A DNA stretch of 64,000 bases from Anaerobutyricum hallii. GTDB taxonomy: Bacteria > Bacillota > Clostridia > Lachnospirales > Lachnospiraceae. Positions 1 to 64,000 of the stretch are shown piece by piece (within the stretch, counting starts at the first letter, position 1; each line of letters begins with the position of its first letter). The stretch covers positions 927,219 to 991,218 of the forward strand of contig NZ_LT907978.1 in the NCBI RefSeq assembly GCF_900209925.1, in the 5' to 3' direction. Both the position numbers and the translations under genes were made by a program. The notes under the pieces are model-generated. The model saw only the letters and a list, made by a program, of their open reading frames with translations. It was not told the origin of the DNA and made no database searches.

Positions 1-2
1 AT

Positions 3-95
3 TTACATTTTTCAGAAGATATTCTGGTTGAGAATGTACATCTTGCAGAGAGTATTATGACATTGTCTTATAGAATTCACAGTCAGAATCAATAG
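3..95 (+). CDS. C-terminal end of an unidentified protein (partial)
   Basis: An open frame enters from the left edge and runs 30 codons to a TAG at 93-95. The readable end contains the stretch SEDILVENVHLAESIMTLSY and ends IHSQNQ. The fragment is too short to identify. It is supported mainly by being open up to a stop that is followed, about 35 bases later, by a terminator-like hairpin. The other two forward frames close within the first 60 bases. Confidence 0.4.
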   Translation, partial: LHFSEDILVENVHLAESIMTLSYRIHSQNQ

Positions 96-131
96 AATAG
101 TTACTGTAAAGTATATATTGTAAAAGAAAGT

Positions 132-180
132 AAGAGATGAGAAGCTGTGTGATAGAAAGCATTGTTTTTCATCTCTTTTT
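132..180 (+). terminator. Probable rho-independent terminator
   Basis: AAGAGATGA (132-140) pairs with TCATCTCTT (170-178), and the second arm runs into T residues. The loop is long (29 nt). It lies just after the truncated first gene and would separate it from the NAD(P)HX repair gene. The rest of 96-287 shows no coding signal. Confidence 0.55.
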
Positions 181-258
181 GCTGACTGCTCAATCGCAAA
201 TTACGTATGTATGCTGGAATCTTCTTACAAGAGTAAGTGCAGTAAAGACTCCGGGGTA

Positions 259-290
259 CATCTTTTAAGAAACAGGAGGTTTAAAAGATG
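259..290 (+). promoter_or_regulatory. Hairpin enclosing the ribosome binding site and start codon of nnr
   Basis: CATCTTTTAA (259-268) is a perfect reverse complement of TTAAAAGATG (281-290). The 12-nt loop contains the AGGAGG ribosome binding site, and the right arm ends in the ATG start codon. The pairing is AU-rich. It could close the start site at low temperature or in the absence of ribosomes. The structure is read directly from the sequence; a regulatory role is inference. Confidence 0.45.
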
Positions 291-1790
291 CGTTACGTTG
301 CTTCAAGAGAGGAAATGCAGCAGATTGATGCGTATAGTATAAATACGATGGGGATTCCTGGTATTGTTTTAATGGAAAAGGCGGCGCTTGCTTTAGAAGA
401 AGTCTTTTTAGAGAGAGTACCAATAAAGAGTAGTGTACTTATTGTTACAGAAAAGGGCAATAACGGTGGAGATGGTCTGGCACTTGGGCGTCTTTTATTA
501 GAAGATGGATACAATGTTGATTTTTATGAAATCGGAGCAATTCCACATGATTCAGATTCCCATCAGATTCAGAAGAAAGTTTTAGAGCAGATGGAAGCGC
601 AGTTTTTGATGGAGTTTCCAGAAGAAGAATATGATGTGATCGTCGATGCGGTTTTCGGTGTTGGATTAAAAAGAGAAGTAGCGGGACAGCACAGACAAGT
701 AATCGAGAGAATGAATCAGAAGAAAGCGTTAAAAGTAGCGGTTGATGTGCCATCGGGTGTAGATGCTTCGACAGGACAGATTCTTGGCATAGCTTTTTGC
801 GCAGATTTGACGGTTACGTTTGGACTGTTAAAAGCTGGGCTGCTCCTGTATCCGGGAGCGGATATCAGTGGAGAAGTTATTGTAAAAGAAATTGGATTCC
901 CAAACAAAGCGGTAGAAAAAATTGCTCCGAAGATGATTTCTTTTGTAAAAGAGGATCTTTCTCTGTTGCCAGAACGAAAAGCCTGGACGAATAAGGGGAA
1001 TTATGGGAAGGTATTATTAATCGCAGGGGCAAAAAATATGGCTGGAGCAGCTGTTTTGAGCGGAACGGCAGCTTATAAAAGCGGAAGTGGACTGGTACGG
1101 GTTTTTTCTTGCGAGGAAAACAGGGTAATTTTACAAGAAAAGCTTCCGGAAGCGATTCTTACAACATATGATTCAGAAGAAAAGGCGGAAGAGATTTTGC
1201 CGGAAGCGATTTCCTGGGCATCAGTTATCGGCATTGGTCCAGGAATCGGACAGAGTATATTTGCCAGACGATTATTAAAGCAGGTTCTCGCATTGGGTAA
1301 AGTTCCGCTTGTAATTGATGCGGATGGATTAAATAATCTGGCTGTTTTATTGAAAAATGATAGAGAGATAAAACAATTATTCTATGAATATAAGAGTGGA
1401 ATCATATTAACGCCACATCTAAAAGAAATGTCCAGGCTGCTTGAAGAAGAAATAGCGGAGATTCAGAGTAATCTGCCAAAAGCAGCGATGAAGATGGCAG
1501 ATCAAAATCATATAATCGTCCTAAAAGATGCAAGGACAATTGTATCTGATGGAAATGCTCCTTCATATATTAATATGAGTGGAAATAACGGAATGGCAAC
1601 AGGCGGAAGCGGTGATGTTTTAACCGGAATAATTTGTGGTTTTCTGGCAGGCGGGCTTAGTTTGTTAACTGCAGCACGATTAGGGGTATATTGCCATGGA
1701 CTTGCGGGAGATGCCGCCGCAAAAGAAAAAGGATATTATAGTGTACTTGCAGGAGATTTGCCGAATTATCTGGAAAAAGTTTTGAAATAA
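288..1790 (+). CDS. nnr: Bifunctional NAD(P)H-hydrate repair enzyme (epimerase + ADP-dependent dehydratase)
   Basis: This 500-residue protein has two domains in the usual order. The N-terminal YjeF_N epimerase domain (about 1-210) carries the KGNNGGDGLALG loop at 56-67. The C-terminal ribokinase-like dehydratase domain (about 225-500) carries GNNGMATGGSGDVLTG from 432, with the GGSGD active-site motif at 439-443. The family repairs damaged NADHX and NADPHX: the epimerase interconverts R and S forms and the dehydratase restores NAD(P)H using ADP. The length is normal for the fused form. The start follows AGGAGG at good spacing, and the RBS lies inside a perfect hairpin loop. The next gene, a MazF-type RNase, is about 100 bases downstream on the same strand. 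Confidence 0.93.
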   Translation: MRYVASREEMQQIDAYSINTMGIPGIVLMEKAALALEEVFLERVPIKSSVLIVTEKGNNGGDGLALGRLLLEDGYNVDFYEIGAIPHDSDSHQIQKKVLEQMEAQFLMEFPEEEYDVIVDAVFGVGLKREVAGQHRQVIERMNQKKALKVAVDVPSGVDASTGQILGIAFCADLTVTFGLLKAGLLLYPGADISGEVIVKEIGFPNKAVEKIAPKMISFVKEDLSLLPERKAWTNKGNYGKVLLIAGAKNMAGAAVLSGTAAYKSGSGLVRVFSCEENRVILQEKLPEAILTTYDSEEKAEEILPEAISWASVIGIGPGIGQSIFARRLLKQVLALGKVPLVIDADGLNNLAVLLKNDREIKQLFYEYKSGIILTPHLKEMSRLLEEEIAEIQSNLPKAAMKMADQNHIIVLKDARTIVSDGNAPSYINMSGNNGMATGGSGDVLTGIICGFLAGGLSLLTAARLGVYCHGLAGDAAAKEKGYYSVLAGDLPNYLEKVLK

Positions 1791-1893
1791 AAAATTTCAG
1801 GGGAAAGATCAAAAAGAAAAAATCATCAGAATACTCATGATGTTTACTGGAAATACTTCATTTAGAAAGAAAAGTAAAATGGAGTGAGTGAAA

Positions 1894-2241
1894 ATGATGA
1901 TAAAACGGGGAGATATTTATTATGCGGATCTGCGTCCGGTTGTAGGCTCAGAGCAGGGTGGTGTTCGCCCGGTTCTCATTATTCAAAATGATGCGGGGAA
2001 TCGTCATAGTCCTACAGTAATCTGTGCAGCGATCACAAGCCGGATGAATAAGGCAAAGCTGCCAACTCATGTGGAGCTTTCTGCAGCAGAATGTGATATT
2101 ACAAAAGATTCTGTCGTACTATTAGAACAGATACGTACCATTGATAAACAGCGGTTAAAAGAACGTGTATGCCATCTTGACACAGATACACTAAAAAGAG
2201 TAAACTATGCCTTAAAAATCAGTTTAGAACTGATTACATAA
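1894..2241 (+). CDS. ndoA: MazF/PemK-family mRNA interferase (EndoA/NdoA-like)
   Basis: This 115-residue protein begins [20 protein letters not shown] and continues with [12 protein letters not shown], the hallmark of the Bacillus EndoA (MazF) group. A Thr-Ser motif (AAITSRM) and the [10 protein letters not shown] segment follow. The family cleaves single-stranded mRNA at short motifs and is normally held in check by a small antitoxin. I prefer the ATG at 1894 because GGAG at 1881-1884 is 9 nt upstream; the in-frame GTG at 1888 would sit only 3 nt from it. No MazE-like or ribbon-helix-helix antitoxin frame is visible in the roughly 100-nt gap upstream or immediately downstream, so this is an orphan toxin gene locally. 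Confidence 0.92.
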
Positions 2242-2245
2242 AGGT

Positions 2246-2278
2246 AATTCAAGAATGTTCTGACATTCCTGAATTTTA
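2246..2278 (+). terminator. Hairpin after the MazF gene, likely terminator
   Basis: AATTCAAGAATGT (2246-2258) pairs with ACATTCCTGAATT (2263-2275), with one mismatch and a 4-nt loop. The second arm ends in TTTT. It sits 5 nt after the MazF stop codon. Confidence 0.55.
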
Positions 2279-2306
2279 AGTAGATTGATAACGAAGGAGA
2301 AAAACA

Positions 2307-3479
2307 ATGAATTTTGAACCAGCAGAAAAAATGAAAAATTTTGAAGCAGGAATTTTTCAGATTTTAGATAAAAAAAAGAAAGAATTAGAAAAACAGGGAA
2401 AAAAGATTTATAATTTTTCTGTAGGTACACCGGATTTTGAAACACCGGAATGTGTAATGAAAGCAGTGTCAGAAGCTTGCCTTCATCCGGAAAATTATCA
2501 TTATTCTTTGGGAGAAACAGAAGAACTTTTAGAAGCGGTCGTTCATCGTTATAAAAAAAGATATCATACAGATATTGCCAAAAACGAAATCATGTCAGTT
2601 TACGGATCCCAGGAAGGAATGGCACATATTTTTCTCCCGCTGATTAATCCGGGAGATATCGTACTTTTACCGAATCCAGGTTATCCTATTTTTTCAACGG
2701 GAGCATTTATTGCACAGAGTAACCAGTGGTTTTATCCATTAACAGAGGAAAATAATTATCTTCCGGATTTTGATGCTATTCCGCAGGATGTAAAAGAAGC
2801 AGCCAAAATCATGGTCGTATCTTATCCGGCGAACCCTATTTGCAAAACAGCACCGGATGAATTTTATGAGAAGTTGATTGCATTTGCAAAAGAAAATAAT
2901 ATTTTAATTATTCATGATAATGCCTACTCTGATATTATATACGATGGGAAAGAAGGAAAGTCTTTCCTCTCGTTTCCGGGAGCAAAAGAAGTTGGTGTAG
3001 AATTCTATTCTCTGTCCAAAAGTTATAATTATACCGGCGCAAGAATGTCTTTTGTGATTGGTAATGCAAAAGTTATTGAAGTATTTAAACGTTTCCGTTC
3101 CCAGATAGATTATGGAATTTTCCTTCCGGTACAGGCAGGTGCCGTAGCGGCACTTTATTCTGATGATACAGCCGTAAGAGAACAATGTGCGGCATATCAG
3201 GAAAGACGAGATGCTTTATGTGGAGGACTTCGTGAAATTGGCTGGAATATTCCAGACAGTGAAGGAACAATGTTTGCATGGGGACCATTACCAAAAGGTT
3301 ATGATAATTCTAATGAATTTGTTATGGAACTCATGGAAAAGACCGGAGTAATCTGTACACCGGGAAGCAGCTTTGGAAGCCTGGGAGAAGGATATGTTCG
3401 TTTTGCTCTTGTACTACCCCCGTCAGAAATAAAAAAAGCAATTCATAGCATCAAAGAGTCCGGAATTATCAAAGAGTAA
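2307..3479 (+). CDS. PLP-dependent class I/II aminotransferase
   Basis: This 390-residue fold-type I aminotransferase has the expected landmarks: substrate-side NFSVGTPDF at 36-44, the NP pair in YPANP at 173-177, Asp204 in IIHDNAYSD for the PLP pyridine nitrogen, and Schiff-base Lys238 in YSLSKSYNYTG. It resembles the aspartate / LL-diaminopimelate aminotransferase-like group. The substrate cannot be read from the sequence. The start follows GAAGGAG. The gene stands alone between the MazF terminator and yebC. Confidence 0.85.
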   Translation: MNFEPAEKMKNFEAGIFQILDKKKKELEKQGKKIYNFSVGTPDFETPECVMKAVSEACLHPENYHYSLGETEELLEAVVHRYKKRYHTDIAKNEIMSVYGSQEGMAHIFLPLINPGDIVLLPNPGYPIFSTGAFIAQSNQWFYPLTEENNYLPDFDAIPQDVKEAAKIMVVSYPANPICKTAPDEFYEKLIAFAKENNILIIHDNAYSDIIYDGKEGKSFLSFPGAKEVGVEFYSLSKSYNYTGARMSFVIGNAKVIEVFKRFRSQIDYGIFLPVQAGAVAALYSDDTAVREQCAAYQERRDALCGGLREIGWNIPDSEGTMFAWGPLPKGYDNSNEFVMELMEKTGVICTPGSSFGSLGEGYVRFALVLPPSEIKKAIHSIKESGIIKE

Positions 3480-3543
3480 CCACTTGACTACATGATAAAA
3501 CGGTGATAAACTTAGAAAAGTTATGCCTATAAAGAGTATTTGC

Positions 3544-3592
3544 AACTATTCAAAGCATTATAGATGCGTTTGATTTTTGGTATTGAATAGTT
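3544..3592 (+). promoter_or_regulatory. Stem-loop in the yebC leader
   Basis: AACTATTCAA (3544-3553) is a perfect inverted repeat of TTGAATAGTT (3583-3592). There is no T-tract, so it is not an obvious terminator. It lies 40 nt before the yebC start. A role in mRNA stability or control is possible but not shown. Confidence 0.35.
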
Positions 3593-3633
3593 TTGAGTAC
3601 GTAAATATTATAAAAAAGTAAGGAGAAGATAAA

Positions 3634-4365
3634 ATGTCAGGACATTCCAAGTTTGCGAACATTAAACACAAAAAAGAGAAAAATGATGCTGCAAAAGGTA
3701 AGATTTTTACCGTAATCGGTCGTGAAATTGCAGTAGCAGTAAAAGAAGGCGGTCCAGATCCTGCTAATAACAGTAAGCTTCGAGATGTAATCGCTAAAGC
3801 AAAGTCTAACAATATGCCTAATGATACGATTGAAAGAGGTATTAAGAAAGCTGCCGGAGATGCAAACTCCGTAAACTATGTACAGAATACATACGAAGGA
3901 TACGGTCCTAACGGTATTGCGATTATCGTAGAAACATTAACAGATAATAAGAATCGTACTGCAGCTAACGTTCGTTCCGCATTTTCTAAAGGTCGTGGAA
4001 ATATCGGTACATCTGGTTGTGTATCTTTCATGTTCCAGAAAAAGGGACAGATTATCGTATCGAAAGAAGAGTACGAAACAGATCCAGATGAATTCATGAT
4101 GGTTGCATTAGATGCAGGTGCAGAAGACTTCGTAGAAGAAGATGACAGCTACGAAATCACTACAGATCCAGATGTATTTGGTGAAGTAAGAGAAGCGCTT
4201 GAAAAAGAAGGCGTACCAATGGCATCCGCAGAAGTAACAATGATTCCGGACAACTACGTAACATTGACAGACCCAGAAGATATTAAGAATCTTAACCGTA
4301 CATTAGACTTACTTGATGAAGACGATGATGTACAGGCAGTATATCATAACTGGGAAGAAGAATAA
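3634..4365 (+). CDS. yebC: YebC/PmpR family DNA-binding regulator or translation factor
   Basis: This 243-residue protein opens with [20 protein letters not shown], the highly conserved YebC/TACO1 signature. It continues through the family blocks [16 protein letters not shown] and [14 protein letters not shown], and ends in an acidic tail. The length matches the family. Family members have been described as transcriptional regulators (PmpR) and as factors relieving ribosome stalling (TACO1, YebC2); the sequence alone does not decide between these. It has a clear AAGGAGA ribosome binding site and a strong terminator after it, so it looks monocistronic. Confidence 0.95.
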
Positions 4366-4395
4366 TTATACGGATTTCCATTAGGAGATAAAAAT

Positions 4396-4437
4396 AAAAA
4401 ACCAGAGATTTGTGCTATAGCAAATCTCTGGTTTTTG
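4396..4437. terminator. Strong bidirectional terminator between yebC and the SorC gene
   Basis: AAAAACCAGAGATTTG pairs fully with CAAATCTCTGGTTTTT around an 8-nt loop. A-rich and T-rich flanks on both sides make it suitable for both convergent genes. Confidence 0.85.
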
Positions 4438-4480
4438 TCTGTTAAAGATAACTCCCATCTCTTCTTGAGACATTCTTAAA

Positions 4481-5428
4481 TTAAAATTGTTTTTTTAATA
4501 ATTCTTCTGCAGTAGGGGAATCAATATAAAGACTGTCTGCAAGCCCGCCTTTTAGGGCAGCATGGATGACCGCCGCTTTCTTTTTGCCGGAAACAACAAG
4601 CATTTTGTTAGGGATTTTCTTGATGGTTTCAAGTGAAGGTCCTACAACACGTGCATCCATTGTTTCGTCAAATACATCTCCATTTTTATTTAAGAAGTGA
4701 GAGCAGCAGTCACCGATTGCTCCGCGGTGTATCATATCCTGGTATTCGATTGATGTAATCAGTCCCATTTCATAGAGAATAGAAGGGCGCTCTAAGTTGC
4801 CGACAGAAAAAATAGCTGTTTCGCATATTTCTGCCATATCACAAACTTTCGCAATCTGTGAGTCCTGCTTTAGAGCTTCCACAATAAATGGTTTTTCTAC
4901 CATTGCAGGAGCAGGAATCTGATAAGCAGTTCCACCAAAGCAATCGGCAAAACTTCGAAGGATAGATAGAGAATTTGACTCATAAACGGCCCGCGAAAAT
5001 CCGCCGGCAAGCTGGATTACAGATACTCCCTTACGCTTGATTTTAGGAAGCTGACGTGCAAGGGCAGTTAATGTATGACCATAAAAAACGCCAATCACAC
5101 TATCGTTTTTTATATATCTTGGAAGATCATCTATCAAAGCAGCACAGACATCCTGGAGAAGAATCTGCTCATTTTCTACCAGATCAGGAACAATAACAGC
5201 ACGTTTAATCGGATAAGCATCTATCAGGTCTTTTTCGAGTGCTGTATCATTCAAGATCGAATCTTTAATGCGAACCTCGATAATACCCTTATCCATAGCA
5301 GATTTTAAAATCCTGCTGACAGTGGCCTTGCTTATCCCTTCTTTTTTTGCAATCTCAAGCTGTGTACGGTTTAATTCATAATGCATTTTTGCAATGCGGA
5401 TCATCTGTGTGATTTTATTTGTATCCAT
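4481..5428 (-). CDS. SorC/DeoR-type sugar-responsive transcriptional regulator
   Basis: This 315-residue protein has an N-terminal helix-turn-helix (about residues 15-50, NRTQLEIAKKEGISKATVSRILK) and a C-terminal SorC effector-binding domain (about 60-312, with VIGVFYGHTLTAL, VIQLAGG and the GDCCSHFLNKNGD region). SorC regulators bind phosphorylated sugars or polyols and control adjacent catabolic genes. It is transcribed divergently from the dehydrogenase/kinase pair at 5822-8453, which is therefore its likely target. The inducer is unknown, though a phosphorylated ketose or polyol fits the neighbours. Confidence 0.88.
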   Translation of the reverse strand: MDTNKITQMIRIAKMHYELNRTQLEIAKKEGISKATVSRILKSAMDKGIIEVRIKDSILNDTALEKDLIDAYPIKRAVIVPDLVENEQILLQDVCAALIDDLPRYIKNDSVIGVFYGHTLTALARQLPKIKRKGVSVIQLAGGFSRAVYESNSLSILRSFADCFGGTAYQIPAPAMVEKPFIVEALKQDSQIAKVCDMAEICETAIFSVGNLERPSILYEMGLITSIEYQDMIHRGAIGDCCSHFLNKNGDVFDETMDARVVGPSLETIKKIPNKMLVVSGKKKAAVIHAALKGGLADSLYIDSPTAEELLKKQF

Positions 5429-5493
5429 ATTTCTATTAATCCTCTCTGTAAAAAGATTCGTAATTCATAAAAGCCTTTGTAAAATAATAACGC

Positions 5494-5529
5494 ACATCTC
5501 GCAGCAAGAGTGTCGAGATATTCTTGAAT
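5494..5529. repeat. Short dispersed palindromic repeat, copy 1
   Basis: Contains CATCTCGCAGCAAGAG followed by TCGAGATATTCTTGAAT. Closely related copies lie at 34722-34756 and 36284-36316, all intergenic. Each can fold by pairing AAGAAT with ATTCTT, or alternatively CATCTC with GAGAT/GAGGT. Confidence 0.55.
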
Positions 5530-5603
5530 AGTAATAAGTATATCATAAAAGGAAATTTGCGGCTATAATTTACGAGAATATGCACTTATTCATTATGAAC
5601 AAT

Positions 5604-5630
5604 TTTCATATGTGAAATTTGTTTCATATG
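5604..5630. promoter_or_regulatory. Candidate SorC-regulator operator (TTTCATATG direct repeat)
   Basis: Two exact copies of TTTCATATG start 18 nt apart, ending 4 nt before the -35 box of the downstream promoter. The inner part also forms an imperfect inverted repeat with CATATG at both ends. Placement next to a promoter controlled by a divergent SorC gene suggests an operator; this is inference. Confidence 0.45.
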
Positions 5631-5634
5631 CCGA

Positions 5635-5664
5635 TTGACTTTTCTCACAATAAAATCTATACTA
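5635..5664 (+). promoter_or_regulatory. Sigma-A-type promoter for the dehydrogenase/kinase operon
   Basis: TTGACT (5635-5640), an 18-nt spacer, and TATACT (5659-5664). It is the best -35/-10 pair in the region and lies just downstream of the candidate operator. Confidence 0.55.
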
Positions 5665-5821
5665 TAAACAACAAATGAAATGATTCTCCTTAATAATGAG
5701 AAATATTTCAATAATCTAAAGGGTTGCTTTTCAGGTTTTGTAAACGATACGACTGGAGATGCAGAATAGTAGGAATCTAAGGATACAGACGGGATTCGAG
5801 TAATATCTAGGAGGTACAATT

Positions 5822-6859
5822 ATGAGTGTTGTAACATTGATCGGAGCAGGACAGATGGCTTCTGCGCTTACTTTTCCACTTTTTGAGAATGGACATGAGG
5901 TACGTTTAGTAGGAAGTCCTTTAGATGATGCGGTTATTGACAGACTTCGTGAGGATAATTACCATGTCAACTTAAGAAGAACTTTACACGATGGAATTAA
6001 CTATATTAAATGTGCGGATGTTAAGGAAGCAATTAAGGGAGCAGATTTGATTGTATGTGGTATATCTAGCTTTGGTGTAGAGTGGTTTGCAGATGAGATT
6101 CTTCCGATTCTTGACGAAAGTATTCCATTAATTTCTGTAACAAAAGGAATGCTTGATTATGAAGATGGAACGATGCAGACCTATCCGGAATACTGGCAGG
6201 AAAAACTTCCAGAAGGAAGTAAGTTAAGATTATATGCTATAGGTGGTCCTTGTACGGCAAGAGATTTATCTGATCACGATCCATCTTTTGTGGCATATTG
6301 TGGTCCTGATTTCGAAACATTAGAATGGATTCGCAGTTTGTTTTCAACAGATTACTACATTATCAGCCTGACAAAAGATGTTGTCGGCTTAGAATGTGCG
6401 GTAGCGTTGAAGAATGGATATGCACTTGGCACAGCATTGGCAATTGGAATTAAAGAGAAACTTGGTGATGACGGAATCGATCATAATAATATGAAATCTG
6501 CACTTTTCCAGGAAAGTGTAAAGGAAATGTTAGAACTATTAAGAATTGTAGGCGGTGGTGTAGATAATATTATGTTTGCAGCCGGAGACTTAGACGTTAC
6601 AGTATCAGCCGGACGAAGCAGAACAGTAGGTTTACTTCTTGGAAAAGGTTACACTATTGAAGAAACATTAGAACAGTTACAGGGTCAGACATTGGAGGCA
6701 GTTGTTATCGCAACAAGAACTGCTCGTGCAGTAAAGGCGTTGGCAAAAGCAGGTAAAGTAAGTATTGATGATTTCCCATTATTAATGCATGTAGACGGCT
6801 TGCTGAATGAACATGCAACACTTAATATTCCATGGAAGAAGTTTGAAAGACATATGTAA
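5822..6859 (+). CDS. GpsA-like NAD(P)-dependent glycerol-3-phosphate dehydrogenase family protein
   Basis: This 345-residue protein has an N-terminal Rossmann motif (LIGAGQMASAL, residues 6-16), the LISVTKGM segment at 103-110, a GGPC loop at 141-144 where GpsA has GPSFA, and the catalytic-lysine region ECAVALKNGYALG with Lys197. The fold and length match NAD(P)H:dihydroxyacetone-phosphate reductases. Co-transcription with a xylulokinase-type kinase under a SorC regulator suggests catabolism of a phosphorylated sugar or polyol rather than phospholipid synthesis. The true substrate is not evident. The start has a consensus TAGGAGG. Confidence 0.78.
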   Translation: MSVVTLIGAGQMASALTFPLFENGHEVRLVGSPLDDAVIDRLREDNYHVNLRRTLHDGINYIKCADVKEAIKGADLIVCGISSFGVEWFADEILPILDESIPLISVTKGMLDYEDGTMQTYPEYWQEKLPEGSKLRLYAIGGPCTARDLSDHDPSFVAYCGPDFETLEWIRSLFSTDYYIISLTKDVVGLECAVALKNGYALGTALAIGIKEKLGDDGIDHNNMKSALFQESVKEMLELLRIVGGGVDNIMFAAGDLDVTVSAGRSRTVGLLLGKGYTIEETLEQLQGQTLEAVVIATRTARAVKALAKAGKVSIDDFPLLMHVDGLLNEHATLNIPWKKFERHM

Positions 6860-6935
6860 CAATTTGAAAAGAATTTTTTGAAAAAGAAAGTACAGAAAAG
6901 TTCTGAAAGTACATAAAAAAGATCGGGGGAAAATA

Positions 6936-8453
6936 ATGACATATTATTTAGGGTTAGATTTAGGAACAGGTAGTTTAAAGACAGTATTATTTGATGTAAA
7001 TGGATTGGAAATTGCAGCTTCTGCTGTGGAATATCCATTGTATCAGCCACATAACGGCTGGTCTGAGCAGAATCCGGAAGATTGGTATCAGGCAGCATTA
7101 AAGACAGTTAAAGCGGTTATGGATCAGTCAGGTATTGCACCGGAACAGGTAATGGGTCTTGGAATTTCAGGGCAGATGATGGGAGCAGTTATGCTTGACA
7201 AGAATGGAGAGATTCTTCGTCGTGCAATCTTATGGAATGATGGAAGAACTTCTGAATCTTGTGAGCATGTACGACATATCGTAGGAGACGATTTATTTAT
7301 GAAATATTCTCTTACTCCTGCAAGACCGGGTCTTACTGCAGCAAAGATTCAGTGGGTAAAAGAAAATCAGCCACAGATTTATGAAAAAGTAGAACACATT
7401 TTATTGCCAAAAGATTATCTGCGCTATCGTCTGACTGGCGAATATGCGACAGAAGTGTCCGATGCTTCTGCAACACAGATTCTTGATATTCCAAATAGAA
7501 AATGGTCTGATGAAATTATGACTGCCATGAATCTTAACGAGGCAATGCTTGGTAAAGTATACGAATCCCAGGAAATTACGGGATATGTTCTTCCAGAAGT
7601 TGCAAAGTTAATGGGAATCACATCAAAATGTGCCGTAGTCGGAGGTGCAAGTGATAACTCTGCCGGAGGTGTAGGAACAGGTGTTGTAGCACCGGGACGA
7701 GCTATGACAACAATTGGAACGAGTGGAACAGTATTTGCTTTTTCCGAGGAACCGGTACTTGATATTAATAAATCTGTATATACATTCTGTATGCCGGTTC
7801 CGGGAGCATGGCATTTTATGGGAAGTGTAAATTCCTGTGGAGCTTCTCTTAAATGGTGGAGAAATAACTTCTATCCAGATGATTTAGAATATGAGCAGAT
7901 TAACAAAGATGCTGCATCTTCTAACCCAAGTGCAAACCGTTTAATTTATCTGCCATATTTAAATGGAGAACAGTCTCCTCATTTTAACTTGAACTGTCGA
8001 GGTTCTTTCGTAGGACTTGCTGCAATTCATACAAGAGCAGATATGACAAGAGCCGTAATGGAAGGAACAACGTATGCATTACGAGATATTCTTACCGGAA
8101 TTCGTAATTGTGGTGTACGTCCGGAAACAATGCGGATGTGCGGTGGTGGTTCAAAGAGTCCATTCTGGAGACAGCTTATGGCAGATATCTATAATATGCC
8201 AGTAACACTTCCAGATATGAATTCTGAAAATAGCGCAGCCCTTGGTGTGGCAATTTTAGCAGCAGTGGGTACCGGAGCATACCCAAGTGTGGTTGATGCC
8301 TGTGATAAGATTATTAAAATGCGAGACGAAGTTTATAAACCGGACGAAGAATTTGCATTTATTTATGATAAAGTATATCGTGAATTCGATGCACTTTATC
8401 CAAAGTTAAAAGAAAACTGGAAATCTATCTTAAATATTGATTTCCAATATTAA
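6936..8453 (+). CDS. xylB: Xylulokinase-type FGGY carbohydrate kinase
   Basis: This 505-residue FGGY kinase starts YYLGLDLGTGSLKTVLFD (phosphate 1 loop) and has GWSEQNPEDW, LWNDGRTSESC and PYLNGEQSPHFN followed by RGSFVGL, all close to xylulokinase signatures. The C-terminal adenosine motif is MCGGGSKSPFWRQLMADI. It phosphorylates a ketose, classically D-xylulose. It follows the GpsA-like gene by 76 nt on the same strand. No xylose isomerase or transporter is adjacent, so the substrate could be another pentulose or a polyol-derived ketose. Confidence 0.85.
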   Translation: MTYYLGLDLGTGSLKTVLFDVNGLEIAASAVEYPLYQPHNGWSEQNPEDWYQAALKTVKAVMDQSGIAPEQVMGLGISGQMMGAVMLDKNGEILRRAILWNDGRTSESCEHVRHIVGDDLFMKYSLTPARPGLTAAKIQWVKENQPQIYEKVEHILLPKDYLRYRLTGEYATEVSDASATQILDIPNRKWSDEIMTAMNLNEAMLGKVYESQEITGYVLPEVAKLMGITSKCAVVGGASDNSAGGVGTGVVAPGRAMTTIGTSGTVFAFSEEPVLDINKSVYTFCMPVPGAWHFMGSVNSCGASLKWWRNNFYPDDLEYEQINKDAASSNPSANRLIYLPYLNGEQSPHFNLNCRGSFVGLAAIHTRADMTRAVMEGTTYALRDILTGIRNCGVRPETMRMCGGGSKSPFWRQLMADIYNMPVTLPDMNSENSAALGVAILAAVGTGAYPSVVDACDKIIKMRDEVYKPDEEFAFIYDKVYREFDALYPKLKENWKSILNIDFQY

Positions 8454-8544
8454 AAATAGAGTCGAAGTAATAGATTTGGAATTTATCCAGCAAATAAAGC
8501 AGCGAAAAAGAAACCAATAGAGGCATTGAGGTTCTCTTAAAAAG

Positions 8545-8588
8545 AAAACCAGAAATAGTATAGTTTTATACATACTATTTCTGGTTTT
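8545..8588. terminator. Bidirectional terminator after the kinase gene
   Basis: AAAACCAGAAATAGTATAG pairs with TACTATTTCTGGTTTT. It lies between convergent genes and has suitable A/T flanks for both. Confidence 0.85.
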
Positions 8589-8607
8589 ATTTGTTTAGTC
8601 TGTCTAA

Positions 8608-10263
8608 TTACTGTTTTTGTATTTCGATTACTGTTGCAGGAGTTCCTTCCGTATATTTTATGGTTACTTTATTCTCTGCTTCTAACAATATCGTATCTAA
8701 ATGCTTGGATATATCTACGTCATAAATCAGGTCAGATTCATCTAGAACGATGTAATAATGGGAAGTTCCATCAATGACTGCCTGTGCAATCTTTTTAATC
8801 GTTCCGGTTATTGTTTTTTGAGAAGTTTCTCCGGTTTTTTCATCTGGACTGATACCGTTTGATTGAATAAGAGAACGGTAAGATGCCTCACAATCATTTA
8901 CGGTATCGCCGGTTGCTACAATCTGGTAATTGTGTACATTTACCATAGCATATTTTTTGACAAGTCCTGAGGCATCTTTTAATGCCATGAAATAAGTCGG
9001 CTCTGCATCAATGTTTAAAAGAAGTGGGAAAGTTGCCTTGTAACCTAAGTTCTGAACTTTTCCTTCTGCGGAAGTCATGGCAGAATCTTCGATTGCTCCT
9101 TCAATCTCGTAGTATTTTGTTTCCATAGTACGTTGGTTCATGAGAACAAAACCAACGTTTGATTGGTCACTTGTGATGGAAGTAACACCGGTATATACCC
9201 ATACATCATCGTTGATAGCAAGGTAATTATAGCCGTTTGTAGTTGTTAGACAATCTTTTTGACCAAGAATACTGTTAATAAATCCATGTTTTAATGTGCC
9301 ATGATATTGATAAAGGCTTACAAGTAAATCAGCAGAGTAGACACGATCAATCCATTTAGGGGTGTCTTTTACATCGTAATCTTTACATTCTCCTGTGATA
9401 GCATTACATAATACGACACGTCCGACAGTCTGTCCGCCAAAAAGACCGATATTGTACTTCTTTACACTACATACCCAATAAGGAACGCCTTCTTCGTTAA
9501 TTTCAAAGTTAATGTCATCAAACATATAGGTAGGATATTTAAAGCGGAGATGACGGTAAAGATAGCGGCCAAAATGGTCATATGGGGTGTATTTCATTCC
9601 TTCCTTCAGACGAACAAGTTCCGTCTGCTGTGTTGCCATGTCAATTTTGATATAAGCAGGTATGCCCGCTTTTTTATTTGTAAACCATTTGATAAGATCC
9701 GCATAGCGAAGCGGAGTGACACGAACCGGGTTATTTTTGTAATTGATCTGGCTGTATTCATCAGCAACTTCAAATTGAGATGCAAGGTCTACAAGACTAC
9801 CCATCTTACGGGCACCAAGAATTTCTGCGGAAGATTTATCAAGCAGAGGAATCTGGTCGTAAGAAATCTGATCAATATCTTTTGTAAATTTACTTTTTTC
9901 TACTTTCATGAGCTTCTGGTATTTGGAAGCATTAATAATTGGAGAAGATAAAAGTGTGCCAACAAAGTAGGCGGCAGCAATGATAACGATAAGAGCGGCC
10001 AAAAGTTTAAAAGTCTTTGTTTTATAGCTGCCACTGAAATTTACGGGATGTCTACGATCACCTGTAAAAGTCGTTTTTGGAAGTGCATACAGTGCGAATG
10101 CAATGACAAGGACAAACAAGACAAACTTCCAAAGCTCCGGATTGTGAATGTTTATTGCAGGAAGAGCAATATAATAATAGATTGCTGCAAAAATGAGAAC
10201 AATAACGACAAGCGCTGCAATCCATTTCTTCCCTGTATAATGTTGTTTTTGTTTCTTTTTCAT
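8608..10263 (-). CDS. Unrecognised membrane-anchored protein with a large C-terminal domain
   Basis: A 551-residue protein that I do not recognise. After a basic start there are three hydrophobic segments (about 14-35, 45-61 and 86-105), then some 440 mostly polar residues that are probably exposed at the outer surface. The C-terminal part alternates short strands and ends in a region (about 485-550) that could be a small beta-barrel. No catalytic motif is evident. The start has AAAGGAG upstream. An insertion sequence lies only about 35 bases upstream of the start codon, so the native promoter may have been displaced. Confidence 0.75.
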   Translation of the reverse strand: MKKKQKQHYTGKKWIAALVVIVLIFAAIYYYIALPAINIHNPELWKFVLFVLVIAFALYALPKTTFTGDRRHPVNFSGSYKTKTFKLLAALIVIIAAAYFVGTLLSSPIINASKYQKLMKVEKSKFTKDIDQISYDQIPLLDKSSAEILGARKMGSLVDLASQFEVADEYSQINYKNNPVRVTPLRYADLIKWFTNKKAGIPAYIKIDMATQQTELVRLKEGMKYTPYDHFGRYLYRHLRFKYPTYMFDDINFEINEEGVPYWVCSVKKYNIGLFGGQTVGRVVLCNAITGECKDYDVKDTPKWIDRVYSADLLVSLYQYHGTLKHGFINSILGQKDCLTTTNGYNYLAINDDVWVYTGVTSITSDQSNVGFVLMNQRTMETKYYEIEGAIEDSAMTSAEGKVQNLGYKATFPLLLNIDAEPTYFMALKDASGLVKKYAMVNVHNYQIVATGDTVNDCEASYRSLIQSNGISPDEKTGETSQKTITGTIKKIAQAVIDGTSHYYIVLDESDLIYDVDISKHLDTILLEAENKVTIKYTEGTPATVIEIQKQ

Positions 10264-10427
10264 GGAAATTTCTTTCTCCTTTCTATTTGGATGTATTTTA
10301 GGCGTTTGCGAAACGCCACAAGTCGCATAAATACGTCATTTTTTTGTTGTTAAAAATAAAAATCTCCTCACGGTTTGTGATATAATGGAGTTGACTAGAA
10401 ACCATAAATCACGCCCCGAAAGGAGAT

Positions 10428-11891
10428 ATGTCTATGATACCACAAAAACAACTCTCTTTGGCAGATATTTTTGAAGATTGTAAAGATATTTATGAATCTG
10501 ACAAACCTCATTTCCTTACTCTGCTCGAAAATCACATTGACCTTGATAAAATTATTCCGACTTCTTTTTACAAGCATTACTACGCATCCACTGGAAGAAA
10601 TCGTAAATATCCTTTGCATGCAATGCTTTGGGCTTTGATTATTCAACGCCTCTTTTCTATTCCAACAGATTCCCTCCTGTTAATCTTCCTTCATTATTCC
10701 AGACATCTGAGGGAATTCTGTGGCTTTACTAAAGTTCCTGACGCTTCAAAAATCACTCGTTTCAAACAGGATTTTTTAATGGACTTACAATCAGTTTTTG
10801 ATAATCTCGTAGATATCACAGAACCAATCTGCCAGGACATTAACGGTAATCTCGCCTCTATGCTTTTGTTTGATACTTCAGGGATTAAAGCATATGTGAC
10901 TGAAAACAATCCCAAATACGCCAACCGCATTATTAAACAGCTTAAGTCCTATGCTAAAGCTCATAACTTCGATGATTCTTATGATCCTTACAAGGCAGCC
11001 TATGCCTCTATGCCTGCATCCGCCGCTGCTAACCATGAAGTAAAGCAACAGTATGTGAATGGTCATTTCTGCTATGCTTATAAATTTGGCATTACGACCA
11101 ATGGACTTGGCATTGTTCGCTCCATTGATTTTTATAACAAGGATTATCTGGATTCTCACCCTGACATCATTGTTGAAAAGAAATCAAAATCTCCTGATGA
11201 AGATAAATCACTTGCCGATTCGAAAGCCTTGATTCCAACCCTTAAAGATTTCAAAGAACGGCACCCTCTTATCAATCCCAAGATATTTCTTGGTGATGCT
11301 GCCTTTGATACGATTGAAATCTACAAATCCTTATTTGAAGATTTTAAATTTCAAAAAGCATTTATTCCTTTAAAGGTAAAACTTTCACTGGATAACGTGG
11401 ATTATACATTCAATGAAAATGGTATTCCCTGCTGTCCTCATGATCCTTCACTCCCTATGAAACGGGAAGGTAGTAAGTCTCACTTAAGAAGTAATCTTCC
11501 GACCATGAAATTTGTGTGTCCCAAAATGAAATGGGAATACAATCGTGAAGACAAATCAAAACGACGGGTGTGCCACTGCGATAATCCATGTACAACTTCT
11601 TCCTGTGGCAGAATGATTTACGTTTATCCCGAAAAAAACCTTAGAGCATACCCCGGCGTGGAGCGTGGCTCACAGGAATGGGATGACACTTACAAAATCC
11701 GAGTAAATGTTGAAAAATCAATCAACCACTTTAAAGACAGTTTTTGTGTCGCTAACCGAAAAACAACAAACGAAAAAACACTTCATGCAGATTTACTTCT
11801 TGCTGGTATATCACAGTTATTAACTGTAGTTGTTGCCGACAAAATCCATCAACGACAATACATCAGAAGTTTAAAATCTTTCATAGCCTAG
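10428..11891 (+). CDS. IS1182-like DDE transposase
   Basis: This 487-residue transposase has an N-terminal DNA-binding region of the DUF772 type (about 45-130). Candidate catalytic residues are Asp149 in LLFDTSGIK, Asp290 in FLGDAAFD, and Glu429 in RVNVEKSINHFKD. A Cys-rich insert between the second and third (two CC/CP pairs, then CHC and SSCGR) is typical of this transposase group. The reading frame is intact and preceded by AAAGGAGA, so the element may be active. Its codon use (many CTT, TCC and CCT) looks different from neighbouring genes. Confidence 0.85.
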   Translation: MSMIPQKQLSLADIFEDCKDIYESDKPHFLTLLENHIDLDKIIPTSFYKHYYASTGRNRKYPLHAMLWALIIQRLFSIPTDSLLLIFLHYSRHLREFCGFTKVPDASKITRFKQDFLMDLQSVFDNLVDITEPICQDINGNLASMLLFDTSGIKAYVTENNPKYANRIIKQLKSYAKAHNFDDSYDPYKAAYASMPASAAANHEVKQQYVNGHFCYAYKFGITTNGLGIVRSIDFYNKDYLDSHPDIIVEKKSKSPDEDKSLADSKALIPTLKDFKERHPLINPKIFLGDAAFDTIEIYKSLFEDFKFQKAFIPLKVKLSLDNVDYTFNENGIPCCPHDPSLPMKREGSKSHLRSNLPTMKFVCPKMKWEYNREDKSKRRVCHCDNPCTTSSCGRMIYVYPEKNLRAYPGVERGSQEWDDTYKIRVNVEKSINHFKDSFCVANRKTTNEKTLHADLLLAGISQLLTVVVADKIHQRQYIRSLKSFIA

Positions 11892-11964
11892 GACTTACCA
11901 ACTCCATAAAACCGAGGGCTTATTAAAGTGCGCCTAAAATGTCCGGTTATCCACTTTTTATTCC

Positions 11965-11989
11965 AGGATTCGTGCTAAGCACGAATCCT
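11965..11989. repeat. Perfect hairpin in the right part of the insertion sequence
   Basis: AGGATTCGTGCT and AGCACGAATCCT are exact inverses separated by one base. It probably acts as a terminator or a transposase-related structure for the element. Confidence 0.6.
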
Positions 11990-12046
11990 TCCCTGTTTAA
12001 GTTCAAGATTGCGAACGAGCATCGCGAGTTTCGCAATTACCTATGG

Positions 12047-12109
12047 ATGTATTCTTGAAATCTTTTTGCGCCTGCTTTAGCATGTGCAGCAAAAACTTTG
12101 AGAATACAT
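12047..12109. repeat. Imperfect long hairpin next to the insertion sequence
   Basis: ATGTATTCT (12047-12055) pairs with AGAATACAT (12101-12109), with additional inner TTTTTGC/GCAAAAA pairing. The IS direct repeat (12044-12053) overlaps its left arm, so the element appears to have inserted at the edge of this palindrome. It would have lain upstream of the membrane-protein gene before insertion. Confidence 0.45.
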
Positions 12110-12245
12110 TTGTAAGAGAGTATAGCATATGGAAGAAAATAAGAAAACATATAATTTAGAAACATTTAGCAGTAGTTTTATATCAGATGGGAGATAATTC
12201 TCCACTTTTATCTTATAATTCAAAAAAATGCATTAAAAAAAGTAC

Positions 12246-12273
12246 TTGACATTTCTGAGAGCTATGGTATATT
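12246..12273 (+). promoter_or_regulatory. Promoter of the fatty acid synthesis operon
   Basis: TTGACA (12246-12251), a 16-nt spacer, and TATATT (12268-12273). It lies about 210 nt before fabH, giving a long AT-rich leader that contains FabT-like sites. Confidence 0.6.
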
Positions 12274-12355
12274 TGTAAATGTTTATTTTGATATTAAAAC
12301 TATTTTATTTAAAAATAATATGAAATCAAAATAATAATATTTCAAAACAATAAGA

Positions 12356-12368
12356 TTTGATAATCAAA
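12356..12368. promoter_or_regulatory. FabT-like operator in the fabH leader
   Basis: TTTGATAATCAAA is a near-perfect palindrome and matches the published FabT box of streptococci (core TTTGATTATCAAA) except at the centre. A weaker relative, TTTTGATATTAAAA, lies at 12286-12299. A fabT-type MarR gene closes the same cluster (23100-23549), which supports the assignment. Confidence 0.65.
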
Positions 12369-12486
12369 ATATTTGGCGCTGAATCATTTGTAGCAGATGT
12401 GAGGTGGTTCAGATGCCTGTGATGATTTAACAAGAAGATGCTTTTTCAAGAGTATGGGAAGGTATCACACAAAAAAGGAGAGAGTG

Positions 12487-13446
12487 ATGTTTGTCAAAAT
12501 AAAAGGGACAGGCTCCTGCCTTCCTGAGAAAGTACTTGATAATGCTGCAATTTCTCAGTTGGTAGATACGAACGATGAATGGATTCAAAGTCGTACCGGA
12601 ATTAAGAGCCGGCATATTGTCGGGAAAGAGACAGCAGTTTCCATGGCGGCTGTGGCAGCCGAGAAAGCGTTAGAAGATGCCGGAATAACAGCAGAAGAGA
12701 TTGATCTTCTTATTGTATCGAGCGTTTCCTCCGAACAGCTTTTGCCATGTACGGCATGTAGTGTTCAGAAGGAACTTGGTGCGGTGAATGCGGCAGCATT
12801 TGATTTGAATGCAGCATGTTCAGGATTTATAGTGGCATACCAGATGGCAGCCGGACAGATTAAGGCAGGGCTTTCGAAGAAAGCATTATTAATCGGTGTA
12901 GAGTGTCTGTCTAATATTGTTAACTGGAAGGACAGAGGCACATGTATTTTATTTGGTGATGGTGCCGGTGCTGCTGTCATTAGTGCAGAGGAAGAAGGGA
13001 ATATTGAAATTCCTTCTGTACTTCATTCTGATGGAAGCAGAGGTGAGGTACTCACCTGTAAGAATCCCACAGGAGAAAGAAAAGATAGATCGCTTGAAGG
13101 CTATGTAGCTATGGACGGCAGGGAGATTTATAAGTTTGCAGTCCGACAGGTTCCAGCCGTTATTGATGAGATTTTGGAAAAGGCAGAGAAGTCAGTAGAA
13201 GAAATCGATTTGTTTGTTCTTCATCAGGCAAACAGAAGAATCGTGGAAGCAATTGCAAAGCGGTTAAAGCAGCCAATTGAGAAGTTTCCGATGGATATGA
13301 TGCAGAACGGAAACATGTCTTCTGCAAGCATACCGGTACTGCTTGATGAATTAAAGCAGGAAGGAAAGTTACAGCCAGGAATGAAGATTATTGTTGCAGG
13401 ATTTGGCGCAGGTCTTACATGGGGCGGTATGTATTTGGAATGGTAA
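12487..13446 (+). CDS. fabH: 3-oxoacyl-ACP synthase III (KASIII)
   Basis: This 319-residue protein has the FabH catalytic triad: Cys111 in DLNAACSGF, His246 in VLHQANRRI and Asn276 in NGNMSSAS. It starts fatty acid synthesis by condensing an acyl-CoA with malonyl-ACP. I choose ATG 12487, preceded by AAAAAAGGAG; an earlier in-frame ATG at 12454 would add 11 residues (MGRYHTKKERV) that include the RBS. It is the first gene of the cluster, downstream of a FabT-like operator. Confidence 0.95.
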   Translation: MFVKIKGTGSCLPEKVLDNAAISQLVDTNDEWIQSRTGIKSRHIVGKETAVSMAAVAAEKALEDAGITAEEIDLLIVSSVSSEQLLPCTACSVQKELGAVNAAAFDLNAACSGFIVAYQMAAGQIKAGLSKKALLIGVECLSNIVNWKDRGTCILFGDGAGAAVISAEEEGNIEIPSVLHSDGSRGEVLTCKNPTGERKDRSLEGYVAMDGREIYKFAVRQVPAVIDEILEKAEKSVEEIDLFVLHQANRRIVEAIAKRLKQPIEKFPMDMMQNGNMSSASIPVLLDELKQEGKLQPGMKIIVAGFGAGLTWGGMYLEW

Positions 13447-13635
13447 GTTTGAATGATAAAATGATAAAAGGTAATTTCCGGAATTTCCGGATTACATATA
13501 ACTGTTTGGGGGCATGCAGAGTTTCAATACGCTTCTTAGGTAATTCTTAGGTAACTATAGAAGATATCCATTGAACTTAGGCTTTGAATAGTTATGAATA
13601 TATAAAAACAAAAAGAAAAAAGAGAGGTTTATATT

Positions 13636-13860
13636 ATGTTTGACAAAATTAAAGAATTAATCGTGGACTCATTAGGAATTGAAGAAGATCAGATTACAAT
13701 GGAAGCATCTTTCAAAGAAGATTTAAAGGTAGATTCTCTTGACCTTTTCGAGATGGTTATGAGTCTTGAAGATGAGTTTGGAGTAGAGATTCCTACAGAA
13801 GAATTAGAGAAGATGGTAACAGTTGGAGATGTTGTAAATTATATTGAAGAACATAAATAA
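13636..13860 (+). CDS. acpP: Acyl carrier protein
   Basis: This acidic 74-residue protein has the phosphopantetheine site DSLD, with Ser34 as attachment residue, and helix II ([12 protein letters not shown]). It carries growing acyl chains for all enzymes encoded in this cluster. A 189-nt gap separates it from fabH and contains no clear gene, so an extra promoter is possible. It is followed 14 nt later by fabK. Confidence 0.95.
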
Positions 13861-13874
13861 GCAGAGGTACAGGG

Positions 13875-14819
13875 ATGAAAACAGTGATTACAGAATTGCT
13901 TGGAATTGAGTATCCGGTAATTCAGGGCGGTATGGCATGGGTTGGAACAGCTGAGCTTGCCGCCGCTGTTTCCGAAGCCGGAGGACTTGGAATCATTGGT
14001 GCCGGTGGGGCACCGGCTTCCTGGGTGGAAGACCAGATTCACAAGGTAAAGGAAAAGACGGATAAGCCATTTGGTGTCAATCTGATGTTATTAAATCCGG
14101 AAGCAGACGCTATTGCCGATCTTCTTATAAAAGAAGGTGTAAAAGTAGTAACGACAGGTGCAGGTAATCCGGAAAAATATATGGAAGCCTGGAAGAAAGC
14201 GGGTGTACGCGTAATTCCTGTTGTAGCAAGTACTGCACTTGCAAAGAGGATGGAAAAAGCGGGCGCGGATGCGGTAATCGCAGAAGGTACAGAATCCGGC
14301 GGGCATATCGGAGAGACAACAACAATGGCATTAGTGCCACAGGTTGTTGATGCGGTAAATATCCCGGTAATCGCAGCAGGCGGAATTGCCGATGGAAGAG
14401 GAATGGCAGCCGCTTTTATGCTTGGTGCGAAGGCAATCCAGATGGGAACGATTTTTGTAGCATCAAAGGAATCTATTGTAAGTGATGCATACAAGAATAA
14501 GGTCATTAAGGCAAGAGATATTGATACGAAGGTAACTGGAAGAACAACCGGACATCCGGTAAGATGTTTAAGAAATCAGCAGACAAGAGAGTACTTAAAG
14601 TTAGAGCAGGAAGGAGCTTCTTTTGAAGAACTTGAAAAGCTTACGTTAGGTGGTCTCAGGAAAGCGGTTGTTGATGGCGATGTCATTCATGGAAGTGTGA
14701 TGGCAGGTCAGATTGCGGGTCTTGTAAAAGACAGCAGAAGTTGTAAAGAAATTATCGAAGGAATCTGTCAGGAGATGAAGGAGATTATTCTTACTCAGGC
14801 AGAGAAAATCGGGAGGTAG
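13875..14819 (+). CDS. fabK: Enoyl-ACP reductase II (FMN-dependent)
   Basis: This 314-residue TIM-barrel flavoprotein has YPVIQGGMAWVG at the N terminus, GVNLMLLNPEA, the EGTESGGHIGE phosphate-binding stretch and AAGGIADGRG. These are typical of FabK, which reduces the double bond of enoyl-ACP with NAD(P)H and FMN in place of FabI. Its position between acpP and fabD supports this function over nitronate monooxygenase. Confidence 0.93.
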   Translation: MKTVITELLGIEYPVIQGGMAWVGTAELAAAVSEAGGLGIIGAGGAPASWVEDQIHKVKEKTDKPFGVNLMLLNPEADAIADLLIKEGVKVVTTGAGNPEKYMEAWKKAGVRVIPVVASTALAKRMEKAGADAVIAEGTESGGHIGETTTMALVPQVVDAVNIPVIAAGGIADGRGMAAAFMLGAKAIQMGTIFVASKESIVSDAYKNKVIKARDIDTKVTGRTTGHPVRCLRNQQTREYLKLEQEGASFEELEKLTLGGLRKAVVDGDVIHGSVMAGQIAGLVKDSRSCKEIIEGICQEMKEIILTQAEKIGR

Positions 14820-14824
14820 AGTAA

Positions 14825-15751
14825 ATGAGTAAAATAGCATTTCTTTATCCGGGACAAGGAGCACAGGTCGCAGGAATGGGTAAAGATTTTTATGAACAAA
14901 GCCCACTGGCAAAAGAAGTATTTGATAAGAGCTGTGAGATTTTAGGACAGGATATGAAACATATCTGTTTCGAGGAAAATGAACTCCTTGACAGAACGGA
15001 TTATACACAGGCTGCATTAGTTACTACCTGTATGGCAATGACAAAAGAGATTATGGCAAGAGGGCTCACTCCGGATATGACAGCCGGACTTAGTCTTGGA
15101 GAATATTGTGCGATTACAACAGCAGGTGGTATGGAGCTTGAGGATGCTATTAAGATGGTATGGCTTCGTGGAAACCTTATGCATAATGCAGTACCAGACG
15201 GAAAGGGAGGCATGGCCGCCGTACTTGGACTGTCTGGAGAGGCAGTGAATGAGGCAATCGCATATATGGAAGGCGTTTATGTTGCTAATTATAATTGTCC
15301 GGGACAGATTGTAATTACCGGTGATAAGGAAGCAGTTGCAAATGCAGCACCTGCATTAAAAGAAGCAGGGGCAAAGCGTGTTATTCCATTAAACGTAAGC
15401 GGACCATTCCATTCCATTTACTTAAAAGAAGCAGGAGAGAAGCTTTATGAGGCACTTTCCAAAGTGACATTGGGAGAATTGAAGATTCCTTATGTGACAA
15501 ATGTAGATGCAAGTATTATAAAAGATACGGAAAGAACGAAAGAGTTATTAAAAGAACAGGTTTATTCCTCCGTTTTATGGGAGCAGAGTATACGTGCCAT
15601 GATAGCAGACGGTGTGGATATTTTCGTAGAGATTGGACCGGGAAAGACATTGAGCGGTTTTATGAGAAAGATTGATAAAAGCGTAAAGATGTTCCGAATC
15701 GGAACAATGGAAGAAGTAGAAAAAACAGTGGAAGCTATAAAGGAGTTATAG
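14825..15751 (+). CDS. fabD: Malonyl-CoA:ACP transacylase
   Basis: This 308-residue protein has the nucleophile Ser90 in AGLSLGEY, His196 in SGPFHS and the N-terminal YPGQGAQ motif. It loads malonyl groups onto ACP for the condensing enzymes. It begins 5 nt after the fabK stop and ends 2 nt before fabG, so the three genes are translated in close coupling. Confidence 0.95.
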
Positions 15752-15753
15752 AT

Positions 15754-16497
15754 ATGTTATTAGAAGGAAAAACAGCAATTGTGACCGGCGCGTCCGGCGG
15801 AATCGGAAAAGCAATCGCCATTGCCCTTGCAAAAGAAGGGGCATCGGTAGCAGTACATTTCCATGGAAATGAAGAAAAAGCGCTTTTAGTAAAAAAAGAG
15901 ATTGAAGAGGCAGGAGGAAAAGCAGAAATTTTTCGTGCCAATGTAGCAGATTTTGAAGAATGTAACGCTTTAGTAAAGGCAGCAGCCAAAACATTTGGTA
16001 GCATCGATATTCTTGTAAACAATGCAGGAATTACAAAAGATGGTCTGTTAATGGCTATGAGCGAAGCAGATTTTGATGATGTTATTGATACGAACTTAAA
16101 AGGATGCTTTCAGATGATTCGTTTTGCGAGCCGTCGCATGATGAAACAAAGATATGGAAGAATCATTAATGTAAGTTCTGTTTCCGGCGTTGCCGGAAAT
16201 GCCGGTCAGGCAAATTACTGTGCTTCCAAAGCAGGAATGATTGGATTGACCAAATCTGCGGCAAAAGAATTAGCATCAAGGGGAATTACCTGTAATGCCA
16301 TTGCTCCGGGATTTGTAAAAACAGAGATGACAGATGTACTTTCTGATGAAGTAAAAGAGAATGCAAAGAAACAAATTCCACTCGGCCGCTTTGCAGAGCC
16401 GGAAGATATTGCGAATGCAGCAGTATTTTTGGCATCTGACAAGGCAGCTTACATTACAGGCCAGGTACTTTTAGTTGATGGTGGAATGGTGATGTAA
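15754..16497 (+). CDS. fabG: 3-oxoacyl-ACP reductase
   Basis: This 247-residue short-chain dehydrogenase has the nucleotide motif TGASGGIG (11-18), NNAG (89-92), and the catalytic Ser142, Tyr155 and Lys159 (YCASK). It reduces 3-oxoacyl-ACP with NADPH in each elongation round. The size and the NPF-like C terminus are standard. A 61-nt gap with a small stem (ACTCAT/ATGAGT) separates it from fabF. Confidence 0.95.
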
Positions 16498-16558
16498 AGT
16501 AATCAACTCATCCATGAAAGGGAATGAGTTCTGCCCATAATAAACGAAAGGAAAATTT

Positions 16559-17797
16559 ATGAAAAGAAGAGTAGTAATTACTGGACTGGGTGCTGTGACT
16601 CCGATCGGAAACACAGTAAACGAGTTCTGGAATGGAATTAAAGAAGAAAAGGTAGGTATCGGAGAGATTACAAAGTTTGATACCGAAGATTATAAAGTAA
16701 AGATCGCAGCGGAAGTAAAAGACTTTAATGTAAAAGAAAGACTGGATAATAAAGCTGCAAGAAGAATGGAAGTATTTTCTCAGTATGCAGTAGCAGCTTC
16801 TAGAGAAGCTTTTGATATGGCAGGACTTGATATGGCAAAAGAAGATCCTTACCGCGTTGGTGTAATTATCGGTTCCGGTATCGGTGGTCTTGCCAGCATG
16901 GAAAAGGAACATGAAAAGATTATTACAAAAGGACCAAAGAGAGTAAGCCCGATGCTGATTCCTTTAATGATATCGAATATGGCAGCGGGAAATGTAGCAA
17001 TTGACCTTGGATGTAAAGGAAAATGTACCGATGTTGTAACTGCCTGTGCAACAGGAAGTAACTCAATTGGAGATGCCCTTCGTGCGATTCAGTACGGAGA
17101 TGCGGATGTGATGCTTGCCGGAGGAACAGAAAGCAGTATTACACCAGTCGCAGTTGCAGGATTTACAAATCTTACTGCTCTTTCAGGAGAAAGTGATCCG
17201 TTACGTGCTTCTCTTCCATTTGATGAGGCAAGAAGTGGCTTTGTAATCGGAGAAGGTGCCGGAGTTGTTGTATTAGAAGAGTTAGAACATGCGAAAAATC
17301 GTGGGGCAAAGATCCTTGCTGAATTAGCTGGATATGGTTCTACCTGTGATGCGTTCCATATTACTTCTCCTGCAGAAGATGGAAGTGGTGCTGCAAAAGC
17401 GATGGAACTTGCCATGGAAGAAGCAGGGGTAAAACCAGAGGAAGTAGACTATATTAATGCACATGGAACAGGAACACATCATAATGATCTTTTTGAGACA
17501 AGAGCGGTAAGAAGAGCTTTTGGTGCCAGTGCAGATCATGTAAAAATGAGCTCTACAAAGTCCATGATTGGTCATTTACTTGGAGCAGCCGGCGCAGTGG
17601 AATTGATTGTCTGTGTGAAGTCTATTGAAGAGGGATATATTCACCCAACGGTAGGAACGACGAATCCAGGTGAGGGATGTGATCTTGATTATGTGATTAA
17701 TGGAGCAGTAGAACAGGAAGTGAATGTAGCAATCTCCAATTCTCTTGGATTTGGAGGACATAATGCTTCTCTTCTTGTAAAGAAATACGAGGAGTAG
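16559..17797 (+). CDS. fabF: 3-oxoacyl-ACP synthase II
   Basis: This 412-residue condensing enzyme has Cys163 in VVTACATGSN, His302 in NAHGTGTHHND, Lys334 and His339 in SSTKSMIGHLLGAAGAVE. It elongates acyl-ACP with malonyl-ACP. It has an AAAGGAAAA ribosome binding site and is followed 6 nt later by accB. Confidence 0.95.
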   Translation: MKRRVVITGLGAVTPIGNTVNEFWNGIKEEKVGIGEITKFDTEDYKVKIAAEVKDFNVKERLDNKAARRMEVFSQYAVAASREAFDMAGLDMAKEDPYRVGVIIGSGIGGLASMEKEHEKIITKGPKRVSPMLIPLMISNMAAGNVAIDLGCKGKCTDVVTACATGSNSIGDALRAIQYGDADVMLAGGTESSITPVAVAGFTNLTALSGESDPLRASLPFDEARSGFVIGEGAGVVVLEELEHAKNRGAKILAELAGYGSTCDAFHITSPAEDGSGAAKAMELAMEEAGVKPEEVDYINAHGTGTHHNDLFETRAVRRAFGASADHVKMSSTKSMIGHLLGAAGAVELIVCVKSIEEGYIHPTVGTTNPGEGCDLDYVINGAVEQEVNVAISNSLGFGGHNASLLVKKYEE

Positions 17798-17803
17798 ACC
17801 GAT

Positions 17804-18274
17804 ATGGATTATCAACAGATTTTAGAGTTAGTAAAAGAAGTATCGAAAGCGGGACTTACAAATTTTGAATATACAGAAGGAAATATCCGTATTGCCATGA
17901 GCTGTCCACAGCCAGAAGAAAAAATTGTTGTACCGGCATCAAATCTTGTTTTACAGGAAGCAGCCGGAGCAGGGATTAATACAGTAGAAACTGCAGTTTC
18001 TGCACAGCAGGAGCCAGAGCAGATAACGGAAGAAAAAGGCGGTAATATTGTAAAATCTCCATTAGTTGGAACATTCTATGCAGCGCCATCTGAAGATGCA
18101 CAGCCTTTTGTAAAGGTTGGTGATACTGTAAAGAAGGGACAGACGCTGGCGATTGTTGAGGCTATGAAGCTTATGAATGAGATTGAGAGTGAATTTGATG
18201 GAGTTGTCACAGAAATTCTTGTAGAAAATGAAGACAATGTAGAGTATGGACAGCCATTATTCCGTATACAGTAA
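17804..18274 (+). CDS. accB: Biotin carboxyl carrier protein of acetyl-CoA carboxylase
   Basis: This 156-residue protein has an N-terminal helix, a flexible Ala/Gln/Glu-rich linker (about 50-80) and a C-terminal biotinyl domain with the biotin attachment site EAMKLMNEI (Lys122). It shuttles the carboxyl group between AccC and the AccDA carboxyltransferase encoded just downstream. Confidence 0.95.
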   Translation: MDYQQILELVKEVSKAGLTNFEYTEGNIRIAMSCPQPEEKIVVPASNLVLQEAAGAGINTVETAVSAQQEPEQITEEKGGNIVKSPLVGTFYAAPSEDAQPFVKVGDTVKKGQTLAIVEAMKLMNEIESEFDGVVTEILVENEDNVEYGQPLFRIQ

Positions 18275-18314
18275 TATAGCATTCTTATGGAATGAACAGA
18301 TTTGAGGAAAAATT

Positions 18315-18740
18315 ATGAGATTAGGAATTAAAGAAATTGAACAGATTTTACCACATAGACATCCTTTTCTTTTAGTAGATTATATCGAAGAGATGGAACC
18401 GGGTGTCAGTGCTGTCGGATATAAATGTGTTACTTTTCATGAAGACTTTTTTCGTGGACATTTTCCACAGGAACCGGTTATGCCAGGGGTTCTTACAGTA
18501 GAGGCATTAGCGCAGGTAGGAGCTGTTGCGATTCTTTCTTTAGAAGAGAATAAAGGAAAAACAGCCTACTTTGGCGGAATCAATAAATGCCGTTTTAAAG
18601 GAAAAATTGTTCCGGGAGATAAGGTGAAGTTAGAAACAAAGATTGTAAAACGAAAAGGTCCTATGGGTGTAGGAGAAGCTACAGCTTATGTGGATGGAAA
18701 AGTGGTCGTAAAAGCAGAATTAACCTTTATGGTTGGATAG
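18315..18740 (+). CDS. fabZ: 3-hydroxyacyl-ACP dehydratase
   Basis: This 141-residue hot-dog protein has LPHRHPFLLVDYI near the start and FRGHFPQEPVMPGVLTVEALAQ, with catalytic His49 and Glu63. It dehydrates 3-hydroxyacyl-ACP. The length is that of FabZ rather than FabA. It sits between accB and accC, a common clostridial order. Confidence 0.95.
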   Translation: MRLGIKEIEQILPHRHPFLLVDYIEEMEPGVSAVGYKCVTFHEDFFRGHFPQEPVMPGVLTVEALAQVGAVAILSLEENKGKTAYFGGINKCRFKGKIVPGDKVKLETKIVKRKGPMGVGEATAYVDGKVVVKAELTFMVG

Positions 18741-18756
18741 ATAAGAGGAGATTATA

Positions 18757-20115
18757 ATGATTCGGAAAATATTAATTGCAAACAGAGGAGAGATTGCCAT
18801 CCGCATCATTCGTGCATGTCGGGAGATGGGAATTGAGACTGTTGCAGTGTATTCCGAAGCAGACCGGGAGGCGCTTCACACGCAGCTTGCCGATGAGGCG
18901 GTCTGTATCGGACCAGCTGCAGCGAAAGACAGCTATCTGAATATGGAGCAGATTATCAGTGCAACAATAATTACCGGTGCGGATGCGATTCATCCGGGAT
19001 TTGGTTTTTTATCAGAAAACAGCCAGTTTGCAAAGCTATGTGAGGCCTGCCATATTACTTTTATCGGTCCGGATTCCGATATTATTGCCCGTCTTGGAAA
19101 TAAGGCAGTGGCAAGACAGACTATGGTAGATGCCGGCGTGCCGGTTATTCCGGGATGCCAGAAGGCACTTACCGATGTAAAAGAAGCATTAGAAATTGCA
19201 AAAGAAATAGGGTTCCCCGTTATCGTAAAGGCAGTTCTTGGCGGCGGTGGCAAAGGAATGCGTGTTGCCTATACAGAAGAGGAATTTGAAAATGCCTTTT
19301 TAATGGCACAAAAAGAGTCAGGGCTAGCCTTTGGTGATGAAAGTATGTATCTGGAGCATTTTGTGGAGAATCCTCGTCATATAGAGTTTCAGATTCTTGC
19401 GGATAATTACGGTAATGTCATTCATCTTGGAGAACGAGACTGTTCTGTCCAGAGAAATCATCAGAAAGTTATTGAGGAATCTCCTTCTGCTGCTGTAGAT
19501 GAGGAACTTCGTGAAAGAATGGGAAAAGCAGCAGTTCTTGCAGCAAAGGCGGCCGGCTATAAGAATGCCGGTACGATTGAATTCCTTCTTGAAAAGGACA
19601 AGAGCTTTTATTTTATGGAAATGAATACCCGTATTCAGGTAGAACATCCCGTTACAGAATGGGTAACCGGAATTGATTTGATTAAAGCGCAGATCCGTAT
19701 TGCAGATGGAGAAAAACTAAAATGGAAGCAGGAAGATATCCAGATTACAGGTCATGCGATCGAATGCCGCATCAATGCGGAAGATCCGTCTAAGAACTTC
19801 CGTCCATGTCCGGGAAGGATTACCGATATGTATCTTCCGGGAGGTAAAGGGGTCCGTATTGACAGTGCGATTTACAGCGGCTGCGAAGTATCCCCTTATT
19901 ATGATTCTATGATCACAAAACTAATTGTATTTGCAGCAACAAGAAAAGAAGCAATTGCAAAGATGCACCGGGCATTGGGTGAAGTGATCATTGAAGGAAT
20001 CACAACTAATATTGATTTTCTGTATGAAATCATGGAACGTCCGGATTATCAGGAGGGCGATTTTACAATTCAGTACTTAGAAAAAGTGCTTGAAGAGATG
20101 GGAGAGAATAAATAA
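18757..20115 (+). CDS. accC: Biotin carboxylase subunit of acetyl-CoA carboxylase
   Basis: This 452-residue ATP-grasp enzyme starts MIRKILIANRGEIAIRIIRA. It has the glycine loop VLGGGGKGMRVAY, the active-site region HIEFQILADNYGN followed by HLGERDCSVQRNHQK, and the MEMNTRIQVEHPVTE motif. It carboxylates biotin on AccB. Its stop overlaps the start of accDA (TAATG), indicating translational coupling. Confidence 0.96.
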   Translation: MIRKILIANRGEIAIRIIRACREMGIETVAVYSEADREALHTQLADEAVCIGPAAAKDSYLNMEQIISATIITGADAIHPGFGFLSENSQFAKLCEACHITFIGPDSDIIARLGNKAVARQTMVDAGVPVIPGCQKALTDVKEALEIAKEIGFPVIVKAVLGGGGKGMRVAYTEEEFENAFLMAQKESGLAFGDESMYLEHFVENPRHIEFQILADNYGNVIHLGERDCSVQRNHQKVIEESPSAAVDEELRERMGKAAVLAAKAAGYKNAGTIEFLLEKDKSFYFMEMNTRIQVEHPVTEWVTGIDLIKAQIRIADGEKLKWKQEDIQITGHAIECRINAEDPSKNFRPCPGRITDMYLPGGKGVRIDSAIYSGCEVSPYYDSMITKLIVFAATRKEAIAKMHRALGEVIIEGITTNIDFLYEIMERPDYQEGDFTIQYLEKVLEEMGENK

Positions 20116-21926
20116 TGAAGTTAAAAAGTATATTTAAGAAAACACCCGTCACAAAACCGGAAGTAAAAGAAACAGCCAGTCAGATAAAGCCAGAGGTTCC
20201 GGAAGGACTTTTAAAAAGATGCAATAAATGCGGAAAAGGTATCTTTACGGAAGATTATAAAAAGAATCTTTATATTTGTCCAAAGTGCGGGGGATATCTT
20301 AGAATGCCGGCACAGAAACGAATTGAATTTTTAACAGAAGCAGATTCTTTTGAAGAGTGGGATACGGGTCTTTCTACAGAAAATCCATTGCATATGATTG
20401 GCTATCCTGACAAAATTAAAGCGTTACAGGATAAGACAAAGTTAGATGAAGCGGTTGTTACCGGAAAAGCGCGTATTGGTGAAAATGAAGTTGCTCTTAT
20501 GGTGATGGATGGTCGTTTCCTTATGGCAAGCATGGGTGAAGTTGTAGGTGAAAAGATTGCAAGAGGTGTGGAACGTGCCACAAAAGAAAAGCTTCCTGTT
20601 ATTATTTTTACCTGTTCTGGCGGAGCAAGAATGCAGGAAGGAATGACTTCTCTTATGCAGATGGCAAAGACTTCGGCAGCATTAAAAAGACACAGCGATG
20701 CGGGCTTGTTATACATCACAGTGCTGACGGATCCGACCACAGGCGGAGTTACTGCAAGTTTTGCCATGCTTGGAGATATTATTTTAGCAGAACCAAAGGC
20801 ACTTATCGGATTTGCAGGTCCTCGTGTCATTGAGCAGACGATTCATAAGAAGCTTCCAAAAGGATTTCAACGTTCAGAATTTCTCTTAAAACATGGATTT
20901 ATCGATAAAATCGTAGAGAGAAAAGATATGAAGACGGTCTTAGAACAGATACTTACAATGCATCGCTTGACGACAAAGCATTCTGGAATAGTAAAGAATA
21001 CAGGAGCCGTTTCTGAAATAAAGACTGACTTAAATACTGTAAATCCGTCATCAAAGAGAGAAGATGTGCAGGCTGTTTCAAATAAAAATGCAGGAAAGTC
21101 ACGTAAACAAAAGCTCTCTTTGGCACAGAAAAAACGTGCAGGGGAAAAGACGGCATGGGAGCGTGTACTGACATCACGTGAGAAAGATCGTCCGGTAGGA
21201 GAAGATTATATTTATGGATTATTTGAAGAATTTATAGAGTTCCATGGTGATAGAAACTTTGGCGATGATGCCGCAATCTGCGGAGGTATCGCCTACTTTC
21301 AGGGAAAGCCTGTTACGGTTATTGCACAGATGAAAGGAAAAAGTACCGCAGAAAATATTGCGCGTAATTTTGGAATGCCGGAACCAGAAGGATATCGGAA
21401 AGCACTTCGTCTTATGAAGCAGGCAGAAAAGTTCCATCGCCCGATTATCTGTTTTGTTGATACACCGGGAGCATTTTGTGGTATGGAAGCAGAAGAAAGA
21501 GGGCAGGGAGAGGCAATTGCCCGAAATCTTTATGAAATGTCTGCCTTAAAAACCCCGATCCTTTCTATACTGATTGGAGAAGGCGGTAGTGGCGGGGCAC
21601 TTGCCATGGCTGTAGCTGATGAAGTCTGGATACTTGAAAATGCTGTCTATTCCATTCTTTCTCCGGAAGGATATGCCGCTATTTTGTGGAAAGATGGCAG
21701 TCAGGCAGCTCGTGCAGCAAAAGCGATGAAGCTTACTTCCTATGATTTATATAAAGCTGGTTTTGTAGAAAAAATCATACCGGAACCAGAAGGTTACACA
21801 TTAGATTCGATTATTAACGTATTTGATAATCTAGAGGAAAATATTTCTGTATTTTTAGAAAATAGCAAGAGTATGACAGAAGAAGAACGAGTGGAGCAAA
21901 GATATCAACGTTTTCGCAGTATGTAA
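20115..21926 (+). CDS. accDA: Fused acetyl-CoA carboxylase carboxyltransferase, beta + alpha (AccD-AccA)
   Basis: This 603-residue protein joins two subunits that are separate in E. coli. The beta half (about 30-290) has the zinc ribbon Cys36, Cys39, Cys55 and Cys58, then FTCSGGARMQEGM and PTTGGVTASFAM. A charged linker (about 290-345, rich in Ser, Lys and Asn) follows. The alpha half (about 345-603) has FIEFHGDRNFGDD, FVDTPGAFCGMEAEERGQ and IGEGGSGGALA. Together they transfer CO2 from biotin to acetyl-CoA. The long N-terminal helical part of stand-alone AccA is shortened. There is no sign of a frameshift joining the halves. Confidence 0.94.
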   Translation: MKLKSIFKKTPVTKPEVKETASQIKPEVPEGLLKRCNKCGKGIFTEDYKKNLYICPKCGGYLRMPAQKRIEFLTEADSFEEWDTGLSTENPLHMIGYPDKIKALQDKTKLDEAVVTGKARIGENEVALMVMDGRFLMASMGEVVGEKIARGVERATKEKLPVIIFTCSGGARMQEGMTSLMQMAKTSAALKRHSDAGLLYITVLTDPTTGGVTASFAMLGDIILAEPKALIGFAGPRVIEQTIHKKLPKGFQRSEFLLKHGFIDKIVERKDMKTVLEQILTMHRLTTKHSGIVKNTGAVSEIKTDLNTVNPSSKREDVQAVSNKNAGKSRKQKLSLAQKKRAGEKTAWERVLTSREKDRPVGEDYIYGLFEEFIEFHGDRNFGDDAAICGGIAYFQGKPVTVIAQMKGKSTAENIARNFGMPEPEGYRKALRLMKQAEKFHRPIICFVDTPGAFCGMEAEERGQGEAIARNLYEMSALKTPILSILIGEGGSGGALAMAVADEVWILENAVYSILSPEGYAAILWKDGSQAARAAKAMKLTSYDLYKAGFVEKIIPEPEGYTLDSIINVFDNLEENISVFLENSKSMTEEERVEQRYQRFRSM

Positions 21927-21983
21927 GGGCAGATGTATTTTACAGGAGACTATAAAGACAGGATTTACAGGAGAATGTAACTT

Positions 21984-23051
21984 ATGAGAAAAGAACAATT
22001 TTCCATTGGGAAAAAACAATTAAAAGTCCCGATTATACAGGGTGGTATGGGCGTTGGTATCAGTCTTGGCGGACTGGCCGGAGCTGTCGCAAAAGAAGGT
22101 GGGGCCGGAACGATATCTGCTGCGCAGATTGGTTTTCGTGAACCGGATTTTTATGAGAATCCAGTAGAAGCGAATAAACGTGCGATTCATAAAGAAATGG
22201 ATAAAGCAAGAAAGATTTCTCCGGAAGGAGTCATTGGCTTTAATCTGATGGTGGCAATGAATGATTATGAAACGTATGCACGCGAAGTGATTGCGGCGGG
22301 AGCTGACTTTATCGTATCAGGAGCAGGGCTTCCGGTTGATCTTCCTGCTTATATAAAAGATAGTGATATTGCAATCGCTCCCATTGTATCTACCAGAAAA
22401 TCTGCCCATGTTATTTTGAAATTCTGGGATAAAAAATATAAAAAAACAGCAGATTTTATTGTTATTGAAGGGCCTATGGCAGGAGGACATCTTGGTTTCC
22501 ATAAAGAACAGCTAGGAGAACTTACTCCAGAAATTTACGCCGAAGAAGTAAAAGAAATTATTACTGTAGTAAGAAAATATGAAGAAAAATATGAGAAAAA
22601 AATCCCTGTCATTCTGGCAGGAGGGATTTATGAGCATGCAGATTATGAAAGAGCATTTACTCTTGGTGCAGATGGAGTGCAGATTGCAACCCGTTTTGTA
22701 ACAACAGAAGAATGTGATGCAGATGAACGTTATAAACAAGCCTATATTCAAGCCAAAAAAGAAGATATCGTTATCGTAAACAGTCCGGTAGGTATGCCGG
22801 GAAGAGCAATCAGAAATGTTTTTTTAGACAAAGTAAAAACCGAAGGCAGAATTCCACCAACAAAGTGTCTTCGCTGTATTCATACCTGCAATCCGGCAGA
22901 AACACCGTACTGCATCACCGAAGCACTTATTCACGCAGCCAAAGGAGAAGTCGATCAGGCCCTTTTATTCTGCGGAGGACGTGCTTATGAAGCAAAAACA
23001 ATAGAAACAGTAAAAAAAGTAATTGATTATTTCTGTAAAGATTGTTTATAA
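21984..23051 (+). CDS. NAD(P)H-dependent flavin oxidoreductase (nitronate monooxygenase-like, FabK relative)
   Basis: This 355-residue TIM-barrel flavoprotein has VPIIQGGMGVGISLGGLAG at the N terminus, GFNLMVAMNDYE, the EGPMAGGHLGFH phosphate-binding region, and ILAGGIYEHADYERAF. The C terminus is Cys-rich (CLRCIHTCNPAETPYC), a feature absent from the FabK encoded upstream. It belongs to the 2-nitropropane dioxygenase superfamily. Its place between accDA and fabT suggests a link to lipid metabolism, but the substrate is unknown. Confidence 0.85.
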   Translation: MRKEQFSIGKKQLKVPIIQGGMGVGISLGGLAGAVAKEGGAGTISAAQIGFREPDFYENPVEANKRAIHKEMDKARKISPEGVIGFNLMVAMNDYETYAREVIAAGADFIVSGAGLPVDLPAYIKDSDIAIAPIVSTRKSAHVILKFWDKKYKKTADFIVIEGPMAGGHLGFHKEQLGELTPEIYAEEVKEIITVVRKYEEKYEKKIPVILAGGIYEHADYERAFTLGADGVQIATRFVTTEECDADERYKQAYIQAKKEDIVIVNSPVGMPGRAIRNVFLDKVKTEGRIPPTKCLRCIHTCNPAETPYCITEALIHAAKGEVDQALLFCGGRAYEAKTIETVKKVIDYFCKDCL

Positions 23052-23099
23052 TAAATGTAAAAGAAACGATACGGTATTAGATAAGGTGAGAATATAGGA

Positions 23100-23549
23100 A
23101 TGAACAATGTAAGAGAAACAATAAACACAATGTTAGTAAAGACTTTCCACGAGATTTTAGAATTAGAAGAGAAGGCGATCATCACAGATGAATTTTCGGA
23201 TATAAGCAATAATGATATGCATATCATAGAAGCAATCGGTCTGGGTGAAGGAGCACGCATGAGTGTGGTAGCGAAACGTTTGAATATCACAGTAGGTTCG
23301 CTCACAACATCTATGAACAGTCTTGTAAATAAAGGCTATGTAGCGAGATCACGAAGTGAAAAAGACAGGCGGGTTGTTAACGTATATCTCCTTGAAAAAG
23401 GAATTGCTGCTTATAAACATCATGAAGAATTCCATGAAAAAATGTTAGATGCTATCATGGAAACCCTGAGTCCGGAAGAACTTGTCGTATGGGCAAAGTC
23501 CTGCGATCGTCTGACTCACTTTTTGAAATCATACGACAAAACCCATTAA
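23100..23549 (+). CDS. fabT: FabT-like MarR-family repressor of fatty acid synthesis
   Basis: This 149-residue MarR protein has a winged helix at about 50-105 (NDMHIIEAIGLGEGARMSVVAKRLN, then GSLTTSMNSLVNKGYVARSRSEKDRRVVNVYL). In streptococci FabT represses fab genes with acyl-ACP as corepressor. The gene lies at the end of the fab cluster rather than the front, but the leader of fabH carries a FabT-like palindrome. The RBS AGGTGAG is 9 nt before the ATG. Confidence 0.85.
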   Translation: MNNVRETINTMLVKTFHEILELEEKAIITDEFSDISNNDMHIIEAIGLGEGARMSVVAKRLNITVGSLTTSMNSLVNKGYVARSRSEKDRRVVNVYLLEKGIAAYKHHEEFHEKMLDAIMETLSPEELVVWAKSCDRLTHFLKSYDKTH

Positions 23550-23564
23550 TTTCATAAATGAAAC

Positions 23565-23660
23565 AAAAAAGCATTATGCAAATCTGTTTTATATCCTTGC
23601 ACAATGAAATGCATCGTATTCATTGTGCAAGGATATACAGTAACTGCATAATGTTTTTTT
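23565..23660. terminator. Very strong terminator at the end of the fab cluster
   Basis: Nested inverted repeats. An inner perfect 18-bp stem (ATATCCTTGCACAATGAA, 23591-23608, with 23619-23636) lies inside an outer stem GCATTATGCA/TGCATAATG, flanked by A6 on the left and T7 on the right. It is suited to both strands. Confidence 0.9.
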
Positions 23661-23830
23661 ATTTGTCTTTTATTCGTTATAATAAAAGTATCTAAAAATG
23701 ATACAAAAATTAGAATAAATGCAAAAGAAAAAAATAAATGTTAAAAAGAAACAAAAACTCTTTCTTTTTATTTTTATATAGTGTATAATGATTACAATAC
23801 CAAAGCAGAACGGGGATAGGGAGGACAAGT

Positions 23831-24964
23831 ATGATATCATTATATTCTTTAATATGGACAGTTTTAGTTAGCTGCCCGTTGCTTCTCCTGATAGTCGTTT
23901 TAAGAAGAAGAACAGCCTGCCTGATGAAGTATGGAGTTACATTTATCTGTATTTTATATGCATTTTGTGTAATCAGAATGTTAATACCAATAGAAGTACC
24001 AGTGTTTCAGAAAGTAATTTGTGATCCACATATGTTTTCTTTTCTGATGAAAACGTATGCAGACTTAGGAACAGATAAAAGAAGGCTGGCTTTATGGACT
24101 ATTTTTGGTATATGGGTTCTGGGGATTATCGCCTGGTCGATTTACTACAGCATTACTGTAGGTGGGCTGCTTATAAAGTTACGAAGAACCTGTTATAAAG
24201 GGGATGGACGAGTAGAGCGTATTTTAGAAGAGATTGCTCCAAACAGTGGTATTTCTATAAGATATACAGATTTAGTGGATACACCATTTTTAGTAGGTAT
24301 ATTTAAACCAACGATTTATATGACAGAAGTAGAATGCACAGATACACAAATCAAATATATTTTAACGCATGAATATACACACTGGAAGAGAAAGGATCCT
24401 TGGAAGTTATTATTTGCATATCTGATGATTATTATATTTTGGTGGAATCCGTTATTTCGACTTTTACATAAAGATATTAAACTGATGATAGAGATGGGGT
24501 GTGATAAGACCATGCTCCGAGACTATCCTATGAGATATGCATTAGAATACTTGAAAACAATATGTTATGTATTGGAAGCAGAGAAACATTCATTAAAAAA
24601 ATTGAATTTTAATTCTTTGAATTTTGTTGATATAAACAGTGAAGAAGGGTTCAAACAAAGACTTTTTTACATATTAGATGCGAAAGAAAATTTGAAGTTG
24701 CAGAAGAAGGTAAATATAGCTGTGATTTGTGGATGCTTTATATGGATGCTTAGTTCTTATTATTTTATATTACAGCCAACATACAGCCCAGATAAAGAAA
24801 TTCAAAATCAAGAAGAATCTGTTTTTACTGGAAAAGATTTGTATTTAGAAAAGAAAAAAGATGGAACATATATTTTGCATATTGGAAGGACTGTAGAGAA
24901 AATATCCAAAAAAGATATTGAAAAAGGATTGTACAATTCATATCCTATAATAGAAGAAAGGTAA
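23831..24964 (+). CDS. BlaR1/MecR1-like M56 membrane metallopeptidase without a penicillin-binding domain
   Basis: This 377-residue protein has several N-terminal membrane segments (about 5-25, 35-53 and 88-110), the zinc motif HEYTH at 180-184, further hydrophobic segments (about 190-210 and 282-302), and a short outer tail of about 75 residues. BlaR1 sensors cleave or inactivate BlaI-type repressors after sensing a ligand. Here the large C-terminal penicillin-binding domain is absent, so beta-lactam sensing is unlikely. A BlaI-like gene follows 91 nt downstream. A TATAAT box lies at 23784-23789. Confidence 0.88.
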   Translation: MISLYSLIWTVLVSCPLLLLIVVLRRRTACLMKYGVTFICILYAFCVIRMLIPIEVPVFQKVICDPHMFSFLMKTYADLGTDKRRLALWTIFGIWVLGIIAWSIYYSITVGGLLIKLRRTCYKGDGRVERILEEIAPNSGISIRYTDLVDTPFLVGIFKPTIYMTEVECTDTQIKYILTHEYTHWKRKDPWKLLFAYLMIIIFWWNPLFRLLHKDIKLMIEMGCDKTMLRDYPMRYALEYLKTICYVLEAEKHSLKKLNFNSLNFVDINSEEGFKQRLFYILDAKENLKLQKKVNIAVICGCFIWMLSSYYFILQPTYSPDKEIQNQEESVFTGKDLYLEKKKDGTYILHIGRTVEKISKKDIEKGLYNSYPIIEER

Positions 24965-25055
24965 ATAATTAGTTTATTAGGGAAACTCATATTTCATTCT
25001 ATTCCTTTATATGATATAATGAAAAATATAATTAACAGAAGAAAAGGATGATATT

Positions 25056-25460
25056 ATGGGTAAGAAGATTCCAAGAATTACAAATAGTGAGATGCAGATT
25101 CTAGAAGTGTTGTGGGATGAAGGAGAGGCTCTAACATCTTCAGAAATCGTAGAAGTATCAGATGATCGGACATGGAAGTCAAGCTCGGTGCATTTATTAT
25201 TAAATTCGCTTTTAAAGAAGAATTTCGTTCAAGTTGCCGGATTTAAGAAGACAACAAAGAATTACGCCAGAACATTTGAGCCATCTATGACAAGAGAAGA
25301 ATATTCTATGAAGCAGTTACAGCAGGAGAAGAAGAAAAATACGAGAGTATTTTCTGGCTTGTTTAATACTTTTGTTTCCGAGGAGATAAGCTCGGAATCT
25401 TTACAGAAACTTTCTAGTTTAATTGAGTCAAGGTTAGATAATTTAGATGACGAAGAATAG
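25056..25460 (+). CDS. BlaI/MecI/CopY-family winged-helix repressor
   Basis: This 134-residue protein matches BlaI in size and layout: an N-terminal winged helix (ITNSEMQILEVLWDEGEALTSSEIVE, then WKSSSVHLLLNSLLKKNFVQV) and a C-terminal dimerisation part with a proteolysable linker. It is the expected partner of the M56 peptidase upstream. A TATAAT box near 25013-25018 suggests its own promoter. No classical TACA-N4-TGTA BlaI box was seen. Confidence 0.88.
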   Translation: MGKKIPRITNSEMQILEVLWDEGEALTSSEIVEVSDDRTWKSSSVHLLLNSLLKKNFVQVAGFKKTTKNYARTFEPSMTREEYSMKQLQQEKKKNTRVFSGLFNTFVSEEISSESLQKLSSLIESRLDNLDDEE

Positions 25461-25551
25461 ATGATGTTTTAATGTTGCCTGTTCTTTGCCGGTTTTATGT
25501 TTATATACGGTAACTTTATAATTTGCATATACATAAAAAGGAGAGAGAACG

Positions 25552-25821
25552 ATGAAAAAGGCAAGATGGAGAAAAACAATCGCAGCAGGTGCTGTCCTTA
25601 TGAGTTTGGGTATGGTATGTCCAGTAGCAAGTTTGCAGGCAGAAGAAGCAGAGACACCTTATGAAGAAGTAATGAAAGCTTCTGACGGTGATATTAATCC
25701 TTGTGCGGATCAGATAGAGTATGTGTATCGTATTCATAATGGAAGAGTACAGAAACGTCGATGGAATTATACTCAGGGAGAATGGGTAGATAAAAAGTGG
25801 ATTGATGTTGGACCGGCCTAG
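25552..25821 (+). CDS. Small secreted protein of unknown function
   Basis: This 89-residue protein starts with a clear Sec signal peptide (basic MKKARWRKT, hydrophobic core, cleavage probably after LQAEEA around residue 27-30). The mature part is about 60 residues with a compact aromatic/basic pattern (YVYRIHNGRVQKRRWNYTQG, then WVDKKW). I do not recognise the family. It lies 92 nt after the BlaI-like gene and before a terminator, so it is a plausible target or ligand of that sensor pair. Confidence 0.75.
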   Translation: MKKARWRKTIAAGAVLMSLGMVCPVASLQAEEAETPYEEVMKASDGDINPCADQIEYVYRIHNGRVQKRRWNYTQGEWVDKKWIDVGPA

Positions 25822-25851
25822 AATACATTTTTATGAAAATTATAGTAAGTA

Positions 25852-25895
25852 AAAAGACCAGGAGCATTGCAGTTGTGATGTTCCTGGTCTTTTAT
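25852..25895 (+). terminator. Terminator after the small secreted protein gene
   Basis: AAAAGACCAGGA (25852-25863) pairs with TCCTGGTCTTTT (25882-25893). The stem is GC-containing and ends in T residues. Confidence 0.85.
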
Positions 25896-25966
25896 ATTAC
25901 TTTACAGGAATAAAATGCTGTTTTTTATATAACAGAATAAGCAATAGAGTTATTATAAAAATAAAA

Positions 25967-25984
25967 TTGTTAAAAAACTATCAA
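25967..25984. promoter_or_regulatory. Possible Rex operator upstream of the hydrogenase operon
   Basis: TTGTTAAAAAACTATCAA matches 12 of the 14 fixed positions of the Rex consensus TTGTTAA-N4-TTAACAA. It lies 7 nt before the -35 box of the hydrogenase promoter. Rex is a known NADH/NAD sensor that controls such genes in clostridia. The AT-rich background weakens the match. Confidence 0.45.
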
Positions 25985-25991
25985 AAAGTTA

Positions 25992-26020
25992 TTGTAAATT
26001 TCTCTGTTTTTTTATATAAT
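25992..26020 (+). promoter_or_regulatory. Promoter of the hydrogenase operon
   Basis: TTGTAA (25992-25997), a 17-nt spacer, and TATAAT (26015-26020). A second TATAAT is at 26026-26031. About 165 nt of AT-rich leader without a gene separate it from the first subunit. The 25822-26189 gap otherwise contains only the preceding terminator and the Rex-like site. Confidence 0.6.
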
Positions 26021-26189
26021 AATAGTATAATGATAAAATGTTTATCAAAAAAGAGGATAAAATAACTGTTTTGTTTGAAAAATTGTTCACAATGTCTAAA
26101 TGTGAGTAATGTGTATTTTTTAATTTTTTGTGTTTGCTTTTGTAGTGTTTTTTCAAAAGTGTATATGCATATAAAGAAGGGAGAAGCTT

Positions 26190-26666
26190 ATGTTAGAGAA
26201 GGGTTACTATGACAAAGCGGATGCGATTATTGAGTCTCACGGGGCGGTGGAAGCATCTCTTATTCCGATTATACAGGATATTCAGAGTGAGTATCGGTAT
26301 CTGCCACCGGAATTATTATCTTATGTTGCGGATAAGATTGGGATTACAGAGGCGAAGGCATTTAGTGTTGCTACATTTTATGAGAATTTTTCTTTTGAAC
26401 CAAAGGGAAAATATGTGATTAAGGTCTGTGATGGAACGGCATGTCATGTGCGTAAGTCTACTACGATTCTGGAAAGAATTTATAGTGAACTGGGACTTTC
26501 AAAAGAGAAGGTAACAACGGACGATATGTTATTTACTGTGGAGACGGTATCCTGTCTTGGTGCCTGTGGTCTTGCTCCGGTACTGACGGTGAATGATAAA
26601 GTATATCCGTCAATGACACCGGATGATGCTGCACAGTTACTTCAGAAGCTTCGAGAGGAGGAATAG
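26190..26666 (+). CDS. hydC: NuoE-like [2Fe-2S] subunit of NAD-linked [FeFe] hydrogenase
   Basis: This 158-residue thioredoxin-like ferredoxin carries the four cysteines in CDGTACHVR and CLGACGLAP. It is the usual small subunit of the electron-bifurcating hydrogenase of the Thermotoga/Clostridia type, passing electrons between the flavin subunit and HydA. The NuoF-like gene starts 3 nt downstream, showing tight coupling. Confidence 0.9.
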   Translation: MLEKGYYDKADAIIESHGAVEASLIPIIQDIQSEYRYLPPELLSYVADKIGITEAKAFSVATFYENFSFEPKGKYVIKVCDGTACHVRKSTTILERIYSELGLSKEKVTTDDMLFTVETVSCLGACGLAPVLTVNDKVYPSMTPDDAAQLLQKLREEE

Positions 26667-26669
26667 GGG

Positions 26670-28556
26670 ATGAGGATTCATAACAGAGAAGAGTTAAGCA
26701 AGATTCGTGAGATGGCAGCAGGTAAAGTTTCTTCAACGAAGTGCCGTATTTTGATTTGTGCAGGAACAGGATGTTTAGCCGGTGGTTCAGGTGAGATTTA
26801 TGAGAAAATGTGTGAACTTACAAAGGATTGCAAAGATGTTGATGTTGAATTTGGACCAGAAATCGCACATGGAAGTGAACATCCAGTTGCAGTGAAGAGA
26901 AGCGGTTGTCATGGCTTTTGTGAGATGGGACCGCTGATGAGAATTGAACCGCTTGGTATTCTTTATACGAAAGTAAAACTAGAAGACTGCGAAGAGATTT
27001 TTGAAAGAACGATAAAGCATGGAAATATTATCCACCATCTTTTATATAAGCAGGATGGTGTTGAATATCCAAAGCAGGAAGAGATTCCATTTTATAAGAA
27101 ACAGACCCGTCTGGTACTTAAAAATTGTGGACATATTGATGCAGAACATATAGAAGAATATATTGCAGTTGGCGGATATCAGGCATTTGCAAAGGTATTG
27201 TTTGAACAAACACCGGATGACGTAATTGAGACGATTTTAGAATCAAATCTGCGAGGTCGTGGAGGCGGTGGTTTCCAGACAGGATATAAGTGGAAACAGG
27301 TTGCAAGACAGCAGGAGAAAACACGTTATATTGTATGTAATGGTGATGAAGGAGATCCGGGAGCATTTATGGACAGAAGTATCATGGAAGGTGACCCTCA
27401 TAAAATGATAGAAGGTATGCTGATTGCAGCTTATGCAGTAGGGGCACAGGAAGGATATATTTATGTACGTGCAGAATACCCGCTTGCAATCAGTCGTCTT
27501 CGCCTAGCAATTTCACAGGCAGAGGAAAGTGGACTTCTTGGAGAGAACATTCTTGGAACAGATTTTTCTTTCCACTTACATATTAACAGGGGAGCAGGAG
27601 CTTTTGTATGTGGTGAAGGAAGTGCACTCACTGCATCTATTGAAGGTAAAAGAGGGATGCCGCGAGTAAAACCTCCAAGAACGGTAGAACAGGGATTGTT
27701 CGCAAAGCCAACCGTATTAAATAATGTTGAGACTTTTGCCAATGTTCCGATGATTATTGATAAAGGTGCAGCATGGTATCGGAGTATCGGGCCGGAAAAG
27801 AGTCCCGGAACGAAAGCATTTGCTCTTACAGGAAGTGTAAAAAATACAGGATTGATAGAGGTACCGATGGGAACTTCTTTGCGGGAAGTAATCTATGATA
27901 TCGGTGGTGGAATTAAAGGAGATGCACATTTTAAAGCAGTCCAGATTGGAGGACCGTCCGGCGGATGTCTCATCACACCACATTTAGATGTCAGCCTTGA
28001 TTTTGATTCCTTAAAGAAAATGGGAGCGATGATTGGTTCAGGAGGTCTTGTAGTTATGGACGATAAGACCTGTATGGTAGAAGTTGCCCGTTTCTTTATG
28101 AATTTTACGCAGAATGAAAGCTGTGGTAAATGTGTTCCATGCCGCGAGGGAACAAAACGAATGCTTGAAATACTGGAAAAGATTGTTGCCGGAAAGGGAA
28201 CACTTGAAGACTTAAATCTGCTTGATGAACTGGCTTCTATGATTACGGATACAGCACTGTGCGGACTTGGAAAGAGTGCAGCACTTCCGGTTATGAGTAC
28301 ACTTCGTCTTTTCCGTAAGGAATATGAAGAACATGTTGTCGATAAAAAATGTGCAGCAAAGAACTGTACAGCATTACGTCGTTTTGTTATCAGTCCGGAA
28401 CGTTGTAAAGGATGTTCAAAATGTGCAAGAAACTGTCCGGTTGGCGCAATCAGCGGACAGATTAAAAAGCCGTATGTTATTGATGACAGTATCTGTATTA
28501 AATGTGGTGCCTGTGAGAGTGCCTGTGCATTCCACGCAATTCATATAGAAGCATAG
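26670..28556 (+). CDS. hydB: NuoF-like flavin/iron-sulfur subunit of NAD-linked [FeFe] hydrogenase
   Basis: This 628-residue protein has, in order, a thioredoxin-like [2Fe-2S] domain (Cys30 and Cys35, then SGCHGFCEMGP), the FMN loop LRGRGGGGFQTGYKWK, the NADH loop CNGDEGDPGAFMDR, the [4Fe-4S] site ESCGKCVPCREG, and a C-terminal 2x[4Fe-4S] ferredoxin domain (CKGCSKCARNCPVGA and CIKCGACESACAFHA). This layout is that of HydB, the site where NAD(H) and ferredoxin electrons meet. It is the middle gene of a three-gene operon. Confidence 0.93.
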   Translation: MRIHNREELSKIREMAAGKVSSTKCRILICAGTGCLAGGSGEIYEKMCELTKDCKDVDVEFGPEIAHGSEHPVAVKRSGCHGFCEMGPLMRIEPLGILYTKVKLEDCEEIFERTIKHGNIIHHLLYKQDGVEYPKQEEIPFYKKQTRLVLKNCGHIDAEHIEEYIAVGGYQAFAKVLFEQTPDDVIETILESNLRGRGGGGFQTGYKWKQVARQQEKTRYIVCNGDEGDPGAFMDRSIMEGDPHKMIEGMLIAAYAVGAQEGYIYVRAEYPLAISRLRLAISQAEESGLLGENILGTDFSFHLHINRGAGAFVCGEGSALTASIEGKRGMPRVKPPRTVEQGLFAKPTVLNNVETFANVPMIIDKGAAWYRSIGPEKSPGTKAFALTGSVKNTGLIEVPMGTSLREVIYDIGGGIKGDAHFKAVQIGGPSGGCLITPHLDVSLDFDSLKKMGAMIGSGGLVVMDDKTCMVEVARFFMNFTQNESCGKCVPCREGTKRMLEILEKIVAGKGTLEDLNLLDELASMITDTALCGLGKSAALPVMSTLRLFRKEYEEHVVDKKCAAKNCTALRRFVISPERCKGCSKCARNCPVGAISGQIKKPYVIDDSICIKCGACESACAFHAIHIEA

Positions 28557-28568
28557 GAGGGGAAAGCA

Positions 28569-30257
28569 ATGAAATATATGACAATTAATAATAGAAAAGT
28601 TGCATTTGATGATGAAAAAAATGTGCTTTCTGTTATCAGAAAAGCGGGAATTAATCTGCCGACATTCTGTTATCATTCTGAACTTTCTACTTATGGCGCC
28701 TGCCGTATGTGTGTGGTAGAAGATGATAGAGGGAAGATCTTTGCTTCTTGTTCCGAGGTGCCAAGAGACGGCATGGTGATCTATACGAATACACCAAAGC
28801 TGCAGCATCATCGAAAGATGATTTTAGAGCTGATGCTTTCTGCACATTGCAGAGAGTGTACAACCTGTAAGAAGAATGGAGACTGTACATTACAGAATCT
28901 TGCAAAACAGCTTGGAGTCAGCTACATACGTTTTGAAAATAATAAACCACAGATTCCGATTGATGAAAGCTCAGATTGTATAGTTATTGATAAAAATAAA
29001 TGTATTCTCTGCGGAGACTGTGTAAGAACTTGTGAGGAGATTCAAGGATTAGGTATTTTAGAGTTTGCCTATCGCGGCTCTAAGATGCAGGTTATGCCGG
29101 CATTTGATCGAAAAATGGCAGAAACAGCCTGTGTTGGCTGTGGACAGTGTCGTGTCGTATGCCCGACAGGCGCTATAACGATCAAGCATAACATTCATCC
29201 GGTATGGGAGGCGCTTGCTGATAAAAACACAAGAGTTGTTGTGCAGATTGCTCCGGCAGTTCGTGTAGCTGTTGGTGATAAATTTGGTATACCAAAAGGG
29301 GAAAATTCTCTTGGAAAGCTTGTGGCAGCACTTCGAAGAATGGGATTTGATGAAATATATGATACAGATTTCGGTGCAGATCTTACGATTATGGAAGAAT
29401 CAAAAGAATTTTTAGAAAGAGTGAAGTCAGGAGAAAAATTACCATTGTTCACATCCTGCTGCCCTGCATGGGTAAAGTTTTGCGAGCAGAAATATCCGGA
29501 GTTACGCGAAAATATCTCCACCTGCCGTTCTCCACAGCAGATGTTTGGAGCGGTATTAAAAGAAGAAGCGCGGAATAATAAAGAAGATAGCAGAAAAACG
29601 ATTGTTGTTTCAATTATGCCATGTACTGCGAAAAAAGCAGAAATCCTCCGCCCAGAACATAAGACAGAAGGAGAGCAGGATGTAGATTTCGTATTGACAA
29701 CAACAGAAATCATCCGAATGATAAAAGAGGCAGGAATTGATCTGACACAGATGCCATGGGAAGCAATGGATATGCCATTTGGATTATCATCAGGAGCCGG
29801 TGTTATCTTTGGTGTAACTGGTGGTGTAACAGAAGCAGTCCTTCGTCGCTTGGTAGCAGATAGCGGAATGGAAGCCTTAAATGAAATTAAATTCACTGGT
29901 ATTCGTGGAACAAAAGGGATAAAAGAATCTATTATTCCATATGGAGACAGACAGCTTAAGATTGCTGTAGTCAGTGGACTGAAAAATGCAGATGAACTTA
30001 TCCAGAAAATAAAAAGTGGTGAAGCACAATATGACTTTGTAGAAGTCATGGCATGTAGAAGAGGCTGTATGGCAGGCGGCGGACAGCCAGTACCAATCGG
30101 CCCAAGAACCAAAGCAGCAAGATTTGAGGGATTATACCGCATTGACGATGCGGCACAGATAAAACGTTCTAATGATAATCCAATCGTAGGAGAACTTTAC
30201 GAAGGACTCCTTAAAGGAAAAGAACATAAGCTGCTTCACAATAATACTGATTTGTAG
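28569..30257 (+). CDS. hydA: [FeFe] hydrogenase catalytic subunit
   Basis: This 562-residue protein has an N-terminal [2Fe-2S] domain (Cys34, Cys45, Cys48, Cys61), a His/Cys cluster site (HCRECTTCKKNGDC), two [4Fe-4S] motifs (CILCGDCVRTC and CVGCGQCRVVC), and the three H-cluster motifs: TSCCPAW (295-301), MPCTAKKAE (350-358) and EVMACRRGCMAGGGQP. The third reads ACRRGC where most described enzymes have ACPGGC. It makes or consumes H2 and works with hydC and hydB. The last codons and the TAG stop fall inside the left end of a repeat element (30249 onward), so the native C terminus may be altered by a few residues. Confidence 0.93.
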   Translation: MKYMTINNRKVAFDDEKNVLSVIRKAGINLPTFCYHSELSTYGACRMCVVEDDRGKIFASCSEVPRDGMVIYTNTPKLQHHRKMILELMLSAHCRECTTCKKNGDCTLQNLAKQLGVSYIRFENNKPQIPIDESSDCIVIDKNKCILCGDCVRTCEEIQGLGILEFAYRGSKMQVMPAFDRKMAETACVGCGQCRVVCPTGAITIKHNIHPVWEALADKNTRVVVQIAPAVRVAVGDKFGIPKGENSLGKLVAALRRMGFDEIYDTDFGADLTIMEESKEFLERVKSGEKLPLFTSCCPAWVKFCEQKYPELRENISTCRSPQQMFGAVLKEEARNNKEDSRKTIVVSIMPCTAKKAEILRPEHKTEGEQDVDFVLTTTEIIRMIKEAGIDLTQMPWEAMDMPFGLSSGAGVIFGVTGGVTEAVLRRLVADSGMEALNEIKFTGIRGTKGIKESIIPYGDRQLKIAVVSGLKNADELIQKIKSGEAQYDFVEVMACRRGCMAGGGQPVPIGPRTKAARFEGLYRIDDAAQIKRSNDNPIVGELYEGLLKGKEHKLLHNNTDL

Positions 30258-30270
30258 ATTTGATGTAGAC

Positions 30271-30387
30271 GAAAAAAGAAATAATACCCTATCCCATCTG
30301 CTCTGTAGTCGCTGTATTTAAGATGCGAATGAGCATCTTAAACACGCTCCCAAGCCGCATCTGGGATAGGGTATTATTTCTTTTTTC
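30271..30387. repeat. Family-1 hairpin, copy 1
   Basis: The outer arms are a perfect 26-bp inverted repeat (30271-30296 with 30362-30387); the middle of the left arm reads ATAATACCCTATCCCA. Inside are a conserved CTGCTCTGTAGTCGCTG block, a central 10-bp stem TTTAAGATGC/GCATCTTAAA, and CTCCCAAGCCGCAT. The A-rich 5' and T-rich 3' sides and its position just after hydA make it a likely terminator. Confidence 0.8.
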
Positions 30388-30895
30388 TGACTATTCTAAA
30401 TCCACAGTTTGGCAACATGGAATGTACCAGAAGGATATGACTTTCCGGAAAATTAAATTCTAAAGGGCTGACATTCAAAAATCCGCTGAAGAATCCACTT
30501 GTTTTTCCGAAGTTTTCGTTTTTTGAGGCAAAATGAAGCGTTTAGCGTAACGGAACAAAAGCAAACTTATAAAAATTCTCTTTTCTTGCCATAGTTTTCT
30601 TACAATTCAGCAAAGAGTTCTATTACAGTGGCTGTTTAATCTTATTCCGCAACTCAGTTAAAAAATAAGAGGCCTTGTCCAGAAATTTACGATTTTTATT
30701 CAGATAAAATCTTCGGAAGGAAAAAAATTTTATTAAGAGATGTCTTGTAGATGTGAAGTTATCTCACATCTGATGTAACTAAATTTCAAGTATATACAAC
30801 AATTTAAATGTAAATCCTTTAGAATTTAATTCCATGAAAAATCATAACCTTCTGGAAAATCCCCATTCTCGCCAATTGTGGATTTAGCATAGTCA

Positions 30896-31012
30896 GAGAA
30901 AAGAAAAAACAATATACCCCAGATGCGGCTTGGGAGCGTACTTAAGATGCGGATGAGCATCTTAAATACAGCGACTACAGAGCAGATGGGGTATATTGTT
31001 TTTTCTTTTCTC
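30896..31012. repeat. Family-1 hairpin, copy 2 (inverted)
   Basis: A perfect 26-bp inverted repeat (30896-30921 with 30987-31012). The middle of the stem reads AACAATATACCCCA, different from copy 1 but fully self-complementary. The inner blocks are the reverse complement of copy 1. It lies about 150 nt upstream of glgA. Confidence 0.8.
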
Positions 31013-31071
31013 GTCTATACGAAATCTACAAATCGGAATTGAATTTTTCGAGAATTTAAAACTTCCTTTAA

Positions 31072-31100
31072 TTGACTATAGTTGTGTTATTTGTTAAAAT
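31072..31100 (+). promoter_or_regulatory. Promoter of glgA
   Basis: TTGACT (31072-31077), a 17-nt spacer, and TAAAAT (31095-31100), located between the repeat element and glgA. Confidence 0.55.
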
Positions 31101-31166
31101 AATTATATAAAGTAAAGAGATAAAACATCAACGTGTGTATCATCATTTCATGGATTGGAGAGAGTT

Positions 31167-33134
31167 ATGAGTAAGAGAATCAATACCAAAAAAACAACTA
31201 TGAAAACTGTTTCAACAGAAATAAAGGATGCTGTTGAGAAAACAGAAGTTGTCTCAACAGCAGAGGAAAAGAAAAAGGCAGATAAGCCGAAAGAAGAGTC
31301 GAAGAAAAAGGCAGATAAGCCGAAAGAAGAGTCGAAGAAAAAGGCAGATGAGCCGAAAGAAGAGCCAAAGAAAAAGGCAGAAGAGCCAAAAGAAGAGCCA
31401 AAGGAAAAGACAGATAAGCCGAAAGAAGAGTCGAAGAAAAAGGTAGCTAAGTCTAAAACAGTGACAAGGAAAAGGGCAGTTCGTTCAAAGACTGTGACTG
31501 AGGAAAAAGTAGCGGAACCAAAAACTACGACCAAAAAGAAAACGGTTCGTTCTAAGGCTGCAACAAAGGAAAAAGCAGATGCAACAAAAGAAAAAATAGC
31601 TGAAATAGAGGAAAAAGCAGCTACTCCGAAGACGACAACTGAACAGAATATTCCGATGGAACAGCCGGATTTAGGACCAAGAAGAAGTGTTGCTTTTATT
31701 GGTTCAGAATGTTATCCATTTGTTAAGACTGGTGGACTCGGAGATGTAATGTCTGCTCTTCCAAAGGCTCTGGCAAAATTAAACCTGGATGTTAAGGTGA
31801 TTCTGCCAAGATATAAGTGTATTCCTCAGGAGTATCAGGAAAAGATGGAATACAGGGGCTCCTTCTATATGAATCTCTGCTCCGATGGAAAACAATATTA
31901 TGTAGGAATCATGGAGTATCAGGAAGATGGTGTTGTCTATGATTTTATAGATAATGATGAGTTTTTCTCCTGGGGCAATCCATATACGAATTTGATAGAC
32001 GATATACCGAAGTTCTGTTATTTTGCAAAAGCTTCGCTTGCTGCGCTCAATTATCTGGATTGGACTCCGGACGTAGTGCATTGTCATGACTGGCAGGCCG
32101 CTTTAGTACCTCTTTACTTAAGAACCAGCTTTAGTGATACAGATGTGGGACGTGCGATTGCAGTACTTACCATACATAATCTGCGATTCCAGGGTGTTTA
32201 TGATAGAAAAATGATTCAATATTGGTCAGGACTTCCTGATTATGTATTTAATAAGGATTGCCTGACACAGAACTGGCTTGATGCAAATATGTTAAAGGGT
32301 GGAATCGATTACTGCAATAAAGTTACAACCGTAAGTAATACCTATGCTGAGGAGATTCAGACAGAGGAGTATGGTGAAGGACTGGCAGAACATTTAAGAT
32401 ATCACCAAAATAAAATTTTAGGAATTGTGAATGGTATTGATACAGATATCTGGAATCCGGCAACCGATAAGCTGTTGGCATCTAATTATGATGCAGAATC
32501 AGTGATAAAGAATAAAAAAGTGAACAAAAAGGCACTTCAGGAAGCGTTAGGCTTAGATGTAGATGAGAATAAGATGGTAATTGGACTGATTTCCCGTCTT
32601 ACAAACCAGAAAGGGCTTGATTTAGTGAATGACGTAATTCCAGGTATCATGGATGGAAATACACAGGTAGTTGTTCTTGGTACAGGTGATTCTCAGTATG
32701 AGGACACATTCCGCTACTATGAAAATAAATACAAAGGTAGTTTTTGTGCGTATATTGCCTACAATGAAAATGTGGCTCATAACATTTATGCAGGATGCGA
32801 TGCACTTTTAGTTCCATCAAGGTTTGAACCATGTGGACTTACCCAGCTTATATCTATGAGATATGGTGCAGTTCCGATTGTCAGAGAAACAGGAGGTCTC
32901 AAGGATACTGTTCAGCCTTACAATGTATTTGAAAATACAGGCAATGGTTTTACATTTGACAGATATGAAAGTGGCCTTCTTTACGATGCGATCAATAGAG
33001 CTAAGACTCTTTATTTCGAGAATAGAAAATGCTGGGATGATATGGTGATTCGTGATATGAATAAAGATGTATCCTGGGAAAAGAGTGCAAAACAGTACAA
33101 AGATATGTATGTAGGATTAACCCCAAGATATTAA
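31167..33134 (+). CDS. glgA: Glycogen synthase with a long Lys/Glu/Pro-rich N-terminal repeat extension
   Basis: This 655-residue protein ends in a normal GT5 starch/glycogen synthase (about 173-655): SVAFIGSECYPFVKTGGLGD with the ADP-glucose KTGGL motif at 187-191, VVHCHDWQAALVP, and the C-terminal SRFEPCGLTQLISMRYG. It adds glucose from ADP-glucose to glycogen. The first 170 residues are not part of the enzyme family: they are low-complexity, with tandem KPKEESKKKAD-type units (about 35-95) followed by Lys/Thr/Val-rich sequence. I use ATG 31167 after GGAGAG; an upstream in-frame TTG at 31155 overlaps that RBS. No other glg gene is adjacent. Confidence 0.9.
   Translation: MSKRINTKKTTMKTVSTEIKDAVEKTEVVSTAEEKKKADKPKEESKKKADKPKEESKKKADEPKEEPKKKAEEPKEEPKEKTDKPKEESKKKVAKSKTVTRKRAVRSKTVTEEKVAEPKTTTKKKTVRSKAATKEKADATKEKIAEIEEKAATPKTTTEQNIPMEQPDLGPRRSVAFIGSECYPFVKTGGLGDVMSALPKALAKLNLDVKVILPRYKCIPQEYQEKMEYRGSFYMNLCSDGKQYYVGIMEYQEDGVVYDFIDNDEFFSWGNPYTNLIDDIPKFCYFAKASLAALNYLDWTPDVVHCHDWQAALVPLYLRTSFSDTDVGRAIAVLTIHNLRFQGVYDRKMIQYWSGLPDYVFNKDCLTQNWLDANMLKGGIDYCNKVTTVSNTYAEEIQTEEYGEGLAEHLRYHQNKILGIVNGIDTDIWNPATDKLLASNYDAESVIKNKKVNKKALQEALGLDVDENKMVIGLISRLTNQKGLDLVNDVIPGIMDGNTQVVVLGTGDSQYEDTFRYYENKYKGSFCAYIAYNENVAHNIYAGCDALLVPSRFEPCGLTQLISMRYGAVPIVRETGGLKDTVQPYNVFENTGNGFTFDRYESGLLYDAINRAKTLYFENRKCWDDMVIRDMNKDVSWEKSAKQYKDMYVGLTPRY
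31277..31445. repeat. In-frame tandem repeat encoding the charged N-terminal tail of glgA
   Basis: About five 30-33-bp units based on AAGCCGAAAGAAGAGTCGAA followed by AAAAAGGCAGAT. The repeats keep the frame and vary between K-P-K-E-E-S and E-P-K-E-E-P. They also create spurious open frames on the opposite strand. Confidence 0.75.
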
Positions 33135-33139
33135 TTACT

Positions 33140-33420
33140 GATTTGTAGATTTGGTAATAGACGAAAAAAGAAAAAGTGATATATCCCATCTGCTCTGTAG
33201 TCGCTGTAGTTAAGATGCTCATCTGCATCTTAACTATGCTCCCAAGCCGCATTTGGGATATATCACTTTTTCTTTTTTCTGGCTATTCTAAATCTACAGT
33301 TGGGCAACGTGGAATGTACCAGAAGGATATGACTTTCCAGAAAATTAAAGTCTAAAGGATTGACGCATTTCTTCTGGGGATTTTACCCAAATAAAAATCG
33401 TAGATTTCTGGACAACCCCC
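33140..33420. repeat. Single family-1 unit with flank (half element)
   Basis: It starts with GATTTGTAGATTT (33140-33152) only 5 nt after the glgA stop and contains a family-1 hairpin at 33163-33279. Downstream sequence (GGCAACGTGGAATGTACC and AGAAGGATATGACTTTCC) is shared with element 1 at about 30410-30450. It ends near AAAATCGTAGATTTCTGGAC. No inverted partner unit follows. Confidence 0.65.
33163..33279. repeat. Family-1 hairpin, copy 3
   Basis: A perfect 26-bp inverted repeat (33163-33188 with 33254-33279) with a private middle AAAGTGATATATCCCA. The central stem is GTTAAGATGC/GCATCTTAAC, where copies 1 and 4 have T and A at the closing pair. It is probably the glgA terminator. Confidence 0.8.
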
Positions 33421-33442
33421 TTTATTTTCTCCACACAAAAAC

Positions 33443-33611
33443 CTGATTTCATCTGGCGCCAAAGAACAGAAAAGCAGAAACTTTATATAGAATAAAATGT
33501 GATGTCGGAGCAAATAAAAATGCCGGCTAGGCATTTTCTATGCCGCGACTATCTTCACATTTTATTCTATATAAAGTTTCTGCTTTTCGTTTCTTTAGTC
33601 TATCAAATCAG
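33443..33611. repeat. Family-2 169-nt hairpin repeat, copy 1
   Basis: Bounded by CTGATTT and AAATCAG. The main stem pairs CAGAAACTTTATATAGAATA plus AAATGTGA with the matching inverse at about 33555-33582, and an apical stem AAAATGCC/GGCATTTT lies inside. A second copy of identical length lies at 59579-59747. Immediately follows the family-1 half element. Confidence 0.75.
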
Positions 33612-33632
33612 GCTTGTTTCTTTTTTTGTATC

Positions 33633-33661
33633 TTGACAAATAACTCCCTTTTAGCTATAAT
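33633..33661 (+). promoter_or_regulatory. Consensus promoter of the amino acid ABC transporter
   Basis: TTGACA (33633-33638), a 17-nt spacer, and TATAAT (33656-33661): a perfect sigma-A consensus. The start codon of the binding protein is 66 nt downstream. Confidence 0.85.
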
Positions 33662-33726
33662 ACTTTAGTGTAGTGCATTGATAAAACTACGCAGAGATTA
33701 TAAGGGAAAGAAAAAGGAGAGATACT

Positions 33727-34593
33727 ATGAAAAAGATAATTGCTATGCTTTTAGTTCTCGTAATGAGCGTTACAGGATTAGTTGGATGTGGTTCTTCTAA
33801 TAAGAGTGGCAGCGAAGCTGGTTCTACAAGTACAAGTTCTGATTCTGATTGGGCTTATATTCAGGGAAAGGGCAAGCTTACAGTTGGTATTACATTATTT
33901 GCACCGATGAATTATTATAATGAAAAGAATGAGCTTGTTGGTTTTGATACAGAGATGGCACAGGCTGTGGCAAAGAAGCTTGGCATTGATGTAGAATTTA
34001 GTGAAATTAACTGGGATTCTAAAGAGGTAGAGTTAAACTCTAAGAATATTGATTGTCTTTGGAATGGAATGTGTATTACCGAAGAGAGAAAGCAGAATAT
34101 GAGTGTTTCTGATCCATATCTTTACAATACACAAGCTATGGTAATGAAGAAGAGCAGAGAAAAAGAAATCATGAAGAGTGTAAAAGGTCTTACTGTTACA
34201 GCAGAACAGGGTTCTACTGGTGAAGGTAAGATTGACGGTTCTATTGCCGATGATGATACAGTAAAGGTTTCTGCTAAGGATTACTTTAAAGATGCGAACT
34301 ATGTAGCTTCTGATTCTATGGCTAAGGCTCTCATGGAAGTAAAATCAGGAACAGCAGATGTTGCTTTAGTTGACAGTGTATGTGCTCTTGGTATGGTTGG
34401 CGAAGGAACAGATTATGAAGATTTAGTTATCAACATGGATAATAACTTTGGTCAGCAGGAATATGGTATCGCATTCCGTAAGGGCAGCGATGTGACAGAA
34501 AAGGTAAATCAGGCAATCAAAGAACTTTATGAAGATGGAACGGTAGATACGATTGCTAAGAAATACGATTTACAGGATATGTTGATTAAATAA
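33727..34593 (+). CDS. Polar amino acid ABC transporter substrate-binding lipoprotein
   Basis: This 288-residue protein has a lipoprotein signal (MKKIIAMLLVLVMSVTGLVGC, lipid attachment at Cys21), a Ser/Gly-rich linker, and a family-3 periplasmic-binding fold (KGKLTVGITLFAPMNYYNE, LVGFDTEMAQAVAKKLGID, DCLWNGMCITEER). It captures a polar amino acid outside the membrane and delivers it to the permease encoded next. The ligand cannot be read from the sequence. It lies behind a perfect promoter and is separated from the permease by stem-loops, which fits excess production of the binding protein. Confidence 0.92.
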   Translation: MKKIIAMLLVLVMSVTGLVGCGSSNKSGSEAGSTSTSSDSDWAYIQGKGKLTVGITLFAPMNYYNEKNELVGFDTEMAQAVAKKLGIDVEFSEINWDSKEVELNSKNIDCLWNGMCITEERKQNMSVSDPYLYNTQAMVMKKSREKEIMKSVKGLTVTAEQGSTGEGKIDGSIADDDTVKVSAKDYFKDANYVASDSMAKALMEVKSGTADVALVDSVCALGMVGEGTDYEDLVINMDNNFGQQEYGIAFRKGSDVTEKVNQAIKELYEDGTVDTIAKKYDLQDMLIK

Positions 34594-34595
34594 CT

Positions 34596-34619
34596 GCTTC
34601 TATGGTATGATATAGAAGC
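34596..34619 (+). repeat. Stem-loop just after the binding-protein gene
   Basis: GCTTCTAT (34596-34603) pairs with ATAGAAGC (34612-34619). There is no T-tract. It could protect the 3' end of the binding-protein mRNA. Confidence 0.4.
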
Positions 34620-34647
34620 TGTATAAGCTTCGTATGAATACATATAA

Positions 34648-34704
34648 AAGAATCCGGGATTTCAGTATCTTTTAAAGGAAAAAGGACAGAAAGACCGGAT
34701 TCTT
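34648..34704 (+). terminator. Possible attenuator between binding protein and permease genes
   Basis: AAGAATCCGG (34648-34657) pairs with CCGGATTCTT (34695-34704) across a 37-nt loop, followed by GTTGTGGTTT. It may give partial termination. Confidence 0.4.
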
Positions 34705-34721
34705 GTTGTGGTTTCAGCCGG

Positions 34722-34756
34722 GCATCTCGCAGTAAGAATGCTGAGGTATTCTTAAA
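34722..34756. repeat. Short dispersed palindromic repeat, copy 2
   Basis: GCATCTCGCAGTAAGAATGC followed by TGAGGTATTCTTAAA. It is related to 5494-5529 and 36284-36316. Confidence 0.55.
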
Positions 34757-34792
34757 ATTATTTAAAATATATGAAGAAAGAAGGATAAGATT

Positions 34793-35437
34793 ATGATGGC
34801 TACCAGCCCAATGGAATCCTTAAGTTCAGGATTCATTATTAACATCGAGCTGTTTTTTATCACTTTACTTTTGGCATTGCCACTTGGATTAGTGATTACA
34901 TTTTGCTCTATGTCAAAGTTCAAGCCTTTAAAATGGTTAAGCAGAACTTTTGTCTGGATTATCAGAGGAACACCACTGATGCTTCAGTTGTTCGTTGTAC
35001 TGTATGCACCAGGACTTTTGTTTTCTATGCCGATGAGTTCTCGTTTTACAGCAGCAATTATTGCATTTGTTATTAATTATGCTGCTTATTTTTCAGAAAT
35101 TTATCGTGGTGGAATTGAAAGTGTATCAAGAGGGCAGTACGAAGCAGGACAGGTTCTTGGTATGACAAAGACACAGATTTTCTTTAAGATTATTCTGTTA
35201 CAGGTTATAAAGAGAATTATTCCGCCGATGAGTAATGAAGTGATCACTCTTACGAAAGATACCGCTCTTGCCCGAATTATTGGTCTTGCAGAGATTATCA
35301 TGTGTGCAGAACGTTTTACAAAACAGGGCTTAATCTGGCCATTATTCTCTACAGCAGTATTTTTCCTTGTTTTCAATGGAATCCTGACTCTTTTATTTGG
35401 ATGGATTGAAAAGAAAATGGACTATTTTAGAGTATAA
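34793..35437 (+). CDS. Polar amino acid ABC transporter permease
   Basis: This 214-residue HisM-type permease has five predicted membrane segments and the ATPase-docking EAA loop (YEAGQVLGMTKTQIFFKIILLQ). It forms the membrane channel of the transporter with the flanking genes and probably acts as a homodimer, since only one permease gene is present. The start is at tandem ATG codons after AAGGA. The ATPase gene follows 12 nt later. Confidence 0.92.
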   Translation: MMATSPMESLSSGFIINIELFFITLLLALPLGLVITFCSMSKFKPLKWLSRTFVWIIRGTPLMLQLFVVLYAPGLLFSMPMSSRFTAAIIAFVINYAAYFSEIYRGGIESVSRGQYEAGQVLGMTKTQIFFKIILLQVIKRIIPPMSNEVITLTKDTALARIIGLAEIIMCAERFTKQGLIWPLFSTAVFFLVFNGILTLLFGWIEKKMDYFRV

Positions 35438-35449
35438 GGAGGGGTTTTG

Positions 35450-36235
35450 ATGTCTATTCTTGAAGTGAAAAATTTAAAAAAGAATTTTGGAAGTCTTGAA
35501 GTGTTAAAGGGCATTGATTTTTCTCTGGAAAAGGGAGAAGCCCTTGCAATGATTGGAGCATCGGGAAGTGGAAAGACAACGCTTTTACGCTGCCTGAACT
35601 TTTTAGAGCGTCCAACACATGGACAGATTATTGTAAATGATAAAGTAATCTTTGATGCAGATGATAATAAGTCTTTAGGAGATGCACAGATAAGAAAGAA
35701 CCGTTTACATTTTGGAATGGTATTTCAGTCCTTTAATCTTTTCCCACAATATACAGCGTTACGTAACTGTACATTAGCCAGAGAATTAATGGCAAAGGAA
35801 CGTCCGGATTTTAAAGAGAATAAAAAACAGACTCTTGCGGAGATTCAGGCAGAGGGAGAGGCGCTTCTTGAAAGTGTTGGATTAAAAGAGAAGATGGATT
35901 TTTACCCACATCAGCTTTCCGGAGGACAGCAGCAGAGAGTAGCTATCGCAAGAGCGTTAATGTTACAGCCGGATATCCTGTGTTTTGACGAGCCGACATC
36001 AGCGCTTGACCCGGAACTTACCGGGGAAGTATTAAAGGTTATCCGTGGTTTGGCAGACAGACATACAACAATGGTTATCGTTACACATGAGATGAAGTTT
36101 GCTCGAGATGTATCTGATAAAGTTCTTTTCTTAGATCAAGGTACTATTGCAGAATACGGAACACCGGAGCAGGTATTTGAACATCCGAAGGAAGAAAGAA
36201 CGAGACAGTTCCTCGAGAGATATTTTGAGGATTAA
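35450..36235 (+). CDS. Polar amino acid ABC transporter ATP-binding protein
   Basis: This 261-residue ATPase has Walker [12 protein letters not shown]-loop [13 protein letters not shown], signature [15 protein letters not shown], Walker [16 protein letters not shown] and switch His in [12 protein letters not shown]. It energises uptake with the permease and lipoprotein upstream. I use ATG 35450 after AAGGAGGGG rather than the adjacent in-frame TTG at 35447. Confidence 0.93.
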
Positions 36236-36260
36236 TTATATCAGATATGCAGTAGAAGTA

Positions 36261-36279
36261 TGTCATGCGTTGCATGACA
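36261..36279 (+). repeat. Small hairpin after the ABC operon
   Basis: TGTCATGC pairs with GCATGACA around a 3-nt loop. It lies 25 nt after the ATPase stop and has no T-tract. Confidence 0.4.
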
Positions 36280-36283
36280 CATA

Positions 36284-36316
36284 TTTCGCAGCAAGAATGC
36301 TGAGATATTCTTGAAT
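36284..36316. repeat. Short dispersed palindromic repeat, copy 3
   Basis: TTTCGCAGCAAGAATGCTGA followed by GATATTCTTGAAT. It is nearly identical in its core to copies 1 and 2. Confidence 0.55.
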
Positions 36317-36355
36317 GACTGAATATAGAAAAGTACTGTAAAACATAAAAATAGG

Positions 36356-36390
36356 AGAGAGGATTAAAAGTAAAAATCCTCTCTTTTTTA
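36356..36390 (+). terminator. Terminator of the amino acid ABC operon
   Basis: AGAGAGGATT pairs with AATCCTCTCT around a 9-nt loop, followed by T6. Confidence 0.88.
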
Positions 36391-36483
36391 TAAATATCTT
36401 TAATTTTTGTTATATAGATGATATACTTATTCTAGATTACTATATCTAAAATCAGCATAACATGAGAAGTGAGGGAAATGAAG

Positions 36484-39330
36484 ATGCTAGATGCCGGACA
36501 GAGTGTAAACAAATTAAAAATACTAATTGTAGATGATTCTGAACTGAATAGGGAACTTCTCGCAAGCATGCTGGAGGATGAGTATGAGATTTATCAGGTT
36601 GAGAATGGGAAAAAAGCAATCGGTATATTAGAGAAAAGCAGGGAAGAGTTTAAGCTAGTATTACTTGATATGAATATGCCGGTAATGGATGGATATGAAG
36701 CCCTTTCCATTATGAAAAGGAGAAAGTGGTTAGACAGGCTTCCTGTAATTGTTATTTCTGCTGAGATTGGTGGAGAGAGCGTGAGAAAGGCTTACGAATT
36801 GGGAGCTAGCGATTATTTTGTACGTCCATTTAATGAATCTATTGTATCTAGAAGAGTTCGGAATACTATTACTCTCTATGATAACATTTCAAGCAATTTT
36901 AATGATGCGGTAATGATGTTGTCTACAATATTTTTCCGGATTTTAAAAATAGATTTAAAGGCAGATACTTATGAGATTATAGAGCATGGAGACAATGATC
37001 CGCTAAGGGAGTGTTTTCAAAAAGAAAGTATATCCGAATGTCTTATGGGGCTTGCTGAAGAAGGGCATATTCATGAGGAGGATTATAAAGAATATGTAGA
37101 ATTTTGTTCTATAGAACATTTGAAGAGAATTTTTTCAGATGGCAGCCAATATGCAAGTTTACAGTATCGTAGAGTTATTGATGGAGAATATCGCTGGATT
37201 TCCATGGAGATTGTACGAAGCACAGAGTACAGAGAGGATAATCAGCAGGTTGTCATGTATGTGCGGGATATTAATGATGATTATATAAAGCTTTTGCAGA
37301 TGGCAATGAGTCATACATTAGACTCTGTAGGCATTGTATCAGCGAATGTTTCCCAGGGAATCTGTCTTTCTTTTGCCGGAAAGAAGGAGGAATTAGAAGG
37401 TCGGGAAGGTCAGAGTATTGACTCTTATATAGAGATGATCAGTAAAATGATTCCGGTAGATGAATTAAGAAAGAATTTTTGTCAGAAGTTTTCACAAAAA
37501 AATATGTTAAAGACATTTCATGAAGGAAAAACAGACATTTCCATGGATACGGCATTTGCCTGTTCAAAAGAAGCACAGGTATCTGTACTGCGGGTGAATG
37601 TAGATATGGCAAGGAATTCTTTTTCAAAGGAAATTGGAGCAGTGTTACATTTTACAGATATTACTGCAGGGTATCTTGTAGAGAATGTACCGCAAAAGAT
37701 TTATCAGAAGAATTATGAGAATATTATCATTATTGATGCAAATAGAAAAAAGATGATAAAGACAGACATTTTATCTTCTGTTTTATCAGAGTACCTGAAA
37801 AGAGAAGAATTATATGAAGGCTGGACTTCTTATGATTCGCAGAAAGACGTTGTGGACAGTGAGTGTGAAAAGTTTAAAAAATGTGTGGAACTTTCTGCAA
37901 TAGAAGAAGGTCTTTGCAAAGATAAACAGTTTTCTTTTACTGTTCATGAGATAGATGAAACAGGTGAAGTGAGGTTAAAAAGATATTCTTATATTTATGT
38001 AGATAAACGATTAAATATTATTGTCGGGGCGAGAGAGGATATTACTGAATTTTCAGAAAAAGATGTTTTGGTAGGAGGATATAATCGTCGGGGATTTATT
38101 CGCAATACAGAACGTTTTTTAAATGCAGCATCTGATAGAACACAGTATGCAGTATTGTTTTTTAATATAAAGAATTTTAAAGCAGTGAATGAATTGTTTG
38201 GAGTGGAGAATGGAGATGTAGTTCTTCGGAATATATATAAAACGCTGAAATATTCAAGACTTGCTCCGGTGATCGTTGCAAGAGTAGAGTCTGATCATTT
38301 TGTCTGCCTGATCGATAAGAAGAATTTAGACTTTGCAGAACTGACAAAAGTATGTGAGAATAAGTTTTGCAAAGACGGTAAGCGGATGAATTTGATTATC
38401 CGATGTGGTATTTTTTATGTAGAAGATGAACCGATGAAGATTTCCGGTATGATCGACAGGGCAAAGCTTGCGAAGAAGTATATTACGGATGAATATGTTC
38501 AACCGTACATGATTTATGATGATTCTATGCAGGCTGCTTATGTAGACAAAGCAAAGCTTACCGGGGAATTGCAGGAGGGAATCGCACAGGAACAGTTTAA
38601 GGTTTATTATCAGCCAGTTATTGATGCGAAAACTGGAAAGATTGCTTCAGCAGAAGCATTGATTCGCTGGATCCATCCAGAAAAGGGATTCATTTCTCCG
38701 GGATTATTTATCCCGGCAATAGAAGAGGATGGTCATATTTCCGAGCTTGATTTTTATGTACTTAAGAAAGTATGGCAGTTCATTAATGAAAGATACGAAA
38801 AGAATAAGTTTGTTGTTCCGGTATCTGTAAATTTATCCTGGATGGATTTCTATGATGAAGTAATGATGGAAACAATCATAAAAGAAATAGATCAATTTAA
38901 AGAAGTGGGTAGAGAGTATATGACTCGTTTTGAAATTACAGAAACTTCATACGCTGCCATCAGGGAAAATCGAAGTGATATTCTTGAGAGTTTTCGGATT
39001 AGAAATACCAAGATTCTCTTAGATGATTTTGGAAGTGGCTTTTCTTCCTTTGGCATGCTCCAGGATTACGATTTTGATATATTAAAAATTGATATGAGCT
39101 TTATCCGTAAGATGGAAGAGAATCCAAAAACGAAAAGTATCGTGCGTAATATTATAGGAATGGCGCATGAGATGGATATAGAGACAGTTGCAGAAGGAGT
39201 AGAAACAGAAGAACAGGTAAGATTCTTAAAACAGAGCGGTTGTGACTATATTCAGGGATATTATTATTCCAGACCATTGCCGGAAGATGAATTTATAGAA
39301 TTTCTGGAAAAAGAATCTTTAAAGAATTAA
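36484..39330 (+). CDS. REC-GGDEF-EAL protein, probable cyclic-di-GMP phosphodiesterase
   Basis: This 948-residue protein has a receiver domain (about 11-130; phospho-Asp62 in LLLDMNMPVMDG), PAS-like regions (about 150-500), a GGDEF-like domain (about 530-670) and an EAL domain (about 690-940). The GGDEF signature is degenerate (ARVESDHF), so cyclase activity is unlikely. The EAL domain keeps EALIRW, NLSW, ETSYA, LDDFGSGFSSF and VAEGVETEEQ, so it should hydrolyse c-di-GMP. I use ATG 36484, 8 nt after GAGGG; in-frame starts at 36469 (GTG) and 36478 (ATG) also exist. No cognate kinase is adjacent. Confidence 0.9.
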   Translation: MLDAGQSVNKLKILIVDDSELNRELLASMLEDEYEIYQVENGKKAIGILEKSREEFKLVLLDMNMPVMDGYEALSIMKRRKWLDRLPVIVISAEIGGESVRKAYELGASDYFVRPFNESIVSRRVRNTITLYDNISSNFNDAVMMLSTIFFRILKIDLKADTYEIIEHGDNDPLRECFQKESISECLMGLAEEGHIHEEDYKEYVEFCSIEHLKRIFSDGSQYASLQYRRVIDGEYRWISMEIVRSTEYREDNQQVVMYVRDINDDYIKLLQMAMSHTLDSVGIVSANVSQGICLSFAGKKEELEGREGQSIDSYIEMISKMIPVDELRKNFCQKFSQKNMLKTFHEGKTDISMDTAFACSKEAQVSVLRVNVDMARNSFSKEIGAVLHFTDITAGYLVENVPQKIYQKNYENIIIIDANRKKMIKTDILSSVLSEYLKREELYEGWTSYDSQKDVVDSECEKFKKCVELSAIEEGLCKDKQFSFTVHEIDETGEVRLKRYSYIYVDKRLNIIVGAREDITEFSEKDVLVGGYNRRGFIRNTERFLNAASDRTQYAVLFFNIKNFKAVNELFGVENGDVVLRNIYKTLKYSRLAPVIVARVESDHFVCLIDKKNLDFAELTKVCENKFCKDGKRMNLIIRCGIFYVEDEPMKISGMIDRAKLAKKYITDEYVQPYMIYDDSMQAAYVDKAKLTGELQEGIAQEQFKVYYQPVIDAKTGKIASAEALIRWIHPEKGFISPGLFIPAIEEDGHISELDFYVLKKVWQFINERYEKNKFVVPVSVNLSWMDFYDEVMMETIIKEIDQFKEVGREYMTRFEITETSYAAIRENRSDILESFRIRNTKILLDDFGSGFSSFGMLQDYDFDILKIDMSFIRKMEENPKTKSIVRNIIGMAHEMDIETVAEGVETEEQVRFLKQSGCDYIQGYYYSRPLPEDEFIEFLEKESLKN

Positions 39331-39351
39331 ATTGTTATAAAATAGAAAAGA

Positions 39352-39394
39352 AATATCCCGCACTGTGATTTGCTACATAACAGTACGGGATATT
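39352..39394. terminator. Bidirectional terminator between convergent genes
   Basis: AATATCCCG pairs with CGGGATATT, with an inner ACTGT/ACAGT stem. It lies between the EAL gene and the convergent aminotransferase gene. Confidence 0.8.
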
Positions 39395-39423
39395 CTTAAT
39401 TTTTTGTGAGTTATCTATAGCTG

Positions 39424-40608
39424 TTATCTGTATTCTTCGGCGAGTTCCTTAAATACGGGAAGTGCCTGTTCCACTCTTTGCGTAGGGACACAGTAGGCGA
39501 TACGGAAGTGCCCCGGACATCCAAAGATATCTCCAGGAACGAGCATCAGATCTTTTTCCATTGCTTTTTTGCAAAATGCCTGGGAATCCGGTTCTAAAGA
39601 ACGTGGGAACATATAGAACGTTCCGCCGGGTTCTACACAATGGTAGCCGTATTCTCTAAGCGCTTCAAAAAGTATTTTTTTATTTGTTTCATACACGCTT
39701 AAATCGGAGGTACAGCCGCAGACATCCGCTACGGTTCTCTGCATCAGGGAAGCGGCACCATTTTGCCCGATTGTTCGGGAAATCTGCGGACAGATTTCAA
39801 TAATCTTATCGGCATCAGAACAATCCGGATGTACGGCAAGATAGCCGATACGTTCTCCCGGAAGAGAGATCGATTTACTAAAAGAATAGCAGGTTAGCGT
39901 GTTCTTATAATAATTTGCAATGTAAGGAGCATCTACTCCTTCAAAAATAATATCACGATAAGGCTCATCTGAAATAAGATAGATTGGATGATGGAATTCT
40001 TTTGATTTTGCTGTTAAGATTGATGACAGTTTTTCAATGGTTTCTGTAGAGTAGACAATTCCGGAAGGGTTATTTGGAGAGTTGATCAGGACAGCAGAAA
40101 CATTTTCATTTAATTGGGCTTCAAATGCTGCAAAATTAATCTGGAAAGTGTCGATATCTGCAGGGATAATTGTAAGCTTTAATCCAGCGCCGGCGGTATA
40201 TGGTTTATATTCAGAGAAACAAGGTGCAAAAGTAATAATTTCATCGCCGGGATTTGTTACCGCACGAAGAGCGTGAGCTAAAGCTCCAGCAGCACCAATT
40301 GCCATAAAAATATTGGCAGCTTTGTAGGCTGAACCATATTTTTTATTTAAAGAGGCAGCAATTTTTTCGCGGGTTTCCATGATTCCAAAGCTTGGACTAT
40401 ATCCATGCAGGGCAAGAGGGTCTAAAGTTTTCACTTTTTGGACAATTGTTTCGTTTACAATAGAAGGTGCAGGTACAGAAGGGTTACCAAGGCTAAAATC
40501 ATAAATATTTTCTGCTCCAACGACTTTGGCACGTTCTGCAGCATACTGGAATATTTCAAAGATAACGTCTTTTTCCTGTAGCATGTTTGTGTATTGTTTG
40601 TTTAACAT
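39424..40608 (-). CDS. PLP-dependent class I/II aminotransferase
   Basis: This 394-residue fold-type I aminotransferase has DFSLGNPSVPAP at the N terminus, the NSPNNPSG motif (176-183), Asp214 in LISDEPYRD and Schiff-base Lys245 in YSFSKSISLPGERIGY. It is close to the aspartate-aminotransferase-like group. The substrate is unknown. I use the ATG at 40608, about 11 nt after AAAGGAG; an upstream GTG (40620) abuts that RBS. Divergent from the dehydrogenase at 40763. Confidence 0.85.
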   Translation of the reverse strand: MLNKQYTNMLQEKDVIFEIFQYAAERAKVVGAENIYDFSLGNPSVPAPSIVNETIVQKVKTLDPLALHGYSPSFGIMETREKIAASLNKKYGSAYKAANIFMAIGAAGALAHALRAVTNPGDEIITFAPCFSEYKPYTAGAGLKLTIIPADIDTFQINFAAFEAQLNENVSAVLINSPNNPSGIVYSTETIEKLSSILTAKSKEFHHPIYLISDEPYRDIIFEGVDAPYIANYYKNTLTCYSFSKSISLPGERIGYLAVHPDCSDADKIIEICPQISRTIGQNGAASLMQRTVADVCGCTSDLSVYETNKKILFEALREYGYHCVEPGGTFYMFPRSLEPDSQAFCKKAMEKDLMLVPGDIFGCPGHFRIAYCVPTQRVEQALPVFKELAEEYR

Positions 40609-40762
40609 AAAATGAAACACTCCTTTTTATTTTATATATTTTGATTAAGTAGATAGTCTCTATGAGTGTAGCATATGAGATGGGAAAGAACAAGAACAGG
40701 AATCGTATATTGACGGGGCGATGTTACTTTACTATAATAAAACGGACAGAAAGGAGTATATC

Positions 40763-41839
40763 ATGGAGAACTATTCAGTACAGGTTCCACCGTATACGGT
40801 AGGACCGGAAGCATATAAAAAGATTGAAAAACAATGTCACATATATGGAAGCAAGGCAGTTGTTATTGGTGGAAAGAAGGCGATGGCTGCTGCGAAGGAG
40901 AAGCTGCTTTGTGCGGTAGAAGATACTGGAATTGAAATTGTTGATTTTGTATGGTTTGGAGGAGAATGTACCTTTGAGAATGCAGAAGCTCTCGAACAGT
41001 TAGAAGCAGTACAACAGGCAGATGTGATATTTGCTGTTGGCGGAGGAAAGGCAATCGATACATGTAAGCTTGTAAGTATTGCGCTTGAAAAACCGTATTT
41101 TTCTTTCCCGACGATCGCATCAAACTGTGCTCCGACATCTGCGGTGTCTATTGTATATAACGAAGACGGAACATTTTGTAAGTTTGTACATTTTCTCGAG
41201 CCGGCGAAGCATATTTTTATTGATACAGAAATTATCGCAAATGCGCCAACAGAATATTTATGGGCTGGAATTGGAGATACTTATGCAAAGTATTATGAAG
41301 TAAGTATTTCTGCAAGAGGTGAGCAGTTAGAGCATTATAAGGCAATGGGAGTACAGCTTAGCCGTATGTGTATGGAAGCGATGCTTGAGCATGGAGCACA
41401 GGCATTAAAAGATAACGAACAGAGGACGGCATCCTATGCATTAGAACAGGCGGCGCTTACTATTATTATTACAGCAGGCTGGGCTTCGTTGCTTGTGGCA
41501 AGAGAACATACGATGGATTATAATGGTGGAGCTGCGCATGCCTTTTTCTATGGTCTTTGCAACCTGCCTGGATTTGATGAGAATCACCTGCATGGCGTTG
41601 TTGTTGGATTTGGTGTTTTGCTTTTGCTTACGATTGATGGTAAAGAAGAAGAATGTGAGAAGCTGACTGCTTTTAATAAGACAGTTGGGCTACCAACGAA
41701 GCTTTCTGAAGTCGGTGTTACGGTAGAAGAAGTCGCAAAGTGTGCATCATTTATGGTAAAAGATGAGGATCTTGCGCATTATCCATATACTGTAACAGAA
41801 GAGATGATTGTAGAAGCGGCAAGAAAGCTGGATTATTAA
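40763..41839 (+). CDS. Iron-containing alcohol dehydrogenase, glycerol dehydrogenase-like
   Basis: This 358-residue protein resembles GldA: an NAD-binding GGGKAID motif (FAVGGGKAIDTCK), FPTIASNCAPTSAVSIVY, the metal-ligand region WAGIGDTYAKYYE, and two further candidate ligands in HAFFYGL and ENHLHGVVVGFG. It probably oxidises a small alcohol or polyol with NAD. I use ATG 40763, preceded by AAAGGAG; an upstream in-frame ATG at 40721 would add 14 residues across that RBS. It heads a run of four same-strand genes. Confidence 0.87.
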   Translation: MENYSVQVPPYTVGPEAYKKIEKQCHIYGSKAVVIGGKKAMAAAKEKLLCAVEDTGIEIVDFVWFGGECTFENAEALEQLEAVQQADVIFAVGGGKAIDTCKLVSIALEKPYFSFPTIASNCAPTSAVSIVYNEDGTFCKFVHFLEPAKHIFIDTEIIANAPTEYLWAGIGDTYAKYYEVSISARGEQLEHYKAMGVQLSRMCMEAMLEHGAQALKDNEQRTASYALEQAALTIIITAGWASLLVAREHTMDYNGGAAHAFFYGLCNLPGFDENHLHGVVVGFGVLLLLTIDGKEEECEKLTAFNKTVGLPTKLSEVGVTVEEVAKCASFMVKDEDLAHYPYTVTEEMIVEAARKLDY

Positions 41840-41864
41840 TTGAAATTTTAAGGAGGATATCATA

Positions 41865-42377
41865 ATGAAGTTTGAAAAGATTGATATAACAAAGGAAAAT
41901 GTAAACCCATTTCAGAGAATTGGCCAGGACTGGATGTTGATTTCTGCCGAGAGAGAAGGCAAGGTGAATACGATGACTGCTTCCTGGGGAATGATGGGTG
42001 TTTTTTGGGGAAAGAATGTCGTAACTGTCGGGATACGTCCACAGCGCTTTACAAAAGAATTTGTAGATGCAGGAGAATTCTTCACGTTAACATTTTTTGA
42101 TGGAGAGCGTAAGGAGGAGATGGGATATCTTGGAAAAGTATCTGGAAGAGATGAAGATAAAATTAGCAAAGTAGGTTTTCATGTAGTAAAAACCGATGAG
42201 GAACAGCCGACTTTTGAGGAAGGTAAAATGGTTTTTGTATGTAAAAAACTTATGGAAACGCAGTTGAATCCAGAAGAATTTATTGATTCAGAAGTGGATG
42301 GAAGATGGTATCCACAGAAGGATTATCATCATATGTATACAGCGGAGGTTATCGCTGCCTACCGTATTGAACAATAA
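41865..42377 (+). CDS. Flavin reductase-like (FMN-binding split barrel) protein
   Basis: This 170-residue protein has the pattern of the flavin-reductase-like split-barrel family: WMLISAEREGKVNTMTASWGMMG, VTVGIRPQRFTKEFVDAGEFFTLTFF and VSGRDEDK. It probably binds FMN and transfers electrons to an unknown acceptor. It lies 25 nt after the dehydrogenase gene with AAGGAGG in between, so the two are likely co-expressed. Confidence 0.85.
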   Translation: MKFEKIDITKENVNPFQRIGQDWMLISAEREGKVNTMTASWGMMGVFWGKNVVTVGIRPQRFTKEFVDAGEFFTLTFFDGERKEEMGYLGKVSGRDEDKISKVGFHVVKTDEEQPTFEEGKMVFVCKKLMETQLNPEEFIDSEVDGRWYPQKDYHHMYTAEVIAAYRIEQ

Positions 42378-42468
42378 TGAAAAGGATTTACAATAATTTA
42401 AAAGTAATGAAGAACTTCGGAAGTAAGAGAAGAATGAATTGCTTACATCTAAGATTGGAGGTATCGAT

Positions 42469-43179
42469 ATGTATTATGGAGGATATTACGGGGCATTTTG
42501 GGACCCGACATATATTCTGGTTGTAATAGGCATGATAATCTGCCTGCTTGCTTCTGCAAGAGTGAAGTCTACTTATGCGAAGTTTGATAAGGTAAGAAGT
42601 CATGCGGGAATTACTGCTGCAGAGGCGGCAGAACGTATTTTACATGGAGCGGGAATTTATGATGTGGAGATTCGGCATATTTCCGGAGATCTGACAGATA
42701 ATTATGATCCAAGAAGTCGGGTTCTTAATTTATCTGACGCAACATTCCGCTCTACTTCTGTGGCGGCGATCGGAGTGGCGGCACATGAATGTGGGCATGC
42801 GATTCAGGATGCAGAAAGTTATGCGCCGCTTAAGATCCGCGGTGCGATTGTACCAGTTGTAAATTTTGGAGCAAATATTTCCTGGCCGCTTATTTTGATC
42901 GGAATTATTCTTGGAGGAAGCCATACATTGATCATGCTTGGTGTATTGCTGTTTTCTCTTACTGTAATATTTCAGCTTGTTACGCTGCCGGTGGAGTTTA
43001 ATGCTTCTTCAAGAGCATTAAAGATTCTTGGTAATTCTCATATTCTTTATGATGATGAAATTTCCGGTGCAAGAAAGGTGCTTACGGCTGCTGCGCTTAC
43101 TTATGTTGCTGCTGCTGCATCTTCTATTTTACAGTTGTTACGTCTTCTTTTATTATTCGGCGGCAGAAGAGACGATTAA
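42469..43179 (+). CDS. YugP-family zinc metallopeptidase (membrane)
   Basis: This 236-residue membrane protein has a membrane segment near the N terminus (about 14-30), the zinc motif HECGH at 106-110 (VAAHECGHAIQDAES), and further hydrophobic segments in the second half. This fits the Zn_peptidase_2 (YugP) family of unknown substrate. I use ATG 42469 (MYYGGYYG) after TTGGAGG; an upstream in-frame ATG at 42439 adds 10 residues spanning that RBS. rlmH follows 6 nt later. Confidence 0.88.
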   Translation: MYYGGYYGAFWDPTYILVVIGMIICLLASARVKSTYAKFDKVRSHAGITAAEAAERILHGAGIYDVEIRHISGDLTDNYDPRSRVLNLSDATFRSTSVAAIGVAAHECGHAIQDAESYAPLKIRGAIVPVVNFGANISWPLILIGIILGGSHTLIMLGVLLFSLTVIFQLVTLPVEFNASSRALKILGNSHILYDDEISGARKVLTAAALTYVAAAASSILQLLRLLLLFGGRRDD

Positions 43180-43185
43180 TGCATT

Positions 43186-43638
43186 ATGAGAGGGATAAAG
43201 ATTGTCTGTGTTGGCAGAGTAAAAGAAGAATTTTTTAAAGAGGGTATTGGACATTATGTAAAAGAAATCCGAAAGAAATACCCGATGGATATTTTAGAGT
43301 GTCCGGATGAACCGACACCTGATTCGTGTCCTGAATCTGTGGAAAGACAGATTCGGGACACAGAGGGGGAACGGATTTTAAATAAAATAAAAGACGATGA
43401 ATATGTTGTTGCTCTTTGTATTGATGGAAAGCATTATAGTACACAGGAATGGGGCGACCGGATGAACAGGATTTTTTTGCAGGTACCTTCACAGGTGACT
43501 TTTGTGATTGGGGGTTCGCTGGGGCTGTCAGAGAAAGTGATACGAAGGGCAAATGAAAAGTTAAGTTTTTCGGCACTCACTTTTCCGCATCAGATGATGC
43601 GCCTTATTTTATGTGAGCAGATTGCCCGAGTTGTGTAG
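43186..43638 (+). CDS. rlmH: RlmH-type 23S rRNA pseudouridine methyltransferase lacking the C-terminal tail
   Basis: This 150-residue SPOUT-fold protein matches RlmH throughout: GERILNKIKDDEYVVALCIDGK, VTFVIGGSLGLSEKV and LSFSALTFPHQMMRLILCEQI. RlmH methylates pseudouridine 1915 in helix 69 of 23S rRNA. The family normally ends EQIYRAYRI...PYHK; here the frame ends EQIARVV and the conserved tail of about 10 residues is missing. No other frame restores it. The 3' end overlaps the convergent flippase gene by 35 bp. A second RlmH-like protein with the complete tail is encoded at 46655. Confidence 0.85.
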   Translation: MRGIKIVCVGRVKEEFFKEGIGHYVKEIRKKYPMDILECPDEPTPDSCPESVERQIRDTEGERILNKIKDDEYVVALCIDGKHYSTQEWGDRMNRIFLQVPSQVTFVIGGSLGLSEKVIRRANEKLSFSALTFPHQMMRLILCEQIARVV

Positions 43639-45217
43639 TGACATATTCCCTTAAAAGCTGCAGAAGGATAAAAAGGAAAAAATACAGGCATCCGCTGGCA
43701 GCTAGAATATAAAATGCAGGAATCGGCAGAGAAACCGCAGCGATTTCCCAGCATTTTTTTGAAAGAATTCCGCTGATTATCGCAGTAATCACAGGATATA
43801 GAATCGTCTTTTGGGTACAAAAGGAAAAAGGTATCGTGCGATAAATATAATAAATATTTAAAAGAAGCTGAAGGCTGTATCCGGCAAGAAGTCCTAATAA
43901 ATATCCGAAAATTCCTTTGGAAGGAATAAGGAGCAGGATAAAGAAGATTCGGATTCCAACACCGAGAAGATTGTGATAGAGGGTCTGTTTTGTCTTACCA
44001 AATCCGTTTAGAATACTGGATGTCGTTTGTGCCGCATACATAAATGGACAAAGAAGAGAGAAAGAATGAACATATTCTCCGGCTTCTTTACTGTGAAAGA
44101 TTGTTTCTCCAAGTATGGTTCCGTAAATAAGAAAGGCAAACGTGCTGAATATACCGATGAGAATACAAAAGTGCAGGCTGGCAGAAATCGTTTTCTCCAT
44201 TTGCTGGTGTTGTTTTCGGTCATAGGCAGAGGAAATAGCCGGCATAAGCATTACAGATAAAGAGTTTACAATTGTAGCGGGAAAGAACAGGAACGGTAAT
44301 GCCATGCCGGTTAAAGTACCATAAGTTTCTAAAGCATGAGTATAACTTTGGAAAAATATGTTCAACATAAAAGGAATTAACATCGTTTCTAAGCTGCTGA
44401 TCACAGTGAGGCTGAAATGATTGATGGAGATAGGGAGACTAAAAGAAAAAAAGTGAAAGAAAAGCTTTTTTGCCGGGAGAAGAGCAGGCTCAGTTCGATG
44501 GGTATCTGCTCTTTTTTTTGTATTTTTCTTTTTGGAGATTGCGTTCTTATGAAAAAGGGAATTTCTGTTTTCTAAAAAGTATGTACGAAAATAGGCAAGA
44601 ATAGTATAAAATGTAGAAACCCCTTCTCCAAGCACCATTCCCCAGGCTGCAATACGAGCATCGGCACCTAAAATAAAAATGGTAACGGAAAGAAGATAAA
44701 TACTTCCGACGCGGGTAATCTGCTCCACAATCTGACTGACTGCGGGTACAGCAGAGCGGTTCAAACCGATGTAATAGCCATGGAGACAGGCTTTTATGGA
44801 CACAAAGGGAAGAGAGAGTGCTGCGATTTTTAAAGAAGGAGCAGCAGAAGCTTCTTTTAAGACAAATGTACTTAAATAATCAGCACCTTCAAATAAAAAA
44901 AACATTAATATAATAGAAAGAAAAAAAGAGAGAAGGCAGCCGAGTTTTACAAGCCGGTGTGCGTTCTTTTTTTGCCCTTTTGCAAAAAAACGGGAAGTAA
45001 GATTAGAGATTCCAGTCTCAAAGCCATGACAGCATAAAGAAAAACATAGCATATATACTGGGAAAATCAGCTGATAAATTCCAAGTTCTTTTGCACCAAT
45101 CAGATTAGAAAGGAATATTCTGTTATAGAATCCGAGTATTCTAGCGAGAAACCCCGAGAGTGTTAAAATTAATGTTCCGGTAAAGATTGTTTTTTTATAG
45201 GAAGTTTTATATGACAT
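43604..45217 (-). CDS. SpoVB/MurJ-like polysaccharide or lipid flippase (MATE/MOP superfamily)
   Basis: This 537-residue integral membrane protein has about 14 predicted segments, starting with FTGTLILTLSGFLARILGFY. The family blocks LGIYQLIFPVYMLCFSLCCHGFETGISN and SKGIFGYLLGLLAGYSLQLLLN are present. A charged loop of about 25 residues near 225-250 (KKKNTKKRADTHR) splits two halves. Relatives export lipid-linked sugars for cell wall, spore cortex or capsule. Its 3' end overlaps rlmH tail-to-tail. It is divergent from the cysteine desulfurase gene. Confidence 0.88.
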   Translation of the reverse strand: MSYKTSYKKTIFTGTLILTLSGFLARILGFYNRIFLSNLIGAKELGIYQLIFPVYMLCFSLCCHGFETGISNLTSRFFAKGQKKNAHRLVKLGCLLSFFLSIILMFFLFEGADYLSTFVLKEASAAPSLKIAALSLPFVSIKACLHGYYIGLNRSAVPAVSQIVEQITRVGSIYLLSVTIFILGADARIAAWGMVLGEGVSTFYTILAYFRTYFLENRNSLFHKNAISKKKNTKKRADTHRTEPALLPAKKLFFHFFSFSLPISINHFSLTVISSLETMLIPFMLNIFFQSYTHALETYGTLTGMALPFLFFPATIVNSLSVMLMPAISSAYDRKQHQQMEKTISASLHFCILIGIFSTFAFLIYGTILGETIFHSKEAGEYVHSFSLLCPFMYAAQTTSSILNGFGKTKQTLYHNLLGVGIRIFFILLLIPSKGIFGYLLGLLAGYSLQLLLNIYYIYRTIPFSFCTQKTILYPVITAIISGILSKKCWEIAAVSLPIPAFYILAASGCLYFFLFILLQLLREYVTTQLGQSAHIK

Positions 45218-45314
45218 GAAAACACCATAGATAAAGGGTTATTTGATTGTATGCAGAAATAAAAGTATCTATTCAGAAGCAATTCGTAAAGAATGATGGA
45301 AAAGAGGAAAGCCT

Positions 45315-46505
45315 ATGCAGCAGATTTATCTTGATAATGCAGCAACAACACCGGTTCGTCCGGAAGTAGAAGAAGCGATGCAGCCATATTTTTGCGAAAA
45401 ATACGGGAATCCTTCCGGAATATATAAAATGGCATCAGAATGTCGGCAGGCGGTAGAAACGGTCCGCAAACAAATTGGGGAGACGCTGAAAGTATCCGCA
45501 GAAGAAATTTATTTTACATCAGGTGGGACGGAGTCAGATAACTGGGCGATAAAAAGTACAGCACAAAGATTAAAAGAAAAAGGAAAACATATTATTACAA
45601 GTAAAATTGAGCATCATGCAGTATTAAACAGCTGTGCTTATTTAGAAACACAGGGATTTGAAGTGACATATCTTGATGTAGATGAGTGGGGGTGCGTTCG
45701 TTTGGATGCGCTTCAAAGAGCGATACGAAAAGATACGATATTAATTTCTATTATGTACGCTAATAATGAAGTAGGAACAATACAGCCAATCGATCAGATT
45801 GGAAAAATTGCAAAGGAAAATGATATTTTCTTTCATACAGATGCCGTACAGGCATATGGACAGATTCCCATTGATATCAAAAAAGAAAATATACATTTAC
45901 TAAGTGCAAGCGCACATAAATTTAACGGACCAAAAGGGGTGGGATTTCTTTATATAGATAAGCGTGTGCCTGTTATGTCTTATATTCATGGAGGAAAGCA
46001 GGAGAGAAATCATCGGGCAGGAACAGAAAATGTTGCAGGAATTGTCGGTATGGGAAAGGCAGCAGAAATCGCATTTGCCGCACAGAGGGAAAGGGAGAAA
46101 AGAGTGCAGCAGATGAGAGAGTATCTTATGAAGAAACTTTGTGAAGAAATACCGTATTGTCGAATAAACGGAAGTGCTGTGAGGAGATTGCCGGGGAATT
46201 GCAATGTCAGTTTTCAGTTTATAGAGGGAAATGAGTTATTGCTCTTATTAGATGAGAAAAATATATGTGCCTCTGCTGCTTCAGCATGCAGTACGGGAGA
46301 TACCGCTCCTTCTCATGTGCTTACCGCCATGGGGATTCCGGAAAAACTGGCTCGGGGAACATTGCGCCTTACGATCGGTTATCAAAACACGCAGGATGAA
46401 ATCGATTACACGATAAAATGTATCAAAGAAGCAGTAAAAAAACTGAGAGAAAATGCAGAAGATTATCGAATTTACAAAGAAAATTTTCCTTGCAATATGA
46501 TATAA
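45315..46505 (+). CDS. Cysteine desulfurase (NifS/IscS family)
   Basis: This 396-residue PLP enzyme starts IYLDNAATTPVRPEVEEAM. It has HTDAVQAYGQ, Schiff-base Lys202 in SASAHKFNGPKGVGF and the persulfide Cys325 in SAASACSTGD. It releases sulfur from cysteine for Fe-S clusters or tRNA thiolation. No IscU or MnmA gene is adjacent, so the acceptor is not indicated. tRNA-Arg follows 44 nt after the stop. Confidence 0.93.
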   Translation: MQQIYLDNAATTPVRPEVEEAMQPYFCEKYGNPSGIYKMASECRQAVETVRKQIGETLKVSAEEIYFTSGGTESDNWAIKSTAQRLKEKGKHIITSKIEHHAVLNSCAYLETQGFEVTYLDVDEWGCVRLDALQRAIRKDTILISIMYANNEVGTIQPIDQIGKIAKENDIFFHTDAVQAYGQIPIDIKKENIHLLSASAHKFNGPKGVGFLYIDKRVPVMSYIHGGKQERNHRAGTENVAGIVGMGKAAEIAFAAQREREKRVQQMREYLMKKLCEEIPYCRINGSAVRRLPGNCNVSFQFIEGNELLLLLDEKNICASAASACSTGDTAPSHVLTAMGIPEKLARGTLRLTIGYQNTQDEIDYTIKCIKEAVKKLRENAEDYRIYKENFPCNMI

Positions 46506-46525
46506 AATATAGTATTATAAACAGC

Positions 46526-46546
46526 GGAAGTTTTTTATGAACTTCC
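46526..46546 (+). terminator. Stem-loop between the desulfurase gene and the tRNA
   Basis: GGAAGTT (46526-46532) pairs with AACTTCC (46540-46546) around a 7-nt loop. T residues lie in the loop rather than after the stem, so termination is uncertain. Confidence 0.4.
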
Positions 46547-46549
46547 ATT

Positions 46550-46623
46550 GGACCAGTAGCTCAGTTGGATAGAGCAACGGTTTCCGGAACCGTGTGTCGG
46601 GGGTTCGAGTCCCTTCTGGTTCG
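46550..46623 (+). tRNA. tRNA-Arg (anticodon CCG)
   Basis: A complete cloverleaf of 74 nt: acceptor GGACCAG/CTGGTTC, D-arm GCTC/GAGC, anticodon stem ACGGT/ACCGT with loop TTCCGGA (anticodon CCG, reads CGG), T-arm with TTCGAGT, discriminator G. CCA is not encoded. Confidence 0.95.
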
Positions 46624-46654
46624 TTTTTTTTATGCATTTTAATAGAGGAATAAC

Positions 46655-47116
46655 ATGAAGTACGAAGTATATATACAGGAATCTAAGAAGTCACAGAAAT
46701 TCTGTAAGAAAGCAATCGCAGAATATGAGAAACGTCTTAGCCGCTACTGTAAGATTAGTTGTAAGTTTATAAAGAAGGAAAAAGAATGGGAGTCTCTGCT
46801 TGTAAAAGATGCAGGGATGAAGAAGTTCATAGTACAGCCAGGCAAGGCGGAACTTACATCAGAAAGACTGAGTGAACAGATAAAAAATTGGGAAGGTTCC
46901 GGAATAAAGGGAATTATGTTTTTTGTTCCAGAATGGAATGAAGAAATCCTGGCTGATGCTCAGATAAAGAAGGCATCAAAAACAAAACAGCCAATAATAA
47001 TAGAATCTCTGGTTCTCTCAGACTTTACCATGTCTTCTAATATGACAGGTATGGTTCTATATGAGCAGATTTATCGAGGATACCGAATACTCAACAATCA
47101 TCCTTATCATAAGTAA
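46655..47116 (+). CDS. Second RlmH-like SPOUT protein with complete C-terminal tail
   Basis: This 153-residue protein shares the RlmH core layout (YEVYIQESKKSQKFCKKAI, YEKRLSRYCK, IMFFVPEWNEEI, SDFTMSSNMTGMVLYEQIYRGYRI) and ends NNHPYHK, exactly the tail missing from the RlmH at 43186. Its middle is divergent: the GGSLGLS loop of classic RlmH is not recognisable and reads FVPEWNEE. It may be a specialised paralogue. It is transcribed after tRNA-Arg. Confidence 0.78.
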   Translation: MKYEVYIQESKKSQKFCKKAIAEYEKRLSRYCKISCKFIKKEKEWESLLVKDAGMKKFIVQPGKAELTSERLSEQIKNWEGSGIKGIMFFVPEWNEEILADAQIKKASKTKQPIIIESLVLSDFTMSSNMTGMVLYEQIYRGYRILNNHPYHK

Positions 47117-47120
47117 AATA

Positions 47121-47187
47121 AATTACCGGATACTCTATAATATCTCTAGACAGTATTGACAGAGAAATTATAGAGCACCCGGTAATT
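47121..47187. terminator. Long bidirectional terminator hairpin
   Basis: AATTACCGG (47121-47129) pairs with CCGGTAATT (47179-47187), with an inner CTCTATAAT/ATTATAGAG stem. It overlaps the stop codon of the convergent Lrp gene. Confidence 0.75.
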
Positions 47188-47641
47188 ATTCTTTTTCAAG
47201 GTCGTCTGTTTCGATGCCAACTCCTCTTGGGGGAACAGCAGTAGAGAATACGATCTGTGTCTGTGTGTTCCCAAATCTTTGCAGATGTCCGATAAAGGTG
47301 TCTAATTCCATTGTACTTGGAAAGGCTACCTTTAACATGATTGAATATGTACCAGTAACACAGTTGCATTCAAGTACATTTGGACAATCTTTGACATAAG
47401 GATAGAATTCATCCTTTTGTTTTGGGTCTAAAGTCAGATTGATAAATGCAGTAATATGATATCCAAGAGCAACGGGATCAATCGTTGCATGATAGCCGGT
47501 GAGAATGCCGGCTTTTTCCAAATGTTCTATTCTTGTAGAAACAGCAGGAGAAGATAAGAATACTTTCTGTGCAAGATATTTTAAAGGATATCTGGCATTC
47601 TCCTGAAGAAGAGAAAGAATTTTTCTGTCTATTTTATCCAT
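47186..47641 (-). CDS. Lrp/AsnC-family transcriptional regulator
   Basis: This 151-residue protein has an N-terminal helix-turn-helix (MDKIDRKILSLLQENARYPLKYLAQKVFLSS, then AVSTRIEHLEKAGILTGY) and a C-terminal RAM domain for amino acid sensing (HITAFINLTLD, CNCVTGTYSIMLKVAF, GNTQTQIVFST). It lies between the RlmH-like gene and glutamate dehydrogenase on the same strand as the latter. That placement suggests, but does not prove, control of nitrogen metabolism. AGGAGG lies upstream of the ATG. Confidence 0.92.
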   Translation of the reverse strand: MDKIDRKILSLLQENARYPLKYLAQKVFLSSPAVSTRIEHLEKAGILTGYHATIDPVALGYHITAFINLTLDPKQKDEFYPYVKDCPNVLECNCVTGTYSIMLKVAFPSTMELDTFIGHLQRFGNTQTQIVFSTAVPPRGVGIETDDLEKE

Positions 47642-47750
47642 AATATGTTACCTCCAAAAGTGATTAATAATCTCACAAAAGCAAATTCAGTGAAGAGAAA
47701 AGCCGGCGAGAGGATTCTTTCGTAAACCTTAAAATGAAAAAAAGGAAAAC

Positions 47751-47784
47751 AAAAAAGGAGTATTCCTAAACGGAACACTCCTTT
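47751..47784 (-). terminator. Terminator of glutamate dehydrogenase gene
   Basis: Read on the minus strand, AAAGGAGTGTTCC pairs with GGAATACTCCTTT and is followed by a T-run (A residues at 47751-47756 on plus). Confidence 0.85.
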
Positions 47785-47859
47785 GTGTTCTTTGATTATA
47801 TATCATTTGAAAAACGATTTCAAGAAAAAATTTATTTTCAAATAATAATCAGGGAAGAA

Positions 47860-49670
<1,811 letters not shown>

Positions 49671-50723
49671 ATGATAGAAGTAAAAAACTTAGTCAAAGAT
49701 TACGGAAAACACCATGCAGTAAAAGATATCAGTTTTTCCGTACCTGACGGACAGATTGTCGGTCTGCTTGGACCAAACGGTGCAGGAAAGTCTACAACAA
49801 TGAATATAATGACCGGATATATTTCTGCGACTTCTGGTGAAGTGAAAATTGGCGGATATGATATTTTAGAACAGCCCTTACAGGCAAAGAAGTTAATTGG
49901 GTATCTTCCGGAGATTCCTCCTCTGTATGAAGATATGACAGTAGAAGAATATTTGAATTTTATTTGTGATCTTAAGGGAATTCGTAAAAAAACAGAAAAA
50001 GAATCATCGATCAATGAAGTAACAGAAGCGGTAAAGATTTCTGACATGAAAAAGAGACTGATTAAAAATCTTTCCAAAGGATATAAACAAAGAGTAGGAC
50101 TCGCACAGGCACTGATTGGAAATCCACCGCTGTTGATCCTTGATGAGCCGACGGTAGGTCTTGATCCAAACCAGATCATAGAAATTCGTTCTTTGATTAA
50201 GAGTCTGGGCGAAAAGCACACGATTATTTTAAGTTCTCATATTTTATCAGAAGTGAATGCGGTATGTGATTACGTACTTATTATAGATAAGGGAACGTTA
50301 GTTGCAGAAGATACACCAGAGCATTTATCAGAAGATTTTTCAGATACGGACAGTATTATCTTATCGGTAAAAGGAGATAAGGAAAAAGTAGAAAAAGTAT
50401 TAAAAGCTTCAGAATATATTAAAGATTACAAGATTACAGGAGAAAAAGAAGACATCGTTGATGTGCAGGCAAAAACAGCAACAAAAGAGGATATCCGCGA
50501 TAATTTATTCTTTGAATTTGCAGAAGAAAAATTGCCGATCATCAAGATGGAACGAGAAAGTTTATCTCTTGAAGATGTATTCCTGAAACTTACCGGACAG
50601 GATGTGGAAGAAGTAGAATCAGAGGCAAAGAAAGCTTCAGAGCAGATTGAAAAGCAAAGTCATCATGGTTTTTCTTTTAAAAGAAAGAAAAAAGCAGAAG
50701 ACGTAAAAGAGGAGGATAAGTAG
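49671..50723 (+). CDS. Gld/Nos-like ABC exporter ATP-binding protein
   Basis: This 350-residue protein has Walker A GPNGAGKST, LSKGYKQRVGLAQAL in the signature position, Walker B LLILDEPTVGLDPNQ and switch His (SSHILSEV). After the ATPase core (about 1-230) there is a C-terminal regulatory region and a highly charged tail rich in Lys and Glu (about 315-350). It belongs to the CcmA/GldA group of ABC-2 exporters and is followed directly by a permease gene. Confidence 0.9.
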   Translation: MIEVKNLVKDYGKHHAVKDISFSVPDGQIVGLLGPNGAGKSTTMNIMTGYISATSGEVKIGGYDILEQPLQAKKLIGYLPEIPPLYEDMTVEEYLNFICDLKGIRKKTEKESSINEVTEAVKISDMKKRLIKNLSKGYKQRVGLAQALIGNPPLLILDEPTVGLDPNQIIEIRSLIKSLGEKHTIILSSHILSEVNAVCDYVLIIDKGTLVAEDTPEHLSEDFSDTDSIILSVKGDKEKVEKVLKASEYIKDYKITGEKEDIVDVQAKTATKEDIRDNLFFEFAEEKLPIIKMERESLSLEDVFLKLTGQDVEEVESEAKKASEQIEKQSHHGFSFKRKKKAEDVKEEDK

Positions 50724-50724
50724 A

Positions 50725-51591
50725 ATGAAAGCCATTTATTTAAAAGAAATGAGAAGCTATTTTCACTCACTGGCAGCCTATATTTATTTTGCTCTTTTTA
50801 TTGCTGCAACAGGAGTTTATTTTTCAGTAATCTGTATGTCTTACGGGTATACAGACTATTCACAGTACGTATTTTCTAACAGTACGATCTTATATATTGT
50901 TATTGTGCCGATTCTTACTATGCGTTTATTTGCGGAAGAAAAGAAGCAGAGAACAGATCAGCTTTTGTATACTTCCCCGATTCGGCCGGGAAGTATTGTC
51001 CTTGGAAAGTATCTGGCTTCTGTAACATTGCTCGCTATGTCTATGTTAGTAAGCCTTATAGAAGCCGGTGTATTAAGTATGTTTGGAAGTGTAAACTGGA
51101 AAACAGTTCTTACCGGCTGCCTTGGTTACTTCCTTTTAGGCGCCTGCCTGATGGCAGTAGGAATGTTTGTATCTTCTATCACAGATAATCAGATGATCGC
51201 AGCAGCCTTATCCTTTGCAGTAGTTTTATTTTGTATGTTACTTCCGAATATCTCAAATGTTGTACCAGGAAGAGCAAGATATACGTATCTCGTATGTGTG
51301 CTGGCAGTACTTCTTATTGCATGGTTTTTCTATGATGAGACCAAGAACATGAAAATTGCGGCAGGAGCAGGCATTGCCGGTATCGCAGTGATTGGTATTT
51401 TAAGCAAAGTAAAACCTGCGCTGTTTGATAACGGTCTGTCTAAAATCATTGACTGGTTTTCTGTATTGGATCGTTTTAATGACTTTTGCAGTGGAATTTT
51501 AAATGCATCTTCTATTGTATATTACGTATCATTTATTGCAGTATTTTTATTCCTGACAATGCAGGGAATTGAAAAACGCAGATGGAATTAG
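50725..51591 (+). CDS. ABC-2 type permease, GldF-like
   Basis: This 288-residue protein has six or so predicted membrane segments. It starts MKAIYLKEMRSYFHSLAAYIYFALF and contains LTMRLFAEEKKQRTDQLLYTSPIRPGSIVLGKYLA, a block shared with GldF/NosY permeases. It starts 1 nt after the ATPase stop codon, indicating coupling. The cargo is unknown. Confidence 0.88.
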   Translation: MKAIYLKEMRSYFHSLAAYIYFALFIAATGVYFSVICMSYGYTDYSQYVFSNSTILYIVIVPILTMRLFAEEKKQRTDQLLYTSPIRPGSIVLGKYLASVTLLAMSMLVSLIEAGVLSMFGSVNWKTVLTGCLGYFLLGACLMAVGMFVSSITDNQMIAAALSFAVVLFCMLLPNISNVVPGRARYTYLVCVLAVLLIAWFFYDETKNMKIAAGAGIAGIAVIGILSKVKPALFDNGLSKIIDWFSVLDRFNDFCSGILNASSIVYYVSFIAVFLFLTMQGIEKRRWN

Positions 51592-51602
51592 GAGGGCATA
51601 AA

Positions 51603-53024
51603 ATGACAGGGAAAAAGATGAATGCAAAATTAAAAAAAGGTATTTTTTCAGCAGTAGCAGTTGTCGTTCTGATCGCAGCAGTTATTGCAGTCAATATATT
51701 TGTAACAAGTAAAAACTATACAGTAGATGTAACAGCCAATAAAATTTACTCACTTTCAAAACAGACGAAAAAAATAATAAAAGGGTTAGATAAAGAAGTT
51801 ACCATATACGTAGTGAATAAAGAATCCGATGTAAACTCTTCTTATGCACAGGTCTGGAAAGAATATAAGAAAAATTCTACAAAAATAAAATTTGTTTATA
51901 AAGATCCGGATCTGTATCCGAACTTTACAAAGAAATATGTAGATAGCAGTGAAGAAGTTGCAAATGACAGTATGATTATAAAATGTGGTAAGAAATACCG
52001 CTATGTTTCTGCAAATGACTATGTTTCCTACAGTTATGGAAGTGACTACTCCTATTCGGCAGATTCTCTTCAGTTAGAAAGTCTTACAACAGAGGCAATT
52101 AATTATGTTATTTCAGATTCCACACCGGTAATCTATACGTTAAGCGGACATTCAGAACAAAGTTTTGATTCAAGTACGACAAGTAGTTTTGAGGGAGACA
52201 ATTACTCTGTAAAAACACTGAATCTTCTCACAGAACAGAAAGTACCGGAGGATTGTTCAATCCTGCTCATCAATGGTGCGCAAAAAGATATCACAAAAGA
52301 TGAGCTTAAGATGATTAAAACTTATATGAAAAACGGTGGAAAGATGTATGTATTCTTAGATGCGAGAGTAGAGAATCTTACAAACTTATACAGCCTGCTT
52401 CAATCATATAATGTAGAACCACAGAAAGGTGTTGTGGTAGAAAGCGATGCAAGTAAATATACACAATATCCAATTTATCTGCTGCCGACGATTGAAAGTT
52501 CCGATGCAACTTCTGCACAGTATAACAGCAATGTTTATGTCCTTGCTCCAAGTGCAAAAGGTTTAAAAGATATCACAGAAAAGAATGCAAAGAAGGATTC
52601 TTCTGCATCCGATTACACAGTAACTTCATTACTTTCCACAAGTGATGGCGCTTATTCCAAGGTAGATACATCAAGTTCCACATTAAATAAAGAAAAGAAA
52701 GATATCAGCGGTCCATTTGACATCTCTGTAGCGGTATCTGATTCTACCGGTGGAAGAATGATCGTAACTGGATGTACGAACATGCTGCTTCAAGATATTG
52801 ATCAGGCAGTCAGTGGGGCCAATACGGACTTTGTATTAAATGGTGTGAATTATCTTGCAGAACAAAAGAGTAAGATATCGATCAGAGCAAAGAGCTTAAA
52901 AACAGAGAATGCAGTCGTACCGGCATTTAACCAGAAAGCAACATTGATTATGACAGTATTTGTGATTCCACTGGTAATACTTGCAATCGGAATCGGTATT
53001 GTGATAAAAAGAAGAAAACTTTAA
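51603..53024 (+). CDS. GldG-like membrane-anchored ABC-associated protein
   Basis: This 473-residue protein has an N-terminal membrane segment (about 14-36), a large outer domain, and a C-terminal membrane segment (about 445-468) followed by KRRKL. The outer domain has YSLSKQTKKIIKGLDKEVTIYVV and VIYTLSGHSEQSF, typical of the GldG / DUF-type ABC auxiliary proteins with a thiamin-phosphate-like fold. I use ATG 51603 after AGGAGG; an upstream ATG at 51582 overlaps the permease gene. The stop is 5 nt before a repeat element. Confidence 0.85.
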   Translation: MTGKKMNAKLKKGIFSAVAVVVLIAAVIAVNIFVTSKNYTVDVTANKIYSLSKQTKKIIKGLDKEVTIYVVNKESDVNSSYAQVWKEYKKNSTKIKFVYKDPDLYPNFTKKYVDSSEEVANDSMIIKCGKKYRYVSANDYVSYSYGSDYSYSADSLQLESLTTEAINYVISDSTPVIYTLSGHSEQSFDSSTTSSFEGDNYSVKTLNLLTEQKVPEDCSILLINGAQKDITKDELKMIKTYMKNGGKMYVFLDARVENLTNLYSLLQSYNVEPQKGVVVESDASKYTQYPIYLLPTIESSDATSAQYNSNVYVLAPSAKGLKDITEKNAKKDSSASDYTVTSLLSTSDGAYSKVDTSSSTLNKEKKDISGPFDISVAVSDSTGGRMIVTGCTNMLLQDIDQAVSGANTDFVLNGVNYLAEQKSKISIRAKSLKTENAVVPAFNQKATLIMTVFVIPLVILAIGIGIVIKRRKL

Positions 53025-53051
53025 ATCCTGATTTGTAGATTTCGTGTAGAC

Positions 53052-53168
53052 GAAAAAAGAAAGAATACCATATCCCATCTGCTCTGTAGTCGCTGCATTT
53101 AAGATGCTCATCTGCATCTTAAACACGCTCCGAAGCCGCATCTGGGATATGGTATTCTTTCTTTTTTT
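53052..53168. repeat. Family-1 hairpin, copy 4
   Basis: A 26-bp inverted repeat with one terminal mismatch (53052-53077 with 53143-53168) and a private middle AAGAATACCATATCCCA. The central stem is TTTAAGATGC/GCATCTTAAA. It is probably the terminator of the Gld-like operon. Confidence 0.8.
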
Positions 53169-53553
53169 TATCTAATCTAAATCTACAGTTGGTAAGAATG
53201 GGGATTTTCCAGAAGATTATGACTTTTCGAGAAATTAAATTCAAAAGAGCTGACATTTAAGTTGTTGTATATACATGGAATTTAGTTATATTAGAAATCG
53301 TAGACTTTTGGACAATCCCCTTGTTTTTTAACTGAGTTGTGGGATGAGGTTAGAAAGCCGCTGGTTTTTTGAGGAAAAATGAAGTATTTAGCGTAACGGA
53401 ACAAAATCAAACTTATAAGAATTCGCTTTTTTTTAGAAATCTCAATGCAATTCAGCAACATACAACAATTTGAATGTCAACTCTTTAGAATTTAATCCCA
53501 TGGAAATCCACAACCTTCGCGAGAATCCCCATTCCCGCGAACTTGAATAGTCA

Positions 53554-53670
53554 GAAAAAAGAAAAAATGCCCTATCCCAGATGCGGCTTGGGAGAGTAGT
53601 TAAGATGCGGACGAGCATCTTAACTACAGCGATTACAGAGCAGATGGGATAGGGCATTTTTTCTTTTTTC
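53554..53670. repeat. Family-1 hairpin, copy 5 (inverted)
   Basis: A perfect 26-bp inverted repeat (53554-53579 with 53645-53670) with a private middle AAAATGCCCTATCCCA. The central stem is GTTAAGATGC/GCATCTTAAC. Confidence 0.8.
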
Positions 53671-53804
53671 GTCTATACAAAATCAATCTATAAATCTTTA
53701 TGTAATCTTAATATGGTAGTCGATATATTTATACTATCTTTGAATGCGGACATATATAATGAGGGGAAACATGCCGGATGAAATAGTAATAACAGGAGGG
53801 ATTT

Positions 53805-55142
53805 ATGTCAAGGGACATACATAAAAAGAAGCATTTGTCTTCTTTTCAATTAATTATTCTGGGATTTGCAGGTGTTATTTTATTGGGGGCAATTATATTA
53901 ATGTTGCCAGTTTCTTCTGCCGAGGGAGTGATGACTCCATTTAATCAGACGCTTTTTACATCAACTTCCGCGGTATGTGTAACGGGACTTGCTGTCTTGG
54001 ATACAGGTAGTTACTGGTCTGTTTTTGGACAGGTAGTGATTTTACTTTTGATACAGATAGGAGGACTTGGTGTGGTTACTGTTGCCGTTTCTGTATTTAT
54101 GCTGTCAGGCAGAAAGATTTCTCTGATGCAGCGCAGCACGATGCAGAATGCAATTTCTGCACATAAAGTAGGAGGAATTGTCCGTCTGACAAAGTTTATT
54201 TTAAAGGGAACATTATTTGTTGAGATGGCAGGCGCATTAGCGTTGCTGCCGGTTTTTTATCATGATTTTGGCAGGAAAGGGATATGGATGGCAGTATTTC
54301 ATTCCATATCGGCTTTTTGTAATGCTGGATTTGATATTTTAGGTACGCCCACGAATCCATTTCCATCCATTACGGCTTATGCAGGAAATCCGATTGTAAA
54401 TGTAGTGATTATGTTTTTAATTATAGCAGGTGGTATAGGATTTCTTACGTGGGAGGATATTTGTATTAATAAAATCCACTTTAGAAAGTATCATATGCAG
54501 AGTAAGATTATACTTGTGACAACCGCACTTTTGATAGTTTTACCAGCTGTTTTTTTCTTTTTTTCTGATTTTACTCATCTGTCAGTGGGAAAACGGTTGC
54601 TTGCATCGGCTTTTCAGGCAGTAACTCCAAGAACTGCCGGATTTAATACTATGGATATTTCTAAAATGACAGAAGTTTCAAAAGCAATGATTATTATACT
54701 TATGCTTGTCGGAGGTTCGCCAAGTTCTACGGCAGGAGGTATGAAGACAACAACTTTTGCAGTGCTTATATTGAATGCATTTGCCACATTCCGGAGTCAG
54801 GAAAATGTCGAAACATTTGGAAGAAGAATCGAGTGCAGTGTGATAAAGAATGCATCAACGATTGCAATGATGTACTGTATGTTATTTTTATGTGGAGGAA
54901 TTACGATCAGTGTATATGAAGGGCTTCCACTTTCGGAATGTCTTTATGAAGCAGCATCAGCGGTTGGAACAGTAGGGCTTACATTAGGAATCACACCAAA
55001 GCTTCATATAGTGTCACAATTCATACTGATCATACTTATGTATCTTGGAAGAGTAGGAGGACTTACTCTTATTTATGCGGTCCTTTCAAAGAAAAAGAAG
55101 GGAAATGCAAGGTTACCGTTAGAAAAAATAACAGTAGGATAA
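53805..55142 (+). CDS. ktrB: KtrB/TrkH-type potassium uptake membrane subunit
   Basis: This 445-residue protein has the four-fold pore repeats of the Trk/Ktr family, with filter-like segments STSAVCVTGLAVLD, SAFCNAGFDILG, TPRTAGFNTMD and SAVGTVGLTLG. The GGSPSSTAGGMKTTT hairpin-loop region of KtrB is also present. It moves K+ (often with Na+) into the cell and is gated by the KtrA-type subunit encoded next. It has a good GGAGGG ribosome binding site. Confidence 0.93.
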   Translation: MSRDIHKKKHLSSFQLIILGFAGVILLGAIILMLPVSSAEGVMTPFNQTLFTSTSAVCVTGLAVLDTGSYWSVFGQVVILLLIQIGGLGVVTVAVSVFMLSGRKISLMQRSTMQNAISAHKVGGIVRLTKFILKGTLFVEMAGALALLPVFYHDFGRKGIWMAVFHSISAFCNAGFDILGTPTNPFPSITAYAGNPIVNVVIMFLIIAGGIGFLTWEDICINKIHFRKYHMQSKIILVTTALLIVLPAVFFFFSDFTHLSVGKRLLASAFQAVTPRTAGFNTMDISKMTEVSKAMIIILMLVGGSPSSTAGGMKTTTFAVLILNAFATFRSQENVETFGRRIECSVIKNASTIAMMYCMLFLCGGITISVYEGLPLSECLYEAASAVGTVGLTLGITPKLHIVSQFILIILMYLGRVGGLTLIYAVLSKKKKGNARLPLEKITVG

Positions 55143-55195
55143 GTGTTAGGATTGTGTATGGTATCCGTTAGATAAGACAGAAGGAGAATGGAATT

Positions 55196-55843
55196 ATGAA
55201 AAATATATTATTAATCGGACTTGGGAGATTTGGAAGACATATTGCAATGGAGCTTAGTGAATTAGGGCATGAAATTATGGCAGTAGATGTCAATGAGGGC
55301 AGAGTAGATAAAGTCCTTCCCTACGTTACAAATGCCCAGATTGGAGATAGCACGAATGCGGAATTTTTAGAATCATTAGGAATTGGAAATTATGATATCT
55401 GTTTTGTTACGATTGGAGGAAGCTTTCAAAATTCATTAGAGACCACATCTCTATTAAAGGAACTTGGTGCAAAAATGGTTATTTCGAGAGCAGAGAGGGA
55501 TGTTCAGGAGAAGTTCCTTTTAAGAAATGGTGCAGATAAAGTAATTTATCCAGAAAAACAGGTGGCAAAATGGGCTTCGATCCGTTATACCGATGACCAT
55601 ATCCTTGATTATATGGAAGTAGATGCTTCCCATGCAATATTTGAAGTGGAAGTACCGAAAGAGTGGATTGGAAAAACGGTTGGAGAGCTGGATATTCGAA
55701 GAAAATATGATATTAATATCCTTGCAATAAAAAATAATGGAGAGCTTAGCATGGCAATATCTCCAGATACATTTTTTACAGGGGATATCACGCTTTTAGT
55801 AATCGGAGAGCATAAGGCAATTAAAAAGTGTTTCCATATTTAA
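55196..55843 (+). CDS. ktrA: KtrA/TrkA-type regulatory subunit of potassium uptake
   Basis: This 215-residue cytoplasmic protein has an N-terminal RCK Rossmann domain (ILLIGLGRFGRHIAMELSELGHEIMAVD, GDSTN) and a C-terminal TrkA_C domain (about 130-215). It binds nucleotide and gates KtrB. It lies 53 nt after ktrB and 16 nt before a small membrane-protein gene. Confidence 0.94.
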   Translation: MKNILLIGLGRFGRHIAMELSELGHEIMAVDVNEGRVDKVLPYVTNAQIGDSTNAEFLESLGIGNYDICFVTIGGSFQNSLETTSLLKELGAKMVISRAERDVQEKFLLRNGADKVIYPEKQVAKWASIRYTDDHILDYMEVDASHAIFEVEVPKEWIGKTVGELDIRRKYDINILAIKNNGELSMAISPDTFFTGDITLLVIGEHKAIKKCFHI

Positions 55844-55859
55844 ATTAAAGAGGGGATAA

Positions 55860-56150
55860 ATGATGAAAGAAGTAATTTTACTCTTAACAGTATTGGTAAT
55901 GTTTATTGTTTGTTTTTTTGTTATGGGAAAGATTGGATATTTCATCAATGAAAATTACAAAGCGTTTATTATAGGGGAGAGGGAAAATACGCAATCCTGT
56001 AAAATTATATCTTTGGATGAAATTTCTGATGAAGAGTTGTTAAAAGAAATACATGATTATCAAAAAAAATGTGGTAAAGCAAGTATGATAATTTATGATT
56101 CAAAAAAGGAAGATAAAAGGCAGTGTTTTGACGGTGATAAAGCAGTGTGA
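55860..56150 (+). CDS. Small membrane protein between ktrA and the KdpD-like kinase gene
   Basis: A 96-residue protein that I do not recognise. It has one hydrophobic segment (about 4-25, VILLLTVLVMFIVCFFVMGKI) followed by a polar cytoplasmic tail with acidic (SLDEISDEELLKEI) and basic stretches. The start follows AGAGGGG; tandem ATG codons are at 55860 and 55863. Position inside a potassium-uptake operon suggests a role in transporter or kinase control, by inference only. Confidence 0.65.
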   Translation: MMKEVILLLTVLVMFIVCFFVMGKIGYFINENYKAFIIGERENTQSCKIISLDEISDEELLKEIHDYQKKCGKASMIIYDSKKEDKRQCFDGDKAV

Positions 56151-56200
56151 TATACTCTAATATACTCTTGAATTCAAATAAAAGGCGGGAAATTAAAATA

Positions 56201-57775
56201 ATGGAAGAAAATGAAAGAAGAGAAGGCGTATTAAAGCAGCATTTTGCATTATATGCAAAGAAACCGTCAATAAAAGATTGTTTTGTGACGGTTTTTATAT
56301 TTATGATATGTACTATTATTGGTCTTTTATTTCAGAAACTGCATTTTACAGATACGAATATCGTTACGATATATATTCTTGGTGTATTGATTACTTCTAT
56401 TTTGACAGACGGTTATCTGTGCAGTATCGCAGGTTCCTTTTTAAGCGTTGTTTTATTTTGTTTTTTTCTTACGGAACCAAGGATGTCTTTCCAGACATAT
56501 GCAGTTGGATATCCGGTGACTTTTGCGATTATGCTGGTATGCTCTGTGTTGGCGGGAACTCTTTCCGCTAAATTAAAAATGCATGCAAGGATTTCCTCTC
56601 AGCTTGCATTTCGAACGCAGGTATTATTCGACACAGACCGCCTGTTGCAAAAAGCGAGGAGCAGTAAAGAGATGTTGCGTGTCACCTGCACGCAGCTGGT
56701 TCGTTTACTGAACCGGGATATTGTTGCATATATTGTAGAAGAGGGGAAATTGTCACAGGGACAGGTGTTTTATCAAAATAAGGAAGGAACGAATCAGCAA
56801 TTTTTAATACCGGAAGAACAAAAGATTGCCAGATGGGTCTATGAAAATAATAAGCGTGCAGGAGTAGGAACGAATTATTTTAAAAATGCAAAATGTTTAT
56901 ATTTGGCGATCCGCATCGGTGATCACGTATATGGTGTAATTGGGATTCCGGCGAACAAAGATGTTCTTGATTCCGTTGAGTATAGCATTTTACTTTCTGT
57001 AGTAAATGAATGTGCGCTTGCTATGGAAAATCTGCGCAATGCAATAGAAAAAGAGAAGAATGCTGTTTTGGCAAAAAATGAACAGCTGCGAGCAGATTTA
57101 CTGCGTGCGATTTCTCATGATCTAAGGACACCGCTTTGTTCTATTTCCGGCAATGCGGATATGCTTTTAAATAACGGAGCGTGCCTGGACAGTAAAACGA
57201 AGCAGCAGATTTATGCGGATATTTATGATGATTCTGAATGGCTCATTGGCGTAGTAGAGAATCTGTTATCTATTACAAGGCTTAATGATGGGCGGCTGAA
57301 GTTTAAATTTACAGATCAGTTACTTGATGAAGTCATTGCAGAATCTCTGCGTCATATCAGCAGGAAGCATGATGAATATACAATTGTGACAGAATGTGAA
57401 GAATTGATTCTTGTCCGGATGGACGTGCAGCTTATCATACAGGTACTCGTGAATCTGATTGATAATGCCATAAAATATACACCGAAAGGCTCGAAAATCT
57501 GTATCCGGGGAATGAAATGTAATGGAAAAGCACAGATTTGCGTGGAGGATGATGGTCCGGGAATTGCAGATGAAATGAAGCCATATATCTTTGACATGTT
57601 TTATACGGGGAAAAGTACGATTGCAGACAGCCAGAGAAGTCTTGGTCTTGGTCTGTCACTTTGCCAATCTATTATAGAAGCACATGATGGAAGGCTCCTT
57701 CTTACAGATAATACACCACGAGGATGTATTTTTACTTTTACTTTACCACTTAGCGAGGTGACATTAAATGAATAA
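56201..57775 (+). CDS. KdpD-like sensor histidine kinase lacking the N-terminal KdpD domain
   Basis: This protein of about 524 residues matches the C-terminal half of KdpD: four membrane segments of the DUF4118 type (about 27-121), a GAF-like region (about 140-275), and the kinase core with phospho-His306 (LRAISHDLRTPLCSISGNADML), NLIDNAIKYTPKG, EDDGPGIADE and SLGLGLSLCQSI. The N-terminal cytoplasmic KdpD/USP domains found in E. coli KdpD are absent. I prefer ATG 56201, though its RBS is weak; a GTG at 56147 overlapping the previous stop would add 18 residues. It overlaps the response regulator gene by 8 nt. Confidence 0.88.
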   Translation: MEENERREGVLKQHFALYAKKPSIKDCFVTVFIFMICTIIGLLFQKLHFTDTNIVTIYILGVLITSILTDGYLCSIAGSFLSVVLFCFFLTEPRMSFQTYAVGYPVTFAIMLVCSVLAGTLSAKLKMHARISSQLAFRTQVLFDTDRLLQKARSSKEMLRVTCTQLVRLLNRDIVAYIVEEGKLSQGQVFYQNKEGTNQQFLIPEEQKIARWVYENNKRAGVGTNYFKNAKCLYLAIRIGDHVYGVIGIPANKDVLDSVEYSILLSVVNECALAMENLRNAIEKEKNAVLAKNEQLRADLLRAISHDLRTPLCSISGNADMLLNNGACLDSKTKQQIYADIYDDSEWLIGVVENLLSITRLNDGRLKFKFTDQLLDEVIAESLRHISRKHDEYTIVTECEELILVRMDVQLIIQVLVNLIDNAIKYTPKGSKICIRGMKCNGKAQICVEDDGPGIADEMKPYIFDMFYTGKSTIADSQRSLGLGLSLCQSIIEAHDGRLLLTDNTPRGCIFTFTLPLSEVTLNE

Positions 57776-58469
57776 AACAGTAGTTCTTGTTGTGGAGGAT
57801 GACCGTCCGATACGAAATCTCATCGTAACAACATTAAAAATGCATGATTATAAATATCTTACGGCTAACAATGGAGTATCTGCGATAATGGAAGCATCTT
57901 CACATCATCCAGATATTGTCCTCTTAGATCTGGGTCTTCCGGATATGGAAGGAGTAGATGTAATTAAAAAAATCCGTACATGGTCCAATATGCCGATTAT
58001 TGTTATCAGCGCCCGAAGTGAAGATAGCGATAAAATAGAAGCATTAGATTCCGGGGCAGATGATTATATTACAAAACCTTTTTCGGTGGAAGAACTGCTT
58101 GCCCGCATACGGGTGACACAGCGGCGCCTTGCCATTATTCAGGTGGGAGAAGAACAGGAAGCTTCTATTTTTATTAACGGACAATTAAAAATAGATTATA
58201 TAGCTGGCTGTACCTATCTGAAAGGAAAAGAACTGCATCTGACACCAATTGAATATAAGCTTTTATGTCTTTTGTCACGTAATGTCGGAAGGGTTTTAAC
58301 GCATACCTATATCACACAGCAGATCTGGGGAAGCTGTTCACAAAATGATGTTGCTTCATTAAGAGTGTTTATGGCAACATTACGTAAAAAACTTGAACCA
58401 GATAAAAATGGACTCCAGTATATACAGACGCATATCGGAATCGGATACCGAATGCTTCGGATAGAATAA
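57768..58469 (+). CDS. KdpE-like OmpR-family response regulator
   Basis: This 233-residue protein has a receiver domain (phospho-Asp54 in IVLLDLGLPDMEG) and a winged-helix output domain (about 130-233, LTPIEYKLLCLLSRNVGRVLTHTYI, then VFMATLRKKLEPDKNGLQYIQTHIGIGYRM). Its partner is the overlapping KdpD-like kinase. No kdpABC genes are here, so the likely target is the ktr operon upstream. Confidence 0.92.
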   Translation: MNKTVVLVVEDDRPIRNLIVTTLKMHDYKYLTANNGVSAIMEASSHHPDIVLLDLGLPDMEGVDVIKKIRTWSNMPIIVISARSEDSDKIEALDSGADDYITKPFSVEELLARIRVTQRRLAIIQVGEEQEASIFINGQLKIDYIAGCTYLKGKELHLTPIEYKLLCLLSRNVGRVLTHTYITQQIWGSCSQNDVASLRVFMATLRKKLEPDKNGLQYIQTHIGIGYRMLRIE

Positions 58470-58482
58470 GGAGGCACTACAA

Positions 58483-59472
58483 GTGAAAAGTAGTATAGCA
58501 CAGTATCATCTTCCGGGACTGTTTGAGTTTTATGAATTGTATAAGGTGTTTTTGCCGTTATTTCGGGAACATCGAGAATATTTTTATGATTGGTGTGATA
58601 TTGGATCTGTCTATGGTGCCCCAGCGGATTGTATCTGGGGTGGAGGACGAGCAGGATTTGGGGATGACGATGCAAAAAAAGTGTTAGATTTAATGAAGGA
58701 GTATGGAATTTCTGCCCGGCTGACTTTTAGTAATTCTCTGCTTAGAGAAGAACATCTTTTGGATAAAAAATGCAATGCGCTTTGCAAGTTATTTGAAGAA
58801 GCTGGGGATATACAAAGTGAAAGTGTATCAAACTCCAATATGCAAAATAAAAGCATAAAAGATATACAAGAGAATAATGTACAGCCTAAAGTAGTAATAC
58901 AAAATGGAGTTATCGTTCATTCAGACTTGTTATTGGATTACTTAAAAAAGAACTATCCTAACCTTTACTTTGTCTCTTCTACGACAAAAGTTCTGACAGA
59001 TTTTCAGCAGTTCTCAAATGAAGTGAAACGAAAAGAATTTCGATATGTTGTCCCAGATTTTCGTCTGAACAAGTCTTTTGATAGGTTAAATACCTTAACG
59101 CAAATAGAAAAAGATAAAGTGGAATTCCTATGTAATGAATGCTGCTGGTTTGGATGTAAGGACAGAAAGCGTTGTTATGAAACAGTAAGTCGAAAAAATC
59201 TTGGAGAAAACTGCCCGGAACATCATTGTGCTGCACCGGATGCAGAAGAAGGATATCGTTTTTCAAAAGCCATGAAGAATCCGGGATTTATCAGGATAGA
59301 AGATATTCAAAATGTTTATCTGCCGATGGGATTTTCTAATTTTAAAATAGAAGGACGGGGACTTGGCAGTGCATTGGTGCTGGAATTTTTGCTTTACTAT
59401 ATGGTTAAGCCGGAATATCAGATACATATCAGAGAAGCAATATATCTTGATAATATGCTGGATTTGTTTTAG
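58483..59472 (+). CDS. Cys-rich protein resembling peptidase U32 / UbiU-UbiV-type proteins
   Basis: This 329-residue protein has no certain family. It starts with GTG after AAGGAGG. The C-terminal half has seven cysteines (217, 220, 221, 225, 231, 244, 249) in CNECCWFGCKDRKRC and CPEHHC, followed by MGFSNFKIEGRGLGS (KIEGR at 288-292). A Cys cluster followed by KIEGR resembles U32 proteins, some of which hold a [4Fe-4S] cluster. The middle (VVPDFRLNKSFD) suits a TIM-barrel. Residues 108-135 are low-complexity. It lies 13 nt after the KdpE-like gene, possibly in the same operon. Confidence 0.65.
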   Translation: MKSSIAQYHLPGLFEFYELYKVFLPLFREHREYFYDWCDIGSVYGAPADCIWGGGRAGFGDDDAKKVLDLMKEYGISARLTFSNSLLREEHLLDKKCNALCKLFEEAGDIQSESVSNSNMQNKSIKDIQENNVQPKVVIQNGVIVHSDLLLDYLKKNYPNLYFVSSTTKVLTDFQQFSNEVKRKEFRYVVPDFRLNKSFDRLNTLTQIEKDKVEFLCNECCWFGCKDRKRCYETVSRKNLGENCPEHHCAAPDAEEGYRFSKAMKNPGFIRIEDIQNVYLPMGFSNFKIEGRGLGSALVLEFLLYYMVKPEYQIHIREAIYLDNMLDLF

Positions 59473-59578
59473 GACATTTTTTACTCTGAGTATGTTTGCC
59501 TCTCTTTTCTTTTTTTACAATAATTTTACCAAAGTCATACAGAAACACGACAGTGGATTATTTTTTCTACACAAAATC

Positions 59579-59747
59579 CTGATTTCATCTGGCGCCAAAG
59601 AACAGAAAAGCAGAAATTTGATATAGAATAAAATGTGATGTCGGAGCAAGTAAAAATGCCGGTCAGGCATTTTCTACGCCGCGACTATCTTCACATTTTA
59701 TTCTATATCAAATTTCTGCTTTTCGTTTCTTTAGTCCATCAAATCAG
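59579..59747. repeat. Family-2 169-nt hairpin repeat, copy 2
   Basis: The same length and ends (CTGATTT...AAATCAG) as 33443-33611. The main stem differs from copy 1 at two places on the left arm and at the two matching places on the right arm, so pairing is kept. Lies between two convergent genes and probably terminates both. It accounts for most of the 59473-59750 gap. Confidence 0.75.
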
Positions 59748-59750
59748 CAT

Positions 59751-60566
59751 TTAAATATCATAAACCACCGGTTTCTTCTCTTTAAACACCGCATAATGGC
59801 GGAATCCCGCTCTATGAAGAATATCCGGCACCTTGTCAAACTCCCATGCCATATGCTCCGGTTTATGGGCATCGCTTCCGATTGTGATAAGTTCGCCGCC
59901 AAGTTCGCGGTATCTTCTTAATATGGAAATGTCAGGGTTTGGCCAGTCAAGTCCGTACTTCAGTCCGGCAGTATTTACTTCAAGAGCGCGATTTCTCTCA
60001 ATAATTTCGATTAAAATTTCATCGAGAATATCAGAAAAATGATCATAGAAGAAAGTCTGGGAGGATTCCGGAAGGTAGCGGCAGACATAATCAAGATGAC
60101 CGACAGACTGGTAGTGAGGAAATGCTTTTAAGTTGGATAAAACTGTTTCAAAGTAAGTCATAAGCCCTCTGGTTGCGCCAAGCTCTTTGAAATATGTGCC
60201 GTAATAAGGATCCATATTATTTACGATATGACAGGAATTAATAATAAAGTCAAAGTCTTTTCCATATTTTTCATAAAAGTTAGCAAGTAACCGACCAAGG
60301 TGTGGCTGTACGCCAAGTTCAAGTCCGTATAAAATCTCAATCTGAGAGGCATACTTTTCTTTGAGAGAAAATAGTGTTTTTTTATAATTTTCAAAATCTA
60401 AAAGAAAGTCCAGCTTATCAGGTGTATCCGGATGGCAGGGATCATAGTGTTCAGTGAAGCATAATGTTTTCATTCCAAGTTCAAGTCCTTTTTTGATCAT
60501 AAGTTCCATAGGCGTGTCTGAATCAGAAGAAAAAGATGTGTGTAAATGTGTGTCGGTGTAAATCAT
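59751..60566 (-). CDS. Histidinol-phosphatase, PHP superfamily
   Basis: This 271-residue protein has the PHP metal motifs TDTHLHTSFSSDSD at the start, CFTEHYD, NSCHIV and TIGSDAHKPEH near the end. This is the HisK/HisJ type that removes phosphate from histidinol phosphate in histidine synthesis; related PHP phosphoesterases cannot be excluded because no his genes are nearby. I use the ATG at 60566, about 9 nt after AAAGGA; upstream in-frame ATGs lie too close to or before the RBS. Confidence 0.87.
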   Translation of the reverse strand: MIYTDTHLHTSFSSDSDTPMELMIKKGLELGMKTLCFTEHYDPCHPDTPDKLDFLLDFENYKKTLFSLKEKYASQIEILYGLELGVQPHLGRLLANFYEKYGKDFDFIINSCHIVNNMDPYYGTYFKELGATRGLMTYFETVLSNLKAFPHYQSVGHLDYVCRYLPESSQTFFYDHFSDILDEILIEIIERNRALEVNTAGLKYGLDWPNPDISILRRYRELGGELITIGSDAHKPEHMAWEFDKVPDILHRAGFRHYAVFKEKKPVVYDI

Positions 60567-60743
60567 AATCATCATTCCTTTCGGGTAAAAAATTGTATAT
60601 GAATTTTCTTGCGTATCAAAAATAAAGGTAAAAAATTGTATTTCAAGACCAAAAACTCTGTATACTTGCAGGAAAAATGGCAACAATATCATAATAGCAT
60701 AAAAGTGAAAGAAAAAAATCTATAATTTTATGCAAAATACTAC

Positions 60744-60772
60744 TTGAAATCTTGGCAATAATTAGGTAAAAT
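60744..60772 (+). promoter_or_regulatory. Promoter of the gap operon
   Basis: TTGAAA (60744-60749), a 17-nt spacer, and TAAAAT (60767-60772). Transcription would start at about 60779, at the foot of a hairpin. Confidence 0.7.
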
Positions 60773-60778
60773 AGTTAA

Positions 60779-60829
60779 GGATTTGACAGGATGAGTCAAA
60801 TCGGAACGCAGGAGGGCATATTCCCTGCG
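60779..60829 (+). promoter_or_regulatory. Two hairpins at the 5' end of the gap transcript
   Basis: GATTTGAC/GTCAAATC (60779-60801) is followed by a CGCAGG...CCCTGCG hairpin (60807-60829). They lie between the predicted start point and the RBS. They could stabilise this highly expressed mRNA or bind a regulator; no CggR gene is visible. Confidence 0.5.
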
Positions 60830-60872
60830 AACTTTAATGTCAAAGAATATCTAAAACTTAGGAGGAATTACC

Positions 60873-61889
60873 ATGGCAGTAAAAGTTGCAATTAATGGAT
60901 TTGGCCGTATCGGTCGTTTAGCTTTCAGACAGATGTTTGGTGCAGAAGGCTATGAAGTAGTAGCTATCAATGATTTAACAAGCCCTAAAATGCTTGCTCA
61001 CTTATTAAAATATGACTCTTCTCAGGGAACATATGAGAAAGCAGCTACAGTAAAAGCTGGCGAAGATTCTATCACAGTTGATGGAAAGGAAATCAAAATC
61101 TACGCTTTCCCAGATGCAAACAATTGCCCATGGGGAGAAATCGGTGTTGATGTAGTATTAGAGTGTTCTGGTTTCTACACAAGCAAAGAGAAAGCTCAGG
61201 CTCATATCAATGCTGGTGCTAAGAAAGTTGTTATTTCCGCTCCTGCTGGAAACGACCTTCCAACAGTTGTTTACAATACTAACCATACAGTATTAAAACC
61301 AGAAGATAAGATTATCTCTGCTGCATCTTGTACAACAAACTGTTTAGCTCCTATGGCTGACGCTCTTAACAAATATGCTGCAATCCAGAGTGGTATCATG
61401 TGTACAATCCATGCTTACACAGGTGACCAGATGACTCTTGACGGACCACAGCGTAAAGGTGATTTAAGAAGATCTCGTGCAGCAGCAGTTAACATCGTTC
61501 CTAACAGCACAGGTGCTGCTAAGGCAATCGGTCTTGTTATCCCAGAATTAAACGGTAAGTTAATCGGATCTGCTCAGCGTGTTCCTACACCTACAGGATC
61601 TACAACAATCTTAACAGCAGTTGTTAAAGGTGCTGATGTAACAGTTGAAGGAATCAATGCAGCTATGAAAGCAGCAGCTAACGAATCTTTCGGTTACAAC
61701 GAAGACGAAATCGTTTCTTCTGATATCGTAGGAATGAGATTTGGTTCTTTATTCGATGCAACTCAGACAATGGTTAACAAAGTTGCTGATGATTTATACG
61801 AAGTACAGGTTGTTTCATGGTACGATAACGAAAACAGCTACACATCTCAGATGGTTCGTACAATCAAATACTTTGCTGAATTAGCATAA
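60873..61889 (+). CDS. gap: Glyceraldehyde-3-phosphate dehydrogenase
   Basis: This 338-residue protein has NGFGRIGR at the N terminus, Asp34 (INDLT) indicating NAD preference, and the catalytic Cys153 in [28 protein letters not shown] is at the end. It carries out the oxidative step of glycolysis. Its codon use is strongly biased to common codons, as expected for high expression. pgk and tpiA follow. Confidence 0.97.
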
Positions 61890-61938
61890 TCTAAGCGATA
61901 GTATTAGTATATATTTAAGAATATAAGACTCAAACATG

Positions 61939-61970
61939 GGTCCGGTCTCGTGGGACCGGACCTTTGTTTG
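61939..61970 (+). terminator. Terminator or attenuator after gap
   Basis: GGTCCGGTC pairs with GACCGGACC around a 6-nt loop, followed by a T-rich tail (CTTTGTTTGTTTTTG from 61962). Reading into pgk may be partial. Confidence 0.85.
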
Positions 61971-62065
61971 TTTTTGAAAAAGTGCTTTTGGAAGTCTGAT
62001 AAATCTGCAGTTATGTAGATTTTGATTTTAAGAGTACATGAATATAATTTAGGAGGAATTCCAAC

Positions 62066-63277
62066 ATGGGTTTAAATAAAAAATCTGTAGACGATATTAA
62101 TGTAAAAGGACTTAAAGTTCTTTGCAGATGTGACTTCAACGTTCCATTAAAAGATGGTAAGATCACAGACGAGAACCGTCTTGTAGCTGCACTTCCAACA
62201 ATCAAGAAGTTAATCGCAGACGGCGGTAAAGTAATTCTTTGCTCTCACTTAGGTAAAGTAAAAACAGAAGAAGATTACACAACAAAGACTTTAGCTCCAG
62301 TAGCAGCTCGTTTATCTGAGCTTCTTGGACAGGAAGTAAAATTTGCAGCAGACCGTGAAGTTGTTGGACCAAACGCAAAAGCTGCAGTAGAAGCTATGAA
62401 AGACGGAGATGTTATCTTACTTGAGAACACTCGTTTCCGCAAAGAAGAGACAAAGTGTGGAGAAGAATTCTCCAAAGACCTTGCTTCTATCTGTGATGTA
62501 TTCGTAAATGATGCATTCGGTACAGCTCACAGAGCTCACTGCTCTAACGTAGGTGTTGCTTCTTTAGTAGACACAGCAGTAGTTGGATACTTAATGCAGA
62601 AAGAAATCGATTTCTTAGGCAATGCTGTAGAGAACCCAGTACGTCCTTTCGTTGCTATCCTTGGTGGAGCAAAAGTTGCAGATAAGTTAAACGTTATCTC
62701 TAACTTACTTGAGAAGTGTGACACACTCATCATCGGTGGTGGTATGGCTTACACATTCTTAAAAGCAAAAGGATATGAAATCGGTAACTCTTTAGTTGAC
62801 GAGACAAAGATTGATTACTGTAAAGAAATGATGGAAAAAGCAGAAAGCCTTGGCAAGAAGTTACTTCTTCCAGTTGACTCTGTAATGGTAGATGCTTTCC
62901 CTAACCCAATCGATGCTGAAATCCCAACATATGTATACGATGCAGACGCTATGGCAGCAGACAAAGAAGCTTGCGATATCGGACCTAAGACAATCGAATT
63001 ATACGCAGAGGCAGTAAAGACAGCTAAGACAGTTGTTTGGAATGGACCTATGGGTGTATTCGAAAACCCAATCCTTGCAGCAGGTACAAAGGCAGTTGCA
63101 GCAGCACTTGCTGAGACAGATGCTACAACAATCATTGGTGGCGGAGATTCCGCAGCAGCAGTTAACCAGCTTGGATATGGTGACAAGATGAGCCATATTT
63201 CTACAGGTGGCGGAGCTTCTCTTGAGTTCTTAGAAGGTAAAGAATTACCAGGTGTTGCAGCAGCAAACGATAAATAA
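62066..63277 (+). CDS. pgk: Phosphoglycerate kinase
   Basis: This 403-residue protein has [16 protein letters not shown] at the substrate site, [48 protein letters not shown] and GGGDSAAAV. It converts 1,3-bisphosphoglycerate to 3-phosphoglycerate with ATP formation. It has an AGGAGG RBS and strong codon bias. It lies 176 nt after gap, with a terminator between them. Confidence 0.97.
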
Positions 63278-63282
63278 TTTCA

Positions 63283-63356
63283 GAATTACGGGAGTAGCGT
63301 TAGCTACAGAGTAATTCGTGACATCAGTTAGGGTCAGAATACCTTTTGACCCTAAC
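63283..63356 (+). promoter_or_regulatory. Two stem-loops between pgk and tpiA
   Basis: GAATTAC...GTAATTC with an inner GTAGC/GCTAC (63283-63317), then GTTAGGGTCA/TGACCCTAAC (63327-63356). Neither has a T-run, so mRNA processing or stability signals are more likely than termination. Confidence 0.5.
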
Positions 63357-63387
63357 ATCATAAATATATAATAAAGGGGAATTTGTT

Positions 63388-64000
63388 ATGCGTAAGAAAA
63401 TCGTAGCAGGTAACTGGAAAATGAATAAAACTCCTAGTGAGGCAGTTGAATTAGTAAATATGTTAAAACCACTTTGTGCGAATGAAGATGTTGACGTAGT
63501 ATTCTGCGTACCAGCAATCGACATTATCCCAGCTATGGAAGCTGCAAAAGGTTCTAACATCGCAATTGGTGCAGAGAATATGTACTATGAAGAAAGCGGT
63601 GCTTACACTGGTGAGATTTCTCCTGCTATGTTAGTAGATGCCGGAGTAAAATACGTTGTTCTCGGACATTCTGAAAGAAGAGAATACTTCGCAGAGACAA
63701 ACGAAACAGTTAACAAAAAAATGTTAAAAGCTTTCGAACATGGTATTACACCAATCATGTGCTGTGGAGAAACTTTAGAGCAGAGAGAACAGGGCGTTAC
63801 AATGGACTTTATCCGTCAGCAGGTTAAAGTTGGTTTCTTAAATGTAACAGCAGATCAGGCTAAGACAGCAGTAATCGCTTACGAGCCAATCTGGGCGATC
63901 GGAACAGGAAAGACTGCTACAACAGAGCAGGCTCAGGAAGTTTGTGCAGAGATTCGTAAATGTATCGCAGAAATCTATGATGATGCAACTGCTGCAGCAA
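63388..64000 (+). CDS. tpiA: Triose-phosphate isomerase (C terminus cut by window edge)
   Basis: The first 204 residues of about 250. Visible are the substrate lysine Lys11 in GNWKMNK, His94 in [10 protein letters not shown], and catalytic Glu166 in [15 protein letters not shown], which continues into the flexible loop. It interconverts dihydroxyacetone phosphate and glyceraldehyde 3-phosphate. The frame is open to the last base. Confidence 0.96.

Follow-up and report, generated by a model that had tools for sequence, protein, structure and literature searches.

The window, by which we mean the whole 64,000-nt stretch of DNA analysed, lies in a genome (G000) assembled as a single contig of 3,515,670 bp. 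It carries long hairpins, most of them arranged in three elements, the first of which lies between a hydrogenase gene and glgA. The features are as follows.

30247..31036, no strand assigned: Element 1, two A hairpins in facing orientation; ends CTGATTTG...CAAATCGG; hydrogenase gene on one side, glgA on the other
30271..30387, plus strand: A-family hairpin module (GAC|G...C|TG) of Element 1
30896..31012, minus strand: A-family hairpin module of Element 1
33138..33611, no strand assigned: Element 2, an A hairpin facing a B hairpin; directly 3′ of glgA
33163..33279, plus strand: A-family hairpin module of Element 2
33469..33588, minus strand: B-family hairpin of Element 2, with a 34-bp stem and the core TAGTCGC...GCTCC
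53028..53697, no strand assigned: Element 3, A hairpins facing each other, inverted arms; stop codon before the left end; right end degenerate and its position therefore approximate
53052..53168, plus strand: A-family hairpin module of Element 3, outermost pair G-T
53554..53670, minus strand: A-family hairpin module of Element 3
59605..59724, minus strand: B-family hairpin with no recognised partner within 1500 nt

A preliminary description of the window had reported five copies of the A hairpin, at 30271-30387, 30896-31012, 33163-33279, 53052-53168 and 53554-53670, and these positions were borne out. So was its statement that the 26-bp closing stem pairs perfectly in four copies, the fifth (53052-53168) having a G-T pair at the outermost position. 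It was silent on strand; copies 30896 and 53554 lie on the minus strand. Each copy folds into the 26-bp closing stem enclosing a conserved interior, with energies of -57.7 to -62.4 kcal/mol. The core described as conserved is common to the copies but not invariant, with GTAATC in 53554, CTCCGAAG in 53052 and GCATTTGGG in 33163. The pattern TAGTCGCN{20,50}GCTCC has six matches in the window, compared with 0.05 expected, and these are four of the five A copies and two B-family hairpins. Element 1 is about 790 bp long, with hairpins 30271 and 30896 at its two ends and detectable inverted arms, and the stop codon of the hydrogenase gene is supplied by the element end itself, as happens in some other genes.

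The starch synthase protein encoded by glgA (31155-33134) is 88–94% identical to copies in Blautia, Anaerostipes and Faecalibacillus, which have other neighbours and, in the loci read, no such hairpins; this combination suggests recent transfer between genera. At the N-terminal part there is a 33-bp repeat (31204-31512), present seven times and coding for a Lys/Glu-rich stretch, and the corresponding stretch in A. hallii is similar but longer.

The genome and its relatives were searched with a covariance model, as the preliminary description had proposed, and the family proved far larger than five copies. Built from 35 copies, the model found at least 150 places in G000, all scoring above 120 bits; the figure is a lower bound, with window copy 33163 (960376 in G000) missing from the matches listed. 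Among 24 genomes of the genus it matched G000 and G152 (A. hallii DSM 3353), and among 150 genomes of the family G000 alone. The core pattern TAGTCGCN{25,55}GCTCCNA (TAGTCGC...GCTCC) gave 212 matches in G000 and 194 in G152, with none for the reversed control in either genome and 0–2 in each of the other 22 genus genomes. In a sample of 397 Lachnospiraceae genomes, mostly one per genus, the 395 other than G000 and G152 had at most seven matches each. The five window copies are thus a fragment of a superfamily with more than 100 long hairpins in each of two species.

A hairpin with TAGTCGC...GGCTCC was found in another genus (G210), in 11 matches including six near-full copies. Of five folded, four have long, closely pairing closing stems that differ between copies, and one (L238) pairs less well. 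One G210 hairpin has a reverse transcriptase gene next to it; according to Rfam, an ordinary group II intron is present there, whose 3′ part ends just before the hairpin, and a link to such introns was set aside. Viral contigs contained no match to the A core, and the single match to the C core falls within an open reading frame, on an unrelated contig and without the rest of the hairpin, and was taken as chance.

The preliminary description had taken stems which change repeatedly and still pair as strong evidence that they are either selected for structure or rewritten by a self-copying mechanism. Retention of pairing through sequence change holds in many copies and in a second species, and fits selection as well as rewriting. 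When 35 copies are aligned, both partners vary in 15 of the 28 closing-helix pairs, and doubly changed cells number 103, compared with 25.7±3.7 after shuffling and at most 16 in slid controls. Across 35 genomic copies, 98.6% of cells pair, as opposed to 90.8±0.4 in shuffles, and 18 pairs are changed on both sides (8.6±1.3 in shuffles). A search by core alone gave 86 A copies, 82 of which could be parsed and four could not; 65 of the 82 have no mismatch in 26 bp when G-T is allowed. Between the 80 copies with at most four mismatches, left arms differ at 3.9 of 26 positions, and mispairs (mismatch or G-T) average 0.41 per copy. Of the cells in these 80 that depart from the commonest pair, 185 are Watson-Crick, 9 G-T and 24 mismatched. 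All four combinations occur in 14 of 28 column pairs among 54 perfect stems.

Hairpins of another family, C, show the same covariation in A. hallii with far more diverse stems. The core search found 35, of which 34 were parsed; four with more than three mismatches were set aside, leaving 30. Arms in these 30 differ by 43% between copies, with 28 distinct arms and an average of 0.67 mispairs per ~32 bp, and the 34 parsed hairpins together contain 1046 Watson-Crick, 19 G-T and 37 mismatched cells. The core motif is forward in 102 of 106 hairpin entries and reversed in none.

Among the observations that the preliminary description named as refuting its reading, two concern the pairing. The first, further copies with unpaired stems, occurs rarely: length shifts apart, the closing stem contains at least two mispairs in 4 of 64 aligned A copies. 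The four are at 1197073, 2879279, 3132983 and 3003953, and the first three look like hybrids of two stem types. The second was covariation no greater than shared ancestry would give. On a phylogeny of 78 copies that leaves the stems out, at least 139 pair-state changes over 16 columns are required, compared with about 175 when labels are shuffled, so that ancestry explains only part of the covariation. Stem type is not correlated with the enclosed core (Mantel r=0.026, p=0.375; 54 copies), and among stem, core, head and tail in these copies the sole correlation is that of core with head (r=0.149, p=0.039). With most segments uncorrelated, most of the signal of descent is lost, and that stem and core vary independently therefore says little in favour of rewriting.

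Facing pairs are common among the hairpins, and so is a position at a stop codon. The stop-codon test could use 82 of 83 A hairpins, those with sufficient flank; in 67 of these the outer end lies no more than 100 nt from a sense stop codon, compared with 632 of 3000 random ends, and in 62 the offset is -23 to +13 nt. A stricter rule, which assigns each hairpin by the longer frame, places the 83 at 59 gene ends, 22 gene starts and two other positions. A first pass over 99 core hits gave 33 facing pairs (66 hits), 19 of them A-A and 14 A-B. Among the remaining 33 unpaired hairpins, 15 are faced, at distances that vary, by a hairpin of a different family; ten further unpaired hairpins showed no clear partner stem on inspection. 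In five related species of the genus, a short hairpin with a T tail, identified by eye, follows the gene that is the hydrogenase gene of the window. By their position the hairpins are candidate transcript 3′ ends. The 3′ edge of the stem is T-rich in the A family, the C family has no T run, and a simple terminator scan of 28500-34500 marked none of these hairpins.

A search of A. hallii with 40 outer flanks from G000 gave 29 distinct sites. As read from the sequences, an element end is present at 24 of them in A. hallii too, of C type (whole, decayed, core-deleted or remnant) at 23 and of A type at one. The flank of the A-type site is 96% identical, which is probably due to recent exchange. 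Four sites have no element in A. hallii (L182, L185, L199 and L201), L185 carrying a short terminator-like hairpin instead, and one (L183) was counted neither as occupied nor as empty. Where an element is present and the 8-base end could be read in both species with at most two mismatches, the ends agree within 1 nt at 9 of 13 sites, a count that excludes sites with worse ends, some of which have larger offsets; at several sites the A. hallii end is 4–17 nt away. Window sites 1 and 2 have C hairpins in A. hallii (a C-family pair at site 1), and at site 3 the A. hallii contigs break. With 24 of 29 sites occupied, 23 of them by C type, the majority of sites would seem to predate the families found in them today. 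Among the C hairpins, three that have lost the core (L176, L191 and L202) retain paired stems. Amid ~86% identity between G000 and A. hallii, two stretches (G152:C39:322-1830 and L177) are 96–97% identical, a sign of recent exchange between the two species.

The modules have a common anatomy. Each is a hairpin with the boundaries GAC|G and C|TG, ~117–120 nt in length (more in the C family). Its closing stem (26–34 bp across modules) is variable and nearly perfect, and encloses an asymmetric core loop, which is conserved, and an inner stem. The backbones that hold the modules have heads and tails specific to the family, and often two modules face each other. Element ends read AAATnCTGATTTG in A and the related CTGATTTG in B and C, and differ in F. 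Further families are B, D, F and G, of the same anatomy, and E (L070, L060, L056 and L061 in G000), which is of another kind: it spans 168 nt with flanks GCTGAATTGTA...TACAATTCAGC and sometimes faces an A hairpin, and half of it is also present inside Element 1 of the window, near 30518-30587. The outer heads of C elements in A. hallii (L192 and others) contain small palindromes of their own, GCCGCAGGC and GTCTGCAAGGCAGAC, between CTGATTTG and AGACG.

Six elements combine F-type heads and tails at both ends with an A hairpin at one end and an F hairpin at the other. The two ends agree at 0.90 in the head, 0.85 in the tail and 0.57 in the core, and A hairpins in F backbones agree with 49 A-in-A hairpins at 0.95 in the core, 0.89 in the arms, 0.64 in the head and 0.57 in the tail; all are raw values, with no baseline for unrelated AT-rich sequence. 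Automatic labels were wrong for 328035 and 874918 (B called A) and for the F head 2989343 (called A), and our statements rest on the sequences themselves. The mixed elements are the most direct evidence that what is replaced is the hairpin. Their joints (GAC|G...C|TG) are sharp; at them, A and F have about nine bases in common on the left and several on the right, so that short-homology recombination is possible.

Based on these observations, we tentatively favour a reading in which the copies belong, as modules, to a superfamily of palindromic, non-autonomous elements of Anaerobutyricum; the sites at gene ends would stay fixed, and each hairpin would be exchanged there as a unit. A trans-acting enzyme would recognise the folded single strand by its shape and conserved loops, not by stem sequence, and would copy or swap the hairpin as one unit, as TnpA-REP acts on REP hairpins. 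If movement involves the entire hairpin and depends on its folding, stems could diverge and stay paired, and arm-templated repair may add to their perfection. At gene ends the hairpin would replace the ordinary terminator as the transcript 3′ end, and would be kept there for that reason. The evidence for this reading is of several kinds: covariation with few one-sided changes, found also among the far more diverse stems of A. hallii; the forward core (102/106, reversed in none); the excess of stop-codon positions over random ends; the presence of another family at the same sites, two of the window's included; the six A/F elements that share heads and tails but not cores; and the short T-tailed hairpins after the same gene in five related species. 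Against it stand the lack of a linked enzyme in the loci read, the homology at the A/F joints, the absence of a terminator call, the C stems with no T-rich 3′ edge, the uncorrelated segments, which blur history, and the few badly paired copies (4/64).

We think a shape-recognising enzyme acting in trans the likeliest motor. Y1 transposases are present in 16 of 24 genus genomes, with 13 matches in the two hairpin-rich species; of these, the six loci read are not directly flanked by hairpins, though a hairpin pair lies ~1 kb away at L233 and an unclassified 33-bp stem ~1.3 kb away at L222. No transposase lies inside the elements in the 33 facing pairs read. The two longest inter-hairpin spaces, considered as a possible autonomous parent, hold ordinary-looking genes, by eye CrcB-like and NUDIX-like. 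One element (L032, G000:449775) has a 79-aa ORF between two facing A hairpins, with no Pfam family match, and TTGACA-like motifs occur near the inner ends.

If modules swap at fixed sites, what is passed on is the position and what changes hands is the sequence, opposite to the behaviour of ordinary transposons. A fuller exchange system can be imagined, which we regard as unlikely, in which gene ends would be fixed docks and a structure-specific enzyme would excise modules and re-seat them as folded single strands at GAC|G...C|TG; seated hairpins would then be rewritten arm from arm, giving each locus a private paired stem. Were it true, one family could replace another genome-wide with no movement of sites, and the element would take over transcript 3′ ends.

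The strongest competitor of modular replacement, in our view a somewhat unlikely one, is that these are old 3′-end hairpins, with pairing selected gene by gene and copies homogenised within a species by homologous gene conversion. The gene-end position, the apparent age of the sites relative to the families filling them, and the hybrid stems, which would reflect exchange between copies, all agree with it. However, A and C have little common sequence to recombine through, F backbones hold A hairpins yet keep their own heads and tails, and the core-deleted C hairpins, paired as they are, argue that the core is not needed for every role. Arm-templated rewriting with no functional selection, in which a polymerase stalls and takes one arm as template for the other (quasipalindrome template switching), strikes us as quite improbable. 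The process makes inverted-repeat arms identical and is known in E. coli and yeast, as described in PMC7202029 and PMC8604942, and the scarcity of one-sided states among changed cells, the four combinations in half of the column pairs of perfect stems and the independence of stem type from core fit it. Nevertheless, the core loops are in no case made complementary, no inverted core occurs among 106 entries although the process is known to invert spacers as a side effect, and sites, families and module swaps are left unexplained. That rival families each insert beside stop codons and struck the same sites separately in two species is very improbable, for in spite of the common outer motif AAATnCTGATTTG, the four empty sites and the ends displaced by 4–17 nt in A. 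hallii, most sites are occupied (24/29), most of the readable ends coincide within 1 nt (9/13, with worse ends, some at larger offsets, excluded) and A modules lie inside F backbones.

Consistent with the earlier statement that no named family fits, no Rfam family reached its gathering cut-off for these hairpins; only a tRNA did so in the window, and the best sub-threshold match scored 44.8 bits against a cut-off of 140. We file the elements as extragenic palindromic repeats, REP/BIME-like in arrangement but far larger, with module swapping as the unusual part. Like REPs, BIMEs and REPINs as outlined in PMC3733652, they are extragenic palindromes in high copy number that lie downstream of genes and frequently face each other; the opposed pairs downstream of genes of the GTAG and CGTC superfamilies have their counterpart in the 33 facing pairs and 67 of 82 sense gene ends. 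REPs are described there as palindromes of 20–40 bp with stems of 5–13 bp, whereas modules here reach 117–120 nt or more with 26–34-bp stems, and several families share backbones. In the accounts of PMC3733652 and PMC8266576, recognition of REP hairpins relies on a conserved motif together with mismatches in the stem, and stem changes are tolerated; TnpA-REP requires a tag plus, in E. coli, a bulge in the stem (PMC8266576). REPs of the two superfamilies have an unpaired GTAG or CGTC tag at one hairpin end. Here most hairpins have AGACG (CGTCT on the other strand) at the base, with its CG half paired; GTAG is seen in family A, just ahead of the inner stem, and is absent in B, C and F. The GTAG families of REPs have a linked Y1 transposase gene (RAYT), and of the 13 Y1 loci in the two species the six read showed no direct hairpin flank.

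In being short, present in many copies and provided with shared inverted ends, with no transposase inside the elements read, they resemble MITEs, but the hairpin modules vary independently of the ends. The 33 pairs read contained no autonomous parent with the same ends. No clear target-site duplication was seen in the outer flanks compared by eye. Integron attC sites are folded strands with variable stems, recognised by structure as is proposed here; attC, however, with its R/L box core sites and an integron integrase, follows cassettes in one direction, whereas these hairpins face each other at gene ends, and no integron-type core boxes were noticed in them by eye. Intrinsic terminators share the place right after the stop codon and, with A stems, the T-rich 3′ edge, but the hairpins here are much longer, have a conserved internal loop, and lack the combination of a G+C-rich stem with a direct T run. 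Quasipalindrome template switching differs in being a mutation process rather than a repeat family, and leaves conserved loops, sites and swaps unexplained.

No published description of these hairpins was found among open-licence PMC papers. By term search, the main text of RepRanger (PMC12306157) mentions neither Anaerobutyricum nor Eubacterium, and that of a stem-loop survey (PMC2267715) does not mention Eubacterium. With more than 100 hairpins in each of two culturable gut species, the set offers natural replicates for separating structural selection from arm-copying mutation, and lets one ask by what route many genes could have come to take their 3′ ends from a mobile element. Among the other repeats of the window is a 43-nt intergenic sequence with ATCTCGCAG..AAGA, present in three copies (5487-5529, 34715-34757 and 36274-36316) with 70–84% identity to the reference.
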